Shown here: positions 1 to 64,000 of the stretch, one piece after another
How positions within the stretch are numbered: position 1 is the first letter of the stretch
Layout: each line of letters begins with the position of its first letter
From: Tolumonas auensis DSM 9187
Lineage (GTDB): Bacteria; Pseudomonadota; Gammaproteobacteria; Enterobacterales; Aeromonadaceae
Reading direction: 5' to 3'
NCBI RefSeq assembly: GCF_000023065.1
Contig: NC_012691.1
Coordinates: 2,152,501 to 2,216,500, forward strand
Length of the DNA: 64,000 nt
Translations under genes and position numbers: made by a program
The notes under the pieces: model-generated
The model's database searches: none
Seen by the model: the letters and a program-made list of their open reading frames with translations, nothing else
What the model was told of the DNA's origin: nothing

Positions 1-55
1 CTTGCGAAGAATTTCATTAACAATAGTGAAGGCAGCTATATCTAATATAGAATAA

Positions 56-88
56 TGAGATGACCGCTATTTGTTAACGATCACCTCA
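56..88 (-). terminator. Hairpin downstream of alsK
   Basis: Inverted repeat whose arms (56-66 and 78-88) pair over 11 positions with two G-U wobbles and an 11-base loop. It begins five bases after the alsK stop codon. On the minus strand it is followed by a mixed T-rich stretch rather than a clean T run, so it is either a weak intrinsic terminator or an mRNA 3' stabilising hairpin. Confidence 0.35.
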
Positions 89-92
89 ATAA

Positions 93-1004
93 TCATTTTA
101 TTACAACCATACTGTTAGCCATCCGAGCGCCTCCAATAGCACCATTAAATGAAGAGGACGAGGCTTTCATGAAAGTTACTTTTTCATATGGCAATGGTTT
201 CCGTAAATAAGTGGATGTTTTTTTAATTAGTTCTTCGAGAGGAAAATCTACCATATCAATTACCCCTCCTCCCAAAACGGCTACATCTGGATCGAATAAA
301 TTTATACCGGTAGCAATAGCACGAGCACAGTTATCAACAAGCATCTTTATTTCTGGTTCGTCTTTAGCACAGGAAAAAAGTTGGTCTATAGAATATGGTC
401 GTTCCTTACTTTCATACCAACGTCGCAATGCAACACCGGAACAATTGGTCTCCACACACCCCACATTGCCACAACCACATGTAACAGAACTGTCTCCATA
501 GGGAATATGGCCTAATTCACCTGCAACGCCGTGAGCGCCGACAAAAGGAGCTCCGTTGACCCAAATTGAAAAGCCAAAACCTGTACCAAGGTAAAATCCT
601 AGTACCAAACGATGATGTAACTGATGTTCACTTACGTCATAAAAAAGCTGCAAATTTACATCACGTTCAAAGACAACTTTACAACCAAAATGCTGTTCTA
701 ATTTATCAGCCAAACCATTAAATTCTGTTGGCTGACACGGCAAGTTTGGGGTCGATATAACAGTTTTTCTGTCGTTAGATACAGAAGCTGGAAATCCAAC
801 AACGATGCTACTGACATGAGCGTGTTTTTCCACTAGATGGTTGGTTATAAAGCTAATAAGCCCGCTTGATAGTCCATCTTGAACAACTATTGCCGTTTTT
901 TCTTTAATTGTTTCAATAATGTCGCCATTAGAAGCCAATAAACATAGGCGAATATGGGTTGCGCCCATATCAACACCGACTGAAACAGCCAATTTGTTAT
1001 GCAT
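93..1004 (-). CDS. alsK: D-allose kinase AlsK (ROK family)
   Basis: Phosphorylates D-allose to D-allose-6-phosphate in the cytoplasm after ABC-mediated uptake. About 303 residues, close to E. coli AlsK (309). The N-terminal phosphate-binding motif DMGATH (residues 12-17) and the ROK signature with zinc ligands (ELGH at about 163 and CGCGNVGC at about 176-183) are all present. Stretches such as ETNCSGVALRRWYE match my memory of E. coli AlsK closely, which separates it from NagK or Mlc. I chose the ATG at 1004 because a GAGG Shine-Dalgarno lies six bases upstream; in-frame codons further up are less well placed. The start overlaps the 3' end of alsE by eight bases, indicating translational coupling. 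It is the last gene of the operon. Confidence 0.93.
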   Translation of the reverse strand: MHNKLAVSVGVDMGATHIRLCLLASNGDIIETIKEKTAIVVQDGLSSGLISFITNHLVEKHAHVSSIVVGFPASVSNDRKTVISTPNLPCQPTEFNGLADKLEQHFGCKVVFERDVNLQLFYDVSEHQLHHRLVLGFYLGTGFGFSIWVNGAPFVGAHGVAGELGHIPYGDSSVTCGCGNVGCVETNCSGVALRRWYESKERPYSIDQLFSCAKDEPEIKMLVDNCARAIATGINLFDPDVAVLGGGVIDMVDFPLEELIKKTSTYLRKPLPYEKVTFMKASSSSFNGAIGGARMANSMVVIK

Positions 1005-1680
1005 GATGAGCCTCATTTTTGGCAACAATAATCTGATCTTTCATAATAGACCATGCATCTTCCAGAACAGGTGCATTATTGAATAGTCCTGAAGACCCAA
1101 CAATAAACACATCAGCACCAGCTTCGATTAACTGTTTATATGTGTTTTTGTTACATGAACCATCGATTTCAATTTCATAATTTAACTTATTTTCCTCACG
1201 ATATATTTTAAGCTGTTTGATCTTATCTAACATTTCTGGAACGAACGATTGGCCAGCGAAACCAGGATCAACAGTCATCACAGTTATTTTGTCTACCTTA
1301 TGAATATAATACTTAATCATTTCAATTGGTGACTCAGGGTTAAGGATCAGACCAATTTTAACACCAAGATTCTGAATTTTTTCTATCAAGCGAAATGCCT
1401 GGCCTGATAATGTTTCAGGGTGAAGAGTGATAAATCCTGCTCCAGACTGAACCAAAGGTTCAATATAATCCTGTGGATTTGTCACCATCAAATGACAATC
1501 TAATGGTTTTGTTGCTACTCGCTTCACTTGTTGAACAAAAAATGGAGACAGAGTTAGGTTTGGGACAAAATGACCATCCATAATATCGATATGAAAATAA
1601 TCGGCATGTTGGTCAATAAATTCAATTTGTTCTTTAAATTTCAGTAAATCCATGCACATTAAAGAAGGAGAAATTTTCAT
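997..1680 (-). CDS. alsE: D-allulose-6-phosphate 3-epimerase AlsE
   Basis: Converts D-allulose-6-phosphate to D-fructose-6-phosphate, the last step of allose catabolism. The protein is 227 residues and forms a ribulose-phosphate-3-epimerase-type TIM barrel. The metal and catalytic motifs are HIDIMDGHFVP (30-40), MTVDPGFAGQ (about 135-144) and EIDGS (171-175). The N-terminus (ISPSLMCMDLLKFKEQIEF) and the HPET segment resemble E. coli AlsE rather than housekeeping Rpe. It lies eight bases after alsC and overlaps alsK, so it is cotranscribed. A second, divergent epimerase lies at 9167-9826. The assignment as AlsE rests on sequence resemblance plus operon order. Confidence 0.93.
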   Translation of the reverse strand: MKISPSLMCMDLLKFKEQIEFIDQHADYFHIDIMDGHFVPNLTLSPFFVQQVKRVATKPLDCHLMVTNPQDYIEPLVQSGAGFITLHPETLSGQAFRLIEKIQNLGVKIGLILNPESPIEMIKYYIHKVDKITVMTVDPGFAGQSFVPEMLDKIKQLKIYREENKLNYEIEIDGSCNKNTYKQLIEAGADVFIVGSSGLFNNAPVLEDAWSIMKDQIIVAKNEAHHA

Positions 1681-1688
1681 TTTAACCT

Positions 1689-2669
1689 CTACTTGCTAAT
1701 TAATCTGTCTAATGCAACCGCAGCAATAATTAAGCCGCCCATAACAACCAACTGATAATATGTTTGAACCTGAAGAATATTGAGCCCATTGTTAATTGTT
1801 CCAATAATGAGGCCCCCGATAACAACAGAGAAAATTCGTCCTTTACCACCAAAAAAACTTGTTCCACCGATAATTGCACTAGCAATGGCATAGGTTTCAA
1901 ATCCGATACCAGCCAGAGGTTCGGCGGCTCCCAAACGAGCAGTAGAGACAACACCAGCTAAGCCAGCACAAACACCAGAAATAATGAAAACAACTAGTGT
2001 ATAAAATTTAACATCAATACCAGAGAAAAAAGCTGAATTCTTATTTCCACCCAAGGCATAAATGTTTCTGCCTAAGCGGGTTTTGGTTGTTACAAACCAA
2101 AGCAACAAAGCAATAATGATAGAGAAAATAACCGGAACCGGTATTCCTATAAAATCATTAGCAAAGAAGTTTACGAAGTCAAATGAAAATCCATAAACAG
2201 AGTTTGCATCTGATATAACTAATGTGGCTCCACGAAAAATGGCATTAGTTCCTAATGTAATGATGAAAGGATGTAATCCTGTCCAGTTTACTAAACATCC
2301 ATTTATAGCACCAAGAGCACCACCGACAAGAACACCACCAATTAGTGCTGCTAACACAGGATCCATACCCGCTAACATTAATTTAGCAGTAACCATTCCT
2401 GATAGAGCAAGTACAGCACCAACAGATAAATCGATACCAGCAATAAGGATTGCAAAAAACTCTCCCATACCGATTAAAACTGTAACTGAACTCTGAACAA
2501 AAATTTGTGTAATGTTATTTGATGTCAAAAAATATTCGCTCGATATTGCACCGAATATAGAGACAATAAATATTAGTATAAAAAATGTTCCATATTTATC
2601 CCAGAACTGAGAGAAATTAAATTCAGATTTATTCATTTTTGGTACCTCTATTCTTGTGGCAGCGCCCAT
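1689..2669 (-). CDS. alsC: D-allose ABC transporter permease AlsC
   Basis: Inner-membrane permease of the high-affinity allose importer, RbsC/AraH/XylH type, with about ten hydrophobic segments. The family EAA-like loop (IASAIIGGTSFFGGKGRIFSV) lies near the C-terminus. Its 326 residues match my recollection of E. coli AlsC length, and the sequence looks highly conserved. The annotated start overlaps the end of alsA by 22 bases. A second start (ATG at 2636, giving 315 residues) has an AGAGG Shine-Dalgarno eight bases upstream, directly after the alsA stop, so the true start could be there. It works with AlsA (ATPase) and AlsB (binding protein). Confidence 0.92.
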   Translation of the reverse strand: MGAATRIEVPKMNKSEFNFSQFWDKYGTFFILIFIVSIFGAISSEYFLTSNNITQIFVQSSVTVLIGMGEFFAILIAGIDLSVGAVLALSGMVTAKLMLAGMDPVLAALIGGVLVGGALGAINGCLVNWTGLHPFIITLGTNAIFRGATLVISDANSVYGFSFDFVNFFANDFIGIPVPVIFSIIIALLLWFVTTKTRLGRNIYALGGNKNSAFFSGIDVKFYTLVVFIISGVCAGLAGVVSTARLGAAEPLAGIGFETYAIASAIIGGTSFFGGKGRIFSVVIGGLIIGTINNGLNILQVQTYYQLVVMGGLIIAAVALDRLISK

Positions 2670-4177
2670 TTCATTATCTCCTCTTCAGTAACCGTTTCAC
2701 TGTTATCAATTAATTGCGATAAAGAGCCTTCACAAAAAATAGCAATACGATCACATACAGCCATAATTTCAGGCAACTCTGACGAAACCATTAAAATGGT
2801 TTTTCCTTCATCCGCTAATTTTCGCATAACTTTGTAGATTTCTGACTTTGCACCAACATCAATACCTCGCGTTGGCTCATCAAAAATTAGCACCGTAGGA
2901 TCGCAGCACAACCATTTAGATATAATTACCTTTTGTTGATTTCCGCCAGATAATTCATTAATGTTTTGATCAATTGAACTACATTTCAAAGATAATAACT
3001 TTCTTTGTTCTTCTGCAATTTTTCTTTCTGTTTTATGGTCAAAAAGTCCGAGTGAGCCTTTAAATCCACCTAACTTTAAACTATTCGATATAGCCATATT
3101 CTGAGCAATAGAAAAGTTGCCAAAGAATCCATTCTCACGACGACTTTCAGTTATATATCCCATACCTTTTTTCAATGCATCCAAAGGAGAGCTTGGGGTG
3201 ATATCAATACCATTCAATATAACTTTGCCTGTTTTTTTTGGTTCAGCTCCAAAAATACAATTCATGAATTCAGTTCGACCAGAACCTACCAACCCTGCGA
3301 ACCCAAGAATTTCACCTTTATTTACCTGAAATGAAATATTTTTAACTCGTTTATTATCTTTACTGGTTATATTTTGAACTTCAAATATTGGTTTTTGATT
3401 AACCTGTGAAGTTCCTCGTAAACCAGTAAACCTATTTTGAATATCACGACCCACCATCATTTTGATAATATCTTCATTTGATACATCAGCGATAAGTCCA
3501 GAATACACACTGCTACCATCTTTCATTACAGTGTATCGGTCACATATACGTCGTATTTCATTAAGCTTATGTGAGATATAAATTATGGATTTACCTTCTT
3601 TTCTTAACTGATCCATTATCATGAAAAGATATTCAACTTCTTTGTTGGTAAGTGATGAAGTCGGTTCGTCCATTATAATTACTTCAGCGTTTAACATTAA
3701 TGTCTTGGCTATTTCTAACATTTGTTTTTGGCTGATAGAAAGATTGGCAACTTTCTCATTAAGGTCTATTTTTAGTCCAACACGTAATAACATAATAGAA
3801 GCTTTTTTTTGCATCTCATTCCAATCAACGACGTTGATACCAAAGACCTTTTTTATTGGCAGCCTTCCAATGAACATATTTTCTAGAACACTAAGTTCAT
3901 CTATAACGCTTAATTCTTGGTAAATAATCCCGATACCTAATTCAGCAGCAAGTTTATGATCCAGCTTGCTATATTCATGACCAAGTACATTAATTGTTCC
4001 TGCACTAGGTTCATGGATTCCAGAAAGAATTTTCATCAAGGTTGATTTACCAGCACCATTTTCACCCAATAAAGCATGTATCTCATGGCTATATATTTCT
4101 AAATCGACTGATTTTAGCGCCTGAACAGGACCGAAATATTTAGCAATCTTTTCCATTTTTATATATGGCTTGGTCAT
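2648..4177 (-). CDS. alsA: D-allose ABC transporter ATP-binding protein AlsA
   Basis: Cytoplasmic ATPase energising allose import; 509 residues, with two ABC domains in tandem as in RbsA/MglA-type sugar ATPases. The N-terminal domain has Walker A GENGAGKS (38-45), a degenerate signature LSISQKQM, and Walker B VIIMDEPTSS. The C-terminal domain has a degenerate Walker A (GLVGSGRTE), the signature LSGGNQQKV and Walker B VLIFDEPTRGID. Such asymmetric active sites are normal in this family. It lies 79 bases downstream of alsB with a stable hairpin between (4194-4226), a layout that usually keeps binding-protein mRNA more abundant than transporter mRNA. Confidence 0.93.
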   Translation of the reverse strand: MTKPYIKMEKIAKYFGPVQALKSVDLEIYSHEIHALLGENGAGKSTLMKILSGIHEPSAGTINVLGHEYSKLDHKLAAELGIGIIYQELSVIDELSVLENMFIGRLPIKKVFGINVVDWNEMQKKASIMLLRVGLKIDLNEKVANLSISQKQMLEIAKTLMLNAEVIIMDEPTSSLTNKEVEYLFMIMDQLRKEGKSIIYISHKLNEIRRICDRYTVMKDGSSVYSGLIADVSNEDIIKMMVGRDIQNRFTGLRGTSQVNQKPIFEVQNITSKDNKRVKNISFQVNKGEILGFAGLVGSGRTEFMNCIFGAEPKKTGKVILNGIDITPSSPLDALKKGMGYITESRRENGFFGNFSIAQNMAISNSLKLGGFKGSLGLFDHKTERKIAEEQRKLLSLKCSSIDQNINELSGGNQQKVIISKWLCCDPTVLIFDEPTRGIDVGAKSEIYKVMRKLADEGKTILMVSSELPEIMAVCDRIAIFCEGSLSQLIDNSETVTEEEIMKWALPQE

Positions 4178-4193
4178 ACCTGTCTCCAGCCTT

Positions 4194-4226
4194 AAATTGA
4201 GACAGAAATTAATTCCGTCTCAATTT
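4194..4226 (-). promoter_or_regulatory. Intercistronic hairpin between alsB and alsA
   Basis: Ten-base perfect inverted repeat (4194-4203 with 4217-4226) whose loop can pair further. It lies 30 bases after the alsB stop and before alsA. No T run follows on the minus strand, so it is more likely a processing or stabilising element than a full terminator. In binding-protein-dependent transport operons such hairpins commonly raise the level of the periplasmic protein relative to the membrane components. That role is inferred here. Confidence 0.5.
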
Positions 4227-4256
4227 TTAATAAAGGAGTTATAAACAACTAAGTGA

Positions 4257-5189
4257 TTATTTAGTTACTAATACAGAATCAACAAGTTCAAATTTAGGCT
4301 CAGAACCAAGAGGGATAATTTTCCCTGATTTAACAGAATCGACTAATAAATCTAATCCCTTTGCACCAATTTCTGCTGGATTTTGAGCGACTGTAGCAGT
4401 CATTGAACCTTCTGAAACCATTTTACGAGCCTCAGGGATACCATCTGTACCAACTACAAGTATTTTTCCTTTTTTACCTGCATTTGTGACTGCTTGTGCC
4501 ACACCCATAGCCATTGTGTCATTAGCACAATAGAAAGCTTTTATATCTGGATTACGTTGGAGCACGTTAGTTGCAACATCAAGAGCCTTGATGCGGTCCC
4601 AATCAGCAGGTTGGCTTGCCACTAATTTCACGGATTTCTGACTTAAAAATACACTTGTTGCACCATTTTTTCTTGCTTCACCTGAAGCATTTCCCGCCTT
4701 ACCTTCAATAATGGCAACATCACCACCAGTAGCGCCTAATGTGTCAACAATAAATTGTGCTCCACGGGCACCAACAGCGACATTATCTGTGGTAATAAAA
4801 GCCTCAACATTACCTTTGGCTTTAGCTAGGTTATCCATATCTACTTTTTCATCGAGATTCACTAAATGGATACCTTTTTGATAGGCTTTAGCTGCCGGTA
4901 CAACAAGATTGGCTGCTGATAACGGTGCAAATGCGATACCTTTGTAGTTTTTGTTAGTCAAATCTTCAAATAGCTGTAATTGGGCCTGAAAATCCCCTTC
5001 CGATGATGTTGCAAATACATCCACACTAACACCTAGAGTTTTAGCTTCTTGTTCAATACCAGCTTTCATATCAACCCAGAAAGGATTCGATAGTGTTTTT
5101 AAAATAACCGCGTAATCAGCTGCGTGCGCTGCACTCGACAGCATTAGGCCACATGTAGTAGCAGCAACAACTTTCAGTAACTTATGCAT
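4257..5189 (-). CDS. alsB: Periplasmic D-allose-binding protein AlsB
   Basis: Periplasmic receptor of the allose ABC importer, Peripla_BP_4/ribose-binding family. 310 residues including a Sec signal peptide (residues 1-23, cleavage after AHA). Segments such as LKTLSNPFWVDM, IIEGKAGNASGEARKNGA, CANDTMAMGVAQAV and DGIPEARKM follow E. coli AlsB (311 residues) nearly word for word. The start at 5189 has a TGGAG Shine-Dalgarno eight bases upstream. It is the first transporter gene of the rpiR-alsBACEK block. The 576-base region upstream contains palindromes and a CRP-like site. Allose is the most likely ligand, although binding proteins of this family can also take ribose or allulose. Confidence 0.94.
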   Translation of the reverse strand: MHKLLKVVAATTCGLMLSSAAHAADYAVILKTLSNPFWVDMKAGIEQEAKTLGVSVDVFATSSEGDFQAQLQLFEDLTNKNYKGIAFAPLSAANLVVPAAKAYQKGIHLVNLDEKVDMDNLAKAKGNVEAFITTDNVAVGARGAQFIVDTLGATGGDVAIIEGKAGNASGEARKNGATSVFLSQKSVKLVASQPADWDRIKALDVATNVLQRNPDIKAFYCANDTMAMGVAQAVTNAGKKGKILVVGTDGIPEARKMVSEGSMTATVAQNPAEIGAKGLDLLVDSVKSGKIIPLGSEPKFELVDSVLVTK

Positions 5190-5334
5190 GGTGTATCTCC
5201 AGAGGTTTCATTTCAGTTGTACTTGACGTTTAGGACGTCCTGGAATTCCTTTAACAAGACAGCAATGGAACTCAATAAGTTCACACAATTAAATCTATCA
5301 GTAAAGTTTACTAACGACAATTATCTCGCGAGAT

Positions 5335-5344
5335 CAACTTCACA
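5335..5344 (-). promoter_or_regulatory. Shared als-locus motif TGTGAAGTTG (alsB copy)
   Basis: The 10-mer TGTGAAGTTG (minus strand) occurs here, next to a 12-base palindrome at 5323-5334, and is repeated exactly upstream of rpiB at 10338-10347. A related TTGTGAA inverted pair precedes the PTS gene. A common operator for the locus regulator, presumably RpiR, is the simplest reading, but this is inference. Confidence 0.35.
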
Positions 5345-5598
5345 TATTTAATTAAAACCGTAAAGAAACCGAGCCGACGTCAAAAGGCGGATTCTAAAGG
5401 GGCTTTTTTTATGGGTTTATTAGATTAAATAGCGCAATTCATGCATTTAAGAAGGGTGTAGTGCGGATAGTGAGTAAGTGATATTGGTTTTATAACTTGG
5501 CAAGCCATTTATGTGGCAGCGCAGTATCTTCACAATATGAGAGTTCAATGTAAACAAATTAAAGAAAGATGAAGTAAATTAGCTAATCTGCATATATC

Positions 5599-5614
5599 TG
5601 AGATATAGATCACA
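5599..5614. promoter_or_regulatory. Candidate CRP-binding site upstream of alsB
   Basis: TGAGA-TATAGA-TCACA matches the CRP consensus (TGTGA-N6-TCACA) at nine of ten core positions with the correct six-base spacer. It lies about 410 bases upstream of the alsB start, which is far but possible given the long leader region. Catabolite control of a rare-sugar operon would be expected. The distance lowers confidence. Confidence 0.3.
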
Positions 5615-5765
5615 AACTAGCTATGAAAAGAAAAAGGCATTTGCTCGAATGAGCATATTTTGAGGTGCGTAAAAACAAGGTAAATCCAAACGAAGCTTAA
5701 ATTACGACATTAATTATGACTAATTTGGGCTATTAGTTCTAAAAACGTCTGAGGCCGATGTATAG

Positions 5766-6644
5766 TTAATCAACACTGCCTTTCCCATGTAGATGCCGAA
5801 CAACTCTTGAACCACGAGTGAGCTTTTCACGATTTTTATCGTGATCTTGTAATAGGATCGCGATAAATAAAACATCTAAAAGATTGAGCTGTACTATGCG
5901 AGCAACAGCATTTTGACCAAGTAATATCCCTCCTTTGGCAGGACTGAATATTGCGTAATCAGCTAGTTGTGCCAAGGCAGATGTATCATTATTAGTAATG
6001 CATATTACTCGTGAGTGTCTTTGTTTTGCGTTTTCTACAGCTTTAAGCAATTCTCTTGTATCACCAGATTGAGATATAACAACAATAACGTCATTTTCAT
6101 CCAGCTGACTTGACACCATAAGCATCATATGGAAATCACTGTAGGCTCTACTTAGAATACCAATACGAAGTAGTTTATGTTCAAAGTCCTGGCAAACAGC
6201 AGCAGAACCTCCAACACCGAAGATAACAACATTCTTTGCATTAAAAATTAGTTGAGCTGCATTTGCTATCAGGATCGGATCGGCAACGGATCTAGCTTCT
6301 TTCATTGCTTGAATTGAATTGGCAAATACCTTGTTCAATACAGATTCAACGCTGTCAGTTGGTTCAATTTCTTGTTCACTGTCAATTGGCAATGAACTCA
6401 GATATTCGACTAACGCTTGTCGTAACTCACGAAATCCAGCAAATCCCAACTTCTTGGATAATTTGACTATTAGTGGTTCTGAAACCTCAAGTTGCTCAGC
6501 GACAGATTTTATGCTGGTCTTACTCTCTACATTCCCTTTGGCTAAGAGCCATTCAGCAATTTGACGCTCGGTGTTACTGAGCCCTGGCAATGCCATGCGA
6601 ATTTTCGCGCCTGTAGCTAATGCATCGAGATTAGTATCTATCAT
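5766..6644 (-). CDS. rpiR: RpiR/AlsR-type sugar-phosphate-responsive regulator
   Basis: 292-residue transcriptional regulator with an N-terminal HTH_6 domain (about 1-75, IKSVAEQLEVSEPLIVKLSKKLGFAGFRELRQAL) and a C-terminal SIS sugar-phosphate-binding domain (about 120-260, with VVIFGVGGSAAV and VISQSGDTREL). E. coli RpiR (AlsR) represses alsBACEK and rpiB and has the same architecture, about 296 residues and similar segments. Here it lies between the PTS block and alsB, all on the minus strand, with a strong terminator upstream (6737-6770) that forces it to use its own promoter. The probable effector is allose or allulose phosphate, by analogy. Confidence 0.88.
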   Translation of the reverse strand: MIDTNLDALATGAKIRMALPGLSNTERQIAEWLLAKGNVESKTSIKSVAEQLEVSEPLIVKLSKKLGFAGFRELRQALVEYLSSLPIDSEQEIEPTDSVESVLNKVFANSIQAMKEARSVADPILIANAAQLIFNAKNVVIFGVGGSAAVCQDFEHKLLRIGILSRAYSDFHMMLMVSSQLDENDVIVVISQSGDTRELLKAVENAKQRHSRVICITNNDTSALAQLADYAIFSPAKGGILLGQNAVARIVQLNLLDVLFIAILLQDHDKNREKLTRGSRVVRHLHGKGSVD

Positions 6645-6736
6645 CTAAATTTCTGCTCAATGTGTAGTTTTGTATCTGTTAGATAGTATATCTTTAAATT
6701 CATCCATGAATATTAAATTTAGTGGCCATAGGTATC

Positions 6737-6770
6737 AAAAAAAGCAGACCTGTGATCACAAGTCTGCCTT
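6737..6770 (-). terminator. Strong intrinsic terminator after the PTS gene
   Basis: Near-perfect 24-base palindrome (6744-6767) followed on the minus strand by seven Ts. It starts about 12 bases after the PTS stop codon at 6779, so it separates the rpiB-epimerase-DUF4867-PTS transcript from the rpiR-als block. The centre of the stem contains TGTGATCACA. Confidence 0.85.
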
Positions 6771-6778
6771 CAGATGGA

Positions 6779-8371
6779 TTAAGCTGGGTCTAATCCTAAG
6801 TCCAAATAATCCTCTAATCTGGATTTGATATTACTGACATGCGGTCCGTATATAACCTGAACACCGTTGCCTTTAATTATCACTCCTTTTGCTCCGGTTT
6901 CCTTCAGTGATTGCTCATTAACTAAACTTGAATTTGACACGGTGATTCGTAATCTCGTAGCACAACAGTCCAAGTCACTGATATTGTTTTTTCCACCTAA
7001 AGCATAAATGATTGAAGCTGATGTTTCTTCTTTGGAATTATTTCTTTCTTCGACATCTTTTCTTGTATACAACTTGACATCATCGACATTATCTTCTCGG
7101 CCAGGCGTCTTGTATTGGAATTTTTTAATTAATCCACTGAAAGCAAAGTAGTATAGCGGGAACAGAGGCAATCCAATAAAAATTGCATTTAGCCAACTAG
7201 TTTTATGCTCCCCTTGTAAAACACCAAACAGAATGAAATCAATTAAACTACCGGAGAATGTTTGGCCCACACCAACATTGAACATATGGCAGAGCATAAA
7301 TGACATGCCAGCAATTAAACAATGGAGAACATATAATAATGGTGCTGCAAACAAGAATGAAAACTCAATTGGTTCAGTGATACCTGTAAGGATAGCAGTT
7401 AAAGTTGCAGATAATAATAAACCCAAGACTTTACTTCTATTTTCAGGTTTAGCTGTCCGGTATAAAGCCAGAGCGGCACCAGGAATCCCAAATAAATAAA
7501 ATGGAAATTTACCGGCCATGAATCGTGTTGCTTCTACAGAGAAGTGATCAACGTTATGACTTGCCAATTCGGCAAAAAATATATTCTGAGCACCAGATAC
7601 TGATACGCCATCAATGATTTCTGTACCACCTAAACCTGTTTGCCAGAATGGCATATAGAATACATGGTGTAGTCCAAAAGGAATTAGTGCTCGCTCTGTA
7701 AATCCATATAAAAACGTACCAGCATAACCAGATTTGTTTACCAAATCACCAAGCATCAGGATCCCATGCTGAATAACAGGCCATATGAAAAACATGGCAA
7801 TACCAACAAAGAGATAACTTATTGCGGTAATGATTGGGATGAATCTTGTGCCCCCGAAAAATGAGAATATTGCAGGTAATTCAATTTGATAAAATTTATT
7901 ATGCAGTATTGAAACACCCAGTCCAACAATAACGCCACCAAATACACCCATCTGAAGAGACTGTATACCGATAGTCGAACCGATAGAACCTTCAGGCAAG
8001 GCTCCTGGGATTAGTAGGCCATTTAGATCCAGCATTGCATTGATTGTTGCATGCATAATGAAATAACCAATAGCAGCAGCAATAGCAGCTACATCCTTCT
8101 CTTTCTTTGCCATACCCATTGCAACACCTACGGCAAACAGAATAGGCAAATTTGAGAATATAATACTGCCTGCACTTTTCATTACAGTAAGTAATGAGTG
8201 CAACACAGTTCCGTTCCCAAGAATGCCTTCTAAACCATACGCAGCTATATTAGTTGCATTAGTAAATGAAGCTCCAAAACCTAACATTAATCCAGCTACA
8301 GGTAGTAATGCAATAGGCAGCATAAATGATCTGCCAACCCTTTGCATTATACTAAAAAACGAATTTTGCAT
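6779..8371 (-). CDS. PTS EIICB sugar transporter, probable allose/allulose PTS
   Basis: Phosphotransferase permease of the glucose/glucoside family; imports and phosphorylates a sugar at the inner membrane. 530 residues: an EIIC membrane domain (about 1-410, starting MQNSFFSIMQRVGRSFMLPI as in PtsG/MalX proteins), a linker, and an EIIB domain (about 455-530) with the phosphorylatable Cys in DLDCCATRLR (469-470). No EIIA is present or adjacent, so a free EIIA-Glc (Crr) is presumably used. The start at 8371 is supported by AAGGGGG six bases upstream. Co-occurrence with rpiB, a hexulose-6-P epimerase and a DUF4867-like gene points to allose or allulose as substrate. MalX-like glucose/maltose transport cannot be excluded from sequence. 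Confidence 0.85.
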   Translation of the reverse strand: MQNSFFSIMQRVGRSFMLPIALLPVAGLMLGFGASFTNATNIAAYGLEGILGNGTVLHSLLTVMKSAGSIIFSNLPILFAVGVAMGMAKKEKDVAAIAAAIGYFIMHATINAMLDLNGLLIPGALPEGSIGSTIGIQSLQMGVFGGVIVGLGVSILHNKFYQIELPAIFSFFGGTRFIPIITAISYLFVGIAMFFIWPVIQHGILMLGDLVNKSGYAGTFLYGFTERALIPFGLHHVFYMPFWQTGLGGTEIIDGVSVSGAQNIFFAELASHNVDHFSVEATRFMAGKFPFYLFGIPGAALALYRTAKPENRSKVLGLLLSATLTAILTGITEPIEFSFLFAAPLLYVLHCLIAGMSFMLCHMFNVGVGQTFSGSLIDFILFGVLQGEHKTSWLNAIFIGLPLFPLYYFAFSGLIKKFQYKTPGREDNVDDVKLYTRKDVEERNNSKEETSASIIYALGGKNNISDLDCCATRLRITVSNSSLVNEQSLKETGAKGVIIKGNGVQVIYGPHVSNIKSRLEDYLDLGLDPA

Positions 8372-8382
8372 GTAGTTCCCCC

Positions 8383-8402
8383 TTGTGAAGAATAATTCAC
8401 AA
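8383..8402. promoter_or_regulatory. TTGTGAA inverted repeat before the PTS gene
   Basis: Seven-base arms TTGTGAA and TTCACAA flank a six-base AT spacer, immediately upstream of and touching the PTS Shine-Dalgarno. The half-site matches the repeats upstream of rpiB. The spacing (eight between TGTGA and TCACA) does not fit CRP. It could be an operator, or an mRNA hairpin modulating access to the ribosome-binding site. Confidence 0.4.
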
Positions 8403-8496
8403 TAAATATAAGTAGTATGTTTAATTCTCAAACTAAATTTAGCGATTAGTGTAACTTATTGCAGAACGAAAAATCATTACCAGAAAAAATATAATA

Positions 8497-9156
8497 TTAT
8501 ATGTTAATTGTTATTACCCCCCCCAACAACCCTGGGAATGCACCATTCTTGATTTTATCTTTTTCAGATGCATGAGCAATAAACCATTTATTTTTCTTGA
8601 TTAGAGTTTTTTGTTTGTCATTTTCATTCAATAATGAATTAGTTCCATCAGGCAATACTACTATTGCTAAAAATGGATCTTGGGATGTTTTACATGGCGT
8701 ATAATGCAACGTTGTACTATATAACTCTACTGCTTGACCAGCATTGACAAAAAACACATCAGCTTTTTCTGACAAATATATATCATCAACTAAGTCTTGT
8801 TTTTTCCCTAAGATCAACACAAGGTTAGTAATCGCAACAATCGTTTCACTCCCCTGATGATATTCAAATCCAGTTAGTGAGTGATTATGGCCGGTTACAT
8901 AACCGGCCTGAATTGACAACTCACCATAAACTTTACTTTTTATATCTTGTATTGCTTTAAACTTATAAAGATCTGGAAAATTTGGCGTGTATAAATTACC
9001 AGAAGATGGAGTCTGAATATTTTCCAAAGAAAATTTAACTAGATCAGCAAAATCATCCCCATCCAATACTGAACCATAACATTTAAACTTATCATCTAAT
9101 ACTGATACGATATTTAGATTTTCATTAAAAGATTGCAATGTATTAAGTAAGTTCAT
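8497..9156 (-). CDS. DUF4867-like cupin-type protein of unknown function
   Basis: 219-residue soluble protein without signal peptide. Its central segment (about 85-150) has the spacing of a cupin-like metal site: GYVTGHNHSLTGFEYHQGSE followed by a predicted beta-rich stretch ending in DVFFVNAGQAVELY. I recognise this as resembling the DUF4867 family, seen mainly in Firmicutes sugar gene clusters; the match is from memory. It lies 10 bases after the epimerase stop and 125 bases before the PTS gene, in the same orientation. A role in allose/allulose handling, for example as an isomerase or mutarotase, is inferred from context only. The start at 9156 has an AGGA box. Confidence 0.65.
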   Translation of the reverse strand: MNLLNTLQSFNENLNIVSVLDDKFKCYGSVLDGDDFADLVKFSLENIQTPSSGNLYTPNFPDLYKFKAIQDIKSKVYGELSIQAGYVTGHNHSLTGFEYHQGSETIVAITNLVLILGKKQDLVDDIYLSEKADVFFVNAGQAVELYSTTLHYTPCKTSQDPFLAIVVLPDGTNSLLNENDKQKTLIKKNKWFIAHASEKDKIKNGAFPGLLGGVITINI

Positions 9157-9166
9157 GGCGGTCCTA

Positions 9167-9826
9167 TTAGATCGTTGAGTTCTTCAAGATATTAATGTTT
9201 TTGGCATAGTCAAAACCATCTCTGAATACTCCCGCTGTACCAACAACAAAATATTCAGCGCCAGCGGCATAAAGAAGTGGAACATTATCTTTATTGATAG
9301 ATCCATCAACCTTTATTTTCACGTTTGGACTATATTTTGTGATCATAGATTTAAGGCGACGAACTTTGTCGATACTTGATGTGATGAAACTTTGTCCTGC
9401 AAAACCAGGATCAACTGACATGATCAAAACATAATCAATATCATTAATAATTTCATCAAGAACAGTCAACGGTGTCCCTGGATTGATAGCAACTCCAGCC
9501 AGTTTTCCTGCTTGTTTGATTTTCATGATAGTCCGGTGAAGATGAGTACATGCTTCTACATGGACATAGATAATTTTTGCGTCTGTGGCAGCAAAACGTT
9601 CAATATATTGGTCTGGTTCATTGACCATTAAATGTAAATCGAATGGGATAGTTGCCAATTTTGCAATAGCTTTAATATCCTCAAAGCCCATTGCAAAGTT
9701 TGGTACAAAATGACCATCCATTACATCAATATGGAATAAATCTGCACCAGCAGCTTCAAGAGCGATGATCTCTTCACGTAACTTAGTGAAATCAGCACAC
9801 ATCATAGAGGGACAAATATTAATCAT
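9167..9826 (-). CDS. Second hexulose-phosphate 3-epimerase (Rpe/AlsE family)
   Basis: 219-residue TIM-barrel epimerase related to ribulose-5-phosphate 3-epimerase and AlsE. The motifs FHIDVMDGHFVPNFAMG, LHLMV, MSVDPGFAGQSF and IKVDGSI carry the conserved His and Asp metal and catalytic residues. It is clearly different from the AlsE at 997-1680 and retains the general Rpe sequence pattern. The ATG at 9826 overlaps the rpiB stop (ATGA) and has AAGGTG eight bases upstream; an in-frame TTG two codons earlier is less likely. Given its coupling to rpiB and the PTS, it probably converts allulose-6-P to fructose-6-P, but a pentose-phosphate role cannot be excluded. Confidence 0.85.
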   Translation of the reverse strand: MINICPSMMCADFTKLREEIIALEAAGADLFHIDVMDGHFVPNFAMGFEDIKAIAKLATIPFDLHLMVNEPDQYIERFAATDAKIIYVHVEACTHLHRTIMKIKQAGKLAGVAINPGTPLTVLDEIINDIDYVLIMSVDPGFAGQSFITSSIDKVRRLKSMITKYSPNVKIKVDGSINKDNVPLLYAAGAEYFVVGTAGVFRDGFDYAKNINILKNSTI

Positions 9827-10290
9827 GAACAAGCACCTTCTGCTACATCTTGAAGTTTTTCTATTTCAGCAATCTTATTGACACGGATTTGATGACGATC
9901 GCCTTCATATTGTCCCGCCAACCAACAGTCAACTATCATCTTGGCTAGCTCAATGCCTACAACTCTTGCTCCAAATGCGAGTACATTCGTATTGTTATGT
10001 TGTCTCGAAAGCTGAGCTGAGTATGGCTCGCTGCACACTACCGCACGAATACCATTAACTTTATTTGCTGCAATTGAAATTCCTACACCAGTGCCGCAAA
10101 TCAAAATCCCTTTCTCGAATGCACCTTGATTCACAGCATTAGCTACAGCTAAAGCATAATCAGGATAATCAACGCGATCCGTTGTGTAAGGTCCAAAGTC
10201 GGTACATTCGATACCTTTTTCTGCTAAATAGGCCATGATTTCACATTTCATTTCATAGCCTACATGGTCACTTCCAAATGCAATTTTCAT
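9823..10290 (-). CDS. rpiB: Ribose-5-phosphate/allose-6-phosphate isomerase RpiB
   Basis: 155-residue RpiB/LacAB-family isomerase. The substrate-binding SDH (7-9) and the catalytic Cys65 in ICGTGVGISIAANK are present, as are SRQHNNTNVLAFGARV and the C-terminal RV motif. RpiB enzymes interconvert ribose-5-P and ribulose-5-P, and many also convert allose-6-P to allulose-6-P, the step needed here. In E. coli rpiB is transcribed divergently from rpiR-als; here it heads a co-directional operon with an epimerase, a DUF4867-like gene and a PTS permease. The start at 10290 is preceded by AGGTG. Confidence 0.92.
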   Translation of the reverse strand: MKIAFGSDHVGYEMKCEIMAYLAEKGIECTDFGPYTTDRVDYPDYALAVANAVNQGAFEKGILICGTGVGISIAANKVNGIRAVVCSEPYSAQLSRQHNNTNVLAFGARVVGIELAKMIVDCWLAGQYEGDRHQIRVNKIAEIEKLQDVAEGACS

Positions 10291-10337
10291 ACGTCACCTG
10301 TTAAGTTTCATTACATGACTAATCTCTAGCCAAGCCA

Positions 10338-10361
10338 CAACTTCACAATAACACTTCACAA
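10338..10361 (-). promoter_or_regulatory. Direct TTGTGAAGT repeats upstream of rpiB
   Basis: Two nine-base direct repeats (10340-10348 and 10353-10361) 13 bases apart, one extended to the 10-mer shared with the alsB upstream region. They lie 50-71 bases before the rpiB start, a position typical of an operator or promoter. They are not arranged as a CRP palindrome. Confidence 0.4.
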
Positions 10362-10371
10362 CGAAAAGAAA

Positions 10372-10563
10372 AAGCATGAAGTTTTGATGTGACAAACAAG
10401 CTTAAAAAAAATAACACATTGAATAATAGGATTTTTTTTAAAAAAAAGGCTCAACCAAGCCCAATGCAACACCTAACACTAATAATTAATTTCATAAAAA
10501 CGTGATCTTCAACACAAAACAACGAGGGGTATACGTTTGTATATAGAATAAAACTTCATGCTT
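10372..10563. repeat. 14-base inverted repeat pair upstream of rpiB
   Basis: AAGCATGAAGTTTT at 10372-10385 recurs as its exact reverse complement at 10550-10563, 164 bases apart. The arrangement suits two operators bound by one regulator with DNA looping, as SIS-domain tetramers could do, but binding is not shown by sequence. Confidence 0.5.
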
Positions 10564-10647
10564 ATTGATTTCCACGTGAAGAATTGCTGTGTTAATGGTT
10601 CGCTTTTCAGAGGGGTATGATCAGATGTAGCAGGTAGGTCTAGTTCT

Positions 10648-10669
10648 CGACATGCAGATCTGCATGTCG
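10648..10669. repeat. 22-base perfect palindrome
   Basis: Perfect self-complementary sequence without spacer, with half-site CGACATGCAGA and centre between 10658 and 10659. It lies at the edge of the AT-rich als locus, about 360 bases upstream of the rpiB start and 120 bases beyond the hpxZ-like stop. It could be a dimeric regulator operator or a recombination scar. No T run follows on either strand, so it is not a terminator. Confidence 0.6.
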
Positions 10670-10794
10670 TCTTATAAGTTAATTTGTTTTTTAATCCATT
10701 TGCTGTTTGAAGTAGGGTTAATCATGGGGCGGATTTATTCAAAACCGGTAAACACCGCGCTGGTTGAAGCCAGCAACGATGCTTGATTTCTTTA

Positions 10795-11169
10795 TCAGCT
10801 CATCCAGGAGACATGTGCAGCGACAATCCGCCACCCTTCCGGAAACCGTACCCAGGTCTGGCTCTGACGGCCGATCCGAGATTCATTTTCGCGAGTGAAG
10901 GTGGTATTCGCCGTGGCCAGATCCAAGCCAAAGCTGGTGATCACCGTGTCTTTCAGCGTTCTTGCCAGCCCCGCTGGCGAGCGCTGACTGCGGAATGCCT
11001 GGATCTGCGCATAGCCAACCAAATTCTCCGTGGCGCCATAACGCACGGTTTTCGGGTGGTTCCAGAATAATTTATCCAGCGCGGCAACATCATTCGTTAC
11101 CAAGGCCTGTTCATACTGCATAAACATCGCCGTGACCTCTGCAACAACATCCGGATTATTTAATTCCAT
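10795..11169 (-). CDS. hpxZ: HpxZ/AtzH-like protein (DUF3225)
   Basis: 124-residue SnoaL-like alpha+beta protein. The stretches VRYGATENLVGYAQIQAFRSQR, FTRENESRIGRQSQTWVRFPEGWRIVAAHVSWM match my memory of HpxZ from the Klebsiella oxalurate pathway and the related AtzH, which acts as a decarboxylase in cyanuric-acid breakdown. In other genomes HpxZ lies beside HpxX/HpxY amidase subunits; none are present here. It is divergent from an ABC transporter at 11444. The ATG at 11169 has AAGGAG five bases upstream; a GTG two codons earlier overlaps that box and is unlikely. The family assignment is good, but the reaction in this organism is not certain. Confidence 0.8.
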   Translation of the reverse strand: MELNNPDVVAEVTAMFMQYEQALVTNDVAALDKLFWNHPKTVRYGATENLVGYAQIQAFRSQRSPAGLARTLKDTVITSFGLDLATANTTFTRENESRIGRQSQTWVRFPEGWRIVAAHVSWMS

Positions 11170-11346
11170 ATTCACTCCTTAATCTTTCGTCTCACACCGT
11201 TTCACGCACATAAATGATCCAATCGCCTGAAAATGGTGCATTTATGCTTAAGCATTTTTGTACTGCACTACTATTCCGCACCATAAAAAGCGCCATTCGA
11301 ACCGAAGAATGCAGCAATAGGTGCCACATTCCCGACTTCAGACAGG

Positions 11347-11363
11347 TTGGTATTGTATTTGCT
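11347..11363 (+). promoter_or_regulatory. Candidate sigma-54 promoter for the ABC transporter
   Basis: TTGGTATTGTATTTGCT has GG and GC dinucleotides exactly 12 bases apart and matches the sigma-54 consensus (TGGCAY-N5-TTGCW) at most positions. The start point would fall near 11374, about 70 bases before the ABC start codon. NtrC-like half-sites GGTGCA (11235), TGCACT (11264) and GCACCA (11278) and a 12-base palindrome (11244-11255) lie 65-130 bases upstream, a usual enhancer distance. Nitrogen control is inferred. Confidence 0.45.
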
Positions 11364-11443
11364 TTAGAAGAAAAAGAAACTTTGGTTTCTAATTTAATTT
11401 AAATGGAAATGATAGTTGCATAACTCAGGATGTGAGGTTGGAT

Positions 11444-12223
11444 ATGAATGCATGGAAACAGTTATCGGGTGTTTTGCTGTTAGGTCTCAGCGTTATGGGT
11501 GTTGCGAAAGCAGACCAGCTGGATGATATTCAACAAAAGGGCGTTCTGAAAGTCGCCGTACCACAGGATTTCCCGCCTTTCGGTTCTGTGGGTGCCGATA
11601 TGCAACCCTATGGTTATGACATCGATATGGCGGGTTATCTGGCTCAGAAACTGAATGTCAAACTTGAGCTGGTTCCTGTCACCAGTGCAAACCGCATACC
11701 TTATTTACAGACCAAGAAAGTCGATCTGGTTATTTCCAGCTTGGGTAAAAATCCGGAACGTGAAAAAGTGATCGATTTCAGTAATGCCTATGCCCCTTTC
11801 TTCCTGGGTGTTTTTGGCGCCGAATCAGTTGCCCTCAAGACATCAGATGAGCTGGCGGATAAAACCATCGGTGTGACCCGCGGTGCAGTGGAAGATATGG
11901 AACTGAGCAAAATCGCACCGGCCTCCACGACGGTGAAACGTTTTGAAGATAACAACACCACCCTGTCCGCTTACCTTTCCGGTCAGATCGATTTGATCGC
12001 GACAGGTAACGTCGTCATTGCTGAAATCGCGTCCCGGATGCCGGATCGTAAACCAGCCACCAAGTTCATGTTGAAAAACTCCCCTTGTTTCATCGGGATC
12101 TACAAAGGTGAAACCCGCCTGCAGCAGAAAGTGAATGAACTCATCACTGCCGCCCGCAGCGATGGTTCGCTGAATAAATTCTCAGAAAACTGGCTGAAAG
12201 CACCGCTCCCGGCTGAACTCTAA
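11444..12223 (+). CDS. Polar amino-acid-type ABC substrate-binding protein
   Basis: Periplasmic solute receptor of the SBP_bac_3 family. 259 residues with a Sec signal peptide (1-23, cleavage after AKA). Typical motifs are GVLKVAVPQDFPPFGSVG, PYGYDIDMAGYLAQKL, NRIPYLQTKKVDLVISSLGKNPEREKVIDFS and GVTRGAVED. The ATG at 11444 has a GAGG box seven bases upstream; a GTG at 11432 is in frame but poorly placed. It is the first gene of a four-gene transporter operon. The ligand is not determinable; histidine/glutamate-type amino acids or a nitrogenous compound related to the HpxZ pathway are possible. Confidence 0.88.
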   Translation: MNAWKQLSGVLLLGLSVMGVAKADQLDDIQQKGVLKVAVPQDFPPFGSVGADMQPYGYDIDMAGYLAQKLNVKLELVPVTSANRIPYLQTKKVDLVISSLGKNPEREKVIDFSNAYAPFFLGVFGAESVALKTSDELADKTIGVTRGAVEDMELSKIAPASTTVKRFEDNNTTLSAYLSGQIDLIATGNVVIAEIASRMPDRKPATKFMLKNSPCFIGIYKGETRLQQKVNELITAARSDGSLNKFSENWLKAPLPAEL

Positions 12224-12236
12224 AACGGATGCGACT

Positions 12237-12905
12237 ATGAGTTACCAACTGAACTTTCACGATCTGGTTCCTTATTTACCTGAGCTTGGACAAGGATTGC
12301 TGGTAACCCTTGAGCTGACGTTGTATGCCACTGTCGGTGGCATACTGCTCGGCACACTGGGGGCCGCTGCCCGCACCAGCCGTTCACGACCAATCCGGTT
12401 ATCGGCCGGTATTTATGTTGAGCTGATACGTAATACGCCGTTCATTGTGCAGCTGTTTTTCATCTTTTTTGGCTTACCGGCGATGGGCGTAAAACTCACT
12501 GCATGGCAGGCCGGGCTGATTGCCATGACCGTCAATTTAGGCGCTTACAGTGCCGAGATATTGCGTGCCGGTATTGAGGCTACACCGAAAGGACAATGGG
12601 AAGCAGGCCGGACATTGGGCTTAACCCGCTTCCAGATATTTACCCGTATTGTTCTGCCGCCCGCATTCCAGCGCATATACAGTTCACTGGTCGGGCAATG
12701 CATTATCGTGATGCTGGGTTCCTCGGTCATATCGCAGATTTCAGTTGAGGAATTAACGTTTTCGGCAAACTTCATTCAGTCACGCAGCTTTCTCAGTTTT
12801 GAGTCTTATTTGCTGACTGCCCTGCTCTATTTGATTCTGGCGGTATTAATGCGCCGTGGATTTGGTTTGTTGGCCGGTTATGTATTCAGGAGTCAGCCAC
12901 GATGA
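12237..12905 (+). CDS. ABC transporter permease, HisM/GlnP type
   Basis: 222-residue inner-membrane permease of the amino-acid (HEQRo/PAAT) family with about five membrane segments. The ATPase-contact EAA loop is GIEATPKGQWEAGRTLGLTRFQIFTRIVLPPAF, and YVELIRNTPFIVQLFFIFFGLP is a family signature. It lies 13 bases after the binding-protein gene and its stop overlaps the next start (ATGA), so the two permeases are translationally coupled and probably form a heterodimer. Confidence 0.9.
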   Translation: MSYQLNFHDLVPYLPELGQGLLVTLELTLYATVGGILLGTLGAAARTSRSRPIRLSAGIYVELIRNTPFIVQLFFIFFGLPAMGVKLTAWQAGLIAMTVNLGAYSAEILRAGIEATPKGQWEAGRTLGLTRFQIFTRIVLPPAFQRIYSSLVGQCIIVMLGSSVISQISVEELTFSANFIQSRSFLSFESYLLTALLYLILAVLMRRGFGLLAGYVFRSQPR

Positions 12906-13558
12906 TGCAATTTACTGACTGGGATATTCTCCGGAATCTGCTGCTGGCCGCGCGCTGGACATTACTGCTGTCGCTGATCGCGTTTATCGGCGGAACACTG
13001 TTTGGTTTGCTGCTGACATTCATGCGGACATCCCGCCGTAAACCGCTGGTGTTACTGGTTCGTGGCTACACGGAACTGTTTCAGGGCACACCGCTGCTGA
13101 TGCAGCTGTTCCTGGCATTCTTTGGTTTGTCGCTGCTCGGTATTGATGTCAGTGCATGGACGGCGGCAACGCTGGCACTGGTGTTATTCAGCAGTGCTTT
13201 CCTGTGTGACATCTGGAGTGGTTGTATTGAATCGCTACCGAAAGGACAGTGGGAAGCCTCCCGTTGTCTGGGGCTCTCATTTTTCCAGACCATGCGCTAT
13301 GTCATTTTGCCGCAGGCACTGCGGGTTGCGATTGCGCCAACGGTCGGTTTTTCTGTTCAGGTGGTTAAAGGCACCGCGCTGACCTCGATTATTGGTTTTG
13401 TTGAGCTGACCAAAGCCGGCACGATGCTGAACAACGCTACGTTCCAGCCATTTAAGGTTTTTGCATTGGTAGCGCTGATCTATTTCATGATCTGCTATCC
13501 GTTATCGCTGTTTAGTCAATTTCTGGAGAGAAAATTAAATGTCTCTGGTAAGCATTGA
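12902..13558 (+). CDS. ABC transporter permease, second subunit
   Basis: 218-residue permease paralogous to the preceding one. The same signatures appear (YTELFQGTPLLMQLFLAFFGL and the EAA loop SLPKGQWEASRCLGLSFFQTMRYVILPQAL). Two tandem ATG codons occur at 12902 and 12905; the first gives the ATGA overlap with the upstream gene. Its 3' end overlaps the ATPase gene by 20 bases. The pair of unequal permeases indicates a heterodimeric channel as in HisQM. Confidence 0.9.
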   Translation: MMQFTDWDILRNLLLAARWTLLLSLIAFIGGTLFGLLLTFMRTSRRKPLVLLVRGYTELFQGTPLLMQLFLAFFGLSLLGIDVSAWTAATLALVLFSSAFLCDIWSGCIESLPKGQWEASRCLGLSFFQTMRYVILPQALRVAIAPTVGFSVQVVKGTALTSIIGFVELTKAGTMLNNATFQPFKVFALVALIYFMICYPLSLFSQFLERKLNVSGKH

Positions 13559-14267
13559 AAATGTTCATAAATATTACGGTTCGCACCATGTATTAAAAGG
13601 TATCGAACTGAAGATAGCGGCTGGCGAAGTGATCTCGATCATCGGTCGCAGCGGCTCTGGAAAAAGCACGCTGTTGCGCTGCATCAACGGGCTGGAGAAA
13701 TTTGATGATGGCGCGATTATTGTCGATCGTCAGGCGGTTTCCGATGATGAAAATCATCTGCGGGAACTAAGTCGTTCTGTCGGCATGGTGTTCCAGAACT
13801 TTAATCTGTTCCCGCATATGACAGTGGCTGAAAACGTCATGCTGGCACCGCATCTGGTATTGAAGAAAAGCCGCTCAGAATGCCGTGAACTCGCAGAGAA
13901 TATGTTGGTGAAAGTCGGTCTGGCCGATAAAGCCGATCAATTTCCGGGGAATCTGTCCGGCGGACAGCAGCAACGTGTGGCCATTGCCCGCTCTCTGGCG
14001 ATGAACCCGAAAGTGCTGCTTTGCGACGAAATAACCTCCGCGCTGGATCCGGAACTGGTTGGTGAGGTACTGAAGGTGCTGGAGCAATTAAAAGCCGAGG
14101 GAATGACGCTGGTTCTGGTGACACATGAAATGAATTTTGCCCGTGATGTCGGCGACCGGATTGTATTCATGCATCAGGGAAAAGTATGGGAAAGCGGCCC
14201 CAGCCGTGAGCTATTCAGTAAACCGCAGACGCCGGAATTGCAAAGCTTTATCTCGGCTGTGCTGTAA
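13539..14267 (+). CDS. Amino-acid ABC transporter ATP-binding protein
   Basis: 242-residue ATPase, HisP/GlnQ type. Walker A GRSGSGKS (36-43), Q-loop [12 protein letters not shown], signature [16 protein letters not shown] (from 139), Walker B VLLCDE (159-164), and H-loop VTHEM are intact. The start overlaps the previous permease and has GGAGAG eight bases upstream. It completes a full importer (binding protein, two permeases, ATPase). The family is clear; substrate unknown. Confidence 0.92.
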
Positions 14268-14320
14268 TAACCTGATCTTGCGCCCTTTCTGGGTAACCGG
14301 CCTAAAACTCTGACTCCTTT

Positions 14321-14351
14321 GCTGGTTGTCTTCTCATGGAAGGCAACCAGC
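14321..14351. terminator. Hairpin between convergent ABC ATPase and copA
   Basis: Stem of GCTGGTTG with CAACCAGC extended by CTT/AAG and a wobble (12 positions), lying between two converging genes. Neither side has a clear T run, so efficiency as an intrinsic terminator is uncertain. Confidence 0.4.
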
Positions 14352-14357
14352 TCGCTA

Positions 14358-16739
14358 TCAAATGTCACGATTCCGCAAGCGTAATGCATTGGTGATAACA
14401 GAAACTGAACTTAAACTCATCGCCAGTGCCGCGATCATCGGTGAAAGCAGCATCCCGGTCGCAGAATACAGCACACCGGCAGCCAGTGGGATCCCCAGCG
14501 CATTATAGATAAATGCAAACATCAGATTTTGTTTCATGTTACTGATGGTGGCATTCGATAGTGCTCTGGCAACAGCGATACCGCGCAAATCACCTTTTAC
14601 CAGCGTGACCGGTGCGCTGCTCATAGCGACATCGGTACCCGTTCCCATCGCAACCCCCACATCTGCTTTGGCTAAGGCTGGCGCATCATTAATGCCATCC
14701 CCTGCCATCGCAACGATGTGTCCCTGTTGTTGCAGTCGTTCAACTAAAGCTAATTTATCTGCCGGTTTTACCTCACCATGCACTTCCGCGATCCCGAGTT
14801 TCTTACCTACAGCCAGCGCCGTTGTTACTCCGTCACCCGTCGCCATGATAACGGTGATCCCTTCAGCCTTAAGCTGAGTTAACGCTTCCGCTGTTGATGC
14901 TTTTATTGGATCACTGACGGCAAGTAATCCGGCTAATTTATTGTTAATGGCCAGATACATCACGCTGGCCCCTTCGGTGCGCAGTCGTTCTGCATCGGTG
15001 AGCAGCTCTACAATGTTGACCCCCACCTGTTCCATCAAGGCGGTATTGCCCAGCATGACCGACTGTCCGGCTATCAAGCCTTCAACGCCAATGCCTGAAA
15101 TCGTTTCAAACTGACTCACCGGCTCGAGCAATAGCCCCTTTACCCGTGCCGCATCAACAATGGCATGCGCGAGTGGATGTTCACTGCCCTGATCCAGGCT
15201 GGCGGCAACACGCAGGATCTGTTCTGCATCAAATCCGGCTACCGGGATCACTTGCTCAAAAACAGGATGCCCTTCGGTCAGTGTGCCTGTCTTATCCACG
15301 ATTAACGTATCCACCTTCCGGAAGTTTTCAATGGCTGCGGCATCCCGGAACAAGACGCCTTTGGTGGCGGCTTTACCGGTGGCAACCATAATCGACATAG
15401 GCGTCGCTAATCCCAACGCACAAGGGCAGGCAATAATCAGCACGGCTACTGCATTCAGCAGTCCGAATTCCCAGCCAGTGGCCGGGCCAAAGATGCCCCA
15501 GCCAAAGAAGGTTAAAACAGCAATCGACACAACGATAATCACGAAATGACCGGCGATACGATCGGCCATCCGTTGCATCGGCGCTTTAGAACGCTGGGCC
15601 TGAGCGACCATATTCACAATCTGAGCTAATACCGTTTGTGAGCCGACCTTTTCCGACCGCATGGTGAGCGCACCCGTGGTATTCATCGTTGCGCCAATCA
15701 CTTTATCCCCCGCTTTTTTACTGACCGGAATAGGCTCGCCGGTCAGCATCGATTCATCTACGGTACTGGAACCGTCAATGATAACGCCATCTACCGGCAC
15801 TTTTTCACCGGGACGAATTCGCAGCACATCCCCCACATGAACATGCGTTAAAGGAACATCTTCCTCCGAACCATCCGCATTGATCCGGCGTGCCGTTTTA
15901 GGGGCCAGCCCCATCAGTAAACGGATCGCTTCCGAGGTTTGAGATCGGGCTTTGAGCTCCATCACCTGCCCGAGCAAGGTCAGTGAAATGATGACATCAG
16001 CGGCTTCAAAATAAACGGCAACACGGCCCATCGACTGAAAAGAAAGAGGAAAAATCTCAGGGATAATGGTGGCGACAACACTGTAGATAAATGCAGTGCC
16101 CGTCCCCGTTCCGATAAGCGTCCACATATTAGGGCTGCGGTGCAGAATAGATTTTGCCCAGCGGGTAAAGAATGGCCAGCCGGCCCAGAGTACAACAGGA
16201 ACTGACAGAACTAATTCAATCCAGCTTTGCAGTTGCATGCTGAATAATGCGGCCTGGTGACCAAACATCGCCAATAATGTCACGACCACCGTCAGTGGTA
16301 GCGTAAACCAGAAACGGTGCTGAAAATCACGCAGTTCCGGGTTTTCCTCTTCTTCCAATGAGGGCTGTTCCTGTTCCAGCGCCATTCCACATTTTGGGCA
16401 ACTTCCGGGATGATCCTGACGAATCTCCGGATGCATCGGGCAGGTATACATCACTCCCGCTTCGGCCGGTATTTCCTTGTCAGGAATAGCTGTTTCTTCC
16501 TTATGTAAATAACGGGTCGGCTCTGCCTTGAACTTATGCAGACAATGCTCACTGCAAAAACGATAGACCTGCCCCTCGTACTGATATTGAAGCGGAGCGT
16601 CTTTATCAACTTCCATCCCACAGACAGGATCTGTCCATTTCTGCTCTTCATTAGCAGAAGCGTGCATGTGTCCGCTGTGATCATGAGCGGTTGCTGCCGG
16701 ATGTGTTGATGAAGCAGGATGGATATGAGTAATTTTCAT
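14358..16739 (-). CDS. copA: Copper-exporting P1B-type ATPase with YHS and heavy-metal-binding domains
   Basis: Inner-membrane ATPase exporting Cu+ (possibly Ag+). 793 residues: a His-rich N-terminus (1-26), a YHS domain (about 36-80, DPVCGMEV and FCSEHC), a heavy-metal-binding domain (98-120, YTCPMHPEI...CPKCGMAL), then the P-type core. The core has TGEP (333-336), the ion-site CPC (438-440), the phosphorylation motif DKTGTLTEG (482-490), SEHPLA (519-524) and GDGINDAP (680-687). The usual ferredoxin-fold CxxC metal-binding domains are replaced by the YHS/HMBD pair, as in SilP/CopF-like pumps. It lies 78 bases downstream of the multicopper oxidase, in the same orientation. Confidence 0.92.
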
Positions 16740-16817
16740 AATCGTGCCGCCTTATTCAGACATGGCAGGAAAAATCGTGGGGTACGTTTGCCCTGATTGC
16801 CCATCATCATTAACGCT

Positions 16818-18287
16818 CTATTCCACCAGCTGTATCGCCATCATCCCCTGAACTTCATGTTCCAGAATATGGCAGTGCAGCATTCTCAGTCCCGGAAAAT
16901 CCTGCCGTATTTTGATGCGGACGGTTTCACCAGGACGCGCATTCACCGTGTCTTTCCATGCCTTGTACGGCGCTGGCGTCCGGATGCCATTGAGCTCAGT
17001 TTCAACGACCTGGAATTGTGTGCCATGGATATGGAACGGGTGATCCATATCAGACTTGTTTGTGATCTCCCAAAGTTCCGTTTCATGAATACGGCTGGTG
17101 AAATCAACCCGGTGCATATCAAAGGATTTGCCATTGATGAGAAATAGCATCGAATGCTGGCCGTTGGCCATGCTCATCGCTTCACTGAATACCATTTTCT
17201 TCGTGGCTTTGGCCTCACCCAGATCATCGATCTTTCTTAATGTATCCGGGATGGCGATGGACTGGCCGGCAAGCAAACTGACTGCGGCGATATTGATACT
17301 TTTTTCAGCCGCGACGTGCCCCATTTTGCCCCGGTTATAGGGTTCTGCGACTAAACTGGCATTGCCTTCCTGCCCTGTGGCATCAACAATGATTTCGGCT
17401 CTTTCAGCTGGCGCCAGCAACAGTACTTGCAGATCCCGCACCGGTTTCTCAAGTAAGCCGCCATCGGTGCCTACCAACGTAAATTTGCGTCCGCCGAGTG
17501 AGAGATTGAGATACCGGGCGCTGGTCGCATTCCAGATCCGCCAGCGTTCAGTCCCTTTTACCTCGACCACCGGCTGATACTGACCATTAACCAGCACAAA
17601 CTGGCCTTCGCGGCCATTCATCCAGTCGTTACCATCATTATTCGCAATCGTGGCATCGCTGTTCAATTTGAGATCCGAGATCATCAGATTGCGTTCAGGG
17701 ATATTTTTCAGCGGATCATCTTTCGCCCGGACAATAAATGGTGCGGCCAATCCTTTGTACACCTGCTCTGCGGTATATTCATGCGGATGCGGGTGATACC
17801 AGTAAGTGCCGGCACTGCCTTCAGGTAATGTAAAACGATAACTATGTTCTGTACCCGGTAATACCGGATCCATGGGGTTGCCATCCTGTTCCGGCGGAAT
17901 AGGTAAACCATGCCAGTGAATGGTAGTCGGCTGGCTCAGTTTATTGATAAACCGAATCTCGACCGTATCGCCTTCATTCACTTCGATCAGGGAACCAGGA
18001 ACACTACCATTATATGCCCAGACCGTGGTCTTTTTTCCGGCGACAAATTCGGTTTCGGTGGGTGCCGCAGTCACATCCGCCTTGAAGAGATTTGGTTGCT
18101 TACTCTGGTTCGCTAACTTAGCTATTTCCTGCAAAACGGCGCCATGTGGCAGCAACGGTGCCTTGATTGTCTCCGCACGCATCATTGGCATCATCATGCC
18201 ATGCATAGATTCTTGCGCAGAGGCAAACGAACTCCAGAGGGTTGAACCAGCCCCCAGGAGCAGGATCCCAAGAGAACGATATAACAT
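16818..18287 (-). CDS. Periplasmic multicopper oxidase (CueO/CopA-oxidase like)
   Basis: Oxidises Cu+ to less toxic Cu2+ in the periplasm, using O2. 489 residues with a Sec-type signal peptide (1-24, cleavage after FASA; no twin-arginine motif, unlike CueO). Three cupredoxin domains carry all four copper motifs: HWHG (124-127), HPHPHE (165-170), HPFHIHG (416-422) and HCHILEHEVQGM (from 471) with a Met axial ligand. The short Met-rich segment MHGMMMPMM after the signal may bind copper. It is the first gene of the operon with copA. No adjacent CueR/CopR-type regulator was found. Confidence 0.9.
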   Translation of the reverse strand: MLYRSLGILLLGAGSTLWSSFASAQESMHGMMMPMMRAETIKAPLLPHGAVLQEIAKLANQSKQPNLFKADVTAAPTETEFVAGKKTTVWAYNGSVPGSLIEVNEGDTVEIRFINKLSQPTTIHWHGLPIPPEQDGNPMDPVLPGTEHSYRFTLPEGSAGTYWYHPHPHEYTAEQVYKGLAAPFIVRAKDDPLKNIPERNLMISDLKLNSDATIANNDGNDWMNGREGQFVLVNGQYQPVVEVKGTERWRIWNATSARYLNLSLGGRKFTLVGTDGGLLEKPVRDLQVLLLAPAERAEIIVDATGQEGNASLVAEPYNRGKMGHVAAEKSINIAAVSLLAGQSIAIPDTLRKIDDLGEAKATKKMVFSEAMSMANGQHSMLFLINGKSFDMHRVDFTSRIHETELWEITNKSDMDHPFHIHGTQFQVVETELNGIRTPAPYKAWKDTVNARPGETVRIKIRQDFPGLRMLHCHILEHEVQGMMAIQLVE

Positions 18288-18404
18288 GTATTCACCCTAT
18301 TTGTTTATCGGCTGCTGAATAAAGCATAGTCAATGCTACTCAGAAAAACAGAGCGATTTCTCAGGGGGAAAACAGCCGGAGACCAATAGTATTTTGAACT
18401 CAGA

Positions 18405-19358
18405 TCAAACGGCATATCTTTTTAGTTGCTCGCTATTCACTCGTAGACCCTCGTGATTTCGGAGTACTTCTAATAAGAAATCTGCTGTTGCTCTCACACG
18501 GGGAGCGAGTAATGCCCGGTGAGGATATTGCAGCATCAGCTCAAACGCTCCCGGATCATGACTGTCGTGCAAGATCAATTTCAACGCACCACTTTGCAAA
18601 TGTTCCCACGCCAGATAAATACCAACTTCTGCAATGCCCAAACCACTCAATGCAGCCTGTATCATTGCTTCAGGATCAGACAGTGTTATTGCTGTGGAAC
18701 GTGGTTCAAACAAAAATACCTTGCCGTCAGGTTGATGAAATGTCCACGGGGATAGCTTACTGCCAAGAAAACGGCGCGAGATCAGCTTGTGCTTCGATAA
18801 ATCGCCCGGTTGCTTTGGAACACCAAACTTTTTCAGATAATCGGGTGTAGCAACCAGCCCTAGCTTAAGTGGCCCTAGCGAGCGTGAAATCATGGATGAA
18901 TCGTGGATTGTTCCTCCTCGCACGACTAAGTCATACCCTTCCTGAACAAAATCCACCAATCGATCATCAAAATCCAGCTCAACATTCAGACCCGGATGAA
19001 GTGCAAGTAAATCAGGTAATACAGGCATGAGTAACCTGCGGCCTATCACATTAGGCACAGACATACGAACCAGACCAACCGGATTTGATTTTGCCGTGGT
19101 CAAGCTCTCTACTGCTTGTTCCAGTGACTCCAACGCCAATTGAGCCTGAGATAAAAATAAGGTGCCTTCGGCGGTCAGACTCAGGCTTCGGGTGGTGCGA
19201 TTCATCAACCGAACGCCAAGAGATGCCTCCAGTGCGGCCACATTTTTACTCACTGCGGCTGGCGTCACATCTATTAACCGGGCGGCGGCTGTAAAGCTAC
19301 CCAGACGCGCTGCGTGAACAAAAGAAATTATGCCGCTTAGCTTACTTAATGACTCCAT
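18405..19358 (-). CDS. LysR-family transcriptional regulator
   Basis: 317-residue LysR regulator: N-terminal winged HTH (about 5-65, GIISFVHAARLGSFTAAARLIDVTPAAVSKNVAALEASLGVRL, written as separate pieces in the family) and a substrate-binding domain from about 90. It is divergent from the DUF1330/quinone reductase pair at 19470, which it probably controls. The ATG at 19358 has an AGGG box eight bases upstream; two GTG codons just before are less likely. The closest general type is the CrgA/YafC/DmlR clade (TTRSLSLTAEG segment). The ligand is unknown. Confidence 0.85.
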   Translation of the reverse strand: MESLSKLSGIISFVHAARLGSFTAAARLIDVTPAAVSKNVAALEASLGVRLMNRTTRSLSLTAEGTLFLSQAQLALESLEQAVESLTTAKSNPVGLVRMSVPNVIGRRLLMPVLPDLLALHPGLNVELDFDDRLVDFVQEGYDLVVRGGTIHDSSMISRSLGPLKLGLVATPDYLKKFGVPKQPGDLSKHKLISRRFLGSKLSPWTFHQPDGKVFLFEPRSTAITLSDPEAMIQAALSGLGIAEVGIYLAWEHLQSGALKLILHDSHDPGAFELMLQYPHRALLAPRVRATADFLLEVLRNHEGLRVNSEQLKRYAV

Positions 19359-19469
19359 CACCACACCCTTATTTTCAACTTTTAGTTATATGGCTTTATA
19401 TAATTACATGGTTTTTCTCAATAATTAACCCCTATAGAATGTGCTCATTAAATCAACAAGGGCAACATT

Positions 19470-19769
19470 ATGGCGAATCCCGTTTATTTCATTATCGATG
19501 TAAAAATTACCGATCCTGAAGGCATGAAACCTTATCAGGCCAAAGTTGCTGCAACCTTTGAAGCCTTTGGCGGCAAGCGCATTGTGGCTGGCGGAAAGGT
19601 AGAGTCACTGGAAGGTAATGCGCCTCAGGGCAAAATTGTCATCGTGCAGTTTGACAATATGGAACAGGCGCACGCCTGGCATGATTCACCGGAATATCAA
19701 ACGATTATCGGTTACCGGCATGCGGCTGCCGAAAGTCATGCTTATCTGGTTGAAGGTGTGGCTCTGTAA
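19470..19769 (+). CDS. DUF1330 family small protein
   Basis: 99-residue single-domain alpha+beta barrel protein (dimeric ferredoxin-like fold). Family hallmarks are YFIIDVKITDPEGMKPYQAKVAATFEAFGGKRIVAGG and VIVQFDNMEQAHAWHDSPEYQTIIGYRHAAAESHAYLVEG. Biochemical function of the family is not settled. It is preceded by AAGGGC, lies 61 bases before a quinone-reductase-like gene, and is divergent from a LysR gene. A role in stress or aromatic metabolism is guessed from neighbours only. Confidence 0.85.
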   Translation: MANPVYFIIDVKITDPEGMKPYQAKVAATFEAFGGKRIVAGGKVESLEGNAPQGKIVIVQFDNMEQAHAWHDSPEYQTIIGYRHAAAESHAYLVEGVAL

Positions 19770-19830
19770 GCCAGACATCAAAATAAATCTTAGCTAGCAA
19801 ACTTATTAGTTAGAAAACCAAAAGGACAAC

Positions 19831-20373
19831 ATGATGAAAACTCTGGTTATCGTTTCCCACCCTTATCCTGAACGTTCCAAAGCTACCAAAGCACTGGAAG
19901 AAATTGCAGCAACTGTTCCGGGCGTGACTGTTCGCAATTTAGAAACCTTATATGGCAATAACATCAATGGATTCGATCTCACTGCTGAACAAAAAGCACA
20001 AGAAGAAGCCGATCGCGTGGTTTATCTGTTCCCAATCCACTGGTTTAACTTAACCCCGATGCTGAAAGCCTACCTGAATGAAGTATGGGCTTATGGCTGG
20101 GCATTCGGTCCTGACGCGGCTGCCTTAAAAGGCAAAGAAATGCAGGTGGTGACAACGGCAGGGGCCAGTAAATTCACCTATTCTGCTGAGGGATTAATAA
20201 AGAGCAGCATGGAAGATGTTCTGACACCGATGAAAGCCAGTGCTTACTATGTTGGCATGAAATATAACCAACCTTTAGCGTTTCATAACGCGATAGGGGC
20301 TAGCGATGAAGCTATTGCTGAATACCAAAAAGCGTTTGTAACTCTATTAAATCTCCCTTTAGCAACCGCTTAA
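19831..20373 (+). CDS. Flavodoxin-fold NAD(P)H:quinone reductase-like protein
   Basis: 180-residue Flavodoxin_2 family protein, similar to KefF, YwrO and YabF-type FMN-dependent NAD(P)H dehydrogenases. It has the N-terminal phosphate-binding segment VIVSHPYPERSKATK and the flavin-site segments YLFPIHWFNLTPMLKAYLNEVW and VTTAGA. The likely activity is two-electron reduction of quinones, protecting against redox cycling. There are two tandem ATG codons; AAAGGA is four bases from the first and seven from the second (19834), so the second may be the actual start. No partner Kef channel is nearby. Confidence 0.82.
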   Translation: MMKTLVIVSHPYPERSKATKALEEIAATVPGVTVRNLETLYGNNINGFDLTAEQKAQEEADRVVYLFPIHWFNLTPMLKAYLNEVWAYGWAFGPDAAALKGKEMQVVTTAGASKFTYSAEGLIKSSMEDVLTPMKASAYYVGMKYNQPLAFHNAIGASDEAIAEYQKAFVTLLNLPLATA

Positions 20374-20432
20374 CAGATGCCCGGGTATTCCTGCTGACTG
20401 GGCAACACATTTAATGGGTCAGGAAATCAGTC

Positions 20433-21326
20433 TCATTCACGCCAGCGCAGTTTTTCAATCACTAATGCCAAAGCTGGAGGAAGCTGGTGACGGCTGGTGT
20501 AATAGAGGTGATAACCAGGAAACACGGGCCACCAATCCTCAAGTACCGGTATCAATCGTCCTGCATCAAGGTGAGGCTGCACGATATCCAATGGTGAAAA
20601 AGTAAGCCCCACACCATCCAGAGCCGCTTGCAGCATCAGGAAAGTATTGTTGAACGTAGTTTGCCCATTAACACGAACGTTAATCTGCTGGCCACCCTTT
20701 TCAAATTCCCAGGCATACAAGCCACCATGCGTAGGCAAACGCAGGTTGATACCGCGATGCTCTGTGAGATCGTGAGGTGTAGTTGGTAATGAACGTCCGG
20801 TGAAATACTCAGGCGCTCCTGCAACAGCCATGCGTAAATCAGGCCCAATACGTACTGCAACCATGTCTTTATCCACCTGGTCGCCAAAGCGTACACCTGC
20901 ATCAAATTGCCGGGCTGATATATCTGTCAATCCGTAGTCCACTGTGAACTCAATATGGATATCGGAATACTCTTTAAGTAAAGGCAACAGCCGCGGCCAG
21001 AGTATCGTCGCTACAGCATGGTCATGAGCTGTAATGCGTACAGTACCCGCGGGCTTGTCTCGCATCTCACTTAATGCCTCTAGTTCCAGCTTGATTTCAT
21101 CAAGTCGAGGAGCTATGGCATTCAACAGCTTTGAACCGGCTTCTGTGGTGGAAACGCTACGAGTAGTGCGCGTAAGCAATCGAATGCCAAGGCGCGCTTC
21201 AAGGGCCTGCATTGAGTGGCTCAATGCAGAGCGAGACACACCCAGTTGAGCCGCTGCACGGGTGAAACTGCGTTCATGAGCTACAACTACAAACGCTTGG
21301 AGGTCATTTAGATTTTCTTTTGGCAT
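20433..21326 (-). CDS. LysR-family regulator (DmlR/YafC-like), copy A
   Basis: 297-residue LysR regulator with N-terminal HTH (about 5-64) containing RSFTRAAAQLGVSRSALSHSMQ and the TTRSVSTTEAG segment. The C-terminal ligand domain includes YDAGVRFGDQVDKDMVAVRIGP. It is divergent from the aldo/keto reductase gene at 21455, the probable target. It is clearly paralogous to the LysR gene at 24801-25694, sharing the same length and many segments. The ligand is unknown. Confidence 0.87.
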   Translation of the reverse strand: MPKENLNDLQAFVVVAHERSFTRAAAQLGVSRSALSHSMQALEARLGIRLLTRTTRSVSTTEAGSKLLNAIAPRLDEIKLELEALSEMRDKPAGTVRITAHDHAVATILWPRLLPLLKEYSDIHIEFTVDYGLTDISARQFDAGVRFGDQVDKDMVAVRIGPDLRMAVAGAPEYFTGRSLPTTPHDLTEHRGINLRLPTHGGLYAWEFEKGGQQINVRVNGQTTFNNTFLMLQAALDGVGLTFSPLDIVQPHLDAGRLIPVLEDWWPVFPGYHLYYTSRHQLPPALALVIEKLRWRE

Positions 21327-21454
21327 TGGTGAATTTTATGCACAAGAGCATGTTGATTTTCCCATCTACCGATCAATTTACCTTAGTAATATATTCTTAT
21401 CAAATGCTCACCAAGAAATATGAGTTTCCTACTGACTCAGGAGAAAATGAATTA

Positions 21455-22465
21455 ATGGATTATCGATATCTGGGTCGTAGCGCCCTGCAAGTGTCGCCAA
21501 TTTGCCTCGGCGCTATGATGTTCGGCGGTGAAACCGACGAAGCGACCTCAAAACGCATCATTGCGAAAGCGGCGGATCAGGGCGTCAACTTCCTCGATAC
21601 AGCGGACATATATCACGCTGGTCGTTCCGAGGAGATAGTGGGACAAGCCATCGCCACTGACCGTGACCGCTGGGTTGTGGCGACCAAATTCGGATTCCCG
21701 GCTGGCATCACTGCCGGGCCAAATCAGCAGGGACAATCACGCAAGTGGATCTTTCAATCGGTCGAAGCAAGCCTGAAGCGACTTGGCACCGACTACATCG
21801 ACCTGCTTTATTTCCACCGTGCCATTCCTGGCCTGCAATTGGAGGAAGGTGTGCGCGCCATAGGCGACCTGATCAGCCAGGGGAAGATTCGGTATTTCGG
21901 GCTTTCCAACTTCCGTGGCTGGCGTATTGCTGAGGTTGTTCGTATTGCCGACCAACTCGGTATCGACCGGCCCGTCGCTAGTGAGCCGCTCTACAACATT
22001 GTGGATCGTACTGCCGAGGTTGAACAGTTGCCCGCGGCCGGTCACTACGGTCTGGGAGTTGTGTCCTATAGCCCACTAGCCCGCGGCGTACTTTCGGGCA
22101 AGTACGCCGTAGATACGCCGCCGCCAGCAGACAGCCGCGCGGGCCGTGGTGACAGGCGCATGCAGCAGACCGAATGGCGCCCTGAGTCGCTAAAGATCGC
22201 GCAGGCCATAGCCATACATGCAGCCGAACACGGCACTACATCAATAGCTTTCGCACTGGCTTGGGTGCTCAAGAACCGTCTGATCAGCGCGACCATCGCT
22301 GGCCCCCGGACGGAGGCTCAATGGGACAGCTATGTCGATGCCCTGACAGTGCAGATAACCCAAGAGGACGAACAATTCATCAACGCTCTGGTTTCCCCCG
22401 GTCACGCATCGACGCAGGGCTATACCGATCCTGGCTACCCAATTGAAGGGCGTGTCGTCTCATGA
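21455..22465 (+). CDS. Aldo/keto reductase
   Basis: 336-residue NADPH-dependent oxidoreductase with a TIM-barrel fold. The catalytic tetrad region is visible (FLDTADIYHAGRSEEIVG with Asp and Tyr; VVATKFGF with Lys; LYFHR with His), as is the cofactor loop YSPLARGVLSGKY near the middle. I start at ATG 21455, where the conserved DYRYLGRSALQVSPICLG begins, with an AGGAG box 11 bases upstream. Codon use is more GC-rich than in the flanking genes, hinting at separate acquisition. It is divergent from a LysR gene and followed by a carboxymuconolactone-decarboxylase-like gene. The substrate is unknown. Confidence 0.88.
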   Translation: MDYRYLGRSALQVSPICLGAMMFGGETDEATSKRIIAKAADQGVNFLDTADIYHAGRSEEIVGQAIATDRDRWVVATKFGFPAGITAGPNQQGQSRKWIFQSVEASLKRLGTDYIDLLYFHRAIPGLQLEEGVRAIGDLISQGKIRYFGLSNFRGWRIAEVVRIADQLGIDRPVASEPLYNIVDRTAEVEQLPAAGHYGLGVVSYSPLARGVLSGKYAVDTPPPADSRAGRGDRRMQQTEWRPESLKIAQAIAIHAAEHGTTSIAFALAWVLKNRLISATIAGPRTEAQWDSYVDALTVQITQEDEQFINALVSPGHASTQGYTDPGYPIEGRVVS

Positions 22466-22510
22466 GACGGTCGGTTGCCGCAATCCCCGAGCCATCACCA
22501 GGAGCACACC

Positions 22511-22570
22511 ATGCAGATCATTCGTCGTCCAGGCCCGTTTAAGGTAACGATCCAAAAGGTGGAACAATGA
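22511..22570 (+). CDS. 19-residue leader-like small ORF coupled to the CMD gene
   Basis: Encodes MQIIRRPGPFKVTIQKVEQ. It has a good AGGAG Shine-Dalgarno seven bases before its ATG, and its TGA overlaps the next ATG (ATGA at 22567-22570). It may be a leader peptide that couples translation, or the remaining N-terminus of a deleted gene, such as the cupins that often accompany carboxymuconolactone-decarboxylase genes. No amino-acid bias typical of attenuators is present. Confidence 0.4.
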   Translation: MQIIRRPGPFKVTIQKVEQ

Positions 22571-23364
22571 CTCAGATAAACAACATAACGCCAGGTAAAT
22601 CAAACATTCAGCGCCGCATAGCTTATGTGTTAGCTATGTCTTTCGGGCTGATCGCTGTGGTGTGTCAAGCTACACCCGCCTTACAGGAATCACAAAACAT
22701 GACAAGTACATCAATAGCATCAGAATTACTTTCGGTTCGCCAGCAAGCCATCTTACCTATTGCCGCCTTCGCCGCTGTGGGCGACCTCCCCAGGTTGAAC
22801 ACAGCGTTGAATCAAGGATTGGACACCGGTCTATCCGTAAGCGATGCACGGGAAGTGTTGGTGCAACTCTATGCCTACGCTGGCTTTCCACGCAGCCTCA
22901 ACGCTCTTGGTGAGCTGATGAAAGTTCTGGATGCTCGCAAACAGCGTGGCATCCAAGACATCCAAGGTCAGGCACCTAGCCATTCCATTCCTACCGGCGA
23001 GGCGTTGCTTATTGCTGGCACCGCCAACCAAACCAAGCTGGTGGGAAGCCCTGTCAAAGGGCCGGTGTTCTACTTTGCACCAGCAATCGATGAATATCTC
23101 AAGACCCATCTATTTGGTGACATATTCGAACGGGACAATCTTGACTGGCAAAGCCGTGAACTTGCCACTATGGGCATGCTGGCTTCGCTGCAAGGGGTTG
23201 AGCCACAGCTACAAGCCCATATGCGCATCAGCTTGAATGTGGGCATCACCGCTAAGCAGTTACGCCAGGCCGTCCAGGTTCTGGAGGACCGAGTCGACGC
23301 CGATACTGCGATGCGCGCACGTAATGCACTGGAGCATCTGCTTGCAGCCATGCCCGGACACTAA
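22567..23364 (+). CDS. Exported carboxymuconolactone-decarboxylase (CMD/AhpD-like) family protein
   Basis: 265 residues: an N-terminal hydrophobic segment (about 18-36, probable signal peptide ending in VVCQA) and two CMD-type helical repeats (about 55-130 and 175-258; LSVSDAREVLVQLYAYAGFPRSLNALGELMKVL and SRELATMGMLASLQGVEPQLQAHMRISLNVG). No CxxC pair of the AhpD type is visible, so a thiol peroxidase role is unlikely; a decarboxylase or cofactor-less enzyme is possible. Export of a CMD protein is less common but recurs next to aldo/keto reductases. Its start overlaps the upstream small ORF. Confidence 0.8.
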   Translation: MTQINNITPGKSNIQRRIAYVLAMSFGLIAVVCQATPALQESQNMTSTSIASELLSVRQQAILPIAAFAAVGDLPRLNTALNQGLDTGLSVSDAREVLVQLYAYAGFPRSLNALGELMKVLDARKQRGIQDIQGQAPSHSIPTGEALLIAGTANQTKLVGSPVKGPVFYFAPAIDEYLKTHLFGDIFERDNLDWQSRELATMGMLASLQGVEPQLQAHMRISLNVGITAKQLRQAVQVLEDRVDADTAMRARNALEHLLAAMPGH

Positions 23365-23435
23365 AATGGCTATCAGCTAAGTCCTTTGTGTATGTTTTAG
23401 TGGTTTAGCGACTTATTAAATCCTACAAACTGGAC

Positions 23436-24599
23436 TTAGTTATCTTCCTTAACCCGCCCGAAATGATGAATAGCCAGGGCTAACAGTGCTACAACAAAGC
23501 CAAAACCGCAGACAGCCAACCATCCACTCTGTACCCATAAGATGCTCGCTGCTGCTGCACCAATTGAACCACCGATAAAAATGGTAGATACATATATGGT
23601 ATTAATTCTGCTGCTGGCTTGTGCATCAAGTCCTAATATCATGGATTGATTAGACACATTAGCGATCGATAAGCCGAAATCCAGCAAGACAACACCAACA
23701 ATTAAGCCTGCCATCGTTGGCGATATCATGAATATGCCATATGCAATCGCACAGAAAATTAATCCAGACAACAGTATTTTTTGAACACCGTAACGAGTGG
23801 TCATTCGACCACTCATATTGGCCGCCAGAACACCGACTAAGCCTAAAATACCAAAGGCACCAGCAATGGCGGCACCTTGCTCAAAAGGCGGCTTCGCTAA
23901 CAACAGAGCGAGTGTTGACCAGAACGCGTTGAATATGGCAAAGAGACAGGCTTGAATAGCACAGGCAATACGTAGTTGACGATGTTTGATAAGCAGTGAA
24001 AACATAGATTTAAGCAATTCGGAATACGGCTGCGTTGTTTTCGGCTTAACTTTAGGTAGTGACGCCCTGAGCACTATGCCTAAAATCAGAGCAACAATAC
24101 TGGCGAACACAAACATCGGACGCCACCCCAGTGATTGACCGATTGCGCCACTGATCGTCCTGGCCAAAAGAATACCAGCCAAAATGCCACTAAAAACAAC
24201 ACCAACCGAGTGACTTCGCTGTTCTGGCATTGATAAATCAGCAGCGAGTGGCACCAGTATTTGCGTAATAATGGCACCAAATCCGACAAACAATGAGGCG
24301 AAAGCCAGTAACATTAATGAATTTGAAAATGCGCAAACTAAGGTTGAAATGACTAATACACTCGTCAGGAGAACCGTTAATTTTCGTCTATCAACTATAT
24401 CGCCCAATGGCAAAATAAAGACGATACCAAGGGTATAACCAACCAGTGTAGCGGATGCTACCCAGCCAACCGATGTCTGTGCGTTAAAGGTGTTTGCAAT
24501 CATTGCCAGCAACGGCTGCGCATAGTAAAGATTAGCGACTGAGGCACCGGCACCGAGCGCTAATAAAAAAAGTAGTTTCCGGGATAAAGTTTGTGTCAT
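23436..24599 (-). CDS. MFS transporter, DHA1-type drug/metabolite exporter
   Basis: 387-residue major-facilitator protein with about twelve hydrophobic segments. The motif-A-like loop after segment 2 reads FILPLGDIVDRRKLTVLL, and NLYYAQPLLAMIA in segment 1 is typical of YnfM/YgaY-like members. It is convergent with the CMD gene and lies just downstream of a LysR gene on the same strand, which may control it. The substrate cannot be inferred; efflux of toxic organic compounds is the usual guess for this group. Confidence 0.87.
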   Translation of the reverse strand: MTQTLSRKLLFLLALGAGASVANLYYAQPLLAMIANTFNAQTSVGWVASATLVGYTLGIVFILPLGDIVDRRKLTVLLTSVLVISTLVCAFSNSLMLLAFASLFVGFGAIITQILVPLAADLSMPEQRSHSVGVVFSGILAGILLARTISGAIGQSLGWRPMFVFASIVALILGIVLRASLPKVKPKTTQPYSELLKSMFSLLIKHRQLRIACAIQACLFAIFNAFWSTLALLLAKPPFEQGAAIAGAFGILGLVGVLAANMSGRMTTRYGVQKILLSGLIFCAIAYGIFMISPTMAGLIVGVVLLDFGLSIANVSNQSMILGLDAQASSRINTIYVSTIFIGGSIGAAAASILWVQSGWLAVCGFGFVVALLALAIHHFGRVKEDN

Positions 24600-24687
24600 G
24601 CATCGTTCCGATAAAGTGATGAGGCCAACTGATATATATAATAGTATTGTCTAACTGACAGACGGAGAGATAAAGACGTTGGATATG

Positions 24688-24720
24688 CTAAGACTTATGC
24701 ATCCCGTGCATAAATCTTAG
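24688..24720. repeat. Long hairpin between LysR copy B and the MFS gene
   Basis: Arms CTAAGA-C-TTATGCA and TGCATAA-A-TCTTAG pair over 13 bases with one mismatch around a five-base loop. It lies 81 bases downstream of the LysR stop and 89 bases upstream of the MFS start. There is no T run on either strand, so it may be an operator for the MFS gene or a transcript-end stabiliser. Confidence 0.5.
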
Positions 24721-24800
24721 TGAAATATGATTGAAACATTTAACATGTTGATTTTACGGCATAAACCCATCAATTCGGGGCGTATGCAGATACAAAGCTC

Positions 24801-25694
24801 TCAGCATTTATAATGTAATGCCTTGAGCAATAACATAAATGCCAATTTATGCTGGCGGCGACTTGGATAATACAGGTGCAAGCCAGGGGTTAACGGGCTC
24901 CATTCTTTAAGCACACTGACCAGTTGACCTGCTTCCAGATATTTATTAACCATGGTATCGGGCAAATAAGCAAAACCAAAATTATCTAATGTCGCATCTA
25001 AAACCTGATTAGGTGAGTTGAAAGCAAACTGCCCATGGACCCTCAATTTTGAACTTTTACCATCGCGCTCAAATTCCCAAGCGTACATACCGCCATTACT
25101 GTTCAGCCGCATATTAATGCATTGATGTTTTAACAAGTCATCGGGGATCAACGGTTCAGATTTGCCTTCAAGATAAGCCGGTGTACACACAATAAGAAAT
25201 CGAATATCTGGTGATATGCGAACTGCAATCATGTCTTTTGCAACCTGATCACCAAACCTGACGCCAGCATCATAACGTTCTGTGACAATATCGGTCAGTT
25301 TATTTTCAACATTGATCTCTACTTTTATATCCGGATATTCTTTAGCGAATTGTTTAACTACTGGCCAGATAATATACTGCGCAGCATAATCTGAAGATGA
25401 AAGTCTGATATTACCCGCTGCTTTGTGGTAATCCTCATTTAATAGCTGTAACTCATCTTCTATTTCCGTAAAGCGCGGTTCAATTATTGTCAGTAGCCGT
25501 TCACCTGCATCAGATAAAGAAACACTACGTGTGGTTCGATTAAATAATCGAAGTTTAATCCGCTCTTCGAGCGCTTTTATTGCATGACTTAATGCTGATT
25601 GTGACATACCTAATTTTGCTGCGGCTTTGGTGAAACTGCCTTCCTGAGCTAATGCGATAAATAATAAAAATTCATTAATATTTTCTTTTAGCAT
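24801..25694 (-). CDS. LysR-family regulator (DmlR/YafC-like), copy B
   Basis: 297 residues with HTH segment GSFTKAAAKLGMSQSALSHAIKALEER and the ligand domain including YDAGVRFGDQVAKDMIAVRISPD. It is close in length and sequence to the LysR protein at 20433-21326, so the two flank the aldo/keto reductase-CMD-MFS group like a duplicated pair. It is divergent from the NAD(P)/Fe-S oxidoreductase gene at 25910 and co-directional with the MFS gene. Which one it regulates is not evident. Confidence 0.87.
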   Translation of the reverse strand: MLKENINEFLLFIALAQEGSFTKAAAKLGMSQSALSHAIKALEERIKLRLFNRTTRSVSLSDAGERLLTIIEPRFTEIEDELQLLNEDYHKAAGNIRLSSSDYAAQYIIWPVVKQFAKEYPDIKVEINVENKLTDIVTERYDAGVRFGDQVAKDMIAVRISPDIRFLIVCTPAYLEGKSEPLIPDDLLKHQCINMRLNSNGGMYAWEFERDGKSSKLRVHGQFAFNSPNQVLDATLDNFGFAYLPDTMVNKYLEAGQLVSVLKEWSPLTPGLHLYYPSRRQHKLAFMLLLKALHYKC

Positions 25695-25909
25695 TCAGAT
25701 CCGCCATCCCTTCGCTCATAAAACCAGATATAAAAATCAACAGTGATATTTTAAAAAATATCTTCATCTAAAATACCAGAGTTTTCCTGTCTTGTTAAAA
25801 ATACAACATCAATTTCCATAATGAAGACTGACGATCTATGGACTACAGTTTCTTAAGAAACTGGTGGTTCTTGTCAGCCATCTTACCGATTGCATCCACA
25901 GGGGCTTAT

Positions 25910-27544
25910 ATGAAAAAACACAGTCGGGATATGACGCTGCCACCGGATTTAAGCAGTAAAACCGGCACCGGTCCTATCCGCCATATTCGCCCCATTTATC
26001 AGAATTCACTGCCACCTTGTAACCAGGCCTGTCCGGCCGGTGAAAATATTCAGGAGTGGCTCGCTCTGGCGCAGGCAGAGCGCTATGAGGAAGCCTGGCA
26101 ACATCTGATTGCAAACAACCCGATGCCATCTGTTCATGGCCGGGTCTGCTATCACCCTTGTGAAACTTCCTGTAACCGGAAACATGTTGACCAGTCAGTC
26201 AGTATTCATGCCGTGGAACGTTTCCTGGGTGATCAGGCGCTTCTTCATGGCTGGAAACCGAAATTTGATGCGCCCCCGAGTGGTAAAAAAGTGCTGATTA
26301 TCGGCGCCGGGCCTTCCGGATTATCGTGTGCATGGCAACTTCGTCGTCTCGGTCATAATGTGGAAATTCATGAAGCAGGCCCGATGGCCGGCGGCATGAT
26401 GCGCTTCGGCATCCCCGCTTACCGGATGCCCCGGGATGTACTGGATCGGGAGATCCAGCAAATACTGGATACTGGCATTACGTTGAAACTGAATCAGAAA
26501 GTTAACGATGTTCTGAAGGCTAAAACAGAGAACGGTTTTGATGCCGTTTTTCTGGCTATCGGTGCGCATTTAGCCAAACGTATCGATATCCCGGTGCGCG
26601 AGGCCGGAAAAATTCTGGATGCCGTCAGTTATCTTTCGGCTGTTGAACGGGGAGAAATTCCCAAGTTAGGCCGCCGTGTCGCCATCTATGGCGGCGGAAA
26701 CACCGCGATGGATGCGGCCCGCACCGCACACCGGCTGGGCGCAGAAGAGCCGGTTATCATCTATCGCCGGGATCGTGAACATATGCCGGCGCATCAGTTC
26801 GAAGCCGATGAAGCCATGGAAGAAGGCGTCATCATTAACTGGCTGCGGACCATCCGGAATATAGATGGTACGACATTAACGATTGAGGAAATGACGGTTG
26901 ATGATAAAGGGCATCCCCAGCCTACCGGCCGCTATGAAACGCTGGAAGCGGACAGTGTCATTCTGGCGCTTGGGCAGAACGTGGATCTTTCCGTCATCGA
27001 ACGTATCCCCGGCATCCAATTGCATGAGGATGGTGTTGTTAGCGTTGACGAACATATGATGACGAGTGTTCCGGGCATTTTTGCCGGCGGGGATATGGTG
27101 CCATCCGAACGAACTGTCACTGTCGCAACAGGGCATGGCAAAAAGGCCGCACGGCATATCGATGGCTGGCTTCGTAACCAGCCTTACCAGAAACCTGCCG
27201 CTCACCCCGTCATGCCCTATTCCAAATTGCATCTCTGGTATGACACGGATGCAGAAGCAAGCAGCCAGCCGGTTGTCACCCCGGAAGAACGCGAAGGATT
27301 CGATGAAATTATTGGTGGATTGACACCGGAACAAGCCCGCTATGAAGCCGCACGCTGTTATTCCTGCGGCAACTGTTTCGAGTGTGACGGCTGCTATGGT
27401 GCCTGCCCGGAAGAAGCCATTATCAAGTTAGGCAAAGGGTCGGGATACCGGATTGATTACGACAAATGTACCGGCTGCAGCGCTTGCTATAACCAGTGCC
27501 CCTGTCATGCCATAGAAATGGTCAGTGAGGAAGTGCAGAAATGA
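25910..27544 (+). CDS. GltD-like NAD(P)/FAD/Fe-S oxidoreductase with C-terminal 2[4Fe-4S] ferredoxin domain
   Basis: 544 residues. The N-terminal Fe-S domain has cysteines at 37, 41, 80, 84 and 88 as in glutamate synthase small subunits. An FAD-binding GAGPSG (132-137) and an NAD(P)-binding GGGNTA (261-266) follow. The C-terminal ferredoxin domain (about 480-535) has eight clustered Cys (CYSCGNC...CYGACP and CTGCSACYNQCP). This architecture moves electrons between NAD(P)H and ferredoxin or a partner enzyme. The stop overlaps the PFOR start (ATGA), so the two are translationally coupled and probably form a complex. The start at 25910 has an AGGGG box six bases upstream; an upstream in-frame ATG at 25838 adds a non-conserved segment. 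Confidence 0.88.
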   Translation: MKKHSRDMTLPPDLSSKTGTGPIRHIRPIYQNSLPPCNQACPAGENIQEWLALAQAERYEEAWQHLIANNPMPSVHGRVCYHPCETSCNRKHVDQSVSIHAVERFLGDQALLHGWKPKFDAPPSGKKVLIIGAGPSGLSCAWQLRRLGHNVEIHEAGPMAGGMMRFGIPAYRMPRDVLDREIQQILDTGITLKLNQKVNDVLKAKTENGFDAVFLAIGAHLAKRIDIPVREAGKILDAVSYLSAVERGEIPKLGRRVAIYGGGNTAMDAARTAHRLGAEEPVIIYRRDREHMPAHQFEADEAMEEGVIINWLRTIRNIDGTTLTIEEMTVDDKGHPQPTGRYETLEADSVILALGQNVDLSVIERIPGIQLHEDGVVSVDEHMMTSVPGIFAGGDMVPSERTVTVATGHGKKAARHIDGWLRNQPYQKPAAHPVMPYSKLHLWYDTDAEASSQPVVTPEEREGFDEIIGGLTPEQARYEAARCYSCGNCFECDGCYGACPEEAIIKLGKGSGYRIDYDKCTGCSACYNQCPCHAIEMVSEEVQK

Positions 27545-30500
27545 ACAAGCATAACGCGATGCCCGCTTCTGACATGGTCATGATTGATGGCAATGAGGCT
27601 GCGGCCTGGGTTGCGTATAAAGTCAGTGAAATTTGCGCGATTTATCCGATCACCCCCTCCTCGACCATGGCTGAACTGGCTGACGAATGGTCAACCCAGC
27701 TGATACCGAATATCTGGGGAAATGTTCCCACTATCATCGAGATGCAACATGAGGGCGGAGCCGCTGGCGCTGTCCACGGCGCACTACAGGCCGGCGCGCT
27801 GAGTACCACCTTTACTGCGTCACAAGGGCTCATGCTGATGATCCCGAATATGTACAAAATTGCCGGTGAACTGACATCGACTGTCTTTCATGTTGCCGCG
27901 CGCTCACTCGCAGCGCAGGGACTTTCTATTTTTGGTGATCATCAGGATGTCATGGCGACAAGGGCAACGGGGTTTGCCATGCTTTCATCCGCCTCTGTCC
28001 AGCAAGCGCAGGATATGGCAATGATTGCTCACTCCGTCACACTGAGTACCCGGATCCCGTTCCTGCATTTTTTTGATGGTTTTCGTACGTCGCACGAAAT
28101 AAACAAGATTTCCCGGCTGTCTGATGATCAGATAAAACAGATGATCTGTGATCAGCAAGTCAGGGAGCACAGGGCCCGGGCGCTGAATCCGGATCGGCCG
28201 TTCATGAGAGGCACGGCACAGAATCCGGATACTTATTTCCAGAGCAGAGAAACCGTTAATTCGTTTTATGACCGTGTGCCGGACATTGCTGAACAAACAA
28301 TGAAACGCTTCGCTGAACTGACCGGACGCCAATACCATCTGGTTGAATATCATGGCGCAGCTGATGCGGAACATGTCATCGTCATCATGGGCTCCGGCGC
28401 ATCCACAGTAAAACAAACCGTTGACGTGCTGAATACCAGTGGCAACAAATTCGGTGTCGTGACGGTTCACCTGTACCGCCCGTTTCCCGGCAAACACTTC
28501 ATTAACGCATTTCCGCAAACAACGAAGTTTATAACTGTGCTGGACAGAACAAAGGAACCCGGCTCAAACGGCGAACCGCTGTATCAGGATACAGTCACCG
28601 CTTTCGTCTCCGCGGTGCAGCATCAGCGATTCAGACAACTGCCAAAAATCAGCGGCGGACGCTACGGGCTTTCGTCAAAAGAATTCACACCGGCGATGGT
28701 CAAGGCCGTTTTTGAAGAACAGCAAAAATTGACCGCCAATGACTTCTTCACGATAGGGATTACCGACGATGTCACGCATCTGAGTTTACCGTGGAATGAA
28801 TCATGGCAAATCGAACCGCAAAATCAGGTCCGCGCCTTGTTCTTTGGGCTGGGAGCCGATGGTACGGTCGGCGCCAACAAAAACAGCATCAAGATTATCG
28901 GTGAATTGCCCGACTATTTTGCCCAGGGTTACTTTGTCTATGACTCGAAAAAATCAGGCTCAAGAACCGTTTCTCATTTGCGCTTTGGCCCTGAACCAAT
29001 AGACGCCCCCTATCTCATCACATCAGCAAATTTCATCGGCTGCCATCAGTTCAATTTCATCGAGTCACTGGATTTATTACGTTATGCCGAACCCGGCGCC
29101 ACATTTCTTCTTAACAGTCCCTACCCTGCGGATGATACCTGGGCGCATCTGCCAAAGCATGTGCAAAAACAGATCTGGCATAAGCAGTTGATGTTCTATG
29201 TGATTAATGCCACAGAGGTTGCACGCGACACCGGTATGGGTACGCGCATTAATACCATCATGCAGACCTGTTTTTTTGCGCTGTCTAATGTGATGCCAAA
29301 AGAACAGGCCATAAAGCTGATTAAGAAAAGTATCGAGAAGACTTACCACAAAAAAGGACGAACCGTCATTGAGAAAAATTTTGAGGCGGTCGATGTCACC
29401 TTAGCGCATCTGTATCAGGTACCCATTTCTGAAAAGCTCACTGGTATTGCTGACGCGGAATGGAAAATGCCCGGGAACACGTCCTCTTTTGTTCGCGAAG
29501 TCACTGCCGAAATGCTGCAGGAACGCGGAGACAGGATACCTGTTTCACTATTACCGGCAGACGGCACTTATCCGACAGCGACCAGTCAGTGGGAAAAGCG
29601 CAATATCGCGCTGGAAATTCCGGAATGGCGGGAAGATCTGTGCATCCAATGCGGTAACTGTTCTTTCGTCTGCCCTCACGCTGCCATCAGAGCCAAGTTT
29701 TATCATAAGGATTTGGCAGAAAATGCCCCGGCAGGTGCTAAATGGGCACCCATCAGCGCCCGGGGATTTCCAGATACGCTTTATACCCTGCAGGTTTATC
29801 CGGAAGATTGCACCGGTTGTGGTCTCTGTGTTGAAGCCTGCCCGGTCCGGGCGGACGATGCACAACACCGAGCCATTAATATGGCCGATAAATTACCCAT
29901 TCTGGCGCGGGAAAAACGCGCTCTTGGCTGGTTCAATTCGTTGCCCTGGCCAAAACGCGCGGCCATTGATTTCTCGACCATACGCGGTGTGCAGTTTTTA
30001 GAACCGCTCTTTGAGTTTTCCGGTGCCTGCGCCGGTTGCGGCGAAACGCCTTATCTGAAAGCGCTCACCCAGTTATTTGGTGACCGGATGATGGTGGCCA
30101 ACGCCACAGGATGCTCATCTATCTATGGCGGAAATTTACCCACTACGCCGTGGGCAAAAAACAGCGAAGGTAAAGGTCCGGCCTGGTCAAATTCACTGTT
30201 CGAAGATAACGCTGAGTTTGGTCTGGGTTTTCGCCTGACAGCGGATCATCACCGTACACAGGCATCAACCGCGCTGCGAACCATGACGCCGCAACTTGGT
30301 ACTGAACTGATAGAACAGATCATCAACGCCCCGCAACAGGTCGAATCGCAGATCCAGCAGCAGCGCGAACGTTTACTGCGGGTCCGTGAACTCTTAGCCA
30401 ATGATAATTCGGAAGCGGTACTTAATCTGCAGAGTCTGCTGGATCATCTGATCAGACGTTCAGTCTGGATCATTGGCGGCGATGGCTGGGCCTATGATAT

Positions 30501-31131
30501 TGGCTCTTCAGGATTAGACCATGTGATCGCTTCCGGCAAAGACGTCAATATCCTGGTTATGGATACCGAGGTTTATTCCAATACCGGCGGCCAGATGTCG
30601 AAATCGACGCCGCTGGGTGCTGTCGCCAAATTTGCAGCGGGCGGAAAAACTATGGCGAAAAAGGATATGGCATTACAGGCGATCGCCTACGGGAATGTAT
30701 ATGTTGCCCGGATAGCCTTTGGTGCGAACCCGCAACAGGCACTTCAGGCCATGCGGGAAGCGGAAGCCTATCCGGGGCCATCGCTCATCATTGCATACAG
30801 CCACTGCATTGCGCATGGTATCGATATGCGAACCGGGTTGATTCAGCAAAAACGGGCGGTCACTTCCGGTCATTGGCCATTGATCCGCTATAACCCTATT
30901 CTACGTGAACAGGGCCGGAACCCCTTCACGCTGGATAGCCTGCGGCCAACCATACCGCTTTATGAATATCGTAAATATGAAAGCCGCTATCAGACGCTGA
31001 TGCAACTTCATCCGGAAGAAGCACAACGACTCATGGAGATCGCACAAAAAGTGGTTGATCAAAAATGGACGACTTATGAAGGCATGGCGCTCTATTCCGC
31101 AGAAGCATTTCATCCTGATGCGAGGCGATAG
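27541..31131 (+). CDS. nifJ: Pyruvate:ferredoxin/flavodoxin oxidoreductase
   Basis: Oxidises pyruvate with CoA to acetyl-CoA and CO2, reducing ferredoxin or flavodoxin; O2-sensitive, cytoplasmic. The 1196 residues hold all fused domains: the pyruvate-binding domain I (SEICAIYPITPSSTMAELADEW), domain III EKR-type segment (DGTVGANKNSIKIIGE), a two-[4Fe-4S] ferredoxin domain (CIQCGNCSFVCP at 701, CTGCGLCVEACP at 757), and the TPP domain (CAGCGETPY at 830, GGDGWAYDIGSSGLDHV near 980). The ferredoxin cysteines are all present. It is coupled to the preceding GltD-like gene, which suggests NAD(P)-linked function rather than the usual flavodoxin alone. Keto-acid preference other than pyruvate is possible but less likely. 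Confidence 0.94.
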   Translation: MNKHNAMPASDMVMIDGNEAAAWVAYKVSEICAIYPITPSSTMAELADEWSTQLIPNIWGNVPTIIEMQHEGGAAGAVHGALQAGALSTTFTASQGLMLMIPNMYKIAGELTSTVFHVAARSLAAQGLSIFGDHQDVMATRATGFAMLSSASVQQAQDMAMIAHSVTLSTRIPFLHFFDGFRTSHEINKISRLSDDQIKQMICDQQVREHRARALNPDRPFMRGTAQNPDTYFQSRETVNSFYDRVPDIAEQTMKRFAELTGRQYHLVEYHGAADAEHVIVIMGSGASTVKQTVDVLNTSGNKFGVVTVHLYRPFPGKHFINAFPQTTKFITVLDRTKEPGSNGEPLYQDTVTAFVSAVQHQRFRQLPKISGGRYGLSSKEFTPAMVKAVFEEQQKLTANDFFTIGITDDVTHLSLPWNESWQIEPQNQVRALFFGLGADGTVGANKNSIKIIGELPDYFAQGYFVYDSKKSGSRTVSHLRFGPEPIDAPYLITSANFIGCHQFNFIESLDLLRYAEPGATFLLNSPYPADDTWAHLPKHVQKQIWHKQLMFYVINATEVARDTGMGTRINTIMQTCFFALSNVMPKEQAIKLIKKSIEKTYHKKGRTVIEKNFEAVDVTLAHLYQVPISEKLTGIADAEWKMPGNTSSFVREVTAEMLQERGDRIPVSLLPADGTYPTATSQWEKRNIALEIPEWREDLCIQCGNCSFVCPHAAIRAKFYHKDLAENAPAGAKWAPISARGFPDTLYTLQVYPEDCTGCGLCVEACPVRADDAQHRAINMADKLPILAREKRALGWFNSLPWPKRAAIDFSTIRGVQFLEPLFEFSGACAGCGETPYLKALTQLFGDRMMVANATGCSSIYGGNLPTTPWAKNSEGKGPAWSNSLFEDNAEFGLGFRLTADHHRTQASTALRTMTPQLGTELIEQIINAPQQVESQIQQQRERLLRVRELLANDNSEAVLNLQSLLDHLIRRSVWIIGGDGWAYDIGSSGLDHVIASGKDVNILVMDTEVYSNTGGQMSKSTPLGAVAKFAAGGKTMAKKDMALQAIAYGNVYVARIAFGANPQQALQAMREAEAYPGPSLIIAYSHCIAHGIDMRTGLIQQKRAVTSGHWPLIRYNPILREQGRNPFTLDSLRPTIPLYEYRKYESRYQTLMQLHPEEAQRLMEIAQKVVDQKWTTYEGMALYSAEAFHPDARR

Positions 31132-31146
31132 CCTGCGGAAGAAGCG

Positions 31147-31182
31147 AATCACCGGCCTGAATGAAGCAGAAAACCGGTGATT
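31147..31182. terminator. Hairpin between nifJ and the DsrE gene
   Basis: Nine-base perfect stem (AATCACCGG with CCGGTGATT) with an 18-base loop, between convergent genes 16 bases after the nifJ stop. No strong T run follows, so it may act as a weak or Rho-assisted end. Confidence 0.4.
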
Positions 31183-31222
31183 GCCCGCCGTATTGCCCGT
31201 TACTTACCGGGTAACTGATTCG

Positions 31223-31639
31223 TTACCAGGATAATGCTTTGGTATTATCCTGGAATAATGCGCCACCGGTCAGGTCCGGATTACTGACTTTCAGCCCCGG
31301 TAATAGATCTGATTCCTGAACGTTATAGTGTTTGATACAGGTCGGACAGACCAGAACCACAGCACCTTTGGCGACCAGCTCACTCAATATCTTCTGCTGA
31401 TTAGCATATTTCGCTGCGTTGACTTTGGATGCAAGCAGCACCCCTTTATCATTTAAAAAGAGAGTCAGCGGATGCCCCCGATCTAACTGGCTTTTACCAA
31501 AACCAATCGCCATAGCTGAACGATGTTCTTCATTGGTCGTCATATTAATGAATAATGGATCGGTAGCAGCAGCCAATCCCGGACCAGCAACACCCAGAAA
31601 AAGTGTTGCGGATAATAAAATTCTGACGAGATAACGCAT
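31223..31639 (-). CDS. Periplasmic DsrE-family protein
   Basis: 138 residues with a Sec signal peptide (1-24, cleavage near GLAA). The mature part has the DsrE/TusD-like fold (FINMTTNEEHRSAMAIGFGKSQLDRGHPLTLFLNDKGV, in family spacing) and a CPTC motif (about residues 98-101) in place of the single active-site Cys of TusD. Such exported DsrE proteins may handle sulfur or act as thiol proteins, but their role is unsettled. The last ten codons plus the stop region form a perfect 10-base hairpin at 31226-31253, likely part of its transcript end. Confidence 0.8.
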   Translation of the reverse strand: MRYLVRILLSATLFLGVAGPGLAAATDPLFINMTTNEEHRSAMAIGFGKSQLDRGHPLTLFLNDKGVLLASKVNAAKYANQQKILSELVAKGAVVLVCPTCIKHYNVQESDLLPGLKVSNPDLTGGALFQDNTKALSW

Positions 31640-31847
31640 AAATATCTTCCTTTTAAAATCAACGAATAATCAATTTTAAGCTAAGCAGAAAACAGGCATT
31701 TAGCAAATTAGTTGTCTGGCAGGATCCTTTTAATATTTCCGGATTGTGTAATATATTTCGGTGTGCTTTATATACTAGATATTAACGACGTTTCTCTTTC
31801 AGCGAATATGAACAATTACAGAAAACCTAACGGGATCCGTTACCCCG

Positions 31848-34136
31848 CTACCCCTTAATATCATTCTGCCGGATAAATTCTCCAAGCTGCTTATCTTCTT
31901 TTAATATGTGGTGCATAAGGTAATGTCTGATCAATCTGACCATGAATAACTCACCAAATCCCTTGGATACTTTCATCTTTACATTGGGAATTTCAGCGAG
32001 GAAATACTCATGTTCAGCCTTATGCGATTCAAGCCCCGGATAAGCGTATCGTTTCATCAGGTTTTCTTCACTCAGGAAATGGGAACTTATTAAACGGCCC
32101 AGTTCATCAAACAATAAGGTAATCTCTTTTTCATCAATATTATTTTTTATTGCTGCAGACAAATTACTCAGCGCATTGACTATTACCTGATGTTGTTCAT
32201 CGATCTCTCGTACGCCGACTTTGTGCAGTTCATCAGAAAAAATCAGATCCGCCTCATTTGTTTCAGCTGAACTGATATCACCAGAAAACATGTAGTTGTT
32301 CTTGCCGTTCTTTTTACACTGATACATCGCTGCATCAGCAGCAACAAGAAGCGTATCCATTTCAGTGCCATTATCCGGGAAAATAGCGATCCCGATACTG
32401 GCACCAACATGACATTCCATGCCATCAGCAATCACGATTGCCGGAGCAATAGCGTCCAGTAATTTACGGGCTACATATCCGGCTTCATGGGCATTTCCCA
32501 GATCATTAAGAATGACAACAAATTCATCGCCCGCCATCCGTGCAACCGTATCGTTTTCACGCAATGAAGATACAAAACGATCCGCAACGGTCTGCAAGGT
32601 TATATCTCCGGCCTCATGACCGTAGCGATCATTAACTTGCTTGAAGCCATCCAGATCAATAAATAGTAAGCCGAATTGTTTCTTGTTCCGTTTGGCATTT
32701 GAAATGCTCCGGGCAAGACGATCAAAAAACAGCTGTCTGTTAGGAAGGCCGGTTAACCCGTCATGATAAGCCATAAACCGAAGTTTAAGCTCGGTCTCTT
32801 TACGCTCACCCACATCACGCGCCACTGCATAGATCGTATTTTCACGACAAACTGAACACCACTCGATGAAACAATAGGCACCATCCTGTCGTCTGTAACG
32901 ATTGGTAAAGCCAGCCACCGCTTCGCCATTTAACTGCTTTAACCATATAGCCTTTGTCGCTGCAACATCCGTGGGATGTACATAGTCCATAAAGGCAGAA
33001 CCTTCGAGTTCCTTCAGTGAATAGCCCAGTAATTTTGTCCAGGACGGACTTATCTTTCTGAAATGTCCGTCCAGATCGACCATACAGAGTAAATCTGGTG
33101 ATACATCGAAAAAGGTTTCCAGTTCCCGGCGTGCTGCACGAACCAGCGCTTCCGCTTTACTAGTCTCCCGCTCTACAAAACGACGTTTTTTCTGCGAAAA
33201 GAAAAGACCACCGGCACCAACTAAAACAAGCAAAATATACAAACTACTGTACCGGAGAGTATTTTTTTTCCATTCAGCATAAATAGCATCAATCTCACGA
33301 GCCACTTTGAAGATGATTGGCTTATCCATATGGAACTTCGCAGGCTGAATAGTGCGCAGCACAACCATTTGTTCTTCACCAGCGGCATAGCCAGTAAAAA
33401 TTGACACCTCACGGTTGCTTTTTATATGCCGGGAAAAGAACGAACCGGGTGTTGCCATATTCATCCCGATAGGTTCTTTATGGTCCGGAGATGATAGAAA
33501 CAATGTGCCATCGCCATGAATAACTGCTGACCATAAATCGGGGGAATAGCGAATGGCCTGCATGAGAACGTTGAACTCCTGCGCTGCGAGGGATGCAGTG
33601 ACAACGCCGGCAAACTTCCCATCGGGGCCGATAACCGCACGCGACAGAGTTAAAGTCCAGCGACCTAAAACAGATTGAAAGGGTGAACTGATATACAGCA
33701 TATCCGGATCCGGATTTTTCTGCGGGGCCTGAAAATATTCGCGATACGCAAAGTTTTTCCCGATAACTTCCTTTTTAGCTGATGTCAAAACATTGCCGTC
33801 GGCATCAAGAATGCCTATCGAATGCACATTTGGCATCGCATCTGACAATGACTTGAGGTGCTCATGGGCAACAGACATGCCATCTTGCTGCTGCGACCAT
33901 ACGTCTAAATTACGTCTGACACTGGAAAGCGTAGTTCCGATGGAAATTAACTGATGAGAAATATGATCATGGATAACCGCGGCATTATCAGTCAGGCGCT
34001 CTCTTTCCAGAGTATCGACACGCAGATATTCATCATAGCTTACGTACCCGAGCCAGCTGCCCATAACGGCAAAACAGAAAAAAAAGATAACCCATTCTCT
34101 GGTAAAGCGGCTCGTTCTGAGCGAATTATTATTCAT
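31848..34136 (-). CDS. Membrane Cache-PAS-GGDEF diguanylate cyclase with C-terminal bacteriohemerythrin
   Basis: 762 residues. In order: TM1 (about 12-32), a periplasmic dCache-type sensor (about 40-285), TM2 (about 297-315), PAS (about 340-450, FFDVSPDLLCMVDLDGHFRKI), GGDEF (about 455-620) and hemerythrin (about 630-760). The catalytic motif is AGDEF (about 534), a variant found in active cyclases, and the inhibitory-site RxxD is present (REND). The hemerythrin di-iron ligands are recognisable: EIDEQH, HFLSEE, the HKAEHEYF stretch and HHILKED. It probably makes c-di-GMP in response to both an extracellular ligand and O2 or redox state. The start at 34136 has AGAGG six bases upstream. It is monocistronic. 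Confidence 0.9.
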   Translation of the reverse strand: MNNNSLRTSRFTREWVIFFFCFAVMGSWLGYVSYDEYLRVDTLERERLTDNAAVIHDHISHQLISIGTTLSSVRRNLDVWSQQQDGMSVAHEHLKSLSDAMPNVHSIGILDADGNVLTSAKKEVIGKNFAYREYFQAPQKNPDPDMLYISSPFQSVLGRWTLTLSRAVIGPDGKFAGVVTASLAAQEFNVLMQAIRYSPDLWSAVIHGDGTLFLSSPDHKEPIGMNMATPGSFFSRHIKSNREVSIFTGYAAGEEQMVVLRTIQPAKFHMDKPIIFKVAREIDAIYAEWKKNTLRYSSLYILLVLVGAGGLFFSQKKRRFVERETSKAEALVRAARRELETFFDVSPDLLCMVDLDGHFRKISPSWTKLLGYSLKELEGSAFMDYVHPTDVAATKAIWLKQLNGEAVAGFTNRYRRQDGAYCFIEWCSVCRENTIYAVARDVGERKETELKLRFMAYHDGLTGLPNRQLFFDRLARSISNAKRNKKQFGLLFIDLDGFKQVNDRYGHEAGDITLQTVADRFVSSLRENDTVARMAGDEFVVILNDLGNAHEAGYVARKLLDAIAPAIVIADGMECHVGASIGIAIFPDNGTEMDTLLVAADAAMYQCKKNGKNNYMFSGDISSAETNEADLIFSDELHKVGVREIDEQHQVIVNALSNLSAAIKNNIDEKEITLLFDELGRLISSHFLSEENLMKRYAYPGLESHKAEHEYFLAEIPNVKMKVSKGFGELFMVRLIRHYLMHHILKEDKQLGEFIRQNDIKG

Positions 34137-34469
34137 TAATAGCCTCTAGCAGGAGGTTCTGACTCACTACACCGCTGAAGAATAGCAATATCGGTAAAAT
34201 TGCACGAAAGGTAAGAGAATAATATTTATAACTTTTTATTTATAAATATCAAAGCAATATTGAAAAACACATCTATTACGGAAATTTTCCCCTGAATTGA
34301 TTTAAAACACAAACTCTCGCCTTATCTTCATCTGAAAATTTGATGTACCGGATGGTTGCATCTAAAATTTTTATTAGAGATTCATTTAGTTGCGACAGAA
34401 ATTCCGGGGATGGGATGATGTTGCACATGCCGGATTTTTCAGCCCGTCTTTAAATCAGGAGCAATGATC
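34137..34469. other. Divergent promoter region between the DGC and the DUF2934 gene
   Basis: 333 bases, AT-rich in the left two-thirds, with no gene. It must carry divergent promoters for the genes on both sides. No clear -35/-10 pair, sigma-54 site of correct spacing, or strong palindrome was identified; a poor AAAATTT...AAATTTT inverted repeat lies around 34335-34375. Confidence 0.4.
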
Positions 34470-35366
34470 ATGCGCAAACCCAAATCCAGCGCGGCAAAGA
34501 GCGTAAAACCGGAACCCGTCACTGAACCTGTCCAGCCTGTTTCTGCCAAAGAACGCTATCAAATGATTGCTGAAGCCGCCTATTTTCGTGCTGAAAAACG
34601 CGGTTTTACCGGTGGCAGCATAGAAGAAGACTGGATTCAGGCTGAAGCAGAAATAGACCACCTTTTGCAGGAACAGGAAAAAACACAAAAGATTGCCGCT
34701 ACAGCGAAAGAAGTTGAGCTGCTGGTTCAATCTGTTCTGGAAAATGATACAGCAGCAGTTTCCGGACGTGTACGGACAATTACGCTGAACGCGCTCTCAG
34801 GTGGCGTACTGAATACTGAATCAATCAGACAGGTGATGGGCGCTGTAATAAAGGGGGCACAACAGGGTGCTGCCAGCCATACCGGTCATGAAGCCAAACT
34901 GCTGAAAGAAGCCATGCAGGGTCTGGATGATGCTCTGGCTGCCGCCGCAGAAGCCACTCAGTTAGCACTCAAGGAAGCGGCAGGCCGCACCAGTGAGTTT
35001 TCTCAGCAGGAACTGAAAAGCACGATGACTGACCTCGCGGCACTTGAGTCGCTGTTTATTGAAACAATCAGTAATGCAGCACAGAGCGCAACGGGAACGG
35101 CACGGACTACCCTGCATGATTTAGCGCATCATGCCCGGGTCAGTGGCACGGTTGTAGGAGAGAAAGTCGCATCCGCAGTTTCCCAGCTGGCCCATATCAT
35201 CGCTGATACAACTCGCGAACAAGTCGCAGCCGGAACGCAGACCCTGCGTAAAGAAGGCGCATTGTTTGCCAGTCTGGCTGCCGGGGTACTGAACGGTCTG
35301 GTTCAAAAACTGCAGCCGAAGACTGAAGATAAAAACGAGCCAAAATCACCAGGCAGGGATAAATAA
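34470..35366 (+). CDS. DUF2934/DUF6781-like protein coupled to a UbiB kinase
   Basis: 298-residue soluble protein, Ala- and Glu-rich. Residues about 25-60 (RYQMIAEAAYFRAEKRGF...EEDWIQAEAEID) match the short DUF2934 motif. The remainder is a long helical, amphipathic Ala/Thr/Gln-rich region (about 65-280) resembling phasins or DUF6781, as I recall that family. The stop overlaps the UbiB start (TAATG), so the pair is translationally coupled. The ATG at 34470 has AGGAG eight bases upstream; the ATG six bases earlier is too close to that box. Function unknown; a scaffold, membrane-surface or lipid-granule protein for the kinase is an inference. Confidence 0.7.
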   Translation: MRKPKSSAAKSVKPEPVTEPVQPVSAKERYQMIAEAAYFRAEKRGFTGGSIEEDWIQAEAEIDHLLQEQEKTQKIAATAKEVELLVQSVLENDTAAVSGRVRTITLNALSGGVLNTESIRQVMGAVIKGAQQGAASHTGHEAKLLKEAMQGLDDALAAAAEATQLALKEAAGRTSEFSQQELKSTMTDLAALESLFIETISNAAQSATGTARTTLHDLAHHARVSGTVVGEKVASAVSQLAHIIADTTREQVAAGTQTLRKEGALFASLAAGVLNGLVQKLQPKTEDKNEPKSPGRDK

Positions 35367-37039
35367 TGCTTTGGCAGGCGATCAGCGCAGTCCGCGATCT
35401 GGGACGTCTGCATGATATCGCTGCCGTCCTGATCCGCTATGGCTTCGGTGATCTGGTGCGCCGAATCGGTCTGGCGGGTGTACTTGAGCGCACAGGCCGG
35501 GCCCTGCACTGGCATGTGTCAGAGGATCTGGCCCGGCTCGAATCGCCTGCGCGTGTGCGACGGGCACTGGAAGAACTGGGGCCAACCTTCGTTAAGCTGG
35601 GACAGATCCTGGCCACGCGTGTCGACTTGTTCCCGCCCGACTGGATTGCTGAATTCAGCAAACTGCAGGATGCTGCGGTCGCGGTTCCTTTCGCTGATCT
35701 CAGAGCACAGTTAACAGAGGATCTTGGCGAGCCACCGGAAGACATCTTCCCCCGTCTGGAATCAGAAGCATTAGCCGCCGCCTCGCTGGCGCAGGTTCAT
35801 CGCGCCTGGTTGGCCGACGGCACACCGGTCATTCTCAAAATACGCCGTCCGGGAATTCGTCCACTGGTCGAAGCCGATTTGCGTCTGATTAAACGGCTGG
35901 CTGAAATTCTTGAATCAGAAGCCCCTGATCTACGACGATATCACCCTCGTGAAGTCGTCCGTCAGTTCACGTTGTCACTGCGCCGGGAACTGGATTTCTC
36001 CACTGAAGGACGCAGTGCTGAACGTATCGCCACCAGCTTTGAAGCACACCCCGAAATTGTTATCCCCCGTATCTACTGGACCTGGACATGTGAGCGCCTC
36101 AATGTGCAGGACTATATTGAGGGGATACCGGGCCGCAATCTGGCCGCGCTGGATGCCACAGGTTTAGATCGTGCACTGCTGGCACAACGTGGCACTGATG
36201 CTGTTCTTAAGATGATTCTGGAGGATGGTTTCTTCCACGCGGATCTGCACCCCGGCAACATCTACTATCTGCCGGATAACCGTATTGCCTTCATTGATTT
36301 CGGTATGGTGGGACGCATTTCCGGAGAGCGTCGTTATCAGCTGGCGGTATTGCTGCACGGCCTTGTCAGTCACGATTCGGCAACCGTTTCCGATGTGCTG
36401 CTCGACTGGAGTGAAAATACAGAGACAGTCAGTGACACGCTACAGGTCGAAATCGACGCTTTCGTCGATCAGTATCATGGTGTCGAGCTGCGAAAGTTAG
36501 ATATAGCCCGCCTGCTGTCTGAGCTGCTCACCATACTGCGTGATCACGGACTCACACTGCCGCCGGATCTGGCGCTCCTGTTCAAAGCGTTCATTACTCT
36601 GGAAGGACTGGGACGGCAGCTGAATCCCGGTTTCGATATGACCAGCGCTATCGCGCCATTTCTTGAAAAAGTACTTCTTGCTTACTCAGCCCCCGAAGCC
36701 ATAGCTAAACGCGGCTGGCGTACATTAATCGACGCACTGGGTCTCATTGCCAGTCTTCCGAAAGATCTGAGCCGGCTTCTGCGTTCAGCCCGGCGGGGCA
36801 AGTTACAGATCCAGGTCGAAGTCATTCCGCTCAAACATTTTGGCGAGAAAATTGACCGTGCGGTCAGTCGCCTGGCGCTTAGCATCATTACTGCTGCACT
36901 GATTATCGGCACGGCCATTGTTTCAAATATCAATGGCCCGGATGGCGGACTATCCACTCTGGGGTTGTTTGGTTTTATCGCAGCAGCCAGCGGCGGTATC
37001 TGGGTACTAATTTCAATCTGGCGCAGTGGTAAAGATTAG
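35366..37039 (+). CDS. UbiB/ABC1/ADCK-family atypical kinase
   Basis: 557-residue membrane-anchored kinase-like ATPase. The family motifs are present: KLGQ (77-80), the Ala-rich loop AAASLAQVH (137-145), Lys in VILKIRRPG (158), EADLRLIKRLAE, HADLHPGN (near 291) and DFG (near 312). Two C-terminal hydrophobic segments (about 505-525 and 530-550) form the membrane anchor. It is not in a ubiE-ubiJ-ubiB setting, so it is probably a second paralogue and not the ubiquinone-pathway UbiB. It is coupled to the DUF2934 gene upstream. Its substrate is unknown; lipid or quinone handling is likely by family. Confidence 0.88.
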   Translation: MLWQAISAVRDLGRLHDIAAVLIRYGFGDLVRRIGLAGVLERTGRALHWHVSEDLARLESPARVRRALEELGPTFVKLGQILATRVDLFPPDWIAEFSKLQDAAVAVPFADLRAQLTEDLGEPPEDIFPRLESEALAAASLAQVHRAWLADGTPVILKIRRPGIRPLVEADLRLIKRLAEILESEAPDLRRYHPREVVRQFTLSLRRELDFSTEGRSAERIATSFEAHPEIVIPRIYWTWTCERLNVQDYIEGIPGRNLAALDATGLDRALLAQRGTDAVLKMILEDGFFHADLHPGNIYYLPDNRIAFIDFGMVGRISGERRYQLAVLLHGLVSHDSATVSDVLLDWSENTETVSDTLQVEIDAFVDQYHGVELRKLDIARLLSELLTILRDHGLTLPPDLALLFKAFITLEGLGRQLNPGFDMTSAIAPFLEKVLLAYSAPEAIAKRGWRTLIDALGLIASLPKDLSRLLRSARRGKLQIQVEVIPLKHFGEKIDRAVSRLALSIITAALIIGTAIVSNINGPDGGLSTLGLFGFIAAASGGIWVLISIWRSGKD

Positions 37040-37079
37040 GTGCCAGAAACATTAATCTGGCACCTAATCTCATCGTTAA

Positions 37080-38123
37080 CTATTTACGGGCCGGTCCCTG
37101 ACGTTCCGCCGAAGCGGCCCAGATATTGATGTTGGCATCCTGCGCATATACATCAATTTCCGCCAGTTCAGCTTCGGTAAAATCACGGTTAGCGAGCGCG
37201 CCGACACAATCTTCTACCTGTTCCGGCCGACTGGCACCAATCAGCGCAGAGGTAACCCGACCACCGCGCAGCACCCACGCCAGCGCCATCTGCGCCAATG
37301 TCTGACCGCGGCGTTGCGCAATCTCATTAAGTTTACGGATATGGTTCAGCGTTTCCTCACTCAGAAAACTTTCGCGCAACGACTTATGCTGGGTAACACG
37401 ACTGCCTTCCGGGATCCCATTCAGGTATTTTCCGGTCAGCATGCCCTGCGCCAATGGCGAGAACACGATCGAACCCACACCTGACTCATCCAGAGTATCC
37501 AGCAACCCGTCTTCTTCCACCCAACGGTTCAGCATGGAATAGCTTGGCTGATGGATCAGACAAGGTGTGCCCAGCTCTTTCAGAATAGCGACCGCTTCAC
37601 GGGTACGTTGCGAGTTATAAGAAGAAATCCCGACATACTGCGCCCGGCCTGAGCGGACAATATGATCCAGCGCCATCATGGTTTCTTCTAACGGTGTCAG
37701 CGGATCAAAGCGATGCGAATAGAAAATATCGACATAATCCAGCCCCAGTCGTTTCAGGCTTTGATCGCAACTGGCGATCAGATATTTACGGCTTCCCCAT
37801 TGTCCATACGGACCCGGCCACATATCGTAGCCCGCTTTTGAAGAAATGATTAACTCATCCCGGTAACCGGCAAAGTCCGTTTTCAGGATTTTACCGAAGG
37901 CAATCTCTGCAGAACCTGGTGGCGGGCCATAGTTATTGGCCAGGTCAAAATGGGTAATCCCCAGATCAAAAGCTTTACGGCAAATTGCCCGTTTAGTGCT
38001 GTCTGCCGTGTCTTCACCAAAGTTATGCCATAACCCGAGTGAAATAGCCGGCAATAATAACCCTGAACGGCCACAACGTTGATATGTCATTGAGTCATAT
38101 CTTTTTTCTGAAGCTTGCCACAT
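37080..38123 (-). CDS. gpr: YghZ-type aldo/keto reductase (L-glyceraldehyde-3-phosphate reductase)
   Basis: 347 residues, matching E. coli YghZ/Gpr (346) over long stretches such as SLGLWHNFGEDTADSTKRAICRKAFDLG, THFDLANNYGPPPGSAE (both in family order) and IISSKAGYDMWPGPYGQWGSRKY. It reduces L-glyceraldehyde-3-phosphate and methylglyoxal-type aldehydes with NADPH. The catalytic Asp and Tyr lie in FDLANNYGP, Lys in SKAGYDM and His in FYSHRFD. The start with MWQASEKRYDSMTYQRCG corresponds to the E. coli N-terminus. It is divergent from an HxlR regulator that probably controls it. Confidence 0.92.
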   Translation of the reverse strand: MWQASEKRYDSMTYQRCGRSGLLLPAISLGLWHNFGEDTADSTKRAICRKAFDLGITHFDLANNYGPPPGSAEIAFGKILKTDFAGYRDELIISSKAGYDMWPGPYGQWGSRKYLIASCDQSLKRLGLDYVDIFYSHRFDPLTPLEETMMALDHIVRSGRAQYVGISSYNSQRTREAVAILKELGTPCLIHQPSYSMLNRWVEEDGLLDTLDESGVGSIVFSPLAQGMLTGKYLNGIPEGSRVTQHKSLRESFLSEETLNHIRKLNEIAQRRGQTLAQMALAWVLRGGRVTSALIGASRPEQVEDCVGALANRDFTEAELAEIDVYAQDANINIWAASAERQGPARK

Positions 38124-38433
38124 AAAATCCCTGACTCCTTAATACAGCGAACGAAACATCACTGAACAAAAAATAGTCCATACTTATCTACTGAATATTC
38201 CAGATGGCTGTGCTCTTGATGCTACCCGGCGTAATACTGAAAATTAATGGTCATCCGCGACAGCAAATGCATCTGGTGTCATAAAGAGATACCACAATAA
38301 TTTTGGTAACCGGTTATCGCGATAACAAAAACGTAACAAGGTGCGCAAATTAAACATGTTTCACACTAACTTGCATAATGAAAGTAACCAATGTAATGTC
38401 ACTATCATTATGCAAGTAACATATTGGAATCGT
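38124..38433. other. Divergent control region between yghZ-like and HxlR genes
   Basis: 310 bases without a gene; it holds promoters in both directions. It contains a clear inverted repeat at 38369-38417 just before the HxlR start. The left part has scattered AT-rich hexamers but no convincing promoter by eye. Confidence 0.45.
38369..38417. promoter_or_regulatory. Inverted repeat, probable HxlR-type operator
   Basis: Perfect 12-base arms ACTTGCATAATG (38369-38380) and CATTATGCAAGT (38406-38417), with a centre-to-centre distance of 37 bases (about 3.5 helical turns). It lies 17 bases before the HxlR start codon, which suits autoregulation and control of the divergent reductase. The binding protein is inferred. 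Confidence 0.5.
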
Positions 38434-38970
38434 ATGCGACGGAAAAGTCTCAATGAAACACAATGTCCTATCGCCCGCAGCCTGGAATGTGTTGGTGAAT
38501 GGTGGAGTCTGTTGATCATTCGTGACGCGTTACATGGTTTGACGCGATTTGATGAATTTCAGAAAAGCCTCGATATCGCGCCCAATATGCTGACACGTCG
38601 TTTAACCGCTTTAATGGAAAGTGGCCTACTGGAGAAACGTCAATACTCTGTGCGTCCTCCCCGTTATGAGTATGTACTAACGCAACGTGGCCGGGATTTA
38701 AGCCCTGTGCTGACCACTTTATTGGCCTGGGGAAACAAGCATTTCGCACCGGAAGGGCCGAGTATTCTGCTCGCCGATTCACAAACCGGTGAAATCGCGG
38801 AACCCGTGTTAGTCGATAAAGTAACCGGCCGCGAAATTTCAGCACAGGCACACCGGCTTGTTCCCGGCCCTGCTGCATCAGAAGGCATGATCCAGCGCCT
38901 TCAGCATTATCAGCGCCAGTGGGATAGTCATGCGACTACCACTGACGCTCATTACCACGAGGAATCATAA
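38434..38970 (+). CDS. HxlR-family transcriptional regulator
   Basis: 178-residue regulator with a winged HTH of the HxlR type (CPIARSLECVGEWWSLLIIRDALHGLTRFDEFQKSL...MLTRRLTALMESGLLEKRQYSVRPPRYEYVLTQRGRDL, in the family order). An extra C-terminal domain of about 70 residues is unusual for the short HxlR group. The ATG at 38434 fits the conserved start; upstream in-frame codons would put the coding region over the inverted repeat. The Cys near the N-terminus (NETQCPIARS) is typical of redox/aldehyde-sensing HxlR members such as YodB/HypR. It is followed two bases later by fabF. Confidence 0.82.
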   Translation: MRRKSLNETQCPIARSLECVGEWWSLLIIRDALHGLTRFDEFQKSLDIAPNMLTRRLTALMESGLLEKRQYSVRPPRYEYVLTQRGRDLSPVLTTLLAWGNKHFAPEGPSILLADSQTGEIAEPVLVDKVTGREISAQAHRLVPGPAASEGMIQRLQHYQRQWDSHATTTDAHYHEES

Positions 38971-38972
38971 TC

Positions 38973-40250
38973 ATGACATCACGTCGCATTGTCGTCACTG
39001 GCATGGGCGCTGTAACTCCGTTAGGTTGCGGCATTGAAACAGTCTGGCAGCGCTTGCTGGCCGGACAATCCGGATTGCGTCGTCTGGCGGAATCAGTTAC
39101 TGCCGACCTGCCGGCCAAAGTGGGCGGCGTCGTTCCGTCTCAGGAAGAAGATGCGGAAGCCGGCTTTAATCCTGATGACGTGATCCCGGTGAAAGAGCAG
39201 AAAAAGATGGATCGCTTCATCATGTTTGCTGTTGCTGCCGCGAAAGAAGCATTAGCGCAAGCTGGCTGGGTCGCGAACACCCCCGAAGAACAGGAACGCA
39301 CTGCGACCATCATCGCTTCCGGGGTTGGCGGCTTTCCTGCCATCGCGGATGCAGTAAGAACTACGGATAATAAAGGCCCCCGCCGGTTATCACCGTTCAC
39401 CATCCCCTCTTTTCTGGTGAATATGGCAGCGGGTCATGTCTCCATTAATTTCGGTTTTAAAGGCCCGCTGGGCGCACCGGTAACGGCCTGTGCCGCCGGT
39501 GTTCAGGCGATTGGTGATGCGGCCAGAATGATCCGCACTGGTGAAGCCGATATTGCTGTTTGCGGCGGAGCTGAAGCATGCATAGATCGGGTCAGCCTCG
39601 CTGGCTTTGCTGCCGCCCGGGCATTATCCACCTCATTTAATGATACGCCGGATCAGGCATCGCGCCCTTTTGATCTGAATCGCGATGGTTTTGTCATGGG
39701 TGAAGGTGCCGGACTGCTGGTGATTGAATCGCTGGAGCATGCACTGGCACGTGGTGCAACACCGATTGCGGAATTAGTCGGTTATGGCACCAGCGCGGAT
39801 GCCTACCACCTGACTGCCGGTCCGGAAAACGGTGACGGCGCGCGTCGCGCCATGGCCACCGCTATTCGTCAGGCGGGTATTGAACCTTCTCAAATCCAGC
39901 ATCTGAATGCGCATGCCACCTCCACCCCTGTCGGTGATAAAGGTGAACTGGCCGCCATCAAAACCATTTTCGGCACAGAGAATAAGATTGCCGTAACCTC
40001 GACCAAATCAGCAACCGGACACCTGTTAGGCGCTGCCGGTGGCATTGAAGCCATCTTCACAATACTGGCGATCCGCGATCAGATCGCCCCGGCCACCCGC
40101 AATCTTGAGCAAGCCGATCCGTTTGCCGAAGGTGTCGATATTGTGCACGGTGCCGCCCGTAAAATGCCGATTGAATATGCCATTTCCAATGGCTTTGGTT
40201 TTGGCGGGGTCAACGCCAGCGTGTTATTCAAACGCTGGAATGGCGCTTAA
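38973..40250 (+). CDS. fabF: 3-oxoacyl-ACP synthase II (FabF paralogue)
   Basis: 425-residue condensing enzyme that extends acyl-ACP with malonyl-ACP. The catalytic Cys-His-His triad is present: Cys in VTACAAGVQAIGDAARMI, His in NAHATSTPVGD, and His in SATGHLLGAAGG; GFGFGGVNAS closes the active site. Standard FabF length is about 412. It lies two bases behind an HxlR gene and not in the acpP-fabF housekeeping cluster, so it is probably an additional copy under HxlR control. The Shine-Dalgarno GAGG lies inside the HxlR 3' end. Confidence 0.92.
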   Translation: MTSRRIVVTGMGAVTPLGCGIETVWQRLLAGQSGLRRLAESVTADLPAKVGGVVPSQEEDAEAGFNPDDVIPVKEQKKMDRFIMFAVAAAKEALAQAGWVANTPEEQERTATIIASGVGGFPAIADAVRTTDNKGPRRLSPFTIPSFLVNMAAGHVSINFGFKGPLGAPVTACAAGVQAIGDAARMIRTGEADIAVCGGAEACIDRVSLAGFAAARALSTSFNDTPDQASRPFDLNRDGFVMGEGAGLLVIESLEHALARGATPIAELVGYGTSADAYHLTAGPENGDGARRAMATAIRQAGIEPSQIQHLNAHATSTPVGDKGELAAIKTIFGTENKIAVTSTKSATGHLLGAAGGIEAIFTILAIRDQIAPATRNLEQADPFAEGVDIVHGAARKMPIEYAISNGFGFGGVNASVLFKRWNGA

Positions 40251-40265
40251 TTTCCTCGTAACCCG

Positions 40266-40300
40266 GCTGCTGTGCTTTTCGTGAGCGCAGCAGCTACTCT
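40266..40300 (+). terminator. Intrinsic terminator after fabF
   Basis: Ten-base stem (GCTGCTGTGC with GCGCAGCAGC, one wobble) with a nine-base loop, followed by TACTCTTT. It starts 16 bases past the fabF stop. Confidence 0.55.
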
Positions 40301-40387
40301 TTAAAACGTAATCCAGCGGTGATCATTGGAGTTTCAAAACCGGGACAGCTACAATAGTTACCCTGTTTTTTTTACCAGAGCCTCCTA

Positions 40388-41581
40388 ATGAGCACTACCG
40401 TTTATCTGCAAAAAGATCGGGAAAAATCCCTGCTGCGCCGTCATCCCTGGATTTTTTCCAAAGCTATCGACAAAGTAAAAGGCAAACCAGAAGCAGGTGA
40501 GCCGGTAGATATCGTCGATCAGCGCGGCAAATGGTTAGCGCGCGGAGCCTGGTCACCTGATTCTCAGATCCGGTTGCGTGTCTGGACATTCAAACAAGAC
40601 GAACAGATTGATACTGAATTCTTCGTTCGCCGCCTGCAACAAGCCCAAGCGGGTCGTGAATTACTGATCTCCCGTTTACAGCTTTCAGCCTATCGTCTGG
40701 TCGCCGCAGAATCAGATCTGCTGCCGGGGATCACCATCGATCGTTATAACGATCATCTGGTCTGCCAGCTACTTTCCAGTGGTGCTGAATATCATCGCCA
40801 TGAATTGATCAGCGCGCTGCAACAACTCTATCCAACCTGCTCTATTTACGAACGTTCAGATGTCGCGGTACGTAAAAAAGAAGGCCTGGCTGAACGCACC
40901 GGTTTGATCTATGGCGAAGTGCCTCCTGATGAAGTGATCATTGAAGAAAACAATGGCATCAAGATCAGCGTTGATATCAAAGGCGGTCATAAAACCGGTT
41001 TTTATCTGGATCAACGTGATAACCGGGCCATTGCCGGCCGTTATGCCAAAGATCGCCGCGTACTGAACTGTTTCTGCTATACCGGTGGTTTTGGTGTTTA
41101 CGCTCTGCAAGGTGGTGCCAAAGAAGTCATTAACGTTGACGTTTCTGAATCAGCGCTGGAACTGGCTAAACACAATGCAACGCTGAACAAACTTGATCTG
41201 ACGAAAGCCCGTTTTGAAAAACAGGATGTGTTCAAACTACTGCGTGAATATCGTGAGCGCGGGGAAAAGTTTGACATGATCGTGCTTGATCCGCCTAAAT
41301 TCGCGGAGAACAAAGCACAGTTGATTGGCGCATGCCGCGGTTATAAAGATATCAACCTGCTCGCCTTCCAGCTGCTGAATCCGGAAGGTATCCTGCTGAC
41401 ATTCTCCTGCTCCGGCCTGATGACGTCTGAACTGTTCCAGAAAATTGTCGCAGACGCCGCGCTGGATGCAGGCCGGGAAGCGCAGATCCTCGAACGAATG
41501 ACTCAGGCTGCCGACCACCCTATTGCCACCCCTTATCCGGAAGGTTACTACCTGAAAGGGCTTGTTGTCCGCGCCATATAA
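40388..41581 (+). CDS. rlmI: 23S rRNA m5C1962 methyltransferase RlmI
   Basis: SAM-dependent methyltransferase that modifies C1962 of 23S rRNA. 397 residues, normal for RlmI. N-terminal PUA domain (about 1-80, [17 protein letters not shown]), a linker domain, and a Rossmann methyltransferase domain with the SAM motif [14 protein letters not shown] (about 220-233) and DPPKFAENK (about 295). It stands alone between terminators, with rho-independent elements upstream; a weakly T-rich stretch follows. Confident assignment. Confidence 0.93.
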
Positions 41582-41666
41582 TAACTATCAGAAGCCAGTG
41601 CAGGTATTCATCTGCATTGGTTTTATTTTTTACTGGTTTACAAAAAATATAAATAAAAGGGAAAAA

Positions 41667-42698
41667 ATGAGCACTTCATGGAATATCAAACCGGTCTCAC
41701 GAGAAAACAGTGATGCCATCCTGCACAAAATCAATATGAAAACCAAACCGCTGGGCGCCTTAGGACTTCTGGAAGATACTGCTCATCAGTTAGCCATGGT
41801 ACAAGGCACCCCGGAAATCACGATCAATCAGCCTACCATGCTGGTTTTTGCCGGTGATCATGGCGTTTCAGAAGAAAAAGTCAGCCTGACCAGCAGTGAT
41901 GTCACGCGTCAGATGGTACTGAACTTCCTGGCAGGCGGTGCCGCCATTAACTGTTTATGCCGCGCCAATAACATGGCATTAAAAGTCATTGATGCCGGTA
42001 TTAAAACGCCGATCAACGATGATCGCCTGATTATCCAGCGTATCGGTACCGGAACCCGTAATCTGGCCAAAGAAGCGGCCATGGCCGAAGAAGAGGTTCT
42101 GCTGGCACTGGAATATGGCCGTCGACTGGCAAAACAGCTCGCCGCAGAAGGCTGTAATCTGCTGGCTTTTGGTGAGATGGGCATTGGCAACACCACCCCC
42201 GCCTCCTGCATTATGGCCGCGCTGATGAATAAACCTGCGGCAGAATGCGTGGGTCGTGGCACCGGGATCAGTGATTCTCAGCTTAAACACAAAATCGCGA
42301 TTACAGAAACCGCCCTGGCACGCATCGGCAGCAAAAATGATCCGCACAATGTATTGCAGGAAGTCGGTGGTTTTGAGATTGCGCAAATCACCGGGGCCAT
42401 GTTAGGTGCCGCAGAAGCCGGGATCAGCATCCTGGTCGATGGCTTCATCACCACGGCATCTGCATTACTGGCGGCAAAATTCGCGCCTGCCTGTCGCGAT
42501 TACATGCTGTTTGCACACTGCTCCGGCGAACAAGGCCACCAGGCCATGCTGGAAGCACTTGGTGCAACACCATTGCTGCAACTGGGATTACGTCTGGGCG
42601 AAGGTACAGGTGCCGCTGTGGCTTTACCTCTGCTGCGCTCTGCAGCTGAGTTCTATAACAATATGGCCAGCTTTGAAAGTGCCGGGGTAACGCTGTAA
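41667..42698 (+). CDS. cobT: Nicotinate-nucleotide-dimethylbenzimidazole phosphoribosyltransferase CobT
   Basis: Makes alpha-ribazole-5'-phosphate from nicotinate mononucleotide and 5,6-dimethylbenzimidazole for the lower ligand of cobalamin. 343 residues; motifs include KTKPLGALGLLED, VFAGDHGVSEE, FGEMGIGNTTPAS and the C-terminal LGEGTGAAVALPLL, which includes the catalytic Glu. The ATG at 41667 is preceded by AAGGG; an upstream in-frame start at 41562 would overlap rlmI and extend a non-conserved region. It is the first gene of a cobT-cobC-cobO set, a salvage-type cluster without the corrin-ring genes. No cobalamin riboswitch was recognisable in the 85 bases upstream. Confidence 0.93.
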   Translation: MSTSWNIKPVSRENSDAILHKINMKTKPLGALGLLEDTAHQLAMVQGTPEITINQPTMLVFAGDHGVSEEKVSLTSSDVTRQMVLNFLAGGAAINCLCRANNMALKVIDAGIKTPINDDRLIIQRIGTGTRNLAKEAAMAEEEVLLALEYGRRLAKQLAAEGCNLLAFGEMGIGNTTPASCIMAALMNKPAAECVGRGTGISDSQLKHKIAITETALARIGSKNDPHNVLQEVGGFEIAQITGAMLGAAEAGISILVDGFITTASALLAAKFAPACRDYMLFAHCSGEQGHQAMLEALGATPLLQLGLRLGEGTGAAVALPLLRSAAEFYNNMASFESAGVTL

Positions 42699-42732
42699 TG
42701 GAGAGCCACCCATTGCCTCTGAAGGTAAAACA

Positions 42733-43362
42733 ATGAACTCGTCTTATCAGAGCGCAATTATTGATTTACTGCGTCATGGAACGATTGCCGGTGACCCCGG
42801 ATTATATGGCCGCACAGATATCGCACTGAGTGAATCCGGATGGCGGCAGATGCAGCAATCAGTAAGCATTGATCTGCAGTACCAGCAGGTGCTCAGTTCT
42901 CCCCTGCAGCGGTGTCACCGGTTTGCCAAAGATTACAGCCGGCGTCACGCTCTGCAGCTGACCACTGATCCGCTGTTACAGGAAATGAATTTCGGTACCT
43001 GGGACGGACACACATTCGATCAGTTACAACCCCGCTGGCCGGAACTGGAAAAATTCTGGCAAACACCCGCAGAAGTAACACCTCCGGAAGGTGAATCGTT
43101 ACTTGGCTTTAAAAACCGGGTTGAACAGGCATGGCAAACGCTGTTACAACAATGCCGGGGGACTCAGACGCTGGTCGTTACACATGCTGGCGTGATACGA
43201 ATGATCCTCGCACAGCTTTTATCCGTAGATTGGCAATCAGCTGACTATTATCAGCGCCTGCGGATTGATTACGGCTCAATAACACGGATACAGATCCTCT
43301 ACACAGAGGATGGCATTTATCCGCAAATCCGCTTTATTGGGCGGCCATCCCCCGCCATCTGA
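42733..43362 (+). CDS. cobC: Alpha-ribazole phosphatase-like phosphoglycerate-mutase family protein CobC
   Basis: 209-residue histidine phosphatase that removes the 5'-phosphate from alpha-ribazole phosphate in cobalamin assembly. The phosphohistidine motif LLRHG (12-16, catalytic His15), SPLQRC and the C-terminal THAGVIR (second His) are present. It lies 34 bases after cobT with AAGGT before its start. The family contains other phosphatases, but the position between cobT and cobO makes CobC most likely. Confidence 0.87.
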   Translation: MNSSYQSAIIDLLRHGTIAGDPGLYGRTDIALSESGWRQMQQSVSIDLQYQQVLSSPLQRCHRFAKDYSRRHALQLTTDPLLQEMNFGTWDGHTFDQLQPRWPELEKFWQTPAEVTPPEGESLLGFKNRVEQAWQTLLQQCRGTQTLVVTHAGVIRMILAQLLSVDWQSADYYQRLRIDYGSITRIQILYTEDGIYPQIRFIGRPSPAI

Positions 43363-43375
43363 CCGGAGTAATTAA

Positions 43376-43981
43376 ATGGAAGATAACAGCGAACGCCAGC
43401 AACGGTATCAGGCCCGCCAGCAACGACTGAAAGAAAAAGTGGATGCCCGTATTGCTGCCGCACAGGATGAGCGCGGGCTCATGATTGTGATCACCGGTGA
43501 TGGCAAAGGCAAAAGCACCTCCGGTTTTGGCACCGTAACACGTGCTGTCGGTCATGGTATGAATGCCGGTGTGGTGCAATTTATTAAAGGCACCTGGGAA
43601 TGTGGTGAACGGGTATTATTACAAAAAGCCGGCGTTGAATTTCATATCATGGCGACCGGCTTTACCTGGGAAACACAAAACAAGGAAAAAGATCAGCAAG
43701 CTGCGCAGCTGGTGTGGCAGGAAGCAAAGCGGATGCTGGCATCTGATAGCTACGATGTCGTGTTATTAGATGAACTGACCTATATGGTCGCCTATCACTA
43801 TCTTGACGTGGATGATGTTGTCACGGCATTAACTAACCGGCCACTGCACCAGCATGTGATCATCACGGGTCGCGGCTGCCATCGGGCTCTGCTGGAGATA
43901 GCTGACACCGTCAGTGAAATCAAAAACGTCAAACATGCCTTCGACAGCGGAATCAAAGCACAAAAAGGTATCGACTGGTAA
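43376..43981 (+). CDS. cobO: Cob(I)yrinic acid a,c-diamide adenosyltransferase (CobO/BtuR)
   Basis: Transfers an adenosyl group from ATP to cob(I)alamin or corrinoid. 201 residues; P-loop GDGKGKSTSG (41-50), the substrate segment FIKGTWECGERVLL and VVLLDELTYM (Walker-B-like) identify the CobA/BtuR/CobO family. The first 30 residues are a charged helix as in BtuR. GGAG lies eight bases before the start. It is the third gene of the salvage set, 13 bases after cobC. Confidence 0.92.
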   Translation: MEDNSERQQRYQARQQRLKEKVDARIAAAQDERGLMIVITGDGKGKSTSGFGTVTRAVGHGMNAGVVQFIKGTWECGERVLLQKAGVEFHIMATGFTWETQNKEKDQQAAQLVWQEAKRMLASDSYDVVLLDELTYMVAYHYLDVDDVVTALTNRPLHQHVIITGRGCHRALLEIADTVSEIKNVKHAFDSGIKAQKGIDW

Positions 43982-44042
43982 TCGTCGCATTCCATCGTGC
44001 TCATGGTTACCATTTTAGAAAACTGAATTACAGGACTTCTTC

Positions 44043-44687
44043 ATGCTGCAGTATCAGATCATTCCCGTAACCGCCTTCCAGCAAAACTGTACTCTGCTCT
44101 GGTGCGATGAAACCCATCAGGCAGCGCTTATTGATCCGGGTGGTGATATCGAAAAACTGCTGCAGGCAGTAGAGAAAAATAATCTCACGCTGACCAAGCT
44201 GTTACTCACCCACGGTCATCTTGATCATGTTGGCGGCGCAGACAAACTGCGTAAACGTACCGGCTGCCCGATCATCGGACCGCATCAGGCCGATGCGTTC
44301 TGGTTAAATGCCCTGCCCGCGCAGTCGGAAATGTTTGGTTTTGCACACACCGATGTGTTCACTCCGGATAACTGGCTGACGGAAACAGATACCGTCACCG
44401 TCGGCAATCTGGAGTTACAGGTGCTGCATTGTCCGGGGCATACACCGGGGCATGTGGTTTTTTATCATGCAGACAGCCAGCTGGCGATCGTCGGTGATGT
44501 CCTGTTTAACGGCTCCATCGGCCGGACGGATTTCCCGCAGGGCAACCACACCGATCTGATCAACGCCATCACCCAAAAACTTCTGCCGCTGGGTGATGAT
44601 GTCAAATTCATCCCCGGTCATGGCCCTATGTCGACACTGGGTCATGAGCGCGTCAGCAACCCGTATCTTTGTCAGCCTGTCTGGTAA
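44043..44687 (+). CDS. Metallo-beta-lactamase-fold hydrolase, YcbL-like
   Basis: 214-residue metal-dependent hydrolase. The metal motif [10 protein letters not shown] (56-65), His in [12 protein letters not shown], Asp in [17 protein letters not shown] and the terminal His in FIPGHGPMS form the binuclear centre of glyoxalase II-like enzymes. It matches the YcbL group (about 215 residues), which has type II glyoxalase-like activity. It is preceded by AGGA and lies 61 bases downstream of cobO, probably with its own promoter; a role in methylglyoxal detoxification is plausible. Confidence 0.85.
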
Positions 44688-44696
44688 TTGGTGCGT

Positions 44697-44724
44697 CCTC
44701 AATGCCGGGGGGCAGGTATTGAGG
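44697..44724. terminator. Hairpin between the YcbL-like and LysR genes
   Basis: Stem CCTCAAT-G-CC with GG-T-ATTGAGG (about ten pairs) around a G-rich loop, between converging genes. There is little T run on either side, so the strength is uncertain. Confidence 0.4.
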
Positions 44725-44725
44725 C

Positions 44726-45649
44726 TTATACCAGCAGATGCAGCCTTTCCTTCAGATTGTGCTGCATCAGTTGCAACATATCGCTGAGTTGCGGATCTTC
44801 ATGTCGCTCACGCAGCATATAGATCCCTATTGAATTGGTTTTCTGATTTTCCGTAAGCTGCAGACTGACAATGTTAAACTGGCTGAAATAACTCTCCATG
44901 CTGCCCGGAAAAAACAAGATCGCATTGGTTCCTTCCAGCGTTTCAATGCATGCCTCCATCGTATTACTGGAATAAACGATTTTTTCCGCCATATGCACCG
45001 AGCTGCCATATTCTTTCAGATATAACTCATCCATTACGTGGTAATAACGGCTTTCATTCGGCGTCAGATGTATTGCCGGATAATCCTTCAAATCATCTGC
45101 GGTACATGACCGTAATGCCAGCGGATGCGCCGCTCGGACAAACGCTTTATTAGTGACCTGATACAGCGGAATAAAAAGTACGCCCGCATTGCGGTTGAGA
45201 CCGTAAATCTCATTCCCGACGGAAAGATCCAGATCACCGCTCAGCAGCTGATCCATCAGCCGCAGATTATTCCCGACCTCAGTATGGATATTTGCCGAAG
45301 GATGTCGCTGCCGGTACGTTCTGACACTGTCACGCACAAACAGATGCCACTCTGCATGGCCTGATCCTACTTTCAGTTCACGCTCCAGACGCTCTTTCAA
45401 AAACTCAATTTTGGTGAGTGTATTGTCATGCAGACGCTGCATGATGCGCGCCTCTTCCAGGACAACATGCCCGAATTCAGTCAGCTCCACCCCGCTGGAA
45501 GAACGGATGAGCAACGGCACGCCGAGCGATTCTTCCAGCCGTTTAATATTGATACTCAGGGTGGATTGATTCATGCAAAGTTTATTTGCCGCATGTGTCA
45601 CATTTTTGAGAGTAGCTACTTCGAGGAATTGCCGTAAAACCTTGTCCAT
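44726..45649 (-). CDS. LysR-family regulator, divergent from the GH4 glycosidase
   Basis: 307-residue LysR regulator with HTH in residues about 4-62 (LRQFLEVATLKNVTHAANKLCMNQSTLSINIKRLEESLGVPL, in segments) and a ligand domain after about 90. I use ATG 45649; a GTG two codons upstream is also in frame. It is divergently transcribed from the GH4 gene at 45788, 138 bases apart, the standard arrangement for a specific regulator. The ligand is presumably a galacturonide or glucuronide-derived sugar, by inference from that gene. Confidence 0.86.
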   Translation of the reverse strand: MDKVLRQFLEVATLKNVTHAANKLCMNQSTLSINIKRLEESLGVPLLIRSSSGVELTEFGHVVLEEARIMQRLHDNTLTKIEFLKERLERELKVGSGHAEWHLFVRDSVRTYRQRHPSANIHTEVGNNLRLMDQLLSGDLDLSVGNEIYGLNRNAGVLFIPLYQVTNKAFVRAAHPLALRSCTADDLKDYPAIHLTPNESRYYHVMDELYLKEYGSSVHMAEKIVYSSNTMEACIETLEGTNAILFFPGSMESYFSQFNIVSLQLTENQKTNSIGIYMLRERHEDPQLSDMLQLMQHNLKERLHLLV

Positions 45650-45787
45650 GATCACAGCTCTTGGTTATGAAATTGATTTAATCAATGCCTAAGCCAAAAA
45701 CTACCATTTCCGCTATGCCTGCGCACTCTCTAATATCGTTTGCAACCAGGGTTTTTCACCAAAACTGTTTTTTCAGGAGAGAATTTC

Positions 45788-47149
45788 ATGACAACCAAGA
45801 TCGTCCTTATCGGTGCAGGCAGTGCTCAGTTTGGTTATGGCACACTGGGTGATATTTTCCAGAGCAAAACACTGGCAGGCAGTGAAATCGTATTACACGA
45901 CATCAACCCGAAAGCATTGGCATTAACCGAAGAAACTGCCCGTAAATTTGTTGCGGAGCAAGATCTGCCATTCACCATCCGCGCTACCACCAACAGAAAA
46001 GATGCCCTGAAAGGCGCAAATTTCATCATGATCTCCATTGAAGTCGGCGATCGCTTTGCGCTGTGGGATATGGACTGGCAAATACCACAGCAATACGGCA
46101 TTAAACAGGTTTACGGCGAGAATGGCGGTCCGGGCGGTCTGTTCCATTCCCTGCGCATTATTCCGCCGATTCTGGCGATCTGTGAAGATATCGCAGCTAT
46201 CTGCCCGGATGCCTGGATCTTCAATTACTCCAACCCGATGAGCCGCATCTGCACCACCGTACACCGTAAGTTCCCTGAACTGAACTTTGTCGGCATGTGC
46301 CACGAAATCGCCTCGCTGGAACGTTATCTGCCTGAAATTCTGAATACACCGTTCAGCAATCTGGCCGTACGCGCCGGTGGTCTGAACCATTTCAGTGTGC
46401 TGCTGAATGCCAATTACCGTGACTCAGGCAAAGACGCTTACGCCGATATCCGCGCCAAAGCGCCAGCTTATTTTGAAAAATTACCGGGTTTTGCCGATAT
46501 TCTGAGCTATACCCGCAAGCACGGAAAACTGATTGAGACCGAAGGTGCTACCGAGCGGGATGCCATGGGCGGTATCGACAGTGCGTATCCTTGGGCAGAC
46601 AGAACACTGTTTAAAGAAATACTGGAGAAATTTAACTATCTGCCGATTACCGGTGACAGCCACTTTGGTGAGTACATCCGCTGGGCGTATGACGTCAGCG
46701 ATCATCGCGGTATCCTCGATTTCTACGCCTTCTACCGTAACTACCTGGGTCATGTTGAGCCGAAAATCGAACTGAAACTCAAAGAACGCGTCGTCCCGAT
46801 CATTGAAGGCATACTCACCAATGCCGGTTATGAAGAGGCCGCAGTGAATATTCCGAACAAAGGTTATATCAGACAACTGCCGGGATTCATCTCTGTTGAA
46901 GTACCGGCAATTATCGACAGCAAAGGCGTACATGGCATCCAGCTGGAAATGCCGGCAGGTATCGGTGGGTTGTTAGCGAATCAGGTGGCAGTCCATGATC
47001 TGACCGCAGAAGCGGTTCTGAATCAGTCACGTGAGCTGGTAATACAGGCATTGCTGGTTGATTCTGTAAACGATAAATGCCGCTGCATCCCGGAACTGGT
47101 TGATCTGATGATCTCCCGGCAGTCCCCTTATCTCGACTACCTGAAATAA
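45788..47149 (+). CDS. NAD- and Mn-dependent GH4 glycosidase, probable alpha-galacturonidase/glucuronidase
   Basis: 453-residue family GH4 hydrolase working by NAD-dependent redox chemistry. The N-terminal nucleotide-binding GAGSAQFG (9-16), NYSNPM (146-151) and GGLNHF (197-202) are present. The metal-binding motif is CHEI (171-174). In GH4, CHS types are alpha-galactosidases, CNIP types act on phosphorylated sugars, and CHE types belong to uronidases such as LplD, so an alpha-galacturonidase or glucuronidase is most likely. The ATG at 45788 has AGGAGA upstream. No transporter or uronate catabolism genes lie beside it. Confidence 0.85.
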   Translation: MTTKIVLIGAGSAQFGYGTLGDIFQSKTLAGSEIVLHDINPKALALTEETARKFVAEQDLPFTIRATTNRKDALKGANFIMISIEVGDRFALWDMDWQIPQQYGIKQVYGENGGPGGLFHSLRIIPPILAICEDIAAICPDAWIFNYSNPMSRICTTVHRKFPELNFVGMCHEIASLERYLPEILNTPFSNLAVRAGGLNHFSVLLNANYRDSGKDAYADIRAKAPAYFEKLPGFADILSYTRKHGKLIETEGATERDAMGGIDSAYPWADRTLFKEILEKFNYLPITGDSHFGEYIRWAYDVSDHRGILDFYAFYRNYLGHVEPKIELKLKERVVPIIEGILTNAGYEEAAVNIPNKGYIRQLPGFISVEVPAIIDSKGVHGIQLEMPAGIGGLLANQVAVHDLTAEAVLNQSRELVIQALLVDSVNDKCRCIPELVDLMISRQSPYLDYLK

Positions 47150-47165
47150 TCAGTCAGCACGGATA

Positions 47166-47196
47166 CAAAAAAGGCGTAACGTCAGGTTACGCCTTT
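47166..47196. terminator. Bidirectional terminator between the GH4 and mlaA genes
   Basis: Nine-base GC-containing stem AGGCGTAAC with GTTACGCCT, flanked by A6 on one side and T3 on the other. On the minus strand it is followed by six Ts, a strong intrinsic terminator for mlaA; on the plus strand it ends the GH4 transcript less tightly. Confidence 0.75.
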
Positions 47197-47212
47197 CCCA
47201 TTTAGTTATCTG

Positions 47213-48037
47213 TTAGTTATCTATTTCATCCAGATATTTTTCAACTTCAGCATCTGTTTCAGCATCGCTCTTACTGCCCATTGCAGCCGCTTTCTTACCC
47301 TGTACCTTTGCTTCCTGATACTGCAGATAAAAATCGCGGGTCGTGATATATGGATCAAAGGCATTATCAATAATTGATTCCTGATCGATCACTTTAGAGC
47401 GCGCATCCAGACCGGAAATCGCAAATTTCGCAAGGGTTACTGGTGTCGTCATATAACTGTATGGCCAATACAGATTATCAACCAGCTGACCAATACCGCT
47501 ACGAACTGTCATCGGACCGGCCACCGGGATCATAAAGTACGGCCCCTGTGTCATTTTCGCCCGACCCAAGACTGTCGACATACTCATTTCACGCCGCTCA
47601 ATGCCCATATCCGTGGCAATATCAAACAGCCCAAGCATACCGACTGTCGAATTCAGGGAGAAGCGGGCCAGACTGGCACCGGAATGCTTAAACTCACCGA
47701 GCAGCAGGTTATTGACCGTATTGTTAGGCTCATCCAGGTTAGCGACAAAATTGCTGACACCGGTACGAAACGGTGCAGGAACCCATTCCACATAGCTGTG
47801 TACTACCGGTCTCAGAACATTCTTATCCAGAATGTCATAGTTAAACCACCACATAGCACGGTTGAATGTCGGGAATGAATCCGTAGAACCACCCGGACCG
47901 GAAGGGTAATCAGCTGAAATATGCGTTGCCAGAATATCAGTCTGTGCAGGCGCGCTTTCTGCCGTGGTCGCGGCATATGCCGCAGAAGAGAAAAATCCAC
48001 ACAATAGAACTGATAGCAGTTTTCGGATTGGTATCAT
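47213..48037 (-). CDS. mlaA: MlaA-family outer-membrane lipid-transport protein
   Basis: Outer-membrane component of the Mla phospholipid retrograde transport system. 274 residues; the family motifs FNRAMWWFNYDILDKNVLRPV, SNFVANLDEPNNTVNNLLLGE and GPYFMIPVAGPMTVRSGIG are clear. The signal sequence (1-22, cleavage near AYA) has no lipobox: the only Cys is preceded by Leu-Leu rather than a small residue, so it appears to be processed by signal peptidase I, unlike E. coli MlaA. A TATAAT hexamer (48109-48114, minus strand) lies about 75 bases upstream, and a 7-base CGCCTGA inverted repeat brackets it. Confidence 0.88.
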   Translation of the reverse strand: MIPIRKLLSVLLCGFFSSAAYAATTAESAPAQTDILATHISADYPSGPGGSTDSFPTFNRAMWWFNYDILDKNVLRPVVHSYVEWVPAPFRTGVSNFVANLDEPNNTVNNLLLGEFKHSGASLARFSLNSTVGMLGLFDIATDMGIERREMSMSTVLGRAKMTQGPYFMIPVAGPMTVRSGIGQLVDNLYWPYSYMTTPVTLAKFAISGLDARSKVIDQESIIDNAFDPYITTRDFYLQYQEAKVQGKKAAAMGSKSDAETDAEVEKYLDEIDN

Positions 48038-48198
48038 GATAGCGTTTCAGTAATGTCGTTGAGGCAGACGTAATACGGCTGCACGGTTCAATCGCCTGAC
48101 GAAATAACATTATATCAGGCGATCGCATGGGATGCGGAAGAATACGATCCATTATCTGATTTCAGATGTCAATATCAACCATCCGTACCGGCCAACGC

Positions 48199-48630
48199 TC
48201 AGCGTGTACGCGGACAGATTTCATCTTCCGTAAAGAAAAACTCAATTTCACGAGCTGCAGACTCTGATGAATCAGAACCATGTACCGCATTCTGGGTAAC
48301 CGAGATCGCATGATCAGCGCGTATAGTTCCGGCCTGTGCTTTTTCCGGATCGGTGCTACCCAGTAATTCACGATGACGGCGGATCGCATCCTGACCTTCC
48401 AGCACCTGAACCACTATCGGGCCAGATGTCATAAATTTCAGCAGGTTATCGTAGAACGGTTTGCCCTTATGCTCAGCATAGAAACCGGCTGCCTGTTCCT
48501 GGGACAAATGCAGCATTTTCGCTGCGATGATATGCAGGCCTGCGCACTCAAAACGGTGATAAATCTCACCAATAATATTTTTTGCCACTGCATCAGGCTT
48601 GATGATTGAGAAAGTGCGTTCAATAGTCAT
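48199..48630 (-). CDS. ndk: Nucleoside diphosphate kinase
   Basis: 143-residue enzyme that exchanges terminal phosphates between NTPs and NDPs. The N-terminus [17 protein letters not shown], the catalytic-His motif NAVHGSDS and the terminal EICPRTR are characteristic. The ATG at 48630 has AGGA six bases upstream; in-frame codons further up are not conserved. It is next to pepB as in other gammaproteobacteria (pepB-ndk downstream of isc). Confidence 0.96.
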
Positions 48631-48767
48631 GCTATGTCCTTGTATCATCATCGATATTTCTATTTGTTTACTAAGTTATGACGAAACAGGTTGTGCTGCA
48701 ATTGAAAAAATTGTGTTAATGATAAGTTGATCTGATTTTAGAACATTTGTAGCAGGGAGAGAGAAAT

Positions 48768-48807
48768 GCGCCGGAGGATAACGCCGCGACCACCGGGGCC
48801 ACGGCGC
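48768..48807 (-). terminator. GC-rich hairpin after pepB
   Basis: GCGCCG with CGGCGC arms around a loop rich in secondary pairings, within 12 bases of the pepB stop. Only ATTT follows on the minus strand, so it is a weak or Rho-assisted terminator candidate. Confidence 0.35.
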
Positions 48808-48818
48808 TGAATGAGAGA

Positions 48819-50114
48819 CTATTTTAATGACCGCAGCCAGCGGGCAATGGTTCTTACACCATGACCTTTCCCACCCGGAGCCCACAACTCATTGGCATTT
48901 TTCTGGAATGAAGCAGACAGGTCCATATGCACCCAGCCCTTCACTTCTTCACGCACGAATTTTGACAGGAACGCCGCTGCAGTCGTCGCGCCAGCCGTGC
49001 CTTCAGCGGAAGATACGTTACCGATATCCGCATAAGAAGAAGTTAATTGCGTGGTATGCCATGGTTCCAGCGGTAATGGCCATGCCTTTTCATTTTCCGC
49101 TTTCGCGCACGTCACAATAGCCTGTGCCTGTTCATCCTGTAAACTGAATACGGCATGATAATCACGCCCCAATGCCACTTTCGCCGCCCCGGTCAGGGTC
49201 GCTGCATCAAGAATATACGGCGCACCAGTCGCACTGGCATCCAGTAAGCCATCAGCCAGAACGAGACGACCTTCCGCATCGGTATTCAACACTTCGACGC
49301 TGACGCCATTACGATAAGTCAGAATATCGCCCAGTTTAAACGCATTACCGCTGACCAGATTCTCCGCACAGCAAAGCATAAGTTGTACACGGTGATTCAA
49401 GCCCTGACGAATCGCAAGTGCCAGCGCACCCGCCAGCATAGCGGCACCGCCCATGTCAGACTTCATCGGCAGCATCATGTCCGACTCTTTCAGGCTGTAA
49501 CCGCCGGAATCAAAGGTAATGCCCTTACCGACCAGACAGGCGGTGATCGGAGCATCCAGATCGCCGGTCGGGTTGTAATCAAGCTTCAGGAATGCCGGTT
49601 CATGCGCACTGCCGCGGCCCACATTGTAAATACCGGTATAACCCAGTTCCTTCAGCGCCTCGCCGGACAGAATATGGTAATTCACGCGTTCCGGTGCCTG
49701 CTTAGCCACAAACTTCGCTGCTTCAGTCGCTAATGCAGTGGGATATAAATTTTCAGGCGTTGCGTTGGTGATCTCGCGGATCCAGCGGGTCGTTTCCAGT
49801 AAGGCATCCAGCTGCTGTTGTTCTTCCGCACTCATGTCACCAAGGTCAAGCTGTTGTCCGCCACGCGGATTATAGAAACCCTGACAAAACGCATAACGAC
49901 GTTCCGGATCCCATTCTTCACCAACCAGAGACAGTTGTTTAATGCCCTGAGCATCCAGACGGCGACCTGCGCGCTGGATCAGACGTAACCAATCAGATGA
50001 TGAGCCGGTGAGGTGAATGAATGCAGAACCCTGATTAAAACTGATTAAGGCGTTCTCACCCCAGCAGGCATCAGCAGGTGCTTCTACCAGAATAACAGCC
50101 ATGGATGTTGTCAT
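48819..50114 (-). CDS. pepB: Peptidase B (leucyl-aminopeptidase family)
   Basis: 431-residue cytosolic aminopeptidase that releases N-terminal residues, notably Asp and Glu. The M17 metal-binding and catalytic motifs are KGITFDSGGYSLK, MKSDMGGAA, and NTDAEGRLVLADGL, in the correct order in the C-terminal half. Its location downstream of the isc cluster, with ndk following, matches PepB of E. coli (427). The Shine-Dalgarno is weak (GGAAA stretch). The reference order hscA-fdx-iscX-pepB is preserved here except that iscX is missing. Confidence 0.93.
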   Translation of the reverse strand: MTTSMAVILVEAPADACWGENALISFNQGSAFIHLTGSSSDWLRLIQRAGRRLDAQGIKQLSLVGEEWDPERRYAFCQGFYNPRGGQQLDLGDMSAEEQQQLDALLETTRWIREITNATPENLYPTALATEAAKFVAKQAPERVNYHILSGEALKELGYTGIYNVGRGSAHEPAFLKLDYNPTGDLDAPITACLVGKGITFDSGGYSLKESDMMLPMKSDMGGAAMLAGALALAIRQGLNHRVQLMLCCAENLVSGNAFKLGDILTYRNGVSVEVLNTDAEGRLVLADGLLDASATGAPYILDAATLTGAAKVALGRDYHAVFSLQDEQAQAIVTCAKAENEKAWPLPLEPWHTTQLTSSYADIGNVSSAEGTAGATTAAAFLSKFVREEVKGWVHMDLSASFQKNANELWAPGGKGHGVRTIARWLRSLK

Positions 50115-50141
50115 GATTTTTTTCCGATATCCTGAAAATAC

Positions 50142-50189
50142 AAATGGAGCAACAGGTTACCACTTCAGGTCACGCTGTTGCTCCATTTT
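50142..50189 (-). terminator. Terminator of the isc operon
   Basis: Perfect 14-base inverted repeat (50142-50155 with 50175-50188) with a partly self-paired loop, between fdx and pepB. It follows the fdx stop at 50201 and ends in a T-containing stretch on the minus strand. It should stop most isc transcription before pepB. Confidence 0.65.
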
Positions 50190-50200
50190 CATGTAACAAA

Positions 50201-50539
50201 TTAGTGTTGTTCAGAAGCCAGATTGATCGTGTACTTCGGAATTTCCACCGTCAAATCTTCATCTGCCACATGCGCCTGACAGCCGAGACGTGATTCCGGC
50301 TCCAGACCCCATGCCTTGTCCAGCATGTCATCTTCCAGTTCATCACTCGGCTCAAGCGAATCAAAACCTTCCCGGATGATGCAATGACAGGTTGTACAGG
50401 CACAGGATTTTTCACAGGCATGTTCGATATTAATACCGTTCGCCAGCGCCACATCCAGAATGGTTTCCCCTTCTTTGGCCTCAACAACCATGCCATCCGG
50501 ACACAGTTTTTCATGGGGTAAAAATACGATTTTCGGCAT
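50201..50539 (-). CDS. fdx: ISC-system [2Fe-2S] ferredoxin
   Basis: 112-residue adrenodoxin-type ferredoxin supplying electrons during Fe-S cluster assembly. The cysteine pattern C-x5-C-x2-C in CEKSCACTTC and the distant Cys in SRLGCQAHV hold the cluster; the LDVALANGINIEHACEKSC segment is as in E. coli Fdx. It lies directly after hscA (stop and start adjacent), the last gene of the isc operon. Confidence 0.95.
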   Translation of the reverse strand: MPKIVFLPHEKLCPDGMVVEAKEGETILDVALANGINIEHACEKSCACTTCHCIIREGFDSLEPSDELEDDMLDKAWGLEPESRLGCQAHVADEDLTVEIPKYTINLASEQH

Positions 50540-52389
50540 CAGTTCACCTCGTCAATCTTATGTCCCTGCAATGCCTGACGGATAGAAGAATCCATTCGTC
50601 GGGCTGCAAACTCACTGGTTGCTTCATCCAGCGCTGTAATTGCCGCTTTGATAGCGTCGGTATCATCGCCTTGCTGGATATTCACTAAATTCTGTATAGC
50701 ATCATTAATCACGCTGCGCTCTTCCGGTGACAACAATGCATCACCATCTTTACTCAGCGCCTGACGCAGACTTTCCAGCACACGATCAGCTTCTACTTTC
50801 TGTTCCACCAGCATACGGGCTTTGATGTCTTTTTCGGCAAATTCAACAGACTCACGCAGCATTCTGAGCATGTCTTCTTCCTGCAATCCGTAGGAAGGTT
50901 TCACCTCAATCGCAGCCTGTACACCGGTACTTTTTTCCATGGCACTGACCGATAACAGACCATCAGCATCCACCTGGAAAGTCACCCGGATATGCGCAGC
51001 ACCTGCCGCCAATGGCGGAATACCTTTCAGAACAAAACGCGCCAGAGACCGGCAATCACTGACCAGCTCACGTTCGCCCTGTAAAACATGGATCATCATG
51101 GCCGTCTGACCATCTTTAAAGGTCGTAAAATCCTGAGCACGGGCAGCCGGTATCGTGGTATTCCGCGGGATGATCTTCTCAACCAGTCCGCCCATGGTTT
51201 CCAGACCCAAAGAAAGCGGAATGACATCCAGCAGCAGCATTTCAGATTCAGGTTTGTTACCCACCAGAATATCGGCCTGAATCGCCGCACCAACCGCCAC
51301 AACTTTATCCGGATCGATACTGGTTAATGGCGTTCTGCCGAAAAAGTCACCCACCAGCTGACGTACCAACGGAACTCGGGTAGAGCCACCGACCATCACA
51401 ACTTCCAGAACTTCATCCGCTTCAACACCGGCATCTTTGATTGCCCGGCGGCATGACATCAGAGTCTTCTTCACCAGAGGTGTGATCAGATCTTCAAACT
51501 GAGTCCGATCAATACTGCCGGACCATTGGGCAAACGAGACAGCAACGGTGTCCTGAGAGCTCAGTTGCTGTTTCACATCACAAGCTAGATCAAGCAGCTG
51601 ACGTTGAACCCGCGGTGTAAACGGCGCAATCAGATCAGCCTGTTCTGCGATCCAGTCAGCCAGCAGATGATCAAAATCATCGCCGCCCAGCGCGGAATCA
51701 CCACCAGTGGCCATCACTTCAAATACACCCTGATGCAAACGCAGGATAGAGATATCGAAAGTACCACCACCCAGATCATAAACTGCGATCACACCTTCCT
51801 GACCGGAATCCAGACCATAAGCAACCGCCGCAGCCGTCGGCTCATTCAGCAGACGTAACACATGCATACCGGCCAGACGGGCAGCATCTTTGGTCGCCTG
51901 ACGCTGAGCATCATTAAAATAGGCAGGAACGGTGATCACCACGCCATCAAGCTCGGCACCTAATGCTTCGGTGGCCCGCAGTTGCAGTGCTTTTAAGATC
52001 TCGGCGGAAACCTGAACCGGGTTCACTTCACCCTGACAGGTATTGATATGCACCAGCCCTTTATCGGCACCAGTGAACTGATATGGCAGATTAGTCTGGG
52101 TAATGTCAGACAGTGCCTTACCCATAAAGCGCTTAACCGATTGAATCGTATTGAGCGGATCTTCCGCTGCAGCATGCTTGGCTTCTGCACCGATTTGCAG
52201 ACCATCGGGAAGATAACGGACGACTGAAGGCAGAATGTCCCTTCCCTGTTCATCTTTCAGTGTTTCAGCGACACCACTACGAACAACGGCAACCAGTGAG
52301 TTCGTTGTTCCCAGATCAATGCCGACCGCCCACTTTTGCTGATGCGGAGCGGCACTCAGTCCGGGTTCCGCGATATGCAATAATGCCAT
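50539..52389 (-). CDS. hscA: Fe-S-cluster-assembly Hsp70 chaperone HscA
   Basis: 616-residue specialised Hsp70. The ATPase domain has [15 protein letters not shown] near residue 23 and [12 protein letters not shown]; the substrate domain follows from about 390. It works with HscB to release clusters from IscU, recognising the LPPVK motif seen in IscU here. HscA-type length (616) and gene order hscB-hscA-fdx fit. It starts 48 bases after hscB. Confidence 0.95.
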
Positions 52390-52437
52390 AACGTATCTCT
52401 AGACCTCATCGGTATGCACAGAAACATACCTTATCCA

Positions 52438-52953
52438 TTATAAATCAAAGAGCGACTCTTCCAGCTTATCCAGTTCATCTTTCATCTTCCGGACAAACTT
52501 TAACTTGCGTAACGTATCTGCCGCTTCGTGGTATTGCGCGTCAGCAAGCTGTTGTTCCAGTGACTGAAAATAACGCTGATAATGCTGTTTCACTCTGCTC
52601 TGGAACCGGCTGATTACAGCCTCGTCCGGCTTTTTCTGCAGATCATCCAGCTCTTCGCGCCACTCCAGCTGTTCCATCAGAAAAGCAGTATCTTTTACTG
52701 TATGTTGCTCATTGCGCAGATCAATACCCTGCAACACCAGAAGATATTCCGCACAGGCCAGTGGTTGCTTCAGCGTATTATAGGCGCTGTTGATCTCCAC
52801 CGTTTTCTGCATGGATTCAAGCTTGATCGCATCGGATTGTGTCGCGACATTATCCGGATGAAATTGTTTTTGCAGTTCACGATATCGTGCTGCCAGTTCG
52901 GTTGTATCCACTGACAGCGATACCGGGATCTGAAATAACTCAAAATAATTCAC
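52438..52953 (-). CDS. hscB: Co-chaperone HscB
   Basis: 171-residue J-domain protein. The N-terminal J domain (about 2-75) contains the HPDN loop in QKQFHPDN; the C-terminal helical domain (about 90-165) binds IscU. Length matches E. coli HscB (171). It follows iscA by 106 bases, with an intrinsic terminator-like hairpin between the two (52980-53005), which is unusual for the operon. Confidence 0.94.
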   Translation of the reverse strand: MNYFELFQIPVSLSVDTTELAARYRELQKQFHPDNVATQSDAIKLESMQKTVEINSAYNTLKQPLACAEYLLVLQGIDLRNEQHTVKDTAFLMEQLEWREELDDLQKKPDEAVISRFQSRVKQHYQRYFQSLEQQLADAQYHEAADTLRKLKFVRKMKDELDKLEESLFDL

Positions 52954-52979
52954 AAGCTATTCTCTCTGGGGACATAAAT

Positions 52980-53005
52980 AAAAAGGCGCCTGAATGCGCC
53001 TTTTA
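52980..53005 (-). terminator. Intrinsic terminator or attenuator between iscA and hscB
   Basis: Nine-base stem AAAAGGCGC with GCGCCTTTT and six-base loop, followed by a T-rich tract on the minus strand. It lies 55 bases after the iscA stop and 27 bases before the hscB start, inside the otherwise continuous isc operon. It should lower hscBA-fdx transcription relative to iscRSUA, or requires an internal promoter. Effect is inferred from structure. Confidence 0.65.
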
Positions 53006-53059
53006 TCATGTAACAGTGCAGTAAGCGAGTCGAATTCGCATTACGCTTCTGACGGATGA

Positions 53060-53383
53060 TTAAACGGTGAAACTTTCACCACACCCACAGGCGTCTTTTA
53101 CATTCGGGTTGTTGAACTTGAAGCCTTCATTCAGGCCTTCTTTAACAAAGTCCAGCTCAGTGCCATCAAGATAGGACAGACTTTTAGCGTCAATAATCAC
53201 TTTAACGCCTTTATCGTCAAATACCTGATCTTCTTCATGCACCTCATCTACGAATTCGAGGACATAGGCCATACCGGAACAGCCAGATGTTTTAACGCCA
53301 AGCCGTAATCCCACACCTTTACCACGATTAGTGAGAAAGCGTTTTACGCGTTCTGCAGCTGAGTCCGATAATGTAATAGCCAT
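53060..53383 (-). CDS. iscA: A-type Fe-S carrier IscA
   Basis: 107-residue A-type scaffold/carrier that delivers clusters to apo-proteins. The three cluster-binding cysteines lie in [11 protein letters not shown] and the C-terminal CGCGESFTV. The N-terminus [21 protein letters not shown] is typical. It follows iscU by 25 bases. Confidence 0.95.
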
Positions 53384-53408
53384 ATGTCCCTACCTTACTA
53401 AACTAAAC

Positions 53409-53795
53409 TTAATTCAAACCTTTTTTATGCTTGTAATCAGCAATCGCTGCTTTGATAGCATCTTCAGCCAGAATAGAACAGTGAATTTTCACCGGCGGCA
53501 AAGCCAGCTCTTCAGCAATATCAGTGTTCTTGATGGCCGCAGCTTCTTCCAGCGTCTTACCTTTTACCCATTCGGTAACCAGTGAGCTGGAAGCAATCGC
53601 AGAACCACAACCATACGTTTTAAATTTGGCATCTTCAATCACGCCATCTTCATTCACTTTTAACTGTAACTTCATAACGTCACCACAGGCCGGAGCACCG
53701 ACCATGCCAGTTGCAACGCTTGGGTCATCCTTATCGAAGGAACCAACATTGCGCGGGTGTTCGTAGTGATCAATAACTTTTTCACTGTAAGCCAT
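53409..53795 (-). CDS. iscU: Fe-S cluster scaffold IscU
   Basis: 128-residue scaffold on which clusters are assembled. The three conserved cysteines occur in APACGDVMKL, YGCGSAIASSS and KIHCSILAEDA, and the HscA-recognition motif LPPVK precedes the last. It is 18 bases after iscS, with E. coli IscU-like length (128). Confidence 0.96.
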   Translation of the reverse strand: MAYSEKVIDHYEHPRNVGSFDKDDPSVATGMVGAPACGDVMKLQLKVNEDGVIEDAKFKTYGCGSAIASSSLVTEWVKGKTLEEAAAIKNTDIAEELALPPVKIHCSILAEDAIKAAIADYKHKKGLN

Positions 53796-53813
53796 AATAT
53801 ATTCCCCTAACTA

Positions 53814-55028
53814 TCAGTGACTAACCCACTCGACCTTGCTGAGGTCAATCCCTTCTTTATACATGTCCCACAACGGTGACAGATCACGTAATTTACCGAT
53901 GGAATCACGGATCAGACCAATTGCGTAATCAATTTCTTCTGCTGTCGTGAAACGACCGATACTGAAACGAATCGAGCTGTGCGCCAGTTCATCGTTCAGG
54001 CCTAATGCACGCAGTACATAGGAAGGCTCCAGACTGGCAGAGGTACAAGCTGAACCGGATGAAACCGCCAGATCTTTCAGCGCCATCATCAGTGACTCAC
54101 CTTCCACATATGCGAAGCTGATATTCAGGTTGCCGGCGACACGGTGTTCTGTTGAGCCGTTAACAAACACTTGTTCAATATCTTTCAGGCCATCGTACAG
54201 ACGGTCACGCAGGGCTTTGATGCGAACATTTTCTTCCGCCATTTCAGCTTTTGCGATACGGAATGCTTCACCCATACCCACAATCTGATGCGTCGGCAGT
54301 GTACCGGAACGCATACCACGTTCGTGACCGCCACCGTGCATCTGCGCTTCCAGACGCACACGTGGTTTACGACGTACATACAGAGCACCGATCCCTTTCG
54401 GGCCATACACTTTGTGTGCAGACAGAGACAGCAGGTCAATTTTCATCGCATCAACGTCGATTTCAACTTTGCCAGCGCTCTGAGCAGCATCGACGTGGAA
54501 CAGAATTTTACGGGCACGGCATAACTCACCAATAGCCGCCAGATCCTGGATCACACCGATTTCGTTATTCACGTGCATGATGCTAACCAGAATAGTATCC
54601 GGACGCATTGCCGCTTCGATCTGCGGTAAAGTCAGCAAACCGTCTGATTGCGGGTCAAGGTAAGTTACCTCGTAACCTTCAGATTCCAGATGACGGCAGG
54701 TATCCAGTACCGCTTTGTGTTCGGTTTTGCAGGTAATAATGTGCTTACCCTGCTTCACATAGAAATGCGCAGCACCTTTGATTGCCAGGTTATTTGATTC
54801 GGTAGCGCCGGAAGTAAAAACGATTTCGCGGGGATCAGCGCCAATCAAATCAGCAACATGGTTACGCGCTTCATCAACCGCCTCTTCGGCCTGCCAGCCG
54901 AAACGGTGTGAACGGGATGCCGGGTTACCGAAATTGCCGTCGAGTGTTAAACATTGCATCATCTTTTCAGCAGCACGAGGATCGACTGGGCAAGTTGCTG
55001 AATAATCAAGATAAATCGGGAGTTTCAT
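53814..55028 (-). CDS. iscS: Cysteine desulfurase IscS
   Basis: PLP-dependent enzyme that supplies sulfur for clusters and tRNA thiolation. 404 residues; PLP Lys in [13 protein letters not shown], catalytic Cys in [14 protein letters not shown]. The N-terminus [15 protein letters not shown] shows Cys in place of Thr in the usual ATTPVD segment. Two tandem ATG codons lie at 55031 and 55028; GGAG is better spaced from the second, matching E. coli IscS. It follows iscR directly. Confidence 0.96.
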
Positions 55029-55031
55029 CAT

Positions 55032-55538
55032 TTACTCCATTAAACTTTCGATAATTGAGTCTGCAGTCATCATTGGTTTACGTTGTGACTGAGCAGCGTT
55101 CTGATGTTTGTTCTGTTGTTCGGCGATGCGTTTCACTTCTGCCTGACGTACGAGTTCACCGAGCGTAATTTCATTCAGGAAATCACTGATCCGGGCACTC
55201 AAATCACGCCATAAAGAATGGGTCAGACATTGCACTCCACCCTGACAGCCGCTTTCGCCGTGACAGCGGGTAGCATCTACCGATTCGTTCACTGCCGCAA
55301 TAATTTTACCGACAGCAATTTGATCAGCATCTGCACCAAGGCGATAACCACCACCGGGACCACGCACACTGGATACCAGTCCATTCTTGCGCAAACGCGC
55401 AAAAAGCTGTTCAAGATAGGAAAGAGAAATTCCCTGTCTTTCAGAAATATCCGCCAAAGGTACCGGCCCCAGCTCAGCATGTAAGGCAACATCCAGCATA
55501 GCTGTTACCGCATAGCGTCCTTTAGAAGTCAGTCTCAT
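55032..55538 (-). CDS. iscR: Fe-S cluster regulator IscR
   Basis: 168-residue Rrf2-family repressor that senses cluster status and controls the isc operon. The HTH (about 1-60, [17 protein letters not shown]) and the cluster ligands in [17 protein letters not shown] (Cys residues and His) are present. I use the ATG at 55538, nine bases after AGGT; E. coli IscR begins with the same [17 protein letters not shown]. It is preceded by a type-1 IscR site (55579-55603). Confidence 0.95.
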
Positions 55539-55578
55539 GGCTTGCATACCTGTCCGTTTATGATAGGCTCATGCTGTC

Positions 55579-55603
55579 ATGTCCTACTTTTTCAGTCAAG
55601 TAT
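55579..55603 (-). promoter_or_regulatory. IscR type-1 binding site and iscR promoter
   Basis: 25-base element on the minus strand, ATACTTGACTG then AAAAAGTAGGACAT, which fits the type-1 IscR consensus (ATASYYGACTRwwwYAGTCRRSTAT) at most positions. It includes a TTGACT -35 hexamer (55594-55599), as in the E. coli iscR promoter. It lies 41-65 bases upstream of the iscR start. Binding represses the operon when [2Fe-2S]-IscR is abundant, by analogy. Confidence 0.65.
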
Positions 55604-55620
55604 TATTCCTACTAAAACGC

Positions 55621-56352
55621 TCAACTATTACGCGATGATTTCTGTACCGAAGTAAGAATACCCCGCAAAATATTCAGCTCGTTATTATCCGGTCGTAAAC
55701 GGGTGAACATCCGGCGTAGCCGCATCATCACATGTCCCGGATGATCGGAGTGCAGAAACTGAGTCTGGCGTAATGTCTCTTCCAGATGGGTATAAAACAG
55801 TTCCATAGATGCCTGTGGCGGATACTCATTTTCATCTGCCGGGGATACAACGGTTTCCTGTTGTGCCAGCCAGGACATTCTGATCTCGTAACAAAGCGTC
55901 TGCACTGCCATCGCCACATTTAACGAACTGTATTCCGGATTAGCCGGAATATTGACGTGATAGTGACATTGCTGCAGCTCTTCATTCGTTAGCCCGGTAC
56001 GCTCACGGCCAAATACCAGAGCGACCGTTTTATTCAATGCACCATCCGCCAGTTGCTGACCTGCCTGACGCGGATCAAGCATAGGCCAGGCCAATGTTCT
56101 GGAACGGGCACTGGCACCAATCACCAGTGAACAATCAGATATCGCCTCAGCCAGCGTCGGTACAATGCGCAGATTAGCCAGAATATCGTTGGCACCCGCT
56201 GCCAGTGCGGTCGATTTCTCATCGGGCGGCTGAACCGGATCAACCAGTACCAGCTGTGATAACCCCATGGTTTTCATCGCCCGGGCAGCAGAACCGATGT
56301 TACCGGTGTGAGAGGTGTTAACCAGGATAATTCGTATATTTTCCAGCATCAT
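55621..56352 (-). CDS. trmJ: tRNA (cytidine/uridine-32-2'-O)-methyltransferase TrmJ
   Basis: 243-residue SPOUT-family RNA methyltransferase modifying position 32 of tRNAs. The motifs [43 protein letters not shown] and [15 protein letters not shown] are standard. It lies upstream of iscR on the same strand, the usual gene order, with an iscR promoter between. No oddities. Confidence 0.95.
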
Positions 56353-56392
56353 GACTACCTGTTATGCCTTGTCTGTCCGCATGCTAACATAA

Positions 56393-56917
56393 TCAGATGG
56401 TGGCAGCGCGCTCTCCGGCTATCTCAGGTATCTGAATACCCCTCTGAACAAACAGAGCCAGATCATTCAGTGCCAATCGGATAATTTTTGGCAATTCATC
56501 CAGATCCAGGCTGTCGATCAGGTTCTTAACTTCCAGCCCCAGTTCTGTGTCGCCTTCAATACGCAGACGGCGCTGAAAAAAGAGACTGTCCGGATCTTCT
56601 TTACGTCCGGCAATCAGGATCAAATCATTCAGCCCGGCAGCAAAACTTACATCGCAGGTGTCATTTTGCTCCAATACACGGAGCTGCCCTTGTTGTAACG
56701 TAATAAAACAACTCAGTTGCAGATCATCCACAGACACTTTCAGAAAGCGTTCTTCCAGAAAATCAAAATCACCGTCGGTCAGCGCTTCTTTAAAAATGCG
56801 TTGCAGGATAAAAACCATGACAGATTTTTTAGCAGAGAACGGGATCAGCGAAACCGGCAGACGCAATAACTGCGGCATCTGCATTACCAGTTTGTGATGT
56901 AAATTTTTCAGCAACAT
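56393..56917 (-). CDS. ubiT: O2-independent ubiquinone biosynthesis accessory protein UbiT
   Basis: 174-residue SCP2-domain lipid-binding protein (YhbT). It is thought to bind hydrophobic ubiquinone intermediates for the UbiU-UbiV hydroxylase under anaerobic conditions. The conserved SCP2 region covers most of the protein (RLRIEGDTELGLEVKNLIDSLDLDEL). The ATG at 56917 has AGGAG six bases upstream; upstream in-frame codons give a non-conserved extension. It is divergent from ubiU, 177 bases apart, the same arrangement as yhbT/yhbUV in E. coli. Confidence 0.9.
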   Translation of the reverse strand: MLLKNLHHKLVMQMPQLLRLPVSLIPFSAKKSVMVFILQRIFKEALTDGDFDFLEERFLKVSVDDLQLSCFITLQQGQLRVLEQNDTCDVSFAAGLNDLILIAGRKEDPDSLFFQRRLRIEGDTELGLEVKNLIDSLDLDELPKIIRLALNDLALFVQRGIQIPEIAGERAATI

Positions 56918-57094
56918 AAAGGCTCCTTTAACCAATGCGGGGCATCTAATCACAGCAAACATGCCAACATCCTGCCCCATATCAAACTTAAGCGAAATTG
57001 TCAGAATTGAGACAGAGTGAATATGGGGTCAGGTCAAAAAGTCATATCGTCTGAATGTTTACAATGGCGGGATTCTCATCATAAGAGTGAAACC

Positions 57095-58090
57095 ATGGAG
57101 CTATTGTGTCCGGCAGGAAATTTACCTGCTCTCAAGACAGCCATTGATAATGGCGCTGATGCGGTTTATATCGGCTTTAAAGATGATACTAACGCCCGCC
57201 ACTTTGCCGGGCTGAATTTTGATGACAAAAAACTGCAACGTGCGGTGGAATATGTCCACCAGCATCAGCGGAAATTACATGTCGCCATCAATACCTTTGC
57301 CCATCCGGGTAGCTCTCAGCGCTGGCAAGCCGCCGTTGATCGGGCGGTTGATCTTGGTGCTGATGCGCTGATCATTGCTGATATTGCAGTGCTCGATTAT
57401 ACCCACCAGCATTATCCGGAGCAGGAGATCCACCTCTCCGTGCAGGCTTCTGCAACTAACGGTGCCGCCGTCCGCTTTTATAAAGAAAACTTCAATATCC
57501 AGCGTGTCGTTCTGCCCCGAGTCCTATCCATGCATCAGGTCAGACAACTGTCACGTGAAACGGATGTGCCGCTGGAGGTTTTCGCATTTGGCAGCTTATG
57601 CATTATGGCTGAAGGCCGCTGCTACCTTTCATCTTATCTGACCGGTGAAAGCCCGAATACCGTTGGCGCCTGTTCGCCGGCTAAATATGTACGCTGGGAA
57701 GAAACAGCGAACGGGCTGGAATCACGTCTGAATGGCGTACTGATTGATCGCTATAAACAAGGTGAAAATGCCGGCTACCCGACTTTGTGCAAAGGACGTT
57801 ATGCCGTCGAGGGTAACACCTACCACACACTGGAAGAGCCAACCAGCCTCAATACCTTGTCATTACTGCCTGAATTATTTGAAACCGGCGTTACCTCTGT
57901 AAAAATTGAGGGACGTCAGCGCAGCCCGGCCTATGTTGAACAAGTCACCAAAGTCTGGCGAGCCGCGATTGATGCCTACAAGAAAAATCCGGCGCAATAT
58001 CAGGTCAGCACAGAGTGGGATAAACAGTTAGCGGCTGTTTCCGAAGGTAGTCAGACCACCCTGGGTGCTTATCACCGGAAGTGGCAATAA
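57095..58090 (+). CDS. ubiU: UbiU, O2-independent ubiquinone hydroxylation factor (U32 family)
   Basis: 331 residues, identical in length to E. coli UbiU (YhbU). U32-family TIM barrel with Cys residues for a [4Fe-4S] cluster (including FGSLCIMAEGRCYLSSYLTGESPNTVGAC). It acts with UbiV in O2-independent ring hydroxylation of ubiquinone precursors. I use ATG 57095; an in-frame start at 57017 is not conserved. It is followed nine bases later by ubiV. Confidence 0.92.
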   Translation: MELLCPAGNLPALKTAIDNGADAVYIGFKDDTNARHFAGLNFDDKKLQRAVEYVHQHQRKLHVAINTFAHPGSSQRWQAAVDRAVDLGADALIIADIAVLDYTHQHYPEQEIHLSVQASATNGAAVRFYKENFNIQRVVLPRVLSMHQVRQLSRETDVPLEVFAFGSLCIMAEGRCYLSSYLTGESPNTVGACSPAKYVRWEETANGLESRLNGVLIDRYKQGENAGYPTLCKGRYAVEGNTYHTLEEPTSLNTLSLLPELFETGVTSVKIEGRQRSPAYVEQVTKVWRAAIDAYKKNPAQYQVSTEWDKQLAAVSEGSQTTLGAYHRKWQ

Positions 58091-58099
58091 GGAGTTAAC

Positions 58100-58969
58100 A
58101 TGCATTTTTCTCTTGGCCCTCTGCTTTATTACTGGCCAAAAACAGATGTTGAAGCCTTCTATCAGCAAGCCAGCCAAAGTGTGGCGACTGATATTTATTT
58201 AGGTGAAACCGTCTGCAGCAAACGCCGTGAAATGAAATTAACCGACTGGATGGATCTGGCTCGTGAGCTGCAGAACACCGGAAAGCGCGTGATTCTTTCG
58301 ACATTAGCGTTAATTCAAAGCCCGTCAGAGCTTAAAGAGATGCAACGCTGGATCGAGAACGGCAGTTGTATGGTCGAGGCCAATGATCTCGGCGCGGTAC
58401 AACTGGCTTATGAGCAGAAAGTTCCGTTTGTATGCGGCCCGGCTATCAATTGTTACAACGCTGACGTGATCGCGCTGCTGCTGAAAAAAGGCATGCAACG
58501 CTGGACCATGCCGGTAGAACTTTCCCGTGACTGGCTGACTGAATTACTGCAGGAATGCACTGAGCGCGGTTTACGCGATCAGTTTGAGGTCGAAGTGTTT
58601 GCCTATGGTCATATGCCACTGGCTTATTCCGCCCGTTGTTTTACCGCACGGGCACTGGACCGGGCTAAAGATGATTGCCAGCTGGCCTGTCTGCAATACC
58701 CGCAGGGGCTCACCGCTGACAGTCAGGAAGGCGAACAGGTTTTTGTCCTGAATGGCATTCAAACCCAATCCGGTCATTGCTACAACCTGATCAACCAGTT
58801 ACCCGAGATGGAAGGTCTGGTTGATATTGTCCGGCTCAGTCCGGAAAAAGAGACACTGTCCTGGCTCGATAAATTCCAGACTCAGCTACAGAATCCAATC
58901 CATCATCCGCTACCAGCCAGAGAATGTAACGGGTACTGGCAACAAGTGGCTGGCATGCAGCTTTGCTAA
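58100..58969 (+). CDS. ubiV: UbiV, O2-independent ubiquinone hydroxylation factor (U32 family)
   Basis: 289 residues (E. coli YhbV about 292-298). U32-type barrel; the cluster-binding cysteines lie in YSARCFTARALDRAKDDCQLACLQYPQG. It forms a heterodimer with UbiU. AAGGAG lies just before its start. The ubiT-ubiUV set gives ubiquinone without O2, which agrees with PFOR and the hemerythrin sensor in the same window. Confidence 0.92.
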   Translation: MHFSLGPLLYYWPKTDVEAFYQQASQSVATDIYLGETVCSKRREMKLTDWMDLARELQNTGKRVILSTLALIQSPSELKEMQRWIENGSCMVEANDLGAVQLAYEQKVPFVCGPAINCYNADVIALLLKKGMQRWTMPVELSRDWLTELLQECTERGLRDQFEVEVFAYGHMPLAYSARCFTARALDRAKDDCQLACLQYPQGLTADSQEGEQVFVLNGIQTQSGHCYNLINQLPEMEGLVDIVRLSPEKETLSWLDKFQTQLQNPIHHPLPARECNGYWQQVAGMQLC

Positions 58970-59002
58970 TGGTGACTGATTGTTAATTCTGAGTGCACCA
59001 AT

Positions 59003-59033
59003 AAGAAAGGCATCCATCGGATGCCTTTCTTTT
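59003..59033. terminator. Bidirectional terminator between ubiV and nlpI
   Basis: Thirteen-base stem AAGAAAGGCATCC with GGATGCCTTTCTT and a three-base loop, followed by T's on the plus strand and preceded by AAGAAA. It ends ubiUV and nlpI transcripts arriving from both sides. Confidence 0.8.
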
Positions 59034-59050
59034 AAACCAGTTCACATCTG

Positions 59051-59983
59051 TTATTCGGCTTCAAAATCGAGTTCTTCCGGATAACTGTTTGGTGCCTGAT
59101 TAGCCAGTTGTAACTCAAGCAATGCATAGCGATGTTCTATAAAATCAAACACATTGTTTGCCAACGATAACTTGAAGTACGCATCCGCTGCATCGGTATT
59201 ACCCTGTAACTGCGATAATTTTGCCAGATAGAAATAAGCTTCACACAGATGTTCAGCTAACTGGCGGTTACTGTCCGTACTGTCGGCAATACGACGGATG
59301 AATTCGGCAGGATCCTGCTTACCGGTATAGACCTTAACGATATTCCAGCCCCATTCGTCACTACGATGCTCATCATATCGTTTGACCAGCGACTGCATCG
59401 CCTTATTACGATCCAGCTGTGCTTCAGTCAGGAACAACCATAGCGCGCGATAAGGATCGTCTGGTTTACGCTGCTGGAACACTTCCATATCTTTAATAGC
59501 AAGTTCGGGACGATGCGCATAATACAGCGCGATACCACGGTTCAGATAGGCGTAATCATACCCAGGAGCCAGCTCCAGTGCAGAATCAAATGCATCGTAT
59601 GCATTATCAAAATCCTGCTGCTGTGTCAGATATACCCCGATAAAATTATACGCTTCGGCAAAATCAGGCTTTTCCCGTAATGCCCGGGAAAAATCAATCC
59701 GCGCCATGGTGCGCAAACCAACTTTATCAAACATCATCCCGCGCTCATAAAAAAGTGCAGCACGCTGGTCACTGTTCAGATCATTGGTCGCCAGTAACTG
59801 ACCTAAACGCGCCAATGCCAGTTCATTCTGATAGGTCACCTGTAAAGGTGTTGCCAGAACAACTGAGGGGGGCTGCATATTTTTTGCATTTGCGGATAAC
59901 ACATCGCTGTGACTGCTACATCCTGCCAGAGCACATACAATGAAGACGCAACTCAGGCGTCCTAACTGATTCCATAATTCCAA
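59051..59983 (-). CDS. nlpI: Lipoprotein NlpI (TPR protein)
   Basis: 310-residue outer-membrane lipoprotein with tetratricopeptide repeats; in E. coli it acts as adaptor for peptidoglycan endopeptidases and Prc. The lipobox is ALAGC in the signal peptide, and TPR helices are evident (FAEAYNFIGVYLTQQQDFDNAYDAFDSALELAPGYDYAYLNRGIALYY, in repeats). No ATG is available in frame before the lipobox. I choose the TTG at 59983, with GGAG six bases upstream; another TTG at 59989 sits directly on the box. It does not follow pnp as in Enterobacteria. Confidence 0.88.
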   Translation of the reverse strand: MELWNQLGRLSCVFIVCALAGCSSHSDVLSANAKNMQPPSVVLATPLQVTYQNELALARLGQLLATNDLNSDQRAALFYERGMMFDKVGLRTMARIDFSRALREKPDFAEAYNFIGVYLTQQQDFDNAYDAFDSALELAPGYDYAYLNRGIALYYAHRPELAIKDMEVFQQRKPDDPYRALWLFLTEAQLDRNKAMQSLVKRYDEHRSDEWGWNIVKVYTGKQDPAEFIRRIADSTDSNRQLAEHLCEAYFYLAKLSQLQGNTDAADAYFKLSLANNVFDFIEHRYALLELQLANQAPNSYPEELDFEAE

Positions 59984-60072
59984 CGACAACTCCAGACCTG
60001 CTCGGCTTGATATTTTAATGTTATGCCTGTATAGCTACTTTGTCATGCGATCTTATTGATAAATCCAGAGTT

Positions 60073-60447
60073 TCAGAAGTCTTCCTCAACAGGATATCCG
60101 GCATCCTTCCAGCCACGGTAACCGCCATCCATACTGATGACATCGCGGTAGCCCATTTGCTGTAAATTATCCGCCGCCAAGACAGAACGAAAACCCCCTC
60201 CGCAATACAGAACTAACGGTGTATCCAGTTCAGGAAAGCTGGTTTCAATATCCCGTTCCAGAATTCCCCGGCCCATATATTGCGCCGAAGGTAAATGGCC
60301 CTTATTCCATTCACTCTCTTCCCGTACATCCAGTAATACAAAAGGACGGCTTTGTTCCATCCAGCGTTTAACCTGATGAACATCGACCTCATCCACCCGC
60401 TGGCGAACTTCATTAACCAGCGCCAAAAAACGCGGATTGTGTTGCAT
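60073..60447 (-). CDS. Rhodanese-domain sulfurtransferase-like protein
   Basis: 124-residue single rhodanese domain with the active-site loop YCGGGFRS (catalytic Cys). Family segments PFVLLDVREESEWNKGHLPSAQYMGRGILE and MDGGYRGWKDAGYPVEEDF are typical. I use the ATG at 60447, six bases after AGGA; two upstream ATG/TTG codons are on the box. It lies next to the secF terminator, so its promoter must overlap this region. The sulfur acceptor is unknown. Confidence 0.85.
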   Translation of the reverse strand: MQHNPRFLALVNEVRQRVDEVDVHQVKRWMEQSRPFVLLDVREESEWNKGHLPSAQYMGRGILERDIETSFPELDTPLVLYCGGGFRSVLAADNLQQMGYRDVISMDGGYRGWKDAGYPVEEDF

Positions 60448-60462
60448 AGTCATTCCTGCCAA

Positions 60463-60490
60463 GAAAAAAGAGCGCTCTGGGCGCTCTTCA
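60463..60490 (-). terminator. Terminator after secF
   Basis: Eight-base stem AAGAGCGC with GCGCTCTT and a loop of five, followed on the minus strand by six Ts. It lies 12 bases beyond the secF stop, ending the tgt-yajC-secDF operon. Confidence 0.75.
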
Positions 60491-60501
60491 AAAATAACAA
60501 A

Positions 60502-61446
60502 TTAGGGTTCGTAACGCTCTTCTTCGCCTTCTTTCTCAACTGTTTTCGGCATCAGATCTTCACGGCTCATCTTCAGATACATTGCCCAGGCACTGGCAAC
60601 ATAGATAGAAGAGTAAGTCCCGAATCCGATACCAATCAGCAGGGCTGTAGAGAAACCGTGGATCATCGGACCGCCCTTCCAGAACAGGGCGATAACAGTG
60701 ATCAGAGTTGTACCCGAAGTGATCAACGTACGGCTCAGCGTTTCAGTCATTGAGATATCAATGATGTTACGCATAGTTTCATTACGGATACGGCGGGCAT
60801 TTTCACGAACACGGTCAAAGACCACGATGGTATCGTTCAGTGAGTAACCTACCACGGTCAGCACCGCAGCCAGTACGTTCAGATCAAACTCCATTTGTGT
60901 CCATGAGAACACCGCCAGTGTGATCAAAATGTCATGCGCCAGCGACAGTACCGCACCAGTAGCCATACGCCATTCAAATCGCAATGCCACATAGACCAGA
61001 ATACAGCCCAGAGCGGCCAGAATGGCCAGGAAGCCCTGATTTGCCAGTTCTTCACCCACAGACGGACCGACATATTCGATACGGCTCAAATTCACACTAC
61101 TGTCGATCTCAGAGGCACCTTTCTGAACTCCATCAGTAATTTTCTGCTGCGTCAGTTCACCTTTAGGCGCAATACGGATCACGACATCTTTGGTAGAACC
61201 GTAATACTGTACCACTGCACCTTCAAGCCCCTGCTTATTCAGCGCAGAACGAACCACATCCAAATCTGCCGGTTTACTGAATTTAAGTTCAGCAATGGTG
61301 CCGCCGGTAAAGTCCAGTCCCCAGTTAAATCCTTTGGTTGCAATCGTAAAAATCGACAACAAAATCAGGATGCAGGAGAAAATAGTAGACGGTAACGCCA
61401 ATCGCATAAAAGGAATGGTGTGTCCCGGTTTTAACAGCTGAAACAT
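60502..61446 (-). CDS. secF: Protein translocase subunit SecF
   Basis: 314-residue inner-membrane RND-type protein that, with SecD, uses the proton gradient to help pull exported proteins across the membrane. About six membrane segments; motifs GLDFTGGTIAEL and the DRVRENARRI loop in TM4-5. The ATG at 61446 begins the conserved MFQLLKPGHTIPFM; upstream in-frame codons overlap secD. It starts 10 bases after secD. Confidence 0.95.
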   Translation of the reverse strand: MFQLLKPGHTIPFMRLALPSTIFSCILILLSIFTIATKGFNWGLDFTGGTIAELKFSKPADLDVVRSALNKQGLEGAVVQYYGSTKDVVIRIAPKGELTQQKITDGVQKGASEIDSSVNLSRIEYVGPSVGEELANQGFLAILAALGCILVYVALRFEWRMATGAVLSLAHDILITLAVFSWTQMEFDLNVLAAVLTVVGYSLNDTIVVFDRVRENARRIRNETMRNIIDISMTETLSRTLITSGTTLITVIALFWKGGPMIHGFSTALLIGIGFGTYSSIYVASAWAMYLKMSREDLMPKTVEKEGEEERYEP

Positions 61447-61456
61447 GACTATCCCC

Positions 61457-63310
61457 TTAGATCGACAGGTCTTTGACTTTCCGACCGCCCCAGATGAGGT
61501 TAACGATCGCACGACTGCCGGTAATGGCGGTGAACATTGAGCATAAAATACCAATCATCAGTACCAGCGCAAAACCACGAACCGGACCTGTACCCACAGC
61601 GAACAGAATCAATGCGGTGATAAAGGTAGTGATGTTTGAGTCAGCGATAGTGGCAAACGCACGCTCATAGCCAAGGTGTATAGCTTGCTGCACACCACGC
61701 CCCGCTCTGAGTTCTTCACGGATACGTTCATATATCAATACGTTAGCATCAACAGCCATACCCAGTGTCAATACGATACCCGCAATACCAGGGAGGGTCA
61801 TCGTCGCGCCCGGGATCATCGACATCACCCCGATCATGAGCACCACGTTAAACATCAACGCGATGTTAGCCACCACACCGAACAGCTTGTAATAAATGGC
61901 CATGAAGATAACCAGGATCAGCGTACCCATACCCAGAGCAGACAGACCGCTATCGATATTTGCCTGACCCATGCTCGGACCAATCGTCCGTTCTTCCACG
62001 ATCTGAATCGGCGCGGTCAATGCACCGGAACGCAGTAACAGTGACAGGTTATGCGCTTCCTGTGTGGTATCAATACCGGTGATACGGAAATCACTGCCCA
62101 GACGGGACTGGATAGTCGCAACGTTAATTACTTCCTCATGTTTTTCGATACGACGCTTACCATCAGCGCCCGGTTCACCAACCGGTTTGTATTCGATAAA
62201 CACAGAAGCCATCGCTTTACCGATACTGTCTTTGGTTGCGGTAGACATACGGTTACCGCCAACGCCATCCAGCTTGATACTAACCTGAGGACGACCATAC
62301 TCATCCGCACTGGATGAAGAACCCGTAATGTGATCACCGGTCAGGATAATACGTTTCTGTAATACTACCGGACGGCCGTTACGGTCATAAAACAGTTCAG
62401 AGTTAGGAGGAACCTGACCGTTCATCGCTGCAGCAGCATCCGCATTTTCATCAACCAGACGGAATTCCAGTGTTGCAGTCGCGCCCAGAATTTCTTTCGC
62501 GCGCGCTGTATCCTGAATACCTGGCAGTTCAACGACAATACGGGCTGTACCCTGACGCTGAACCAGTGGTTCGGCCACACCCAGTTCATTTACACGATTA
62601 CGGATAATGGTGATGTTCTGTTCCAGCGCATCTTCCGTCACTGATTTCTGTTTTGCTTCGGACATAGAAGCTTTAACCCAGAACTGGCCTTTATCTTCAT
62701 AGTCAGTGAGCGTTAAATCAATATGACGTTTACGCAGATGTGCCAGACCTTTCTGCTGGGTATCGCTGTCACGGAAAGCAACAACCACATCGCCAGCAGC
62801 ACGACGCACGCCAGCATAGCGAATACCGTCTTCACGCAGTGAAGTGCGGAAATCCTGCACTAGCTGTTCCTGTGCTTTATTGATGGCCTCGTCCATGTCC
62901 ACTTCCATCAGGAAGTGCACACCACCACGCAAATCAAGACCCAGCTTCAGCGGGCTTGCGCCAATTGAAGTCAGCCATTCCGGCGTTGCGGGAGCCAGGT
63001 TCAGCGCGGTAATAAATTTGTCGCCCAGTGCTTGTGTAACCAGCTCTCTGGCTTGCAGCTGATCATCGGTATTATTGAAGCGGACCAGTATCTGATTGTT
63101 TTCTAATACTGCGCTTTTGATGGAGATTTTGGCAGTATCCAGCGATTTTTTTACAGTATCCAGAGTGTCGACTTTTACGTCATGACCACGAATAGCTGAA
63201 ACCTGTAATGCTGGATCTTCGCCATATAAATTAGGTGCGGAATAAAGTGTACCGATGATGACCACGAAGGCCACCATCAGATACTTCCACAGAGGATACC
63301 GGTTTAACAC
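61457..63310 (-). CDS. secD: Protein translocase subunit SecD
   Basis: 617-residue partner of SecF with six membrane segments and a large periplasmic domain (about 40-450). Family motifs [16 protein letters not shown] and [12 protein letters not shown] are seen. It starts with GTG (63310), with GGGAG eight bases upstream; E. coli SecD also begins with GTG and LNRYPLWKY. It is 29 bases after yajC. Confidence 0.96.
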
Positions 63311-63339
63311 GGTTTAACTCCCAGGAAAGTGGATTGAGA

Positions 63340-63678
63340 TTACAGAGACTGAATCGTGCCTTTTGGCAGAACAGCGGTGATGTAATCTTTCTTAATAGTG
63401 ATGCTGGTCTGATCGTTCAGCGCCAGCACGATATAATCACTATCAGCACTGATTTTGGCGATCTTGCCAACCAGACCACCAGAGGTCAGAACTTCATCAC
63501 CTTTACCCAGCGAGCTCATCAGGTTTTTCTGTTCTTTCGCACGTTTGGACTGAGGACGGAAAATAAAGAAATAGAAAAACAGCAGAAAAATACCAACAAT
63601 CGCGATCTGCTCAATACCGCCGGTCACAGAAGATGCTGCACCGCCGTCAGCTGCATAGGCTTTAGCCAAAAGACTCAT
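63340..63678 (-). CDS. yajC: Sec translocase accessory protein YajC
   Basis: 112-residue single-span membrane protein (about residues 25-43), associated with SecDF. The cytoplasmic part has SSLGKGDEVLTSGGLVGKIAKI. It follows tgt by 32 bases. Confidence 0.95.
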   Translation of the reverse strand: MSLLAKAYAADGGAASSVTGGIEQIAIVGIFLLFFYFFIFRPQSKRAKEQKNLMSSLGKGDEVLTSGGLVGKIAKISADSDYIVLALNDQTSITIKKDYITAVLPKGTIQSL

Positions 63679-63710
63679 ATTACTTCCTCGTTATTAATTT
63701 AAATCGTACA

Positions 63711-64000
<290 letters not shown>

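Follow-up and report, generated by a model that had tools for sequence, protein, structure and literature searches.

Does the run of sugar genes at 93-10290 of the Tolumonas auensis DSM 9187 window hold two complete pathways for D-allose, as originally predicted, or one regulon with more than one way in? The window is the whole stretch of 64,000 nucleotides analyzed here, taken from the 3,471,292-bp genome of this freshwater bacterium. Our analysis points to one D-allose catabolism regulon with two entry routes that share RpiB and the regulator, a reading to which we give a probability of about 0.7.

Gene content of the locus

The locus comprises ten genes, all on the minus strand and each an intact open reading frame with the coordinates noted earlier, in the order rpiB, epimerase (epi2), DUF4867, PTS EIICB, RpiR regulator and alsBACEK (Table 1). 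No Rfam family matched at its gathering score within the 64-kb window.

Table 1. Genes, terminator and predicted operators of the locus (window positions; scores are followed by the cut-off after a slash)
Feature	Position	Strand	Evidence
alsK, allose kinase	93..1004	-	NCBIfam 435.9 / cut-off 253; 55% to E. coli K-12
alsE, allulose-6-P 3-epimerase	997..1680	-	NCBIfam 398 / cut-off 271; 74% to E. coli K-12
alsC, ABC permease	1689..2669	-	NCBIfam 622.3 / cut-off 396; 88% to E. coli K-12
alsA, ABC ATPase	2648..4177	-	NCBIfam 953.1 / cut-off 772; 71% to E. coli K-12
alsB, allose-binding protein	4257..5189	-	NCBIfam equivalog 573.7 bits / cut-off 335; 77% to E. coli K-12
Predicted operator before alsB, pair member	5278..5307	n/a	Score 14.5; pattern match with 3 mismatches
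Predicted operator before alsB, second of pair	5337..5366	n/a	Score 20.4
Weaker operator-like site in the regulator-alsB intergenic region	5527..5556	n/a	Score 13.8; alone within the 11-kb null range
RpiR/SIS regulator, PTS-cassette type, heading the als operon	5766..6644	-	Identity 63% with the regulator of the plasmid cassette, 43% with AlsR of E. coli
Intrinsic terminator after PTS gene	6740..6771	-	14-bp stem then U run, -21.5 kcal/mol, z -3.9
PTS EIICB, glucose/maltose family	6779..8431; likely ATG start 8371	-	PF02378, PF00367; 74-76% to enterobacterial cassette EIICB
DUF4867 metal cupin (putative isomerase helper: ring opening or mutarotation)	8497..9156	-	PF16161 237.2 bits / 28.7
epi2, second 3-epimerase (putative allulose-6-P 3-epimerase of PTS cassette)	9167..9832	-	57% to plasmid cassette rpe
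rpiB, isomerase (putatively allose-6-P to allulose-6-P)	9823..10290	-	TIGR01120 213 / cut-off 138.65; 68% to E. coli RpiB
Predicted operator before rpiB	10353..10382	n/a	Score 20.8, top in 64 kb; L024 counterpart at 5896
Second predicted operator before rpiB	10553..10582	n/a	Score 17.7

The als block is the E. coli-type operon that had been expected: alsBACEK all score above the NCBIfam allose cut-offs, keep the order of E. coli K-12 and share 55-88% identity with its genes, and alsE places within the als-operon clade of the tree. The surroundings differ. In E. coli K-12 rpiB stands divergent beside alsR, whereas in Tolumonas it lies 3.2 kb off as the first gene of the PTS operon; the E. coli regulator belongs to a different clade, and the E. 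coli locus has no PTS, second epimerase or DUF4867, nor was an operator found in it. Among 24 E. coli-type als loci, from which the AlsE-positive genomes G371 and G376 were left out as carrying a different operon, 22 have rpiB inside a flank of about 1.5 kb.

All four predicted members of the upstream block (rpiB, second epimerase, DUF4867 and PTS EIICB) are present. Two further RpiB/LacAB homologs occur in other loci of the genome (46% and 42% identity to the rpiB of the window), and by sequence similarity the rpiB of the PTS operon is the sole close RpiB for both routes. Two uptake systems thus do share one locus, but two complete routes are not supported, because the als block lacks an rpiB of its own and the only close one sits in the PTS operon.

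The best NCBIfam match of epi2 is rpe (257.3 / 212.6), and its AlsE score falls under the cut-off (208.6 / 271). Its active-site residues are nevertheless AlsE-type by sequence and not Rpe-type: PSxMC, GFAGQ and G[TS][AS]G[VL]F are common to epi2 and AlsE, and the epi2 residues differ from those of two housekeeping Rpe proteins and of the five best solved Rpe structures among the matches listed. The EIICB does not reach the cut-off of any full-length NCBIfam equivalog; its translation contains CxTRLR and GITEP, which we take to be the EIIB site and the EIIC motif, respectively.

Relatives of the PTS operon and of the regulator

A four-gene cassette, RpiR-EIICB-rpiB-rpe, was complete in all ten enterobacterial chromosomal loci with an orthologous EIICB that were fetched, and in both plasmids with the same EIICB fetched out of eight; a literature search, which was not exhaustive, found no description of it. 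This cassette contains the nearest relatives of the PTS, regulator and epimerase of the window. Tolumonas has orthologs of its EIICB (74-76% identity), rpiB (65%), epimerase (57%) and regulator (63%), as well as paired operators. Unlike Tolumonas, the cassette has, in the stretches fetched, neither a DUF4867 gene nor an als operon, and its regulator is divergent from the PTS gene with the paired operators between them; in Tolumonas the regulator comes after the PTS gene and the predicted operators precede rpiB and alsB. In the tree, epi2 falls with the cassette epimerases (93/90, branch not starred).

The regulator passes the AlsR HMM cut-off (447.6 / 400), but it joins the cassette regulators at 92/92 (branch not starred), and a tree constraining it to 20 als-operon regulators was rejected (AU test, p-AU 0.0036). 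Judged by its phylogeny, the regulator is of the PTS-cassette type, not the E. coli AlsR type, so an AlsR ortholog, as found in E. coli-type als operons, is not what heads the operon here.

The combination of the two blocks was found in 2 of 75 Aeromonadaceae genomes (T. auensis counted), both of them Tolumonas; both have the PTS and als blocks at one locus, in different gene order. The two genomes, being a single-genus pair, may go back to one acquisition. None of the ten enterobacterial genomes with the EIICB cassette has an AlsR above the cut-off, where about 0.7 would be expected from a baseline of 24 in 338 genomes; an als operon under a different regulator would escape this count. Co-inheritance of the blocks was therefore seen in Tolumonas only.

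The likeness to Listeria that had been proposed stands in part. According to the description in PMC5893763, the L. monocytogenes cassette lmo0734-lmo0739 (epimerase, rpiB and PTS) supports growth on D-allose. It shares these three functions with Tolumonas, but has a LacI regulator and a PTS of another family, the beta-glucoside type; neither of these, nor a GH1 protein, is found among the ten window proteins. The same description assigns lmo0737 to the TIM-barrel superfamily, whereas DUF4867 is encoded on the L. seeligeri plasmids pLIS4 and pLIS5, which carry LacI / rpe-rpiB-DUF4867. The window rpiB groups with the L. seeligeri plasmid rpiB and a Lachnoclostridium one (95/90), while the PTS, regulator and epimerase lie nearest the enterobacterial cassette.

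Predicted operators

The operator matrix was trained on cassette sequences only (13 intergenic regions, including the near-duplicates L144/L145 and L141/L195); TGTGAAGT had been spotted by eye in Tolumonas before it was built. Over 200 simulated 11-kb sequences the maximum score was 17.5, and in 11 kb a score of 13.8-15.1 can be reached by chance. Six sites in the 64 kb score at least 13; alsB and rpiB are each preceded by three of them. The two rpiB operators of Table 1 are 200 bp apart (201 in L024, the sister genome), and a weaker site, starting at 10340, overlaps the one at 10353. The members of the alsB pair are 59 bp apart in both Tolumonas genomes, compared with 59-61 bp in 11 of the 13 cassette intergenic regions. 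In L024 this pair scores 15.0 and 13.6 with the matrix, and a plain pattern search returned the rpiB site only.

In 12 of the 24 als loci, rpiB is preceded by one site scoring at least 13, which suggests that AlsR and the cassette regulators read related operators. It also weakens the idea that the operator was imported whole from the cassette; as far as sequence tells, what resembles the cassette is the pairing of the sites at alsB and the distance between them. One site (14.7) was found in the L207 locus, which has a third-type regulator, and none by the matrix in L193, which has a cassette-type one. CRP was set aside as the binder, the half-sites being everted relative to its consensus.

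Proposed pathway, DUF4867 and alternatives

Both uptake systems very probably lead to allose-6-P, allulose-6-P and fructose-6-P. In one route, the EIICB, fed by the product of the only EIIA-Glc gene of the genome, which lies outside the locus, would import and phosphorylate allose with PEP; in the other, AlsBAC would import it with ATP and AlsK would phosphorylate it. The routes would meet at allose-6-P, which RpiB would convert to allulose-6-P and AlsE or epi2 to fructose-6-P. The cassette-type RpiR protein would act as a repressor that binds ACTTCACA-N14-TGTGAAGT before rpiB and alsB and lets go when a sugar phosphate of the pathway accumulates.

DUF4867, present in one copy in the genome, probably opens or anomerises the sugar-phosphate ring for RpiB. 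It belongs to PF16161 by score and has the 2His-2Glu metal site, E98, H100, E104 and H151 aligning with the metal ligands of 9GYY. SftX/SqvB (9GYY, 9GYZ) share the family and all four ligands, but belong to a sulfoquinovose (sulfosugar) pathway, as against the allose-type phosphate sugar expected here. Ring opening has been proposed for a DUF4867 protein in PMC9594981; the sulfosugar mutarotation tests described in PMC11968277 found no activity. RpiB/LacAB enzymes are credited in PMC3755991 with ring opening on their own, so DUF4867 may be needless for this step.

We compared 87 DUF4867 loci (73 places from the Clostridia sample, 7 from the Bacilli sample, and L020, L021, L023, L024, L126, L127 and L128; nine weak Clostridia places below 40 bits were not fetched, and several contigs are short). 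Within 6.5 kb, 11 have an RpiB/LacAB homolog, 33 a FucI-like protein and 41, fewer than half, either; only three loci (L020, L024 and L127) have an AlsE/Rpe-family protein. DUF4867 was therefore rejected as a general marker of allose loci. It also occurs in a Lachnoclostridium als operon, and in one genome (L074) it is fused in frame with an RpiB/LacAB-type isomerase. This fusion could stem from the loss of a stop codon or from an assembly error; L086, from another genome, keeps the two genes separate. In a tree without L023 and L128, which are short, and without L038 and L074, for which no separate reading frame was used, the RpiB-linked proteins formed no clade (5 label changes); L020, L021, L126, L127 and the window protein fell outside the main group without a firm position.

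Other readings were weighed against a single allose regulon. A division of labour under one regulator, in which D-allose enters by the ABC system and a ketose, D-allulose or some other, by the PTS, appears unlikely. The PTS operon does have its own epimerase, and two epimerases of different clades have been kept; however, rpiB, needless for allulose, is present in all 10 chromosomal and both plasmid EIICB cassettes fetched, which makes the separate use of allose and allulose, raised in the original prediction, less likely. Moreover, the als block needs an RpiB yet has none, and known EIICB members of the glucose/maltose family take aldoses. It is quite unlikely that the PTS imports a pentose, for example D-ribose, as the 5-phosphate, with RpiB and the epimerase feeding the pentose phosphate pathway. 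The rpiB and rpe families are the best NCBIfam matches of these two enzymes and ribose-5-P is also a substrate of RpiB enzymes, but this reading has against it the AlsE-type residues of epi2, a housekeeping rpe at 2855529 (85% to E. coli Rpe), the position of the regulator beside alsBACEK with predicted operators before them, and the Listeria cassette with the same two enzymes, which changed D-allose use while other carbohydrates were used alike in the account of PMC5893763.

That the blocks are accidental neighbours, the PTS serving a different hexose, is very improbable. The GC content of the locus (33-42% vs 49% genome-wide) indicates that it was probably assembled by transfer, and EIICB relatives at 50-56% identity adjoin nanE in eight of the 13 loci fetched from a list of 48, which suggests that the family changes substrate. 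However, one operator type with conserved spacing precedes both operons, a cassette-type regulator heads the als operon, and the blocks adjoin in two genomes despite different gene order.

A single allose regulon can be extended, tentatively: a mobile PEP-driven D-allose PTS cassette would be spread across Enterobacteriaceae and plasmids, its repressor would have captured the als operon in Tolumonas through paired operators, giving a dual-affinity allose system, and DUF4867 would be an anomerase feeding RpiB/LacAB isomerases. If true, the anomerase role would explain why DUF4867 also turns up in loci for lactose/tagatose and for sulfoquinovose. A structure with a metal site has been solved for DUF4867, and here the protein lies next to a known isomerase in a laboratory organism, with allose-6-P and allulose-6-P as substrates on which it can be tested. 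Allose is a rare and commercially interesting sugar, for which the PTS cassette would provide an additional, PEP-driven uptake route. The shared predicted operators illustrate how an operon may be brought under the repressor of its neighbor.

Gene content, genomic setting and relatives

On the minus strand, the order of transcription is rpiB, a second 3-epimerase gene (epi2), DUF4867, the PTS EIICB gene, an RpiR-type regulator, alsB, alsA, alsC, alsE and alsK. The genome is a single contig of 3,471,292 bp; a G+C content of 49.0% is given for Tolumonas auensis TA4 (PMC3236046), and that of the locus in 1-kb steps is 33-42%, so that it was probably acquired. The genome also contains a single glucose-type EIIA gene, a housekeeping rpe and, besides the window rpiB, two RpiB/LacAB relatives (46% and 42% to it), one adjoining transketolase and transaldolase genes and the other fructose PTS genes (neighbors named by eye from translations). 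Since both seem poor candidates for allose-6-P, the als block probably relies on rpiB of the PTS operon; the two uptake systems of the original prediction are present, but the als route is probably not complete by itself.

Among 75 Aeromonadaceae genomes, DUF4867 was found in this genome and in a sister Tolumonas genome (G373, locus L024), and in the class sample, at E 0.001, in two of 369 genomes (this one and one under the cut-off). AlsE exceeded the cut-off in four of the 75: these two, G371 and G376. As the AlsE genes of G371 and G376 and the second copy of G373 are part of another operon, the two genomes with the E. coli-type als operon are also those with the PTS block. In G373 the blocks are convergent and 3 kb apart with a GH3 gene between them, and the regulator stands first in the als operon. 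The arrangement in G373 indicates separate units retained together. The GH3-like product, under every NCBIfam cut-off, might release sugar from glycosides. The DUF4867 proteins of the two Tolumonas genomes are 72% identical, versus 92-96% for the operon neighbors. A different operon is found in three Tolumonas relatives (L121, L122 and L123). Its genes, read in L121 and L123, encode DeoR, a two-permease sugar ABC transporter, relatives of AlsE and AlsK (above NCBIfam cut-offs in L123), PfkB and FGGY kinases, a transaldolase and a transketolase.

EIICB had eight matches among plasmid records (73.8% identity). Two of these plasmids were examined, one typed as conjugative and one as non-mobilizable, and both carry a divergent SIS regulator followed by EIICB, rpiB and rpe. 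The cassette of Citrobacter braakii pKAM621_2 (typed conjugative) has IS elements on both sides. At 74-76% identity EIICB was found in 7 of 295 genomes sampled from the family of an Escherichia genome, all seven with the same four genes, and three more EIICB cassettes were found through the regulator search. Neither DUF4867 nor als genes were seen beside enterobacterial cassettes within the stretches examined. Relatives of EIICB at 50-56% adjoin nanE in 8 of 13 loci examined, of 48 listed, so that the cassette is a subfamily of its own.

Similarity to the Listeria allose cassette (lmo0734-0739), also predicted originally, holds for the enzymes but not for the PTS family, the regulator or GH1. 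In that cassette lmo0734-0736 were required for growth on allose in a recombinant strain, and lmo0737 and lmo0738 affected the growth rate (slow strains 0.106 and 0.108 versus 0.149-0.150 OD units per hour; PMC5893763); induction by D-allose was confirmed (PMC11323731).

Coordinates of features in the window and in compared loci
Locus	Position	Feature
Window	88-56	Terminator-like hairpin, 3' of alsK
Window	5278	Predicted operator, plain pattern, at most 3 mismatches
Window	5337	Predicted operator, plain pattern, at most 3 mismatches
Window	6740-6771	Strong terminator, 3' of the PTS gene
Window	8497-9156	DUF4867
Window	10353	Predicted operator, plain pattern, at most 3 mismatches
L024	9559-11607	GH3-like glycosidase between the blocks
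L121	4983-17970	Operon with DeoR
L122		Operon with DeoR
L123	4622-17663	Operon with DeoR
L131	10718-14779	PTS cassette on pKAM621_2
L191	3710-10139	Cassette-type regulator, rpiB-rpe-DUF7916-PTS-OprB porin
L020	1705-10615	LacI-alsBACEK-rpiB-LacI-DUF4867
L074	3706-4890 (minus)	DUF4867-RpiB/LacAB frame
L129	10006-16037	DUF4867 between thiH and rpoC

Regulator and predicted operators

In 338 genomes of the family to which that Escherichia genome belongs, AlsR was above the cut-off 24 times, always beside alsB. Of thirteen cassette-type regulators (357-397 bits), ten accompany EIICB-rpiB-rpe, one (L191) lies with rpiB-rpe-DUF7916, a different PTS and an OprB porin, one has rpiB only and one stands alone. 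A third type appeared at 16 weaker places, two of which were examined. DUF7916 may be a candidate for the identity of lmo0737. The window regulator shares 63% identity with the plasmid cassette regulator and 43% with E. coli AlsR. In the tree, a branch (99/100) separates the 20 als regulators, and the Tolumonas pair groups with the regulators of cassette type (92/92, not starred); its grouping with the als regulators was rejected (p-AU 0.0036). Unlike the regulator, the window AlsE falls inside the als clade. The description of the block as an E. coli-type rpiR-alsBACEK operon fits alsBACEK but not the regulator.

The cassette intergenic regions contain the inverted repeat ACTTCACA-N14-TGTGAAGT. 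With up to three mismatches, this plain pattern had three matches in the window versus 0.19 expected, one in L024 (before rpiB) and none in the E. coli K-12 locus. A matrix built from ten cassette intergenic regions and applied to the 64 kb at threshold 13 gave six positions, divided equally between the regions before alsB and before rpiB; those at 10340 and 10353, before rpiB, overlap each other. The top two scores (20.8 and 20.4) exceed the best score in 200 simulated 11-kb sequences (17.5), a third (17.7) barely does, and the sites scoring 13.8-15.1 are not outstanding on their own against this null. Paired sites with a spacing of 59-61 bp are present in 11 of 13 cassette intergenic regions and at alsB in both Tolumonas genomes, and the rpiB pairs of these genomes are spaced by 200 and 201 bp. 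Other loci complicate this picture: 12 of 24 als loci carry a single site of this kind before rpiB, and the third-type locus L207 has one scoring 14.7; the matrix found no site in the cassette-type locus L193. AlsR and the cassette regulators would thus recognize related operators, which supports a common sugar signal.

Second epimerase and DUF4867

By family models epi2 is nearer to rpe than to AlsE. Its active-site loops (PSMMC, GFAGQ, GTAGVF) nevertheless look AlsE-like: AlsE enzymes have SLMC, GFAGQ or GYAGQ, and G[ST]SGLF, while Rpe (of E. coli, the Tolumonas housekeeping enzyme and the five best solved chains) has SIL[SA], GFGGQ and, at the third loop, a one-residue deletion where the alignment reaches (not in 2fli). 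The first two AlsE-type loops are also found in the rpe of an L. seeligeri rpe-rpiB-DUF4867 set.

In an alignment with 9GYY (E 2e-46), the window DUF4867 retains the metal ligands E98, H100, E104 and H151 (ligand positions of the solved protein from PMC11968277). The same source, which found no sulfosugar mutarotation, suggests a role in ketose metabolism as a ring isomerase; ring opening has also been proposed (PMC9594981). DUF4867 follows rpiB in an als operon without PTS (L020), follows rpe-rpiB on L. seeligeri plasmids, and accompanies lacABCD-type genes on a Carnobacterium plasmid and in Lacticaseibacillus. The L020 operon, of Lachnoclostridium sp. UBA5725, is an E. coli-like als operon in Clostridia. 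In the class to which the Lachnoclostridium genome belongs, 76 of 391 genomes matched DUF4867 (73 above the cut-off), and in that of the Lacticaseibacillus genome 8 of 398 did, mostly in other contexts. A DUF4867 gene is present in 48 of 5426 complete E. coli genomes; in the one examined, IAI39 (L129), it lies beside ribokinase and cytosine-permease genes, the latter annotated as a short piece.

A single 394-aa frame of L074 joins DUF4867 (3-206, 251 bits) to RpiB/LacAB (218-353, 160 bits), both above Pfam cut-offs, and in L086 they are encoded by two neighboring genes. This fusion, seen in one genome, could stem from a lost stop codon or an assembly error, but it is a link such as partners would be expected to show. 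The fusion raised from 0.30 to 0.33 our probability for a mobile PEP-driven allose PTS whose repressor captured als, with DUF4867 as a ring-opening anomerase, a reading that stays tentative. A ring-opening histidine is ascribed to RpiB/LacAB enzymes themselves (PMC3755991). As DUF4867 is absent from the enterobacterial PTS cassettes examined, the PTS route can do without it.

A probable single allose regulon with PTS and ABC entry

The most likely reading of the locus is a single allose regulon in which two predicted entry routes would converge on one RpiB, with one repressor controlling both. The parts of the locus are already known, and the variant of them is new. The substrate of EIICB and the role of DUF4867 are directly testable at this locus.
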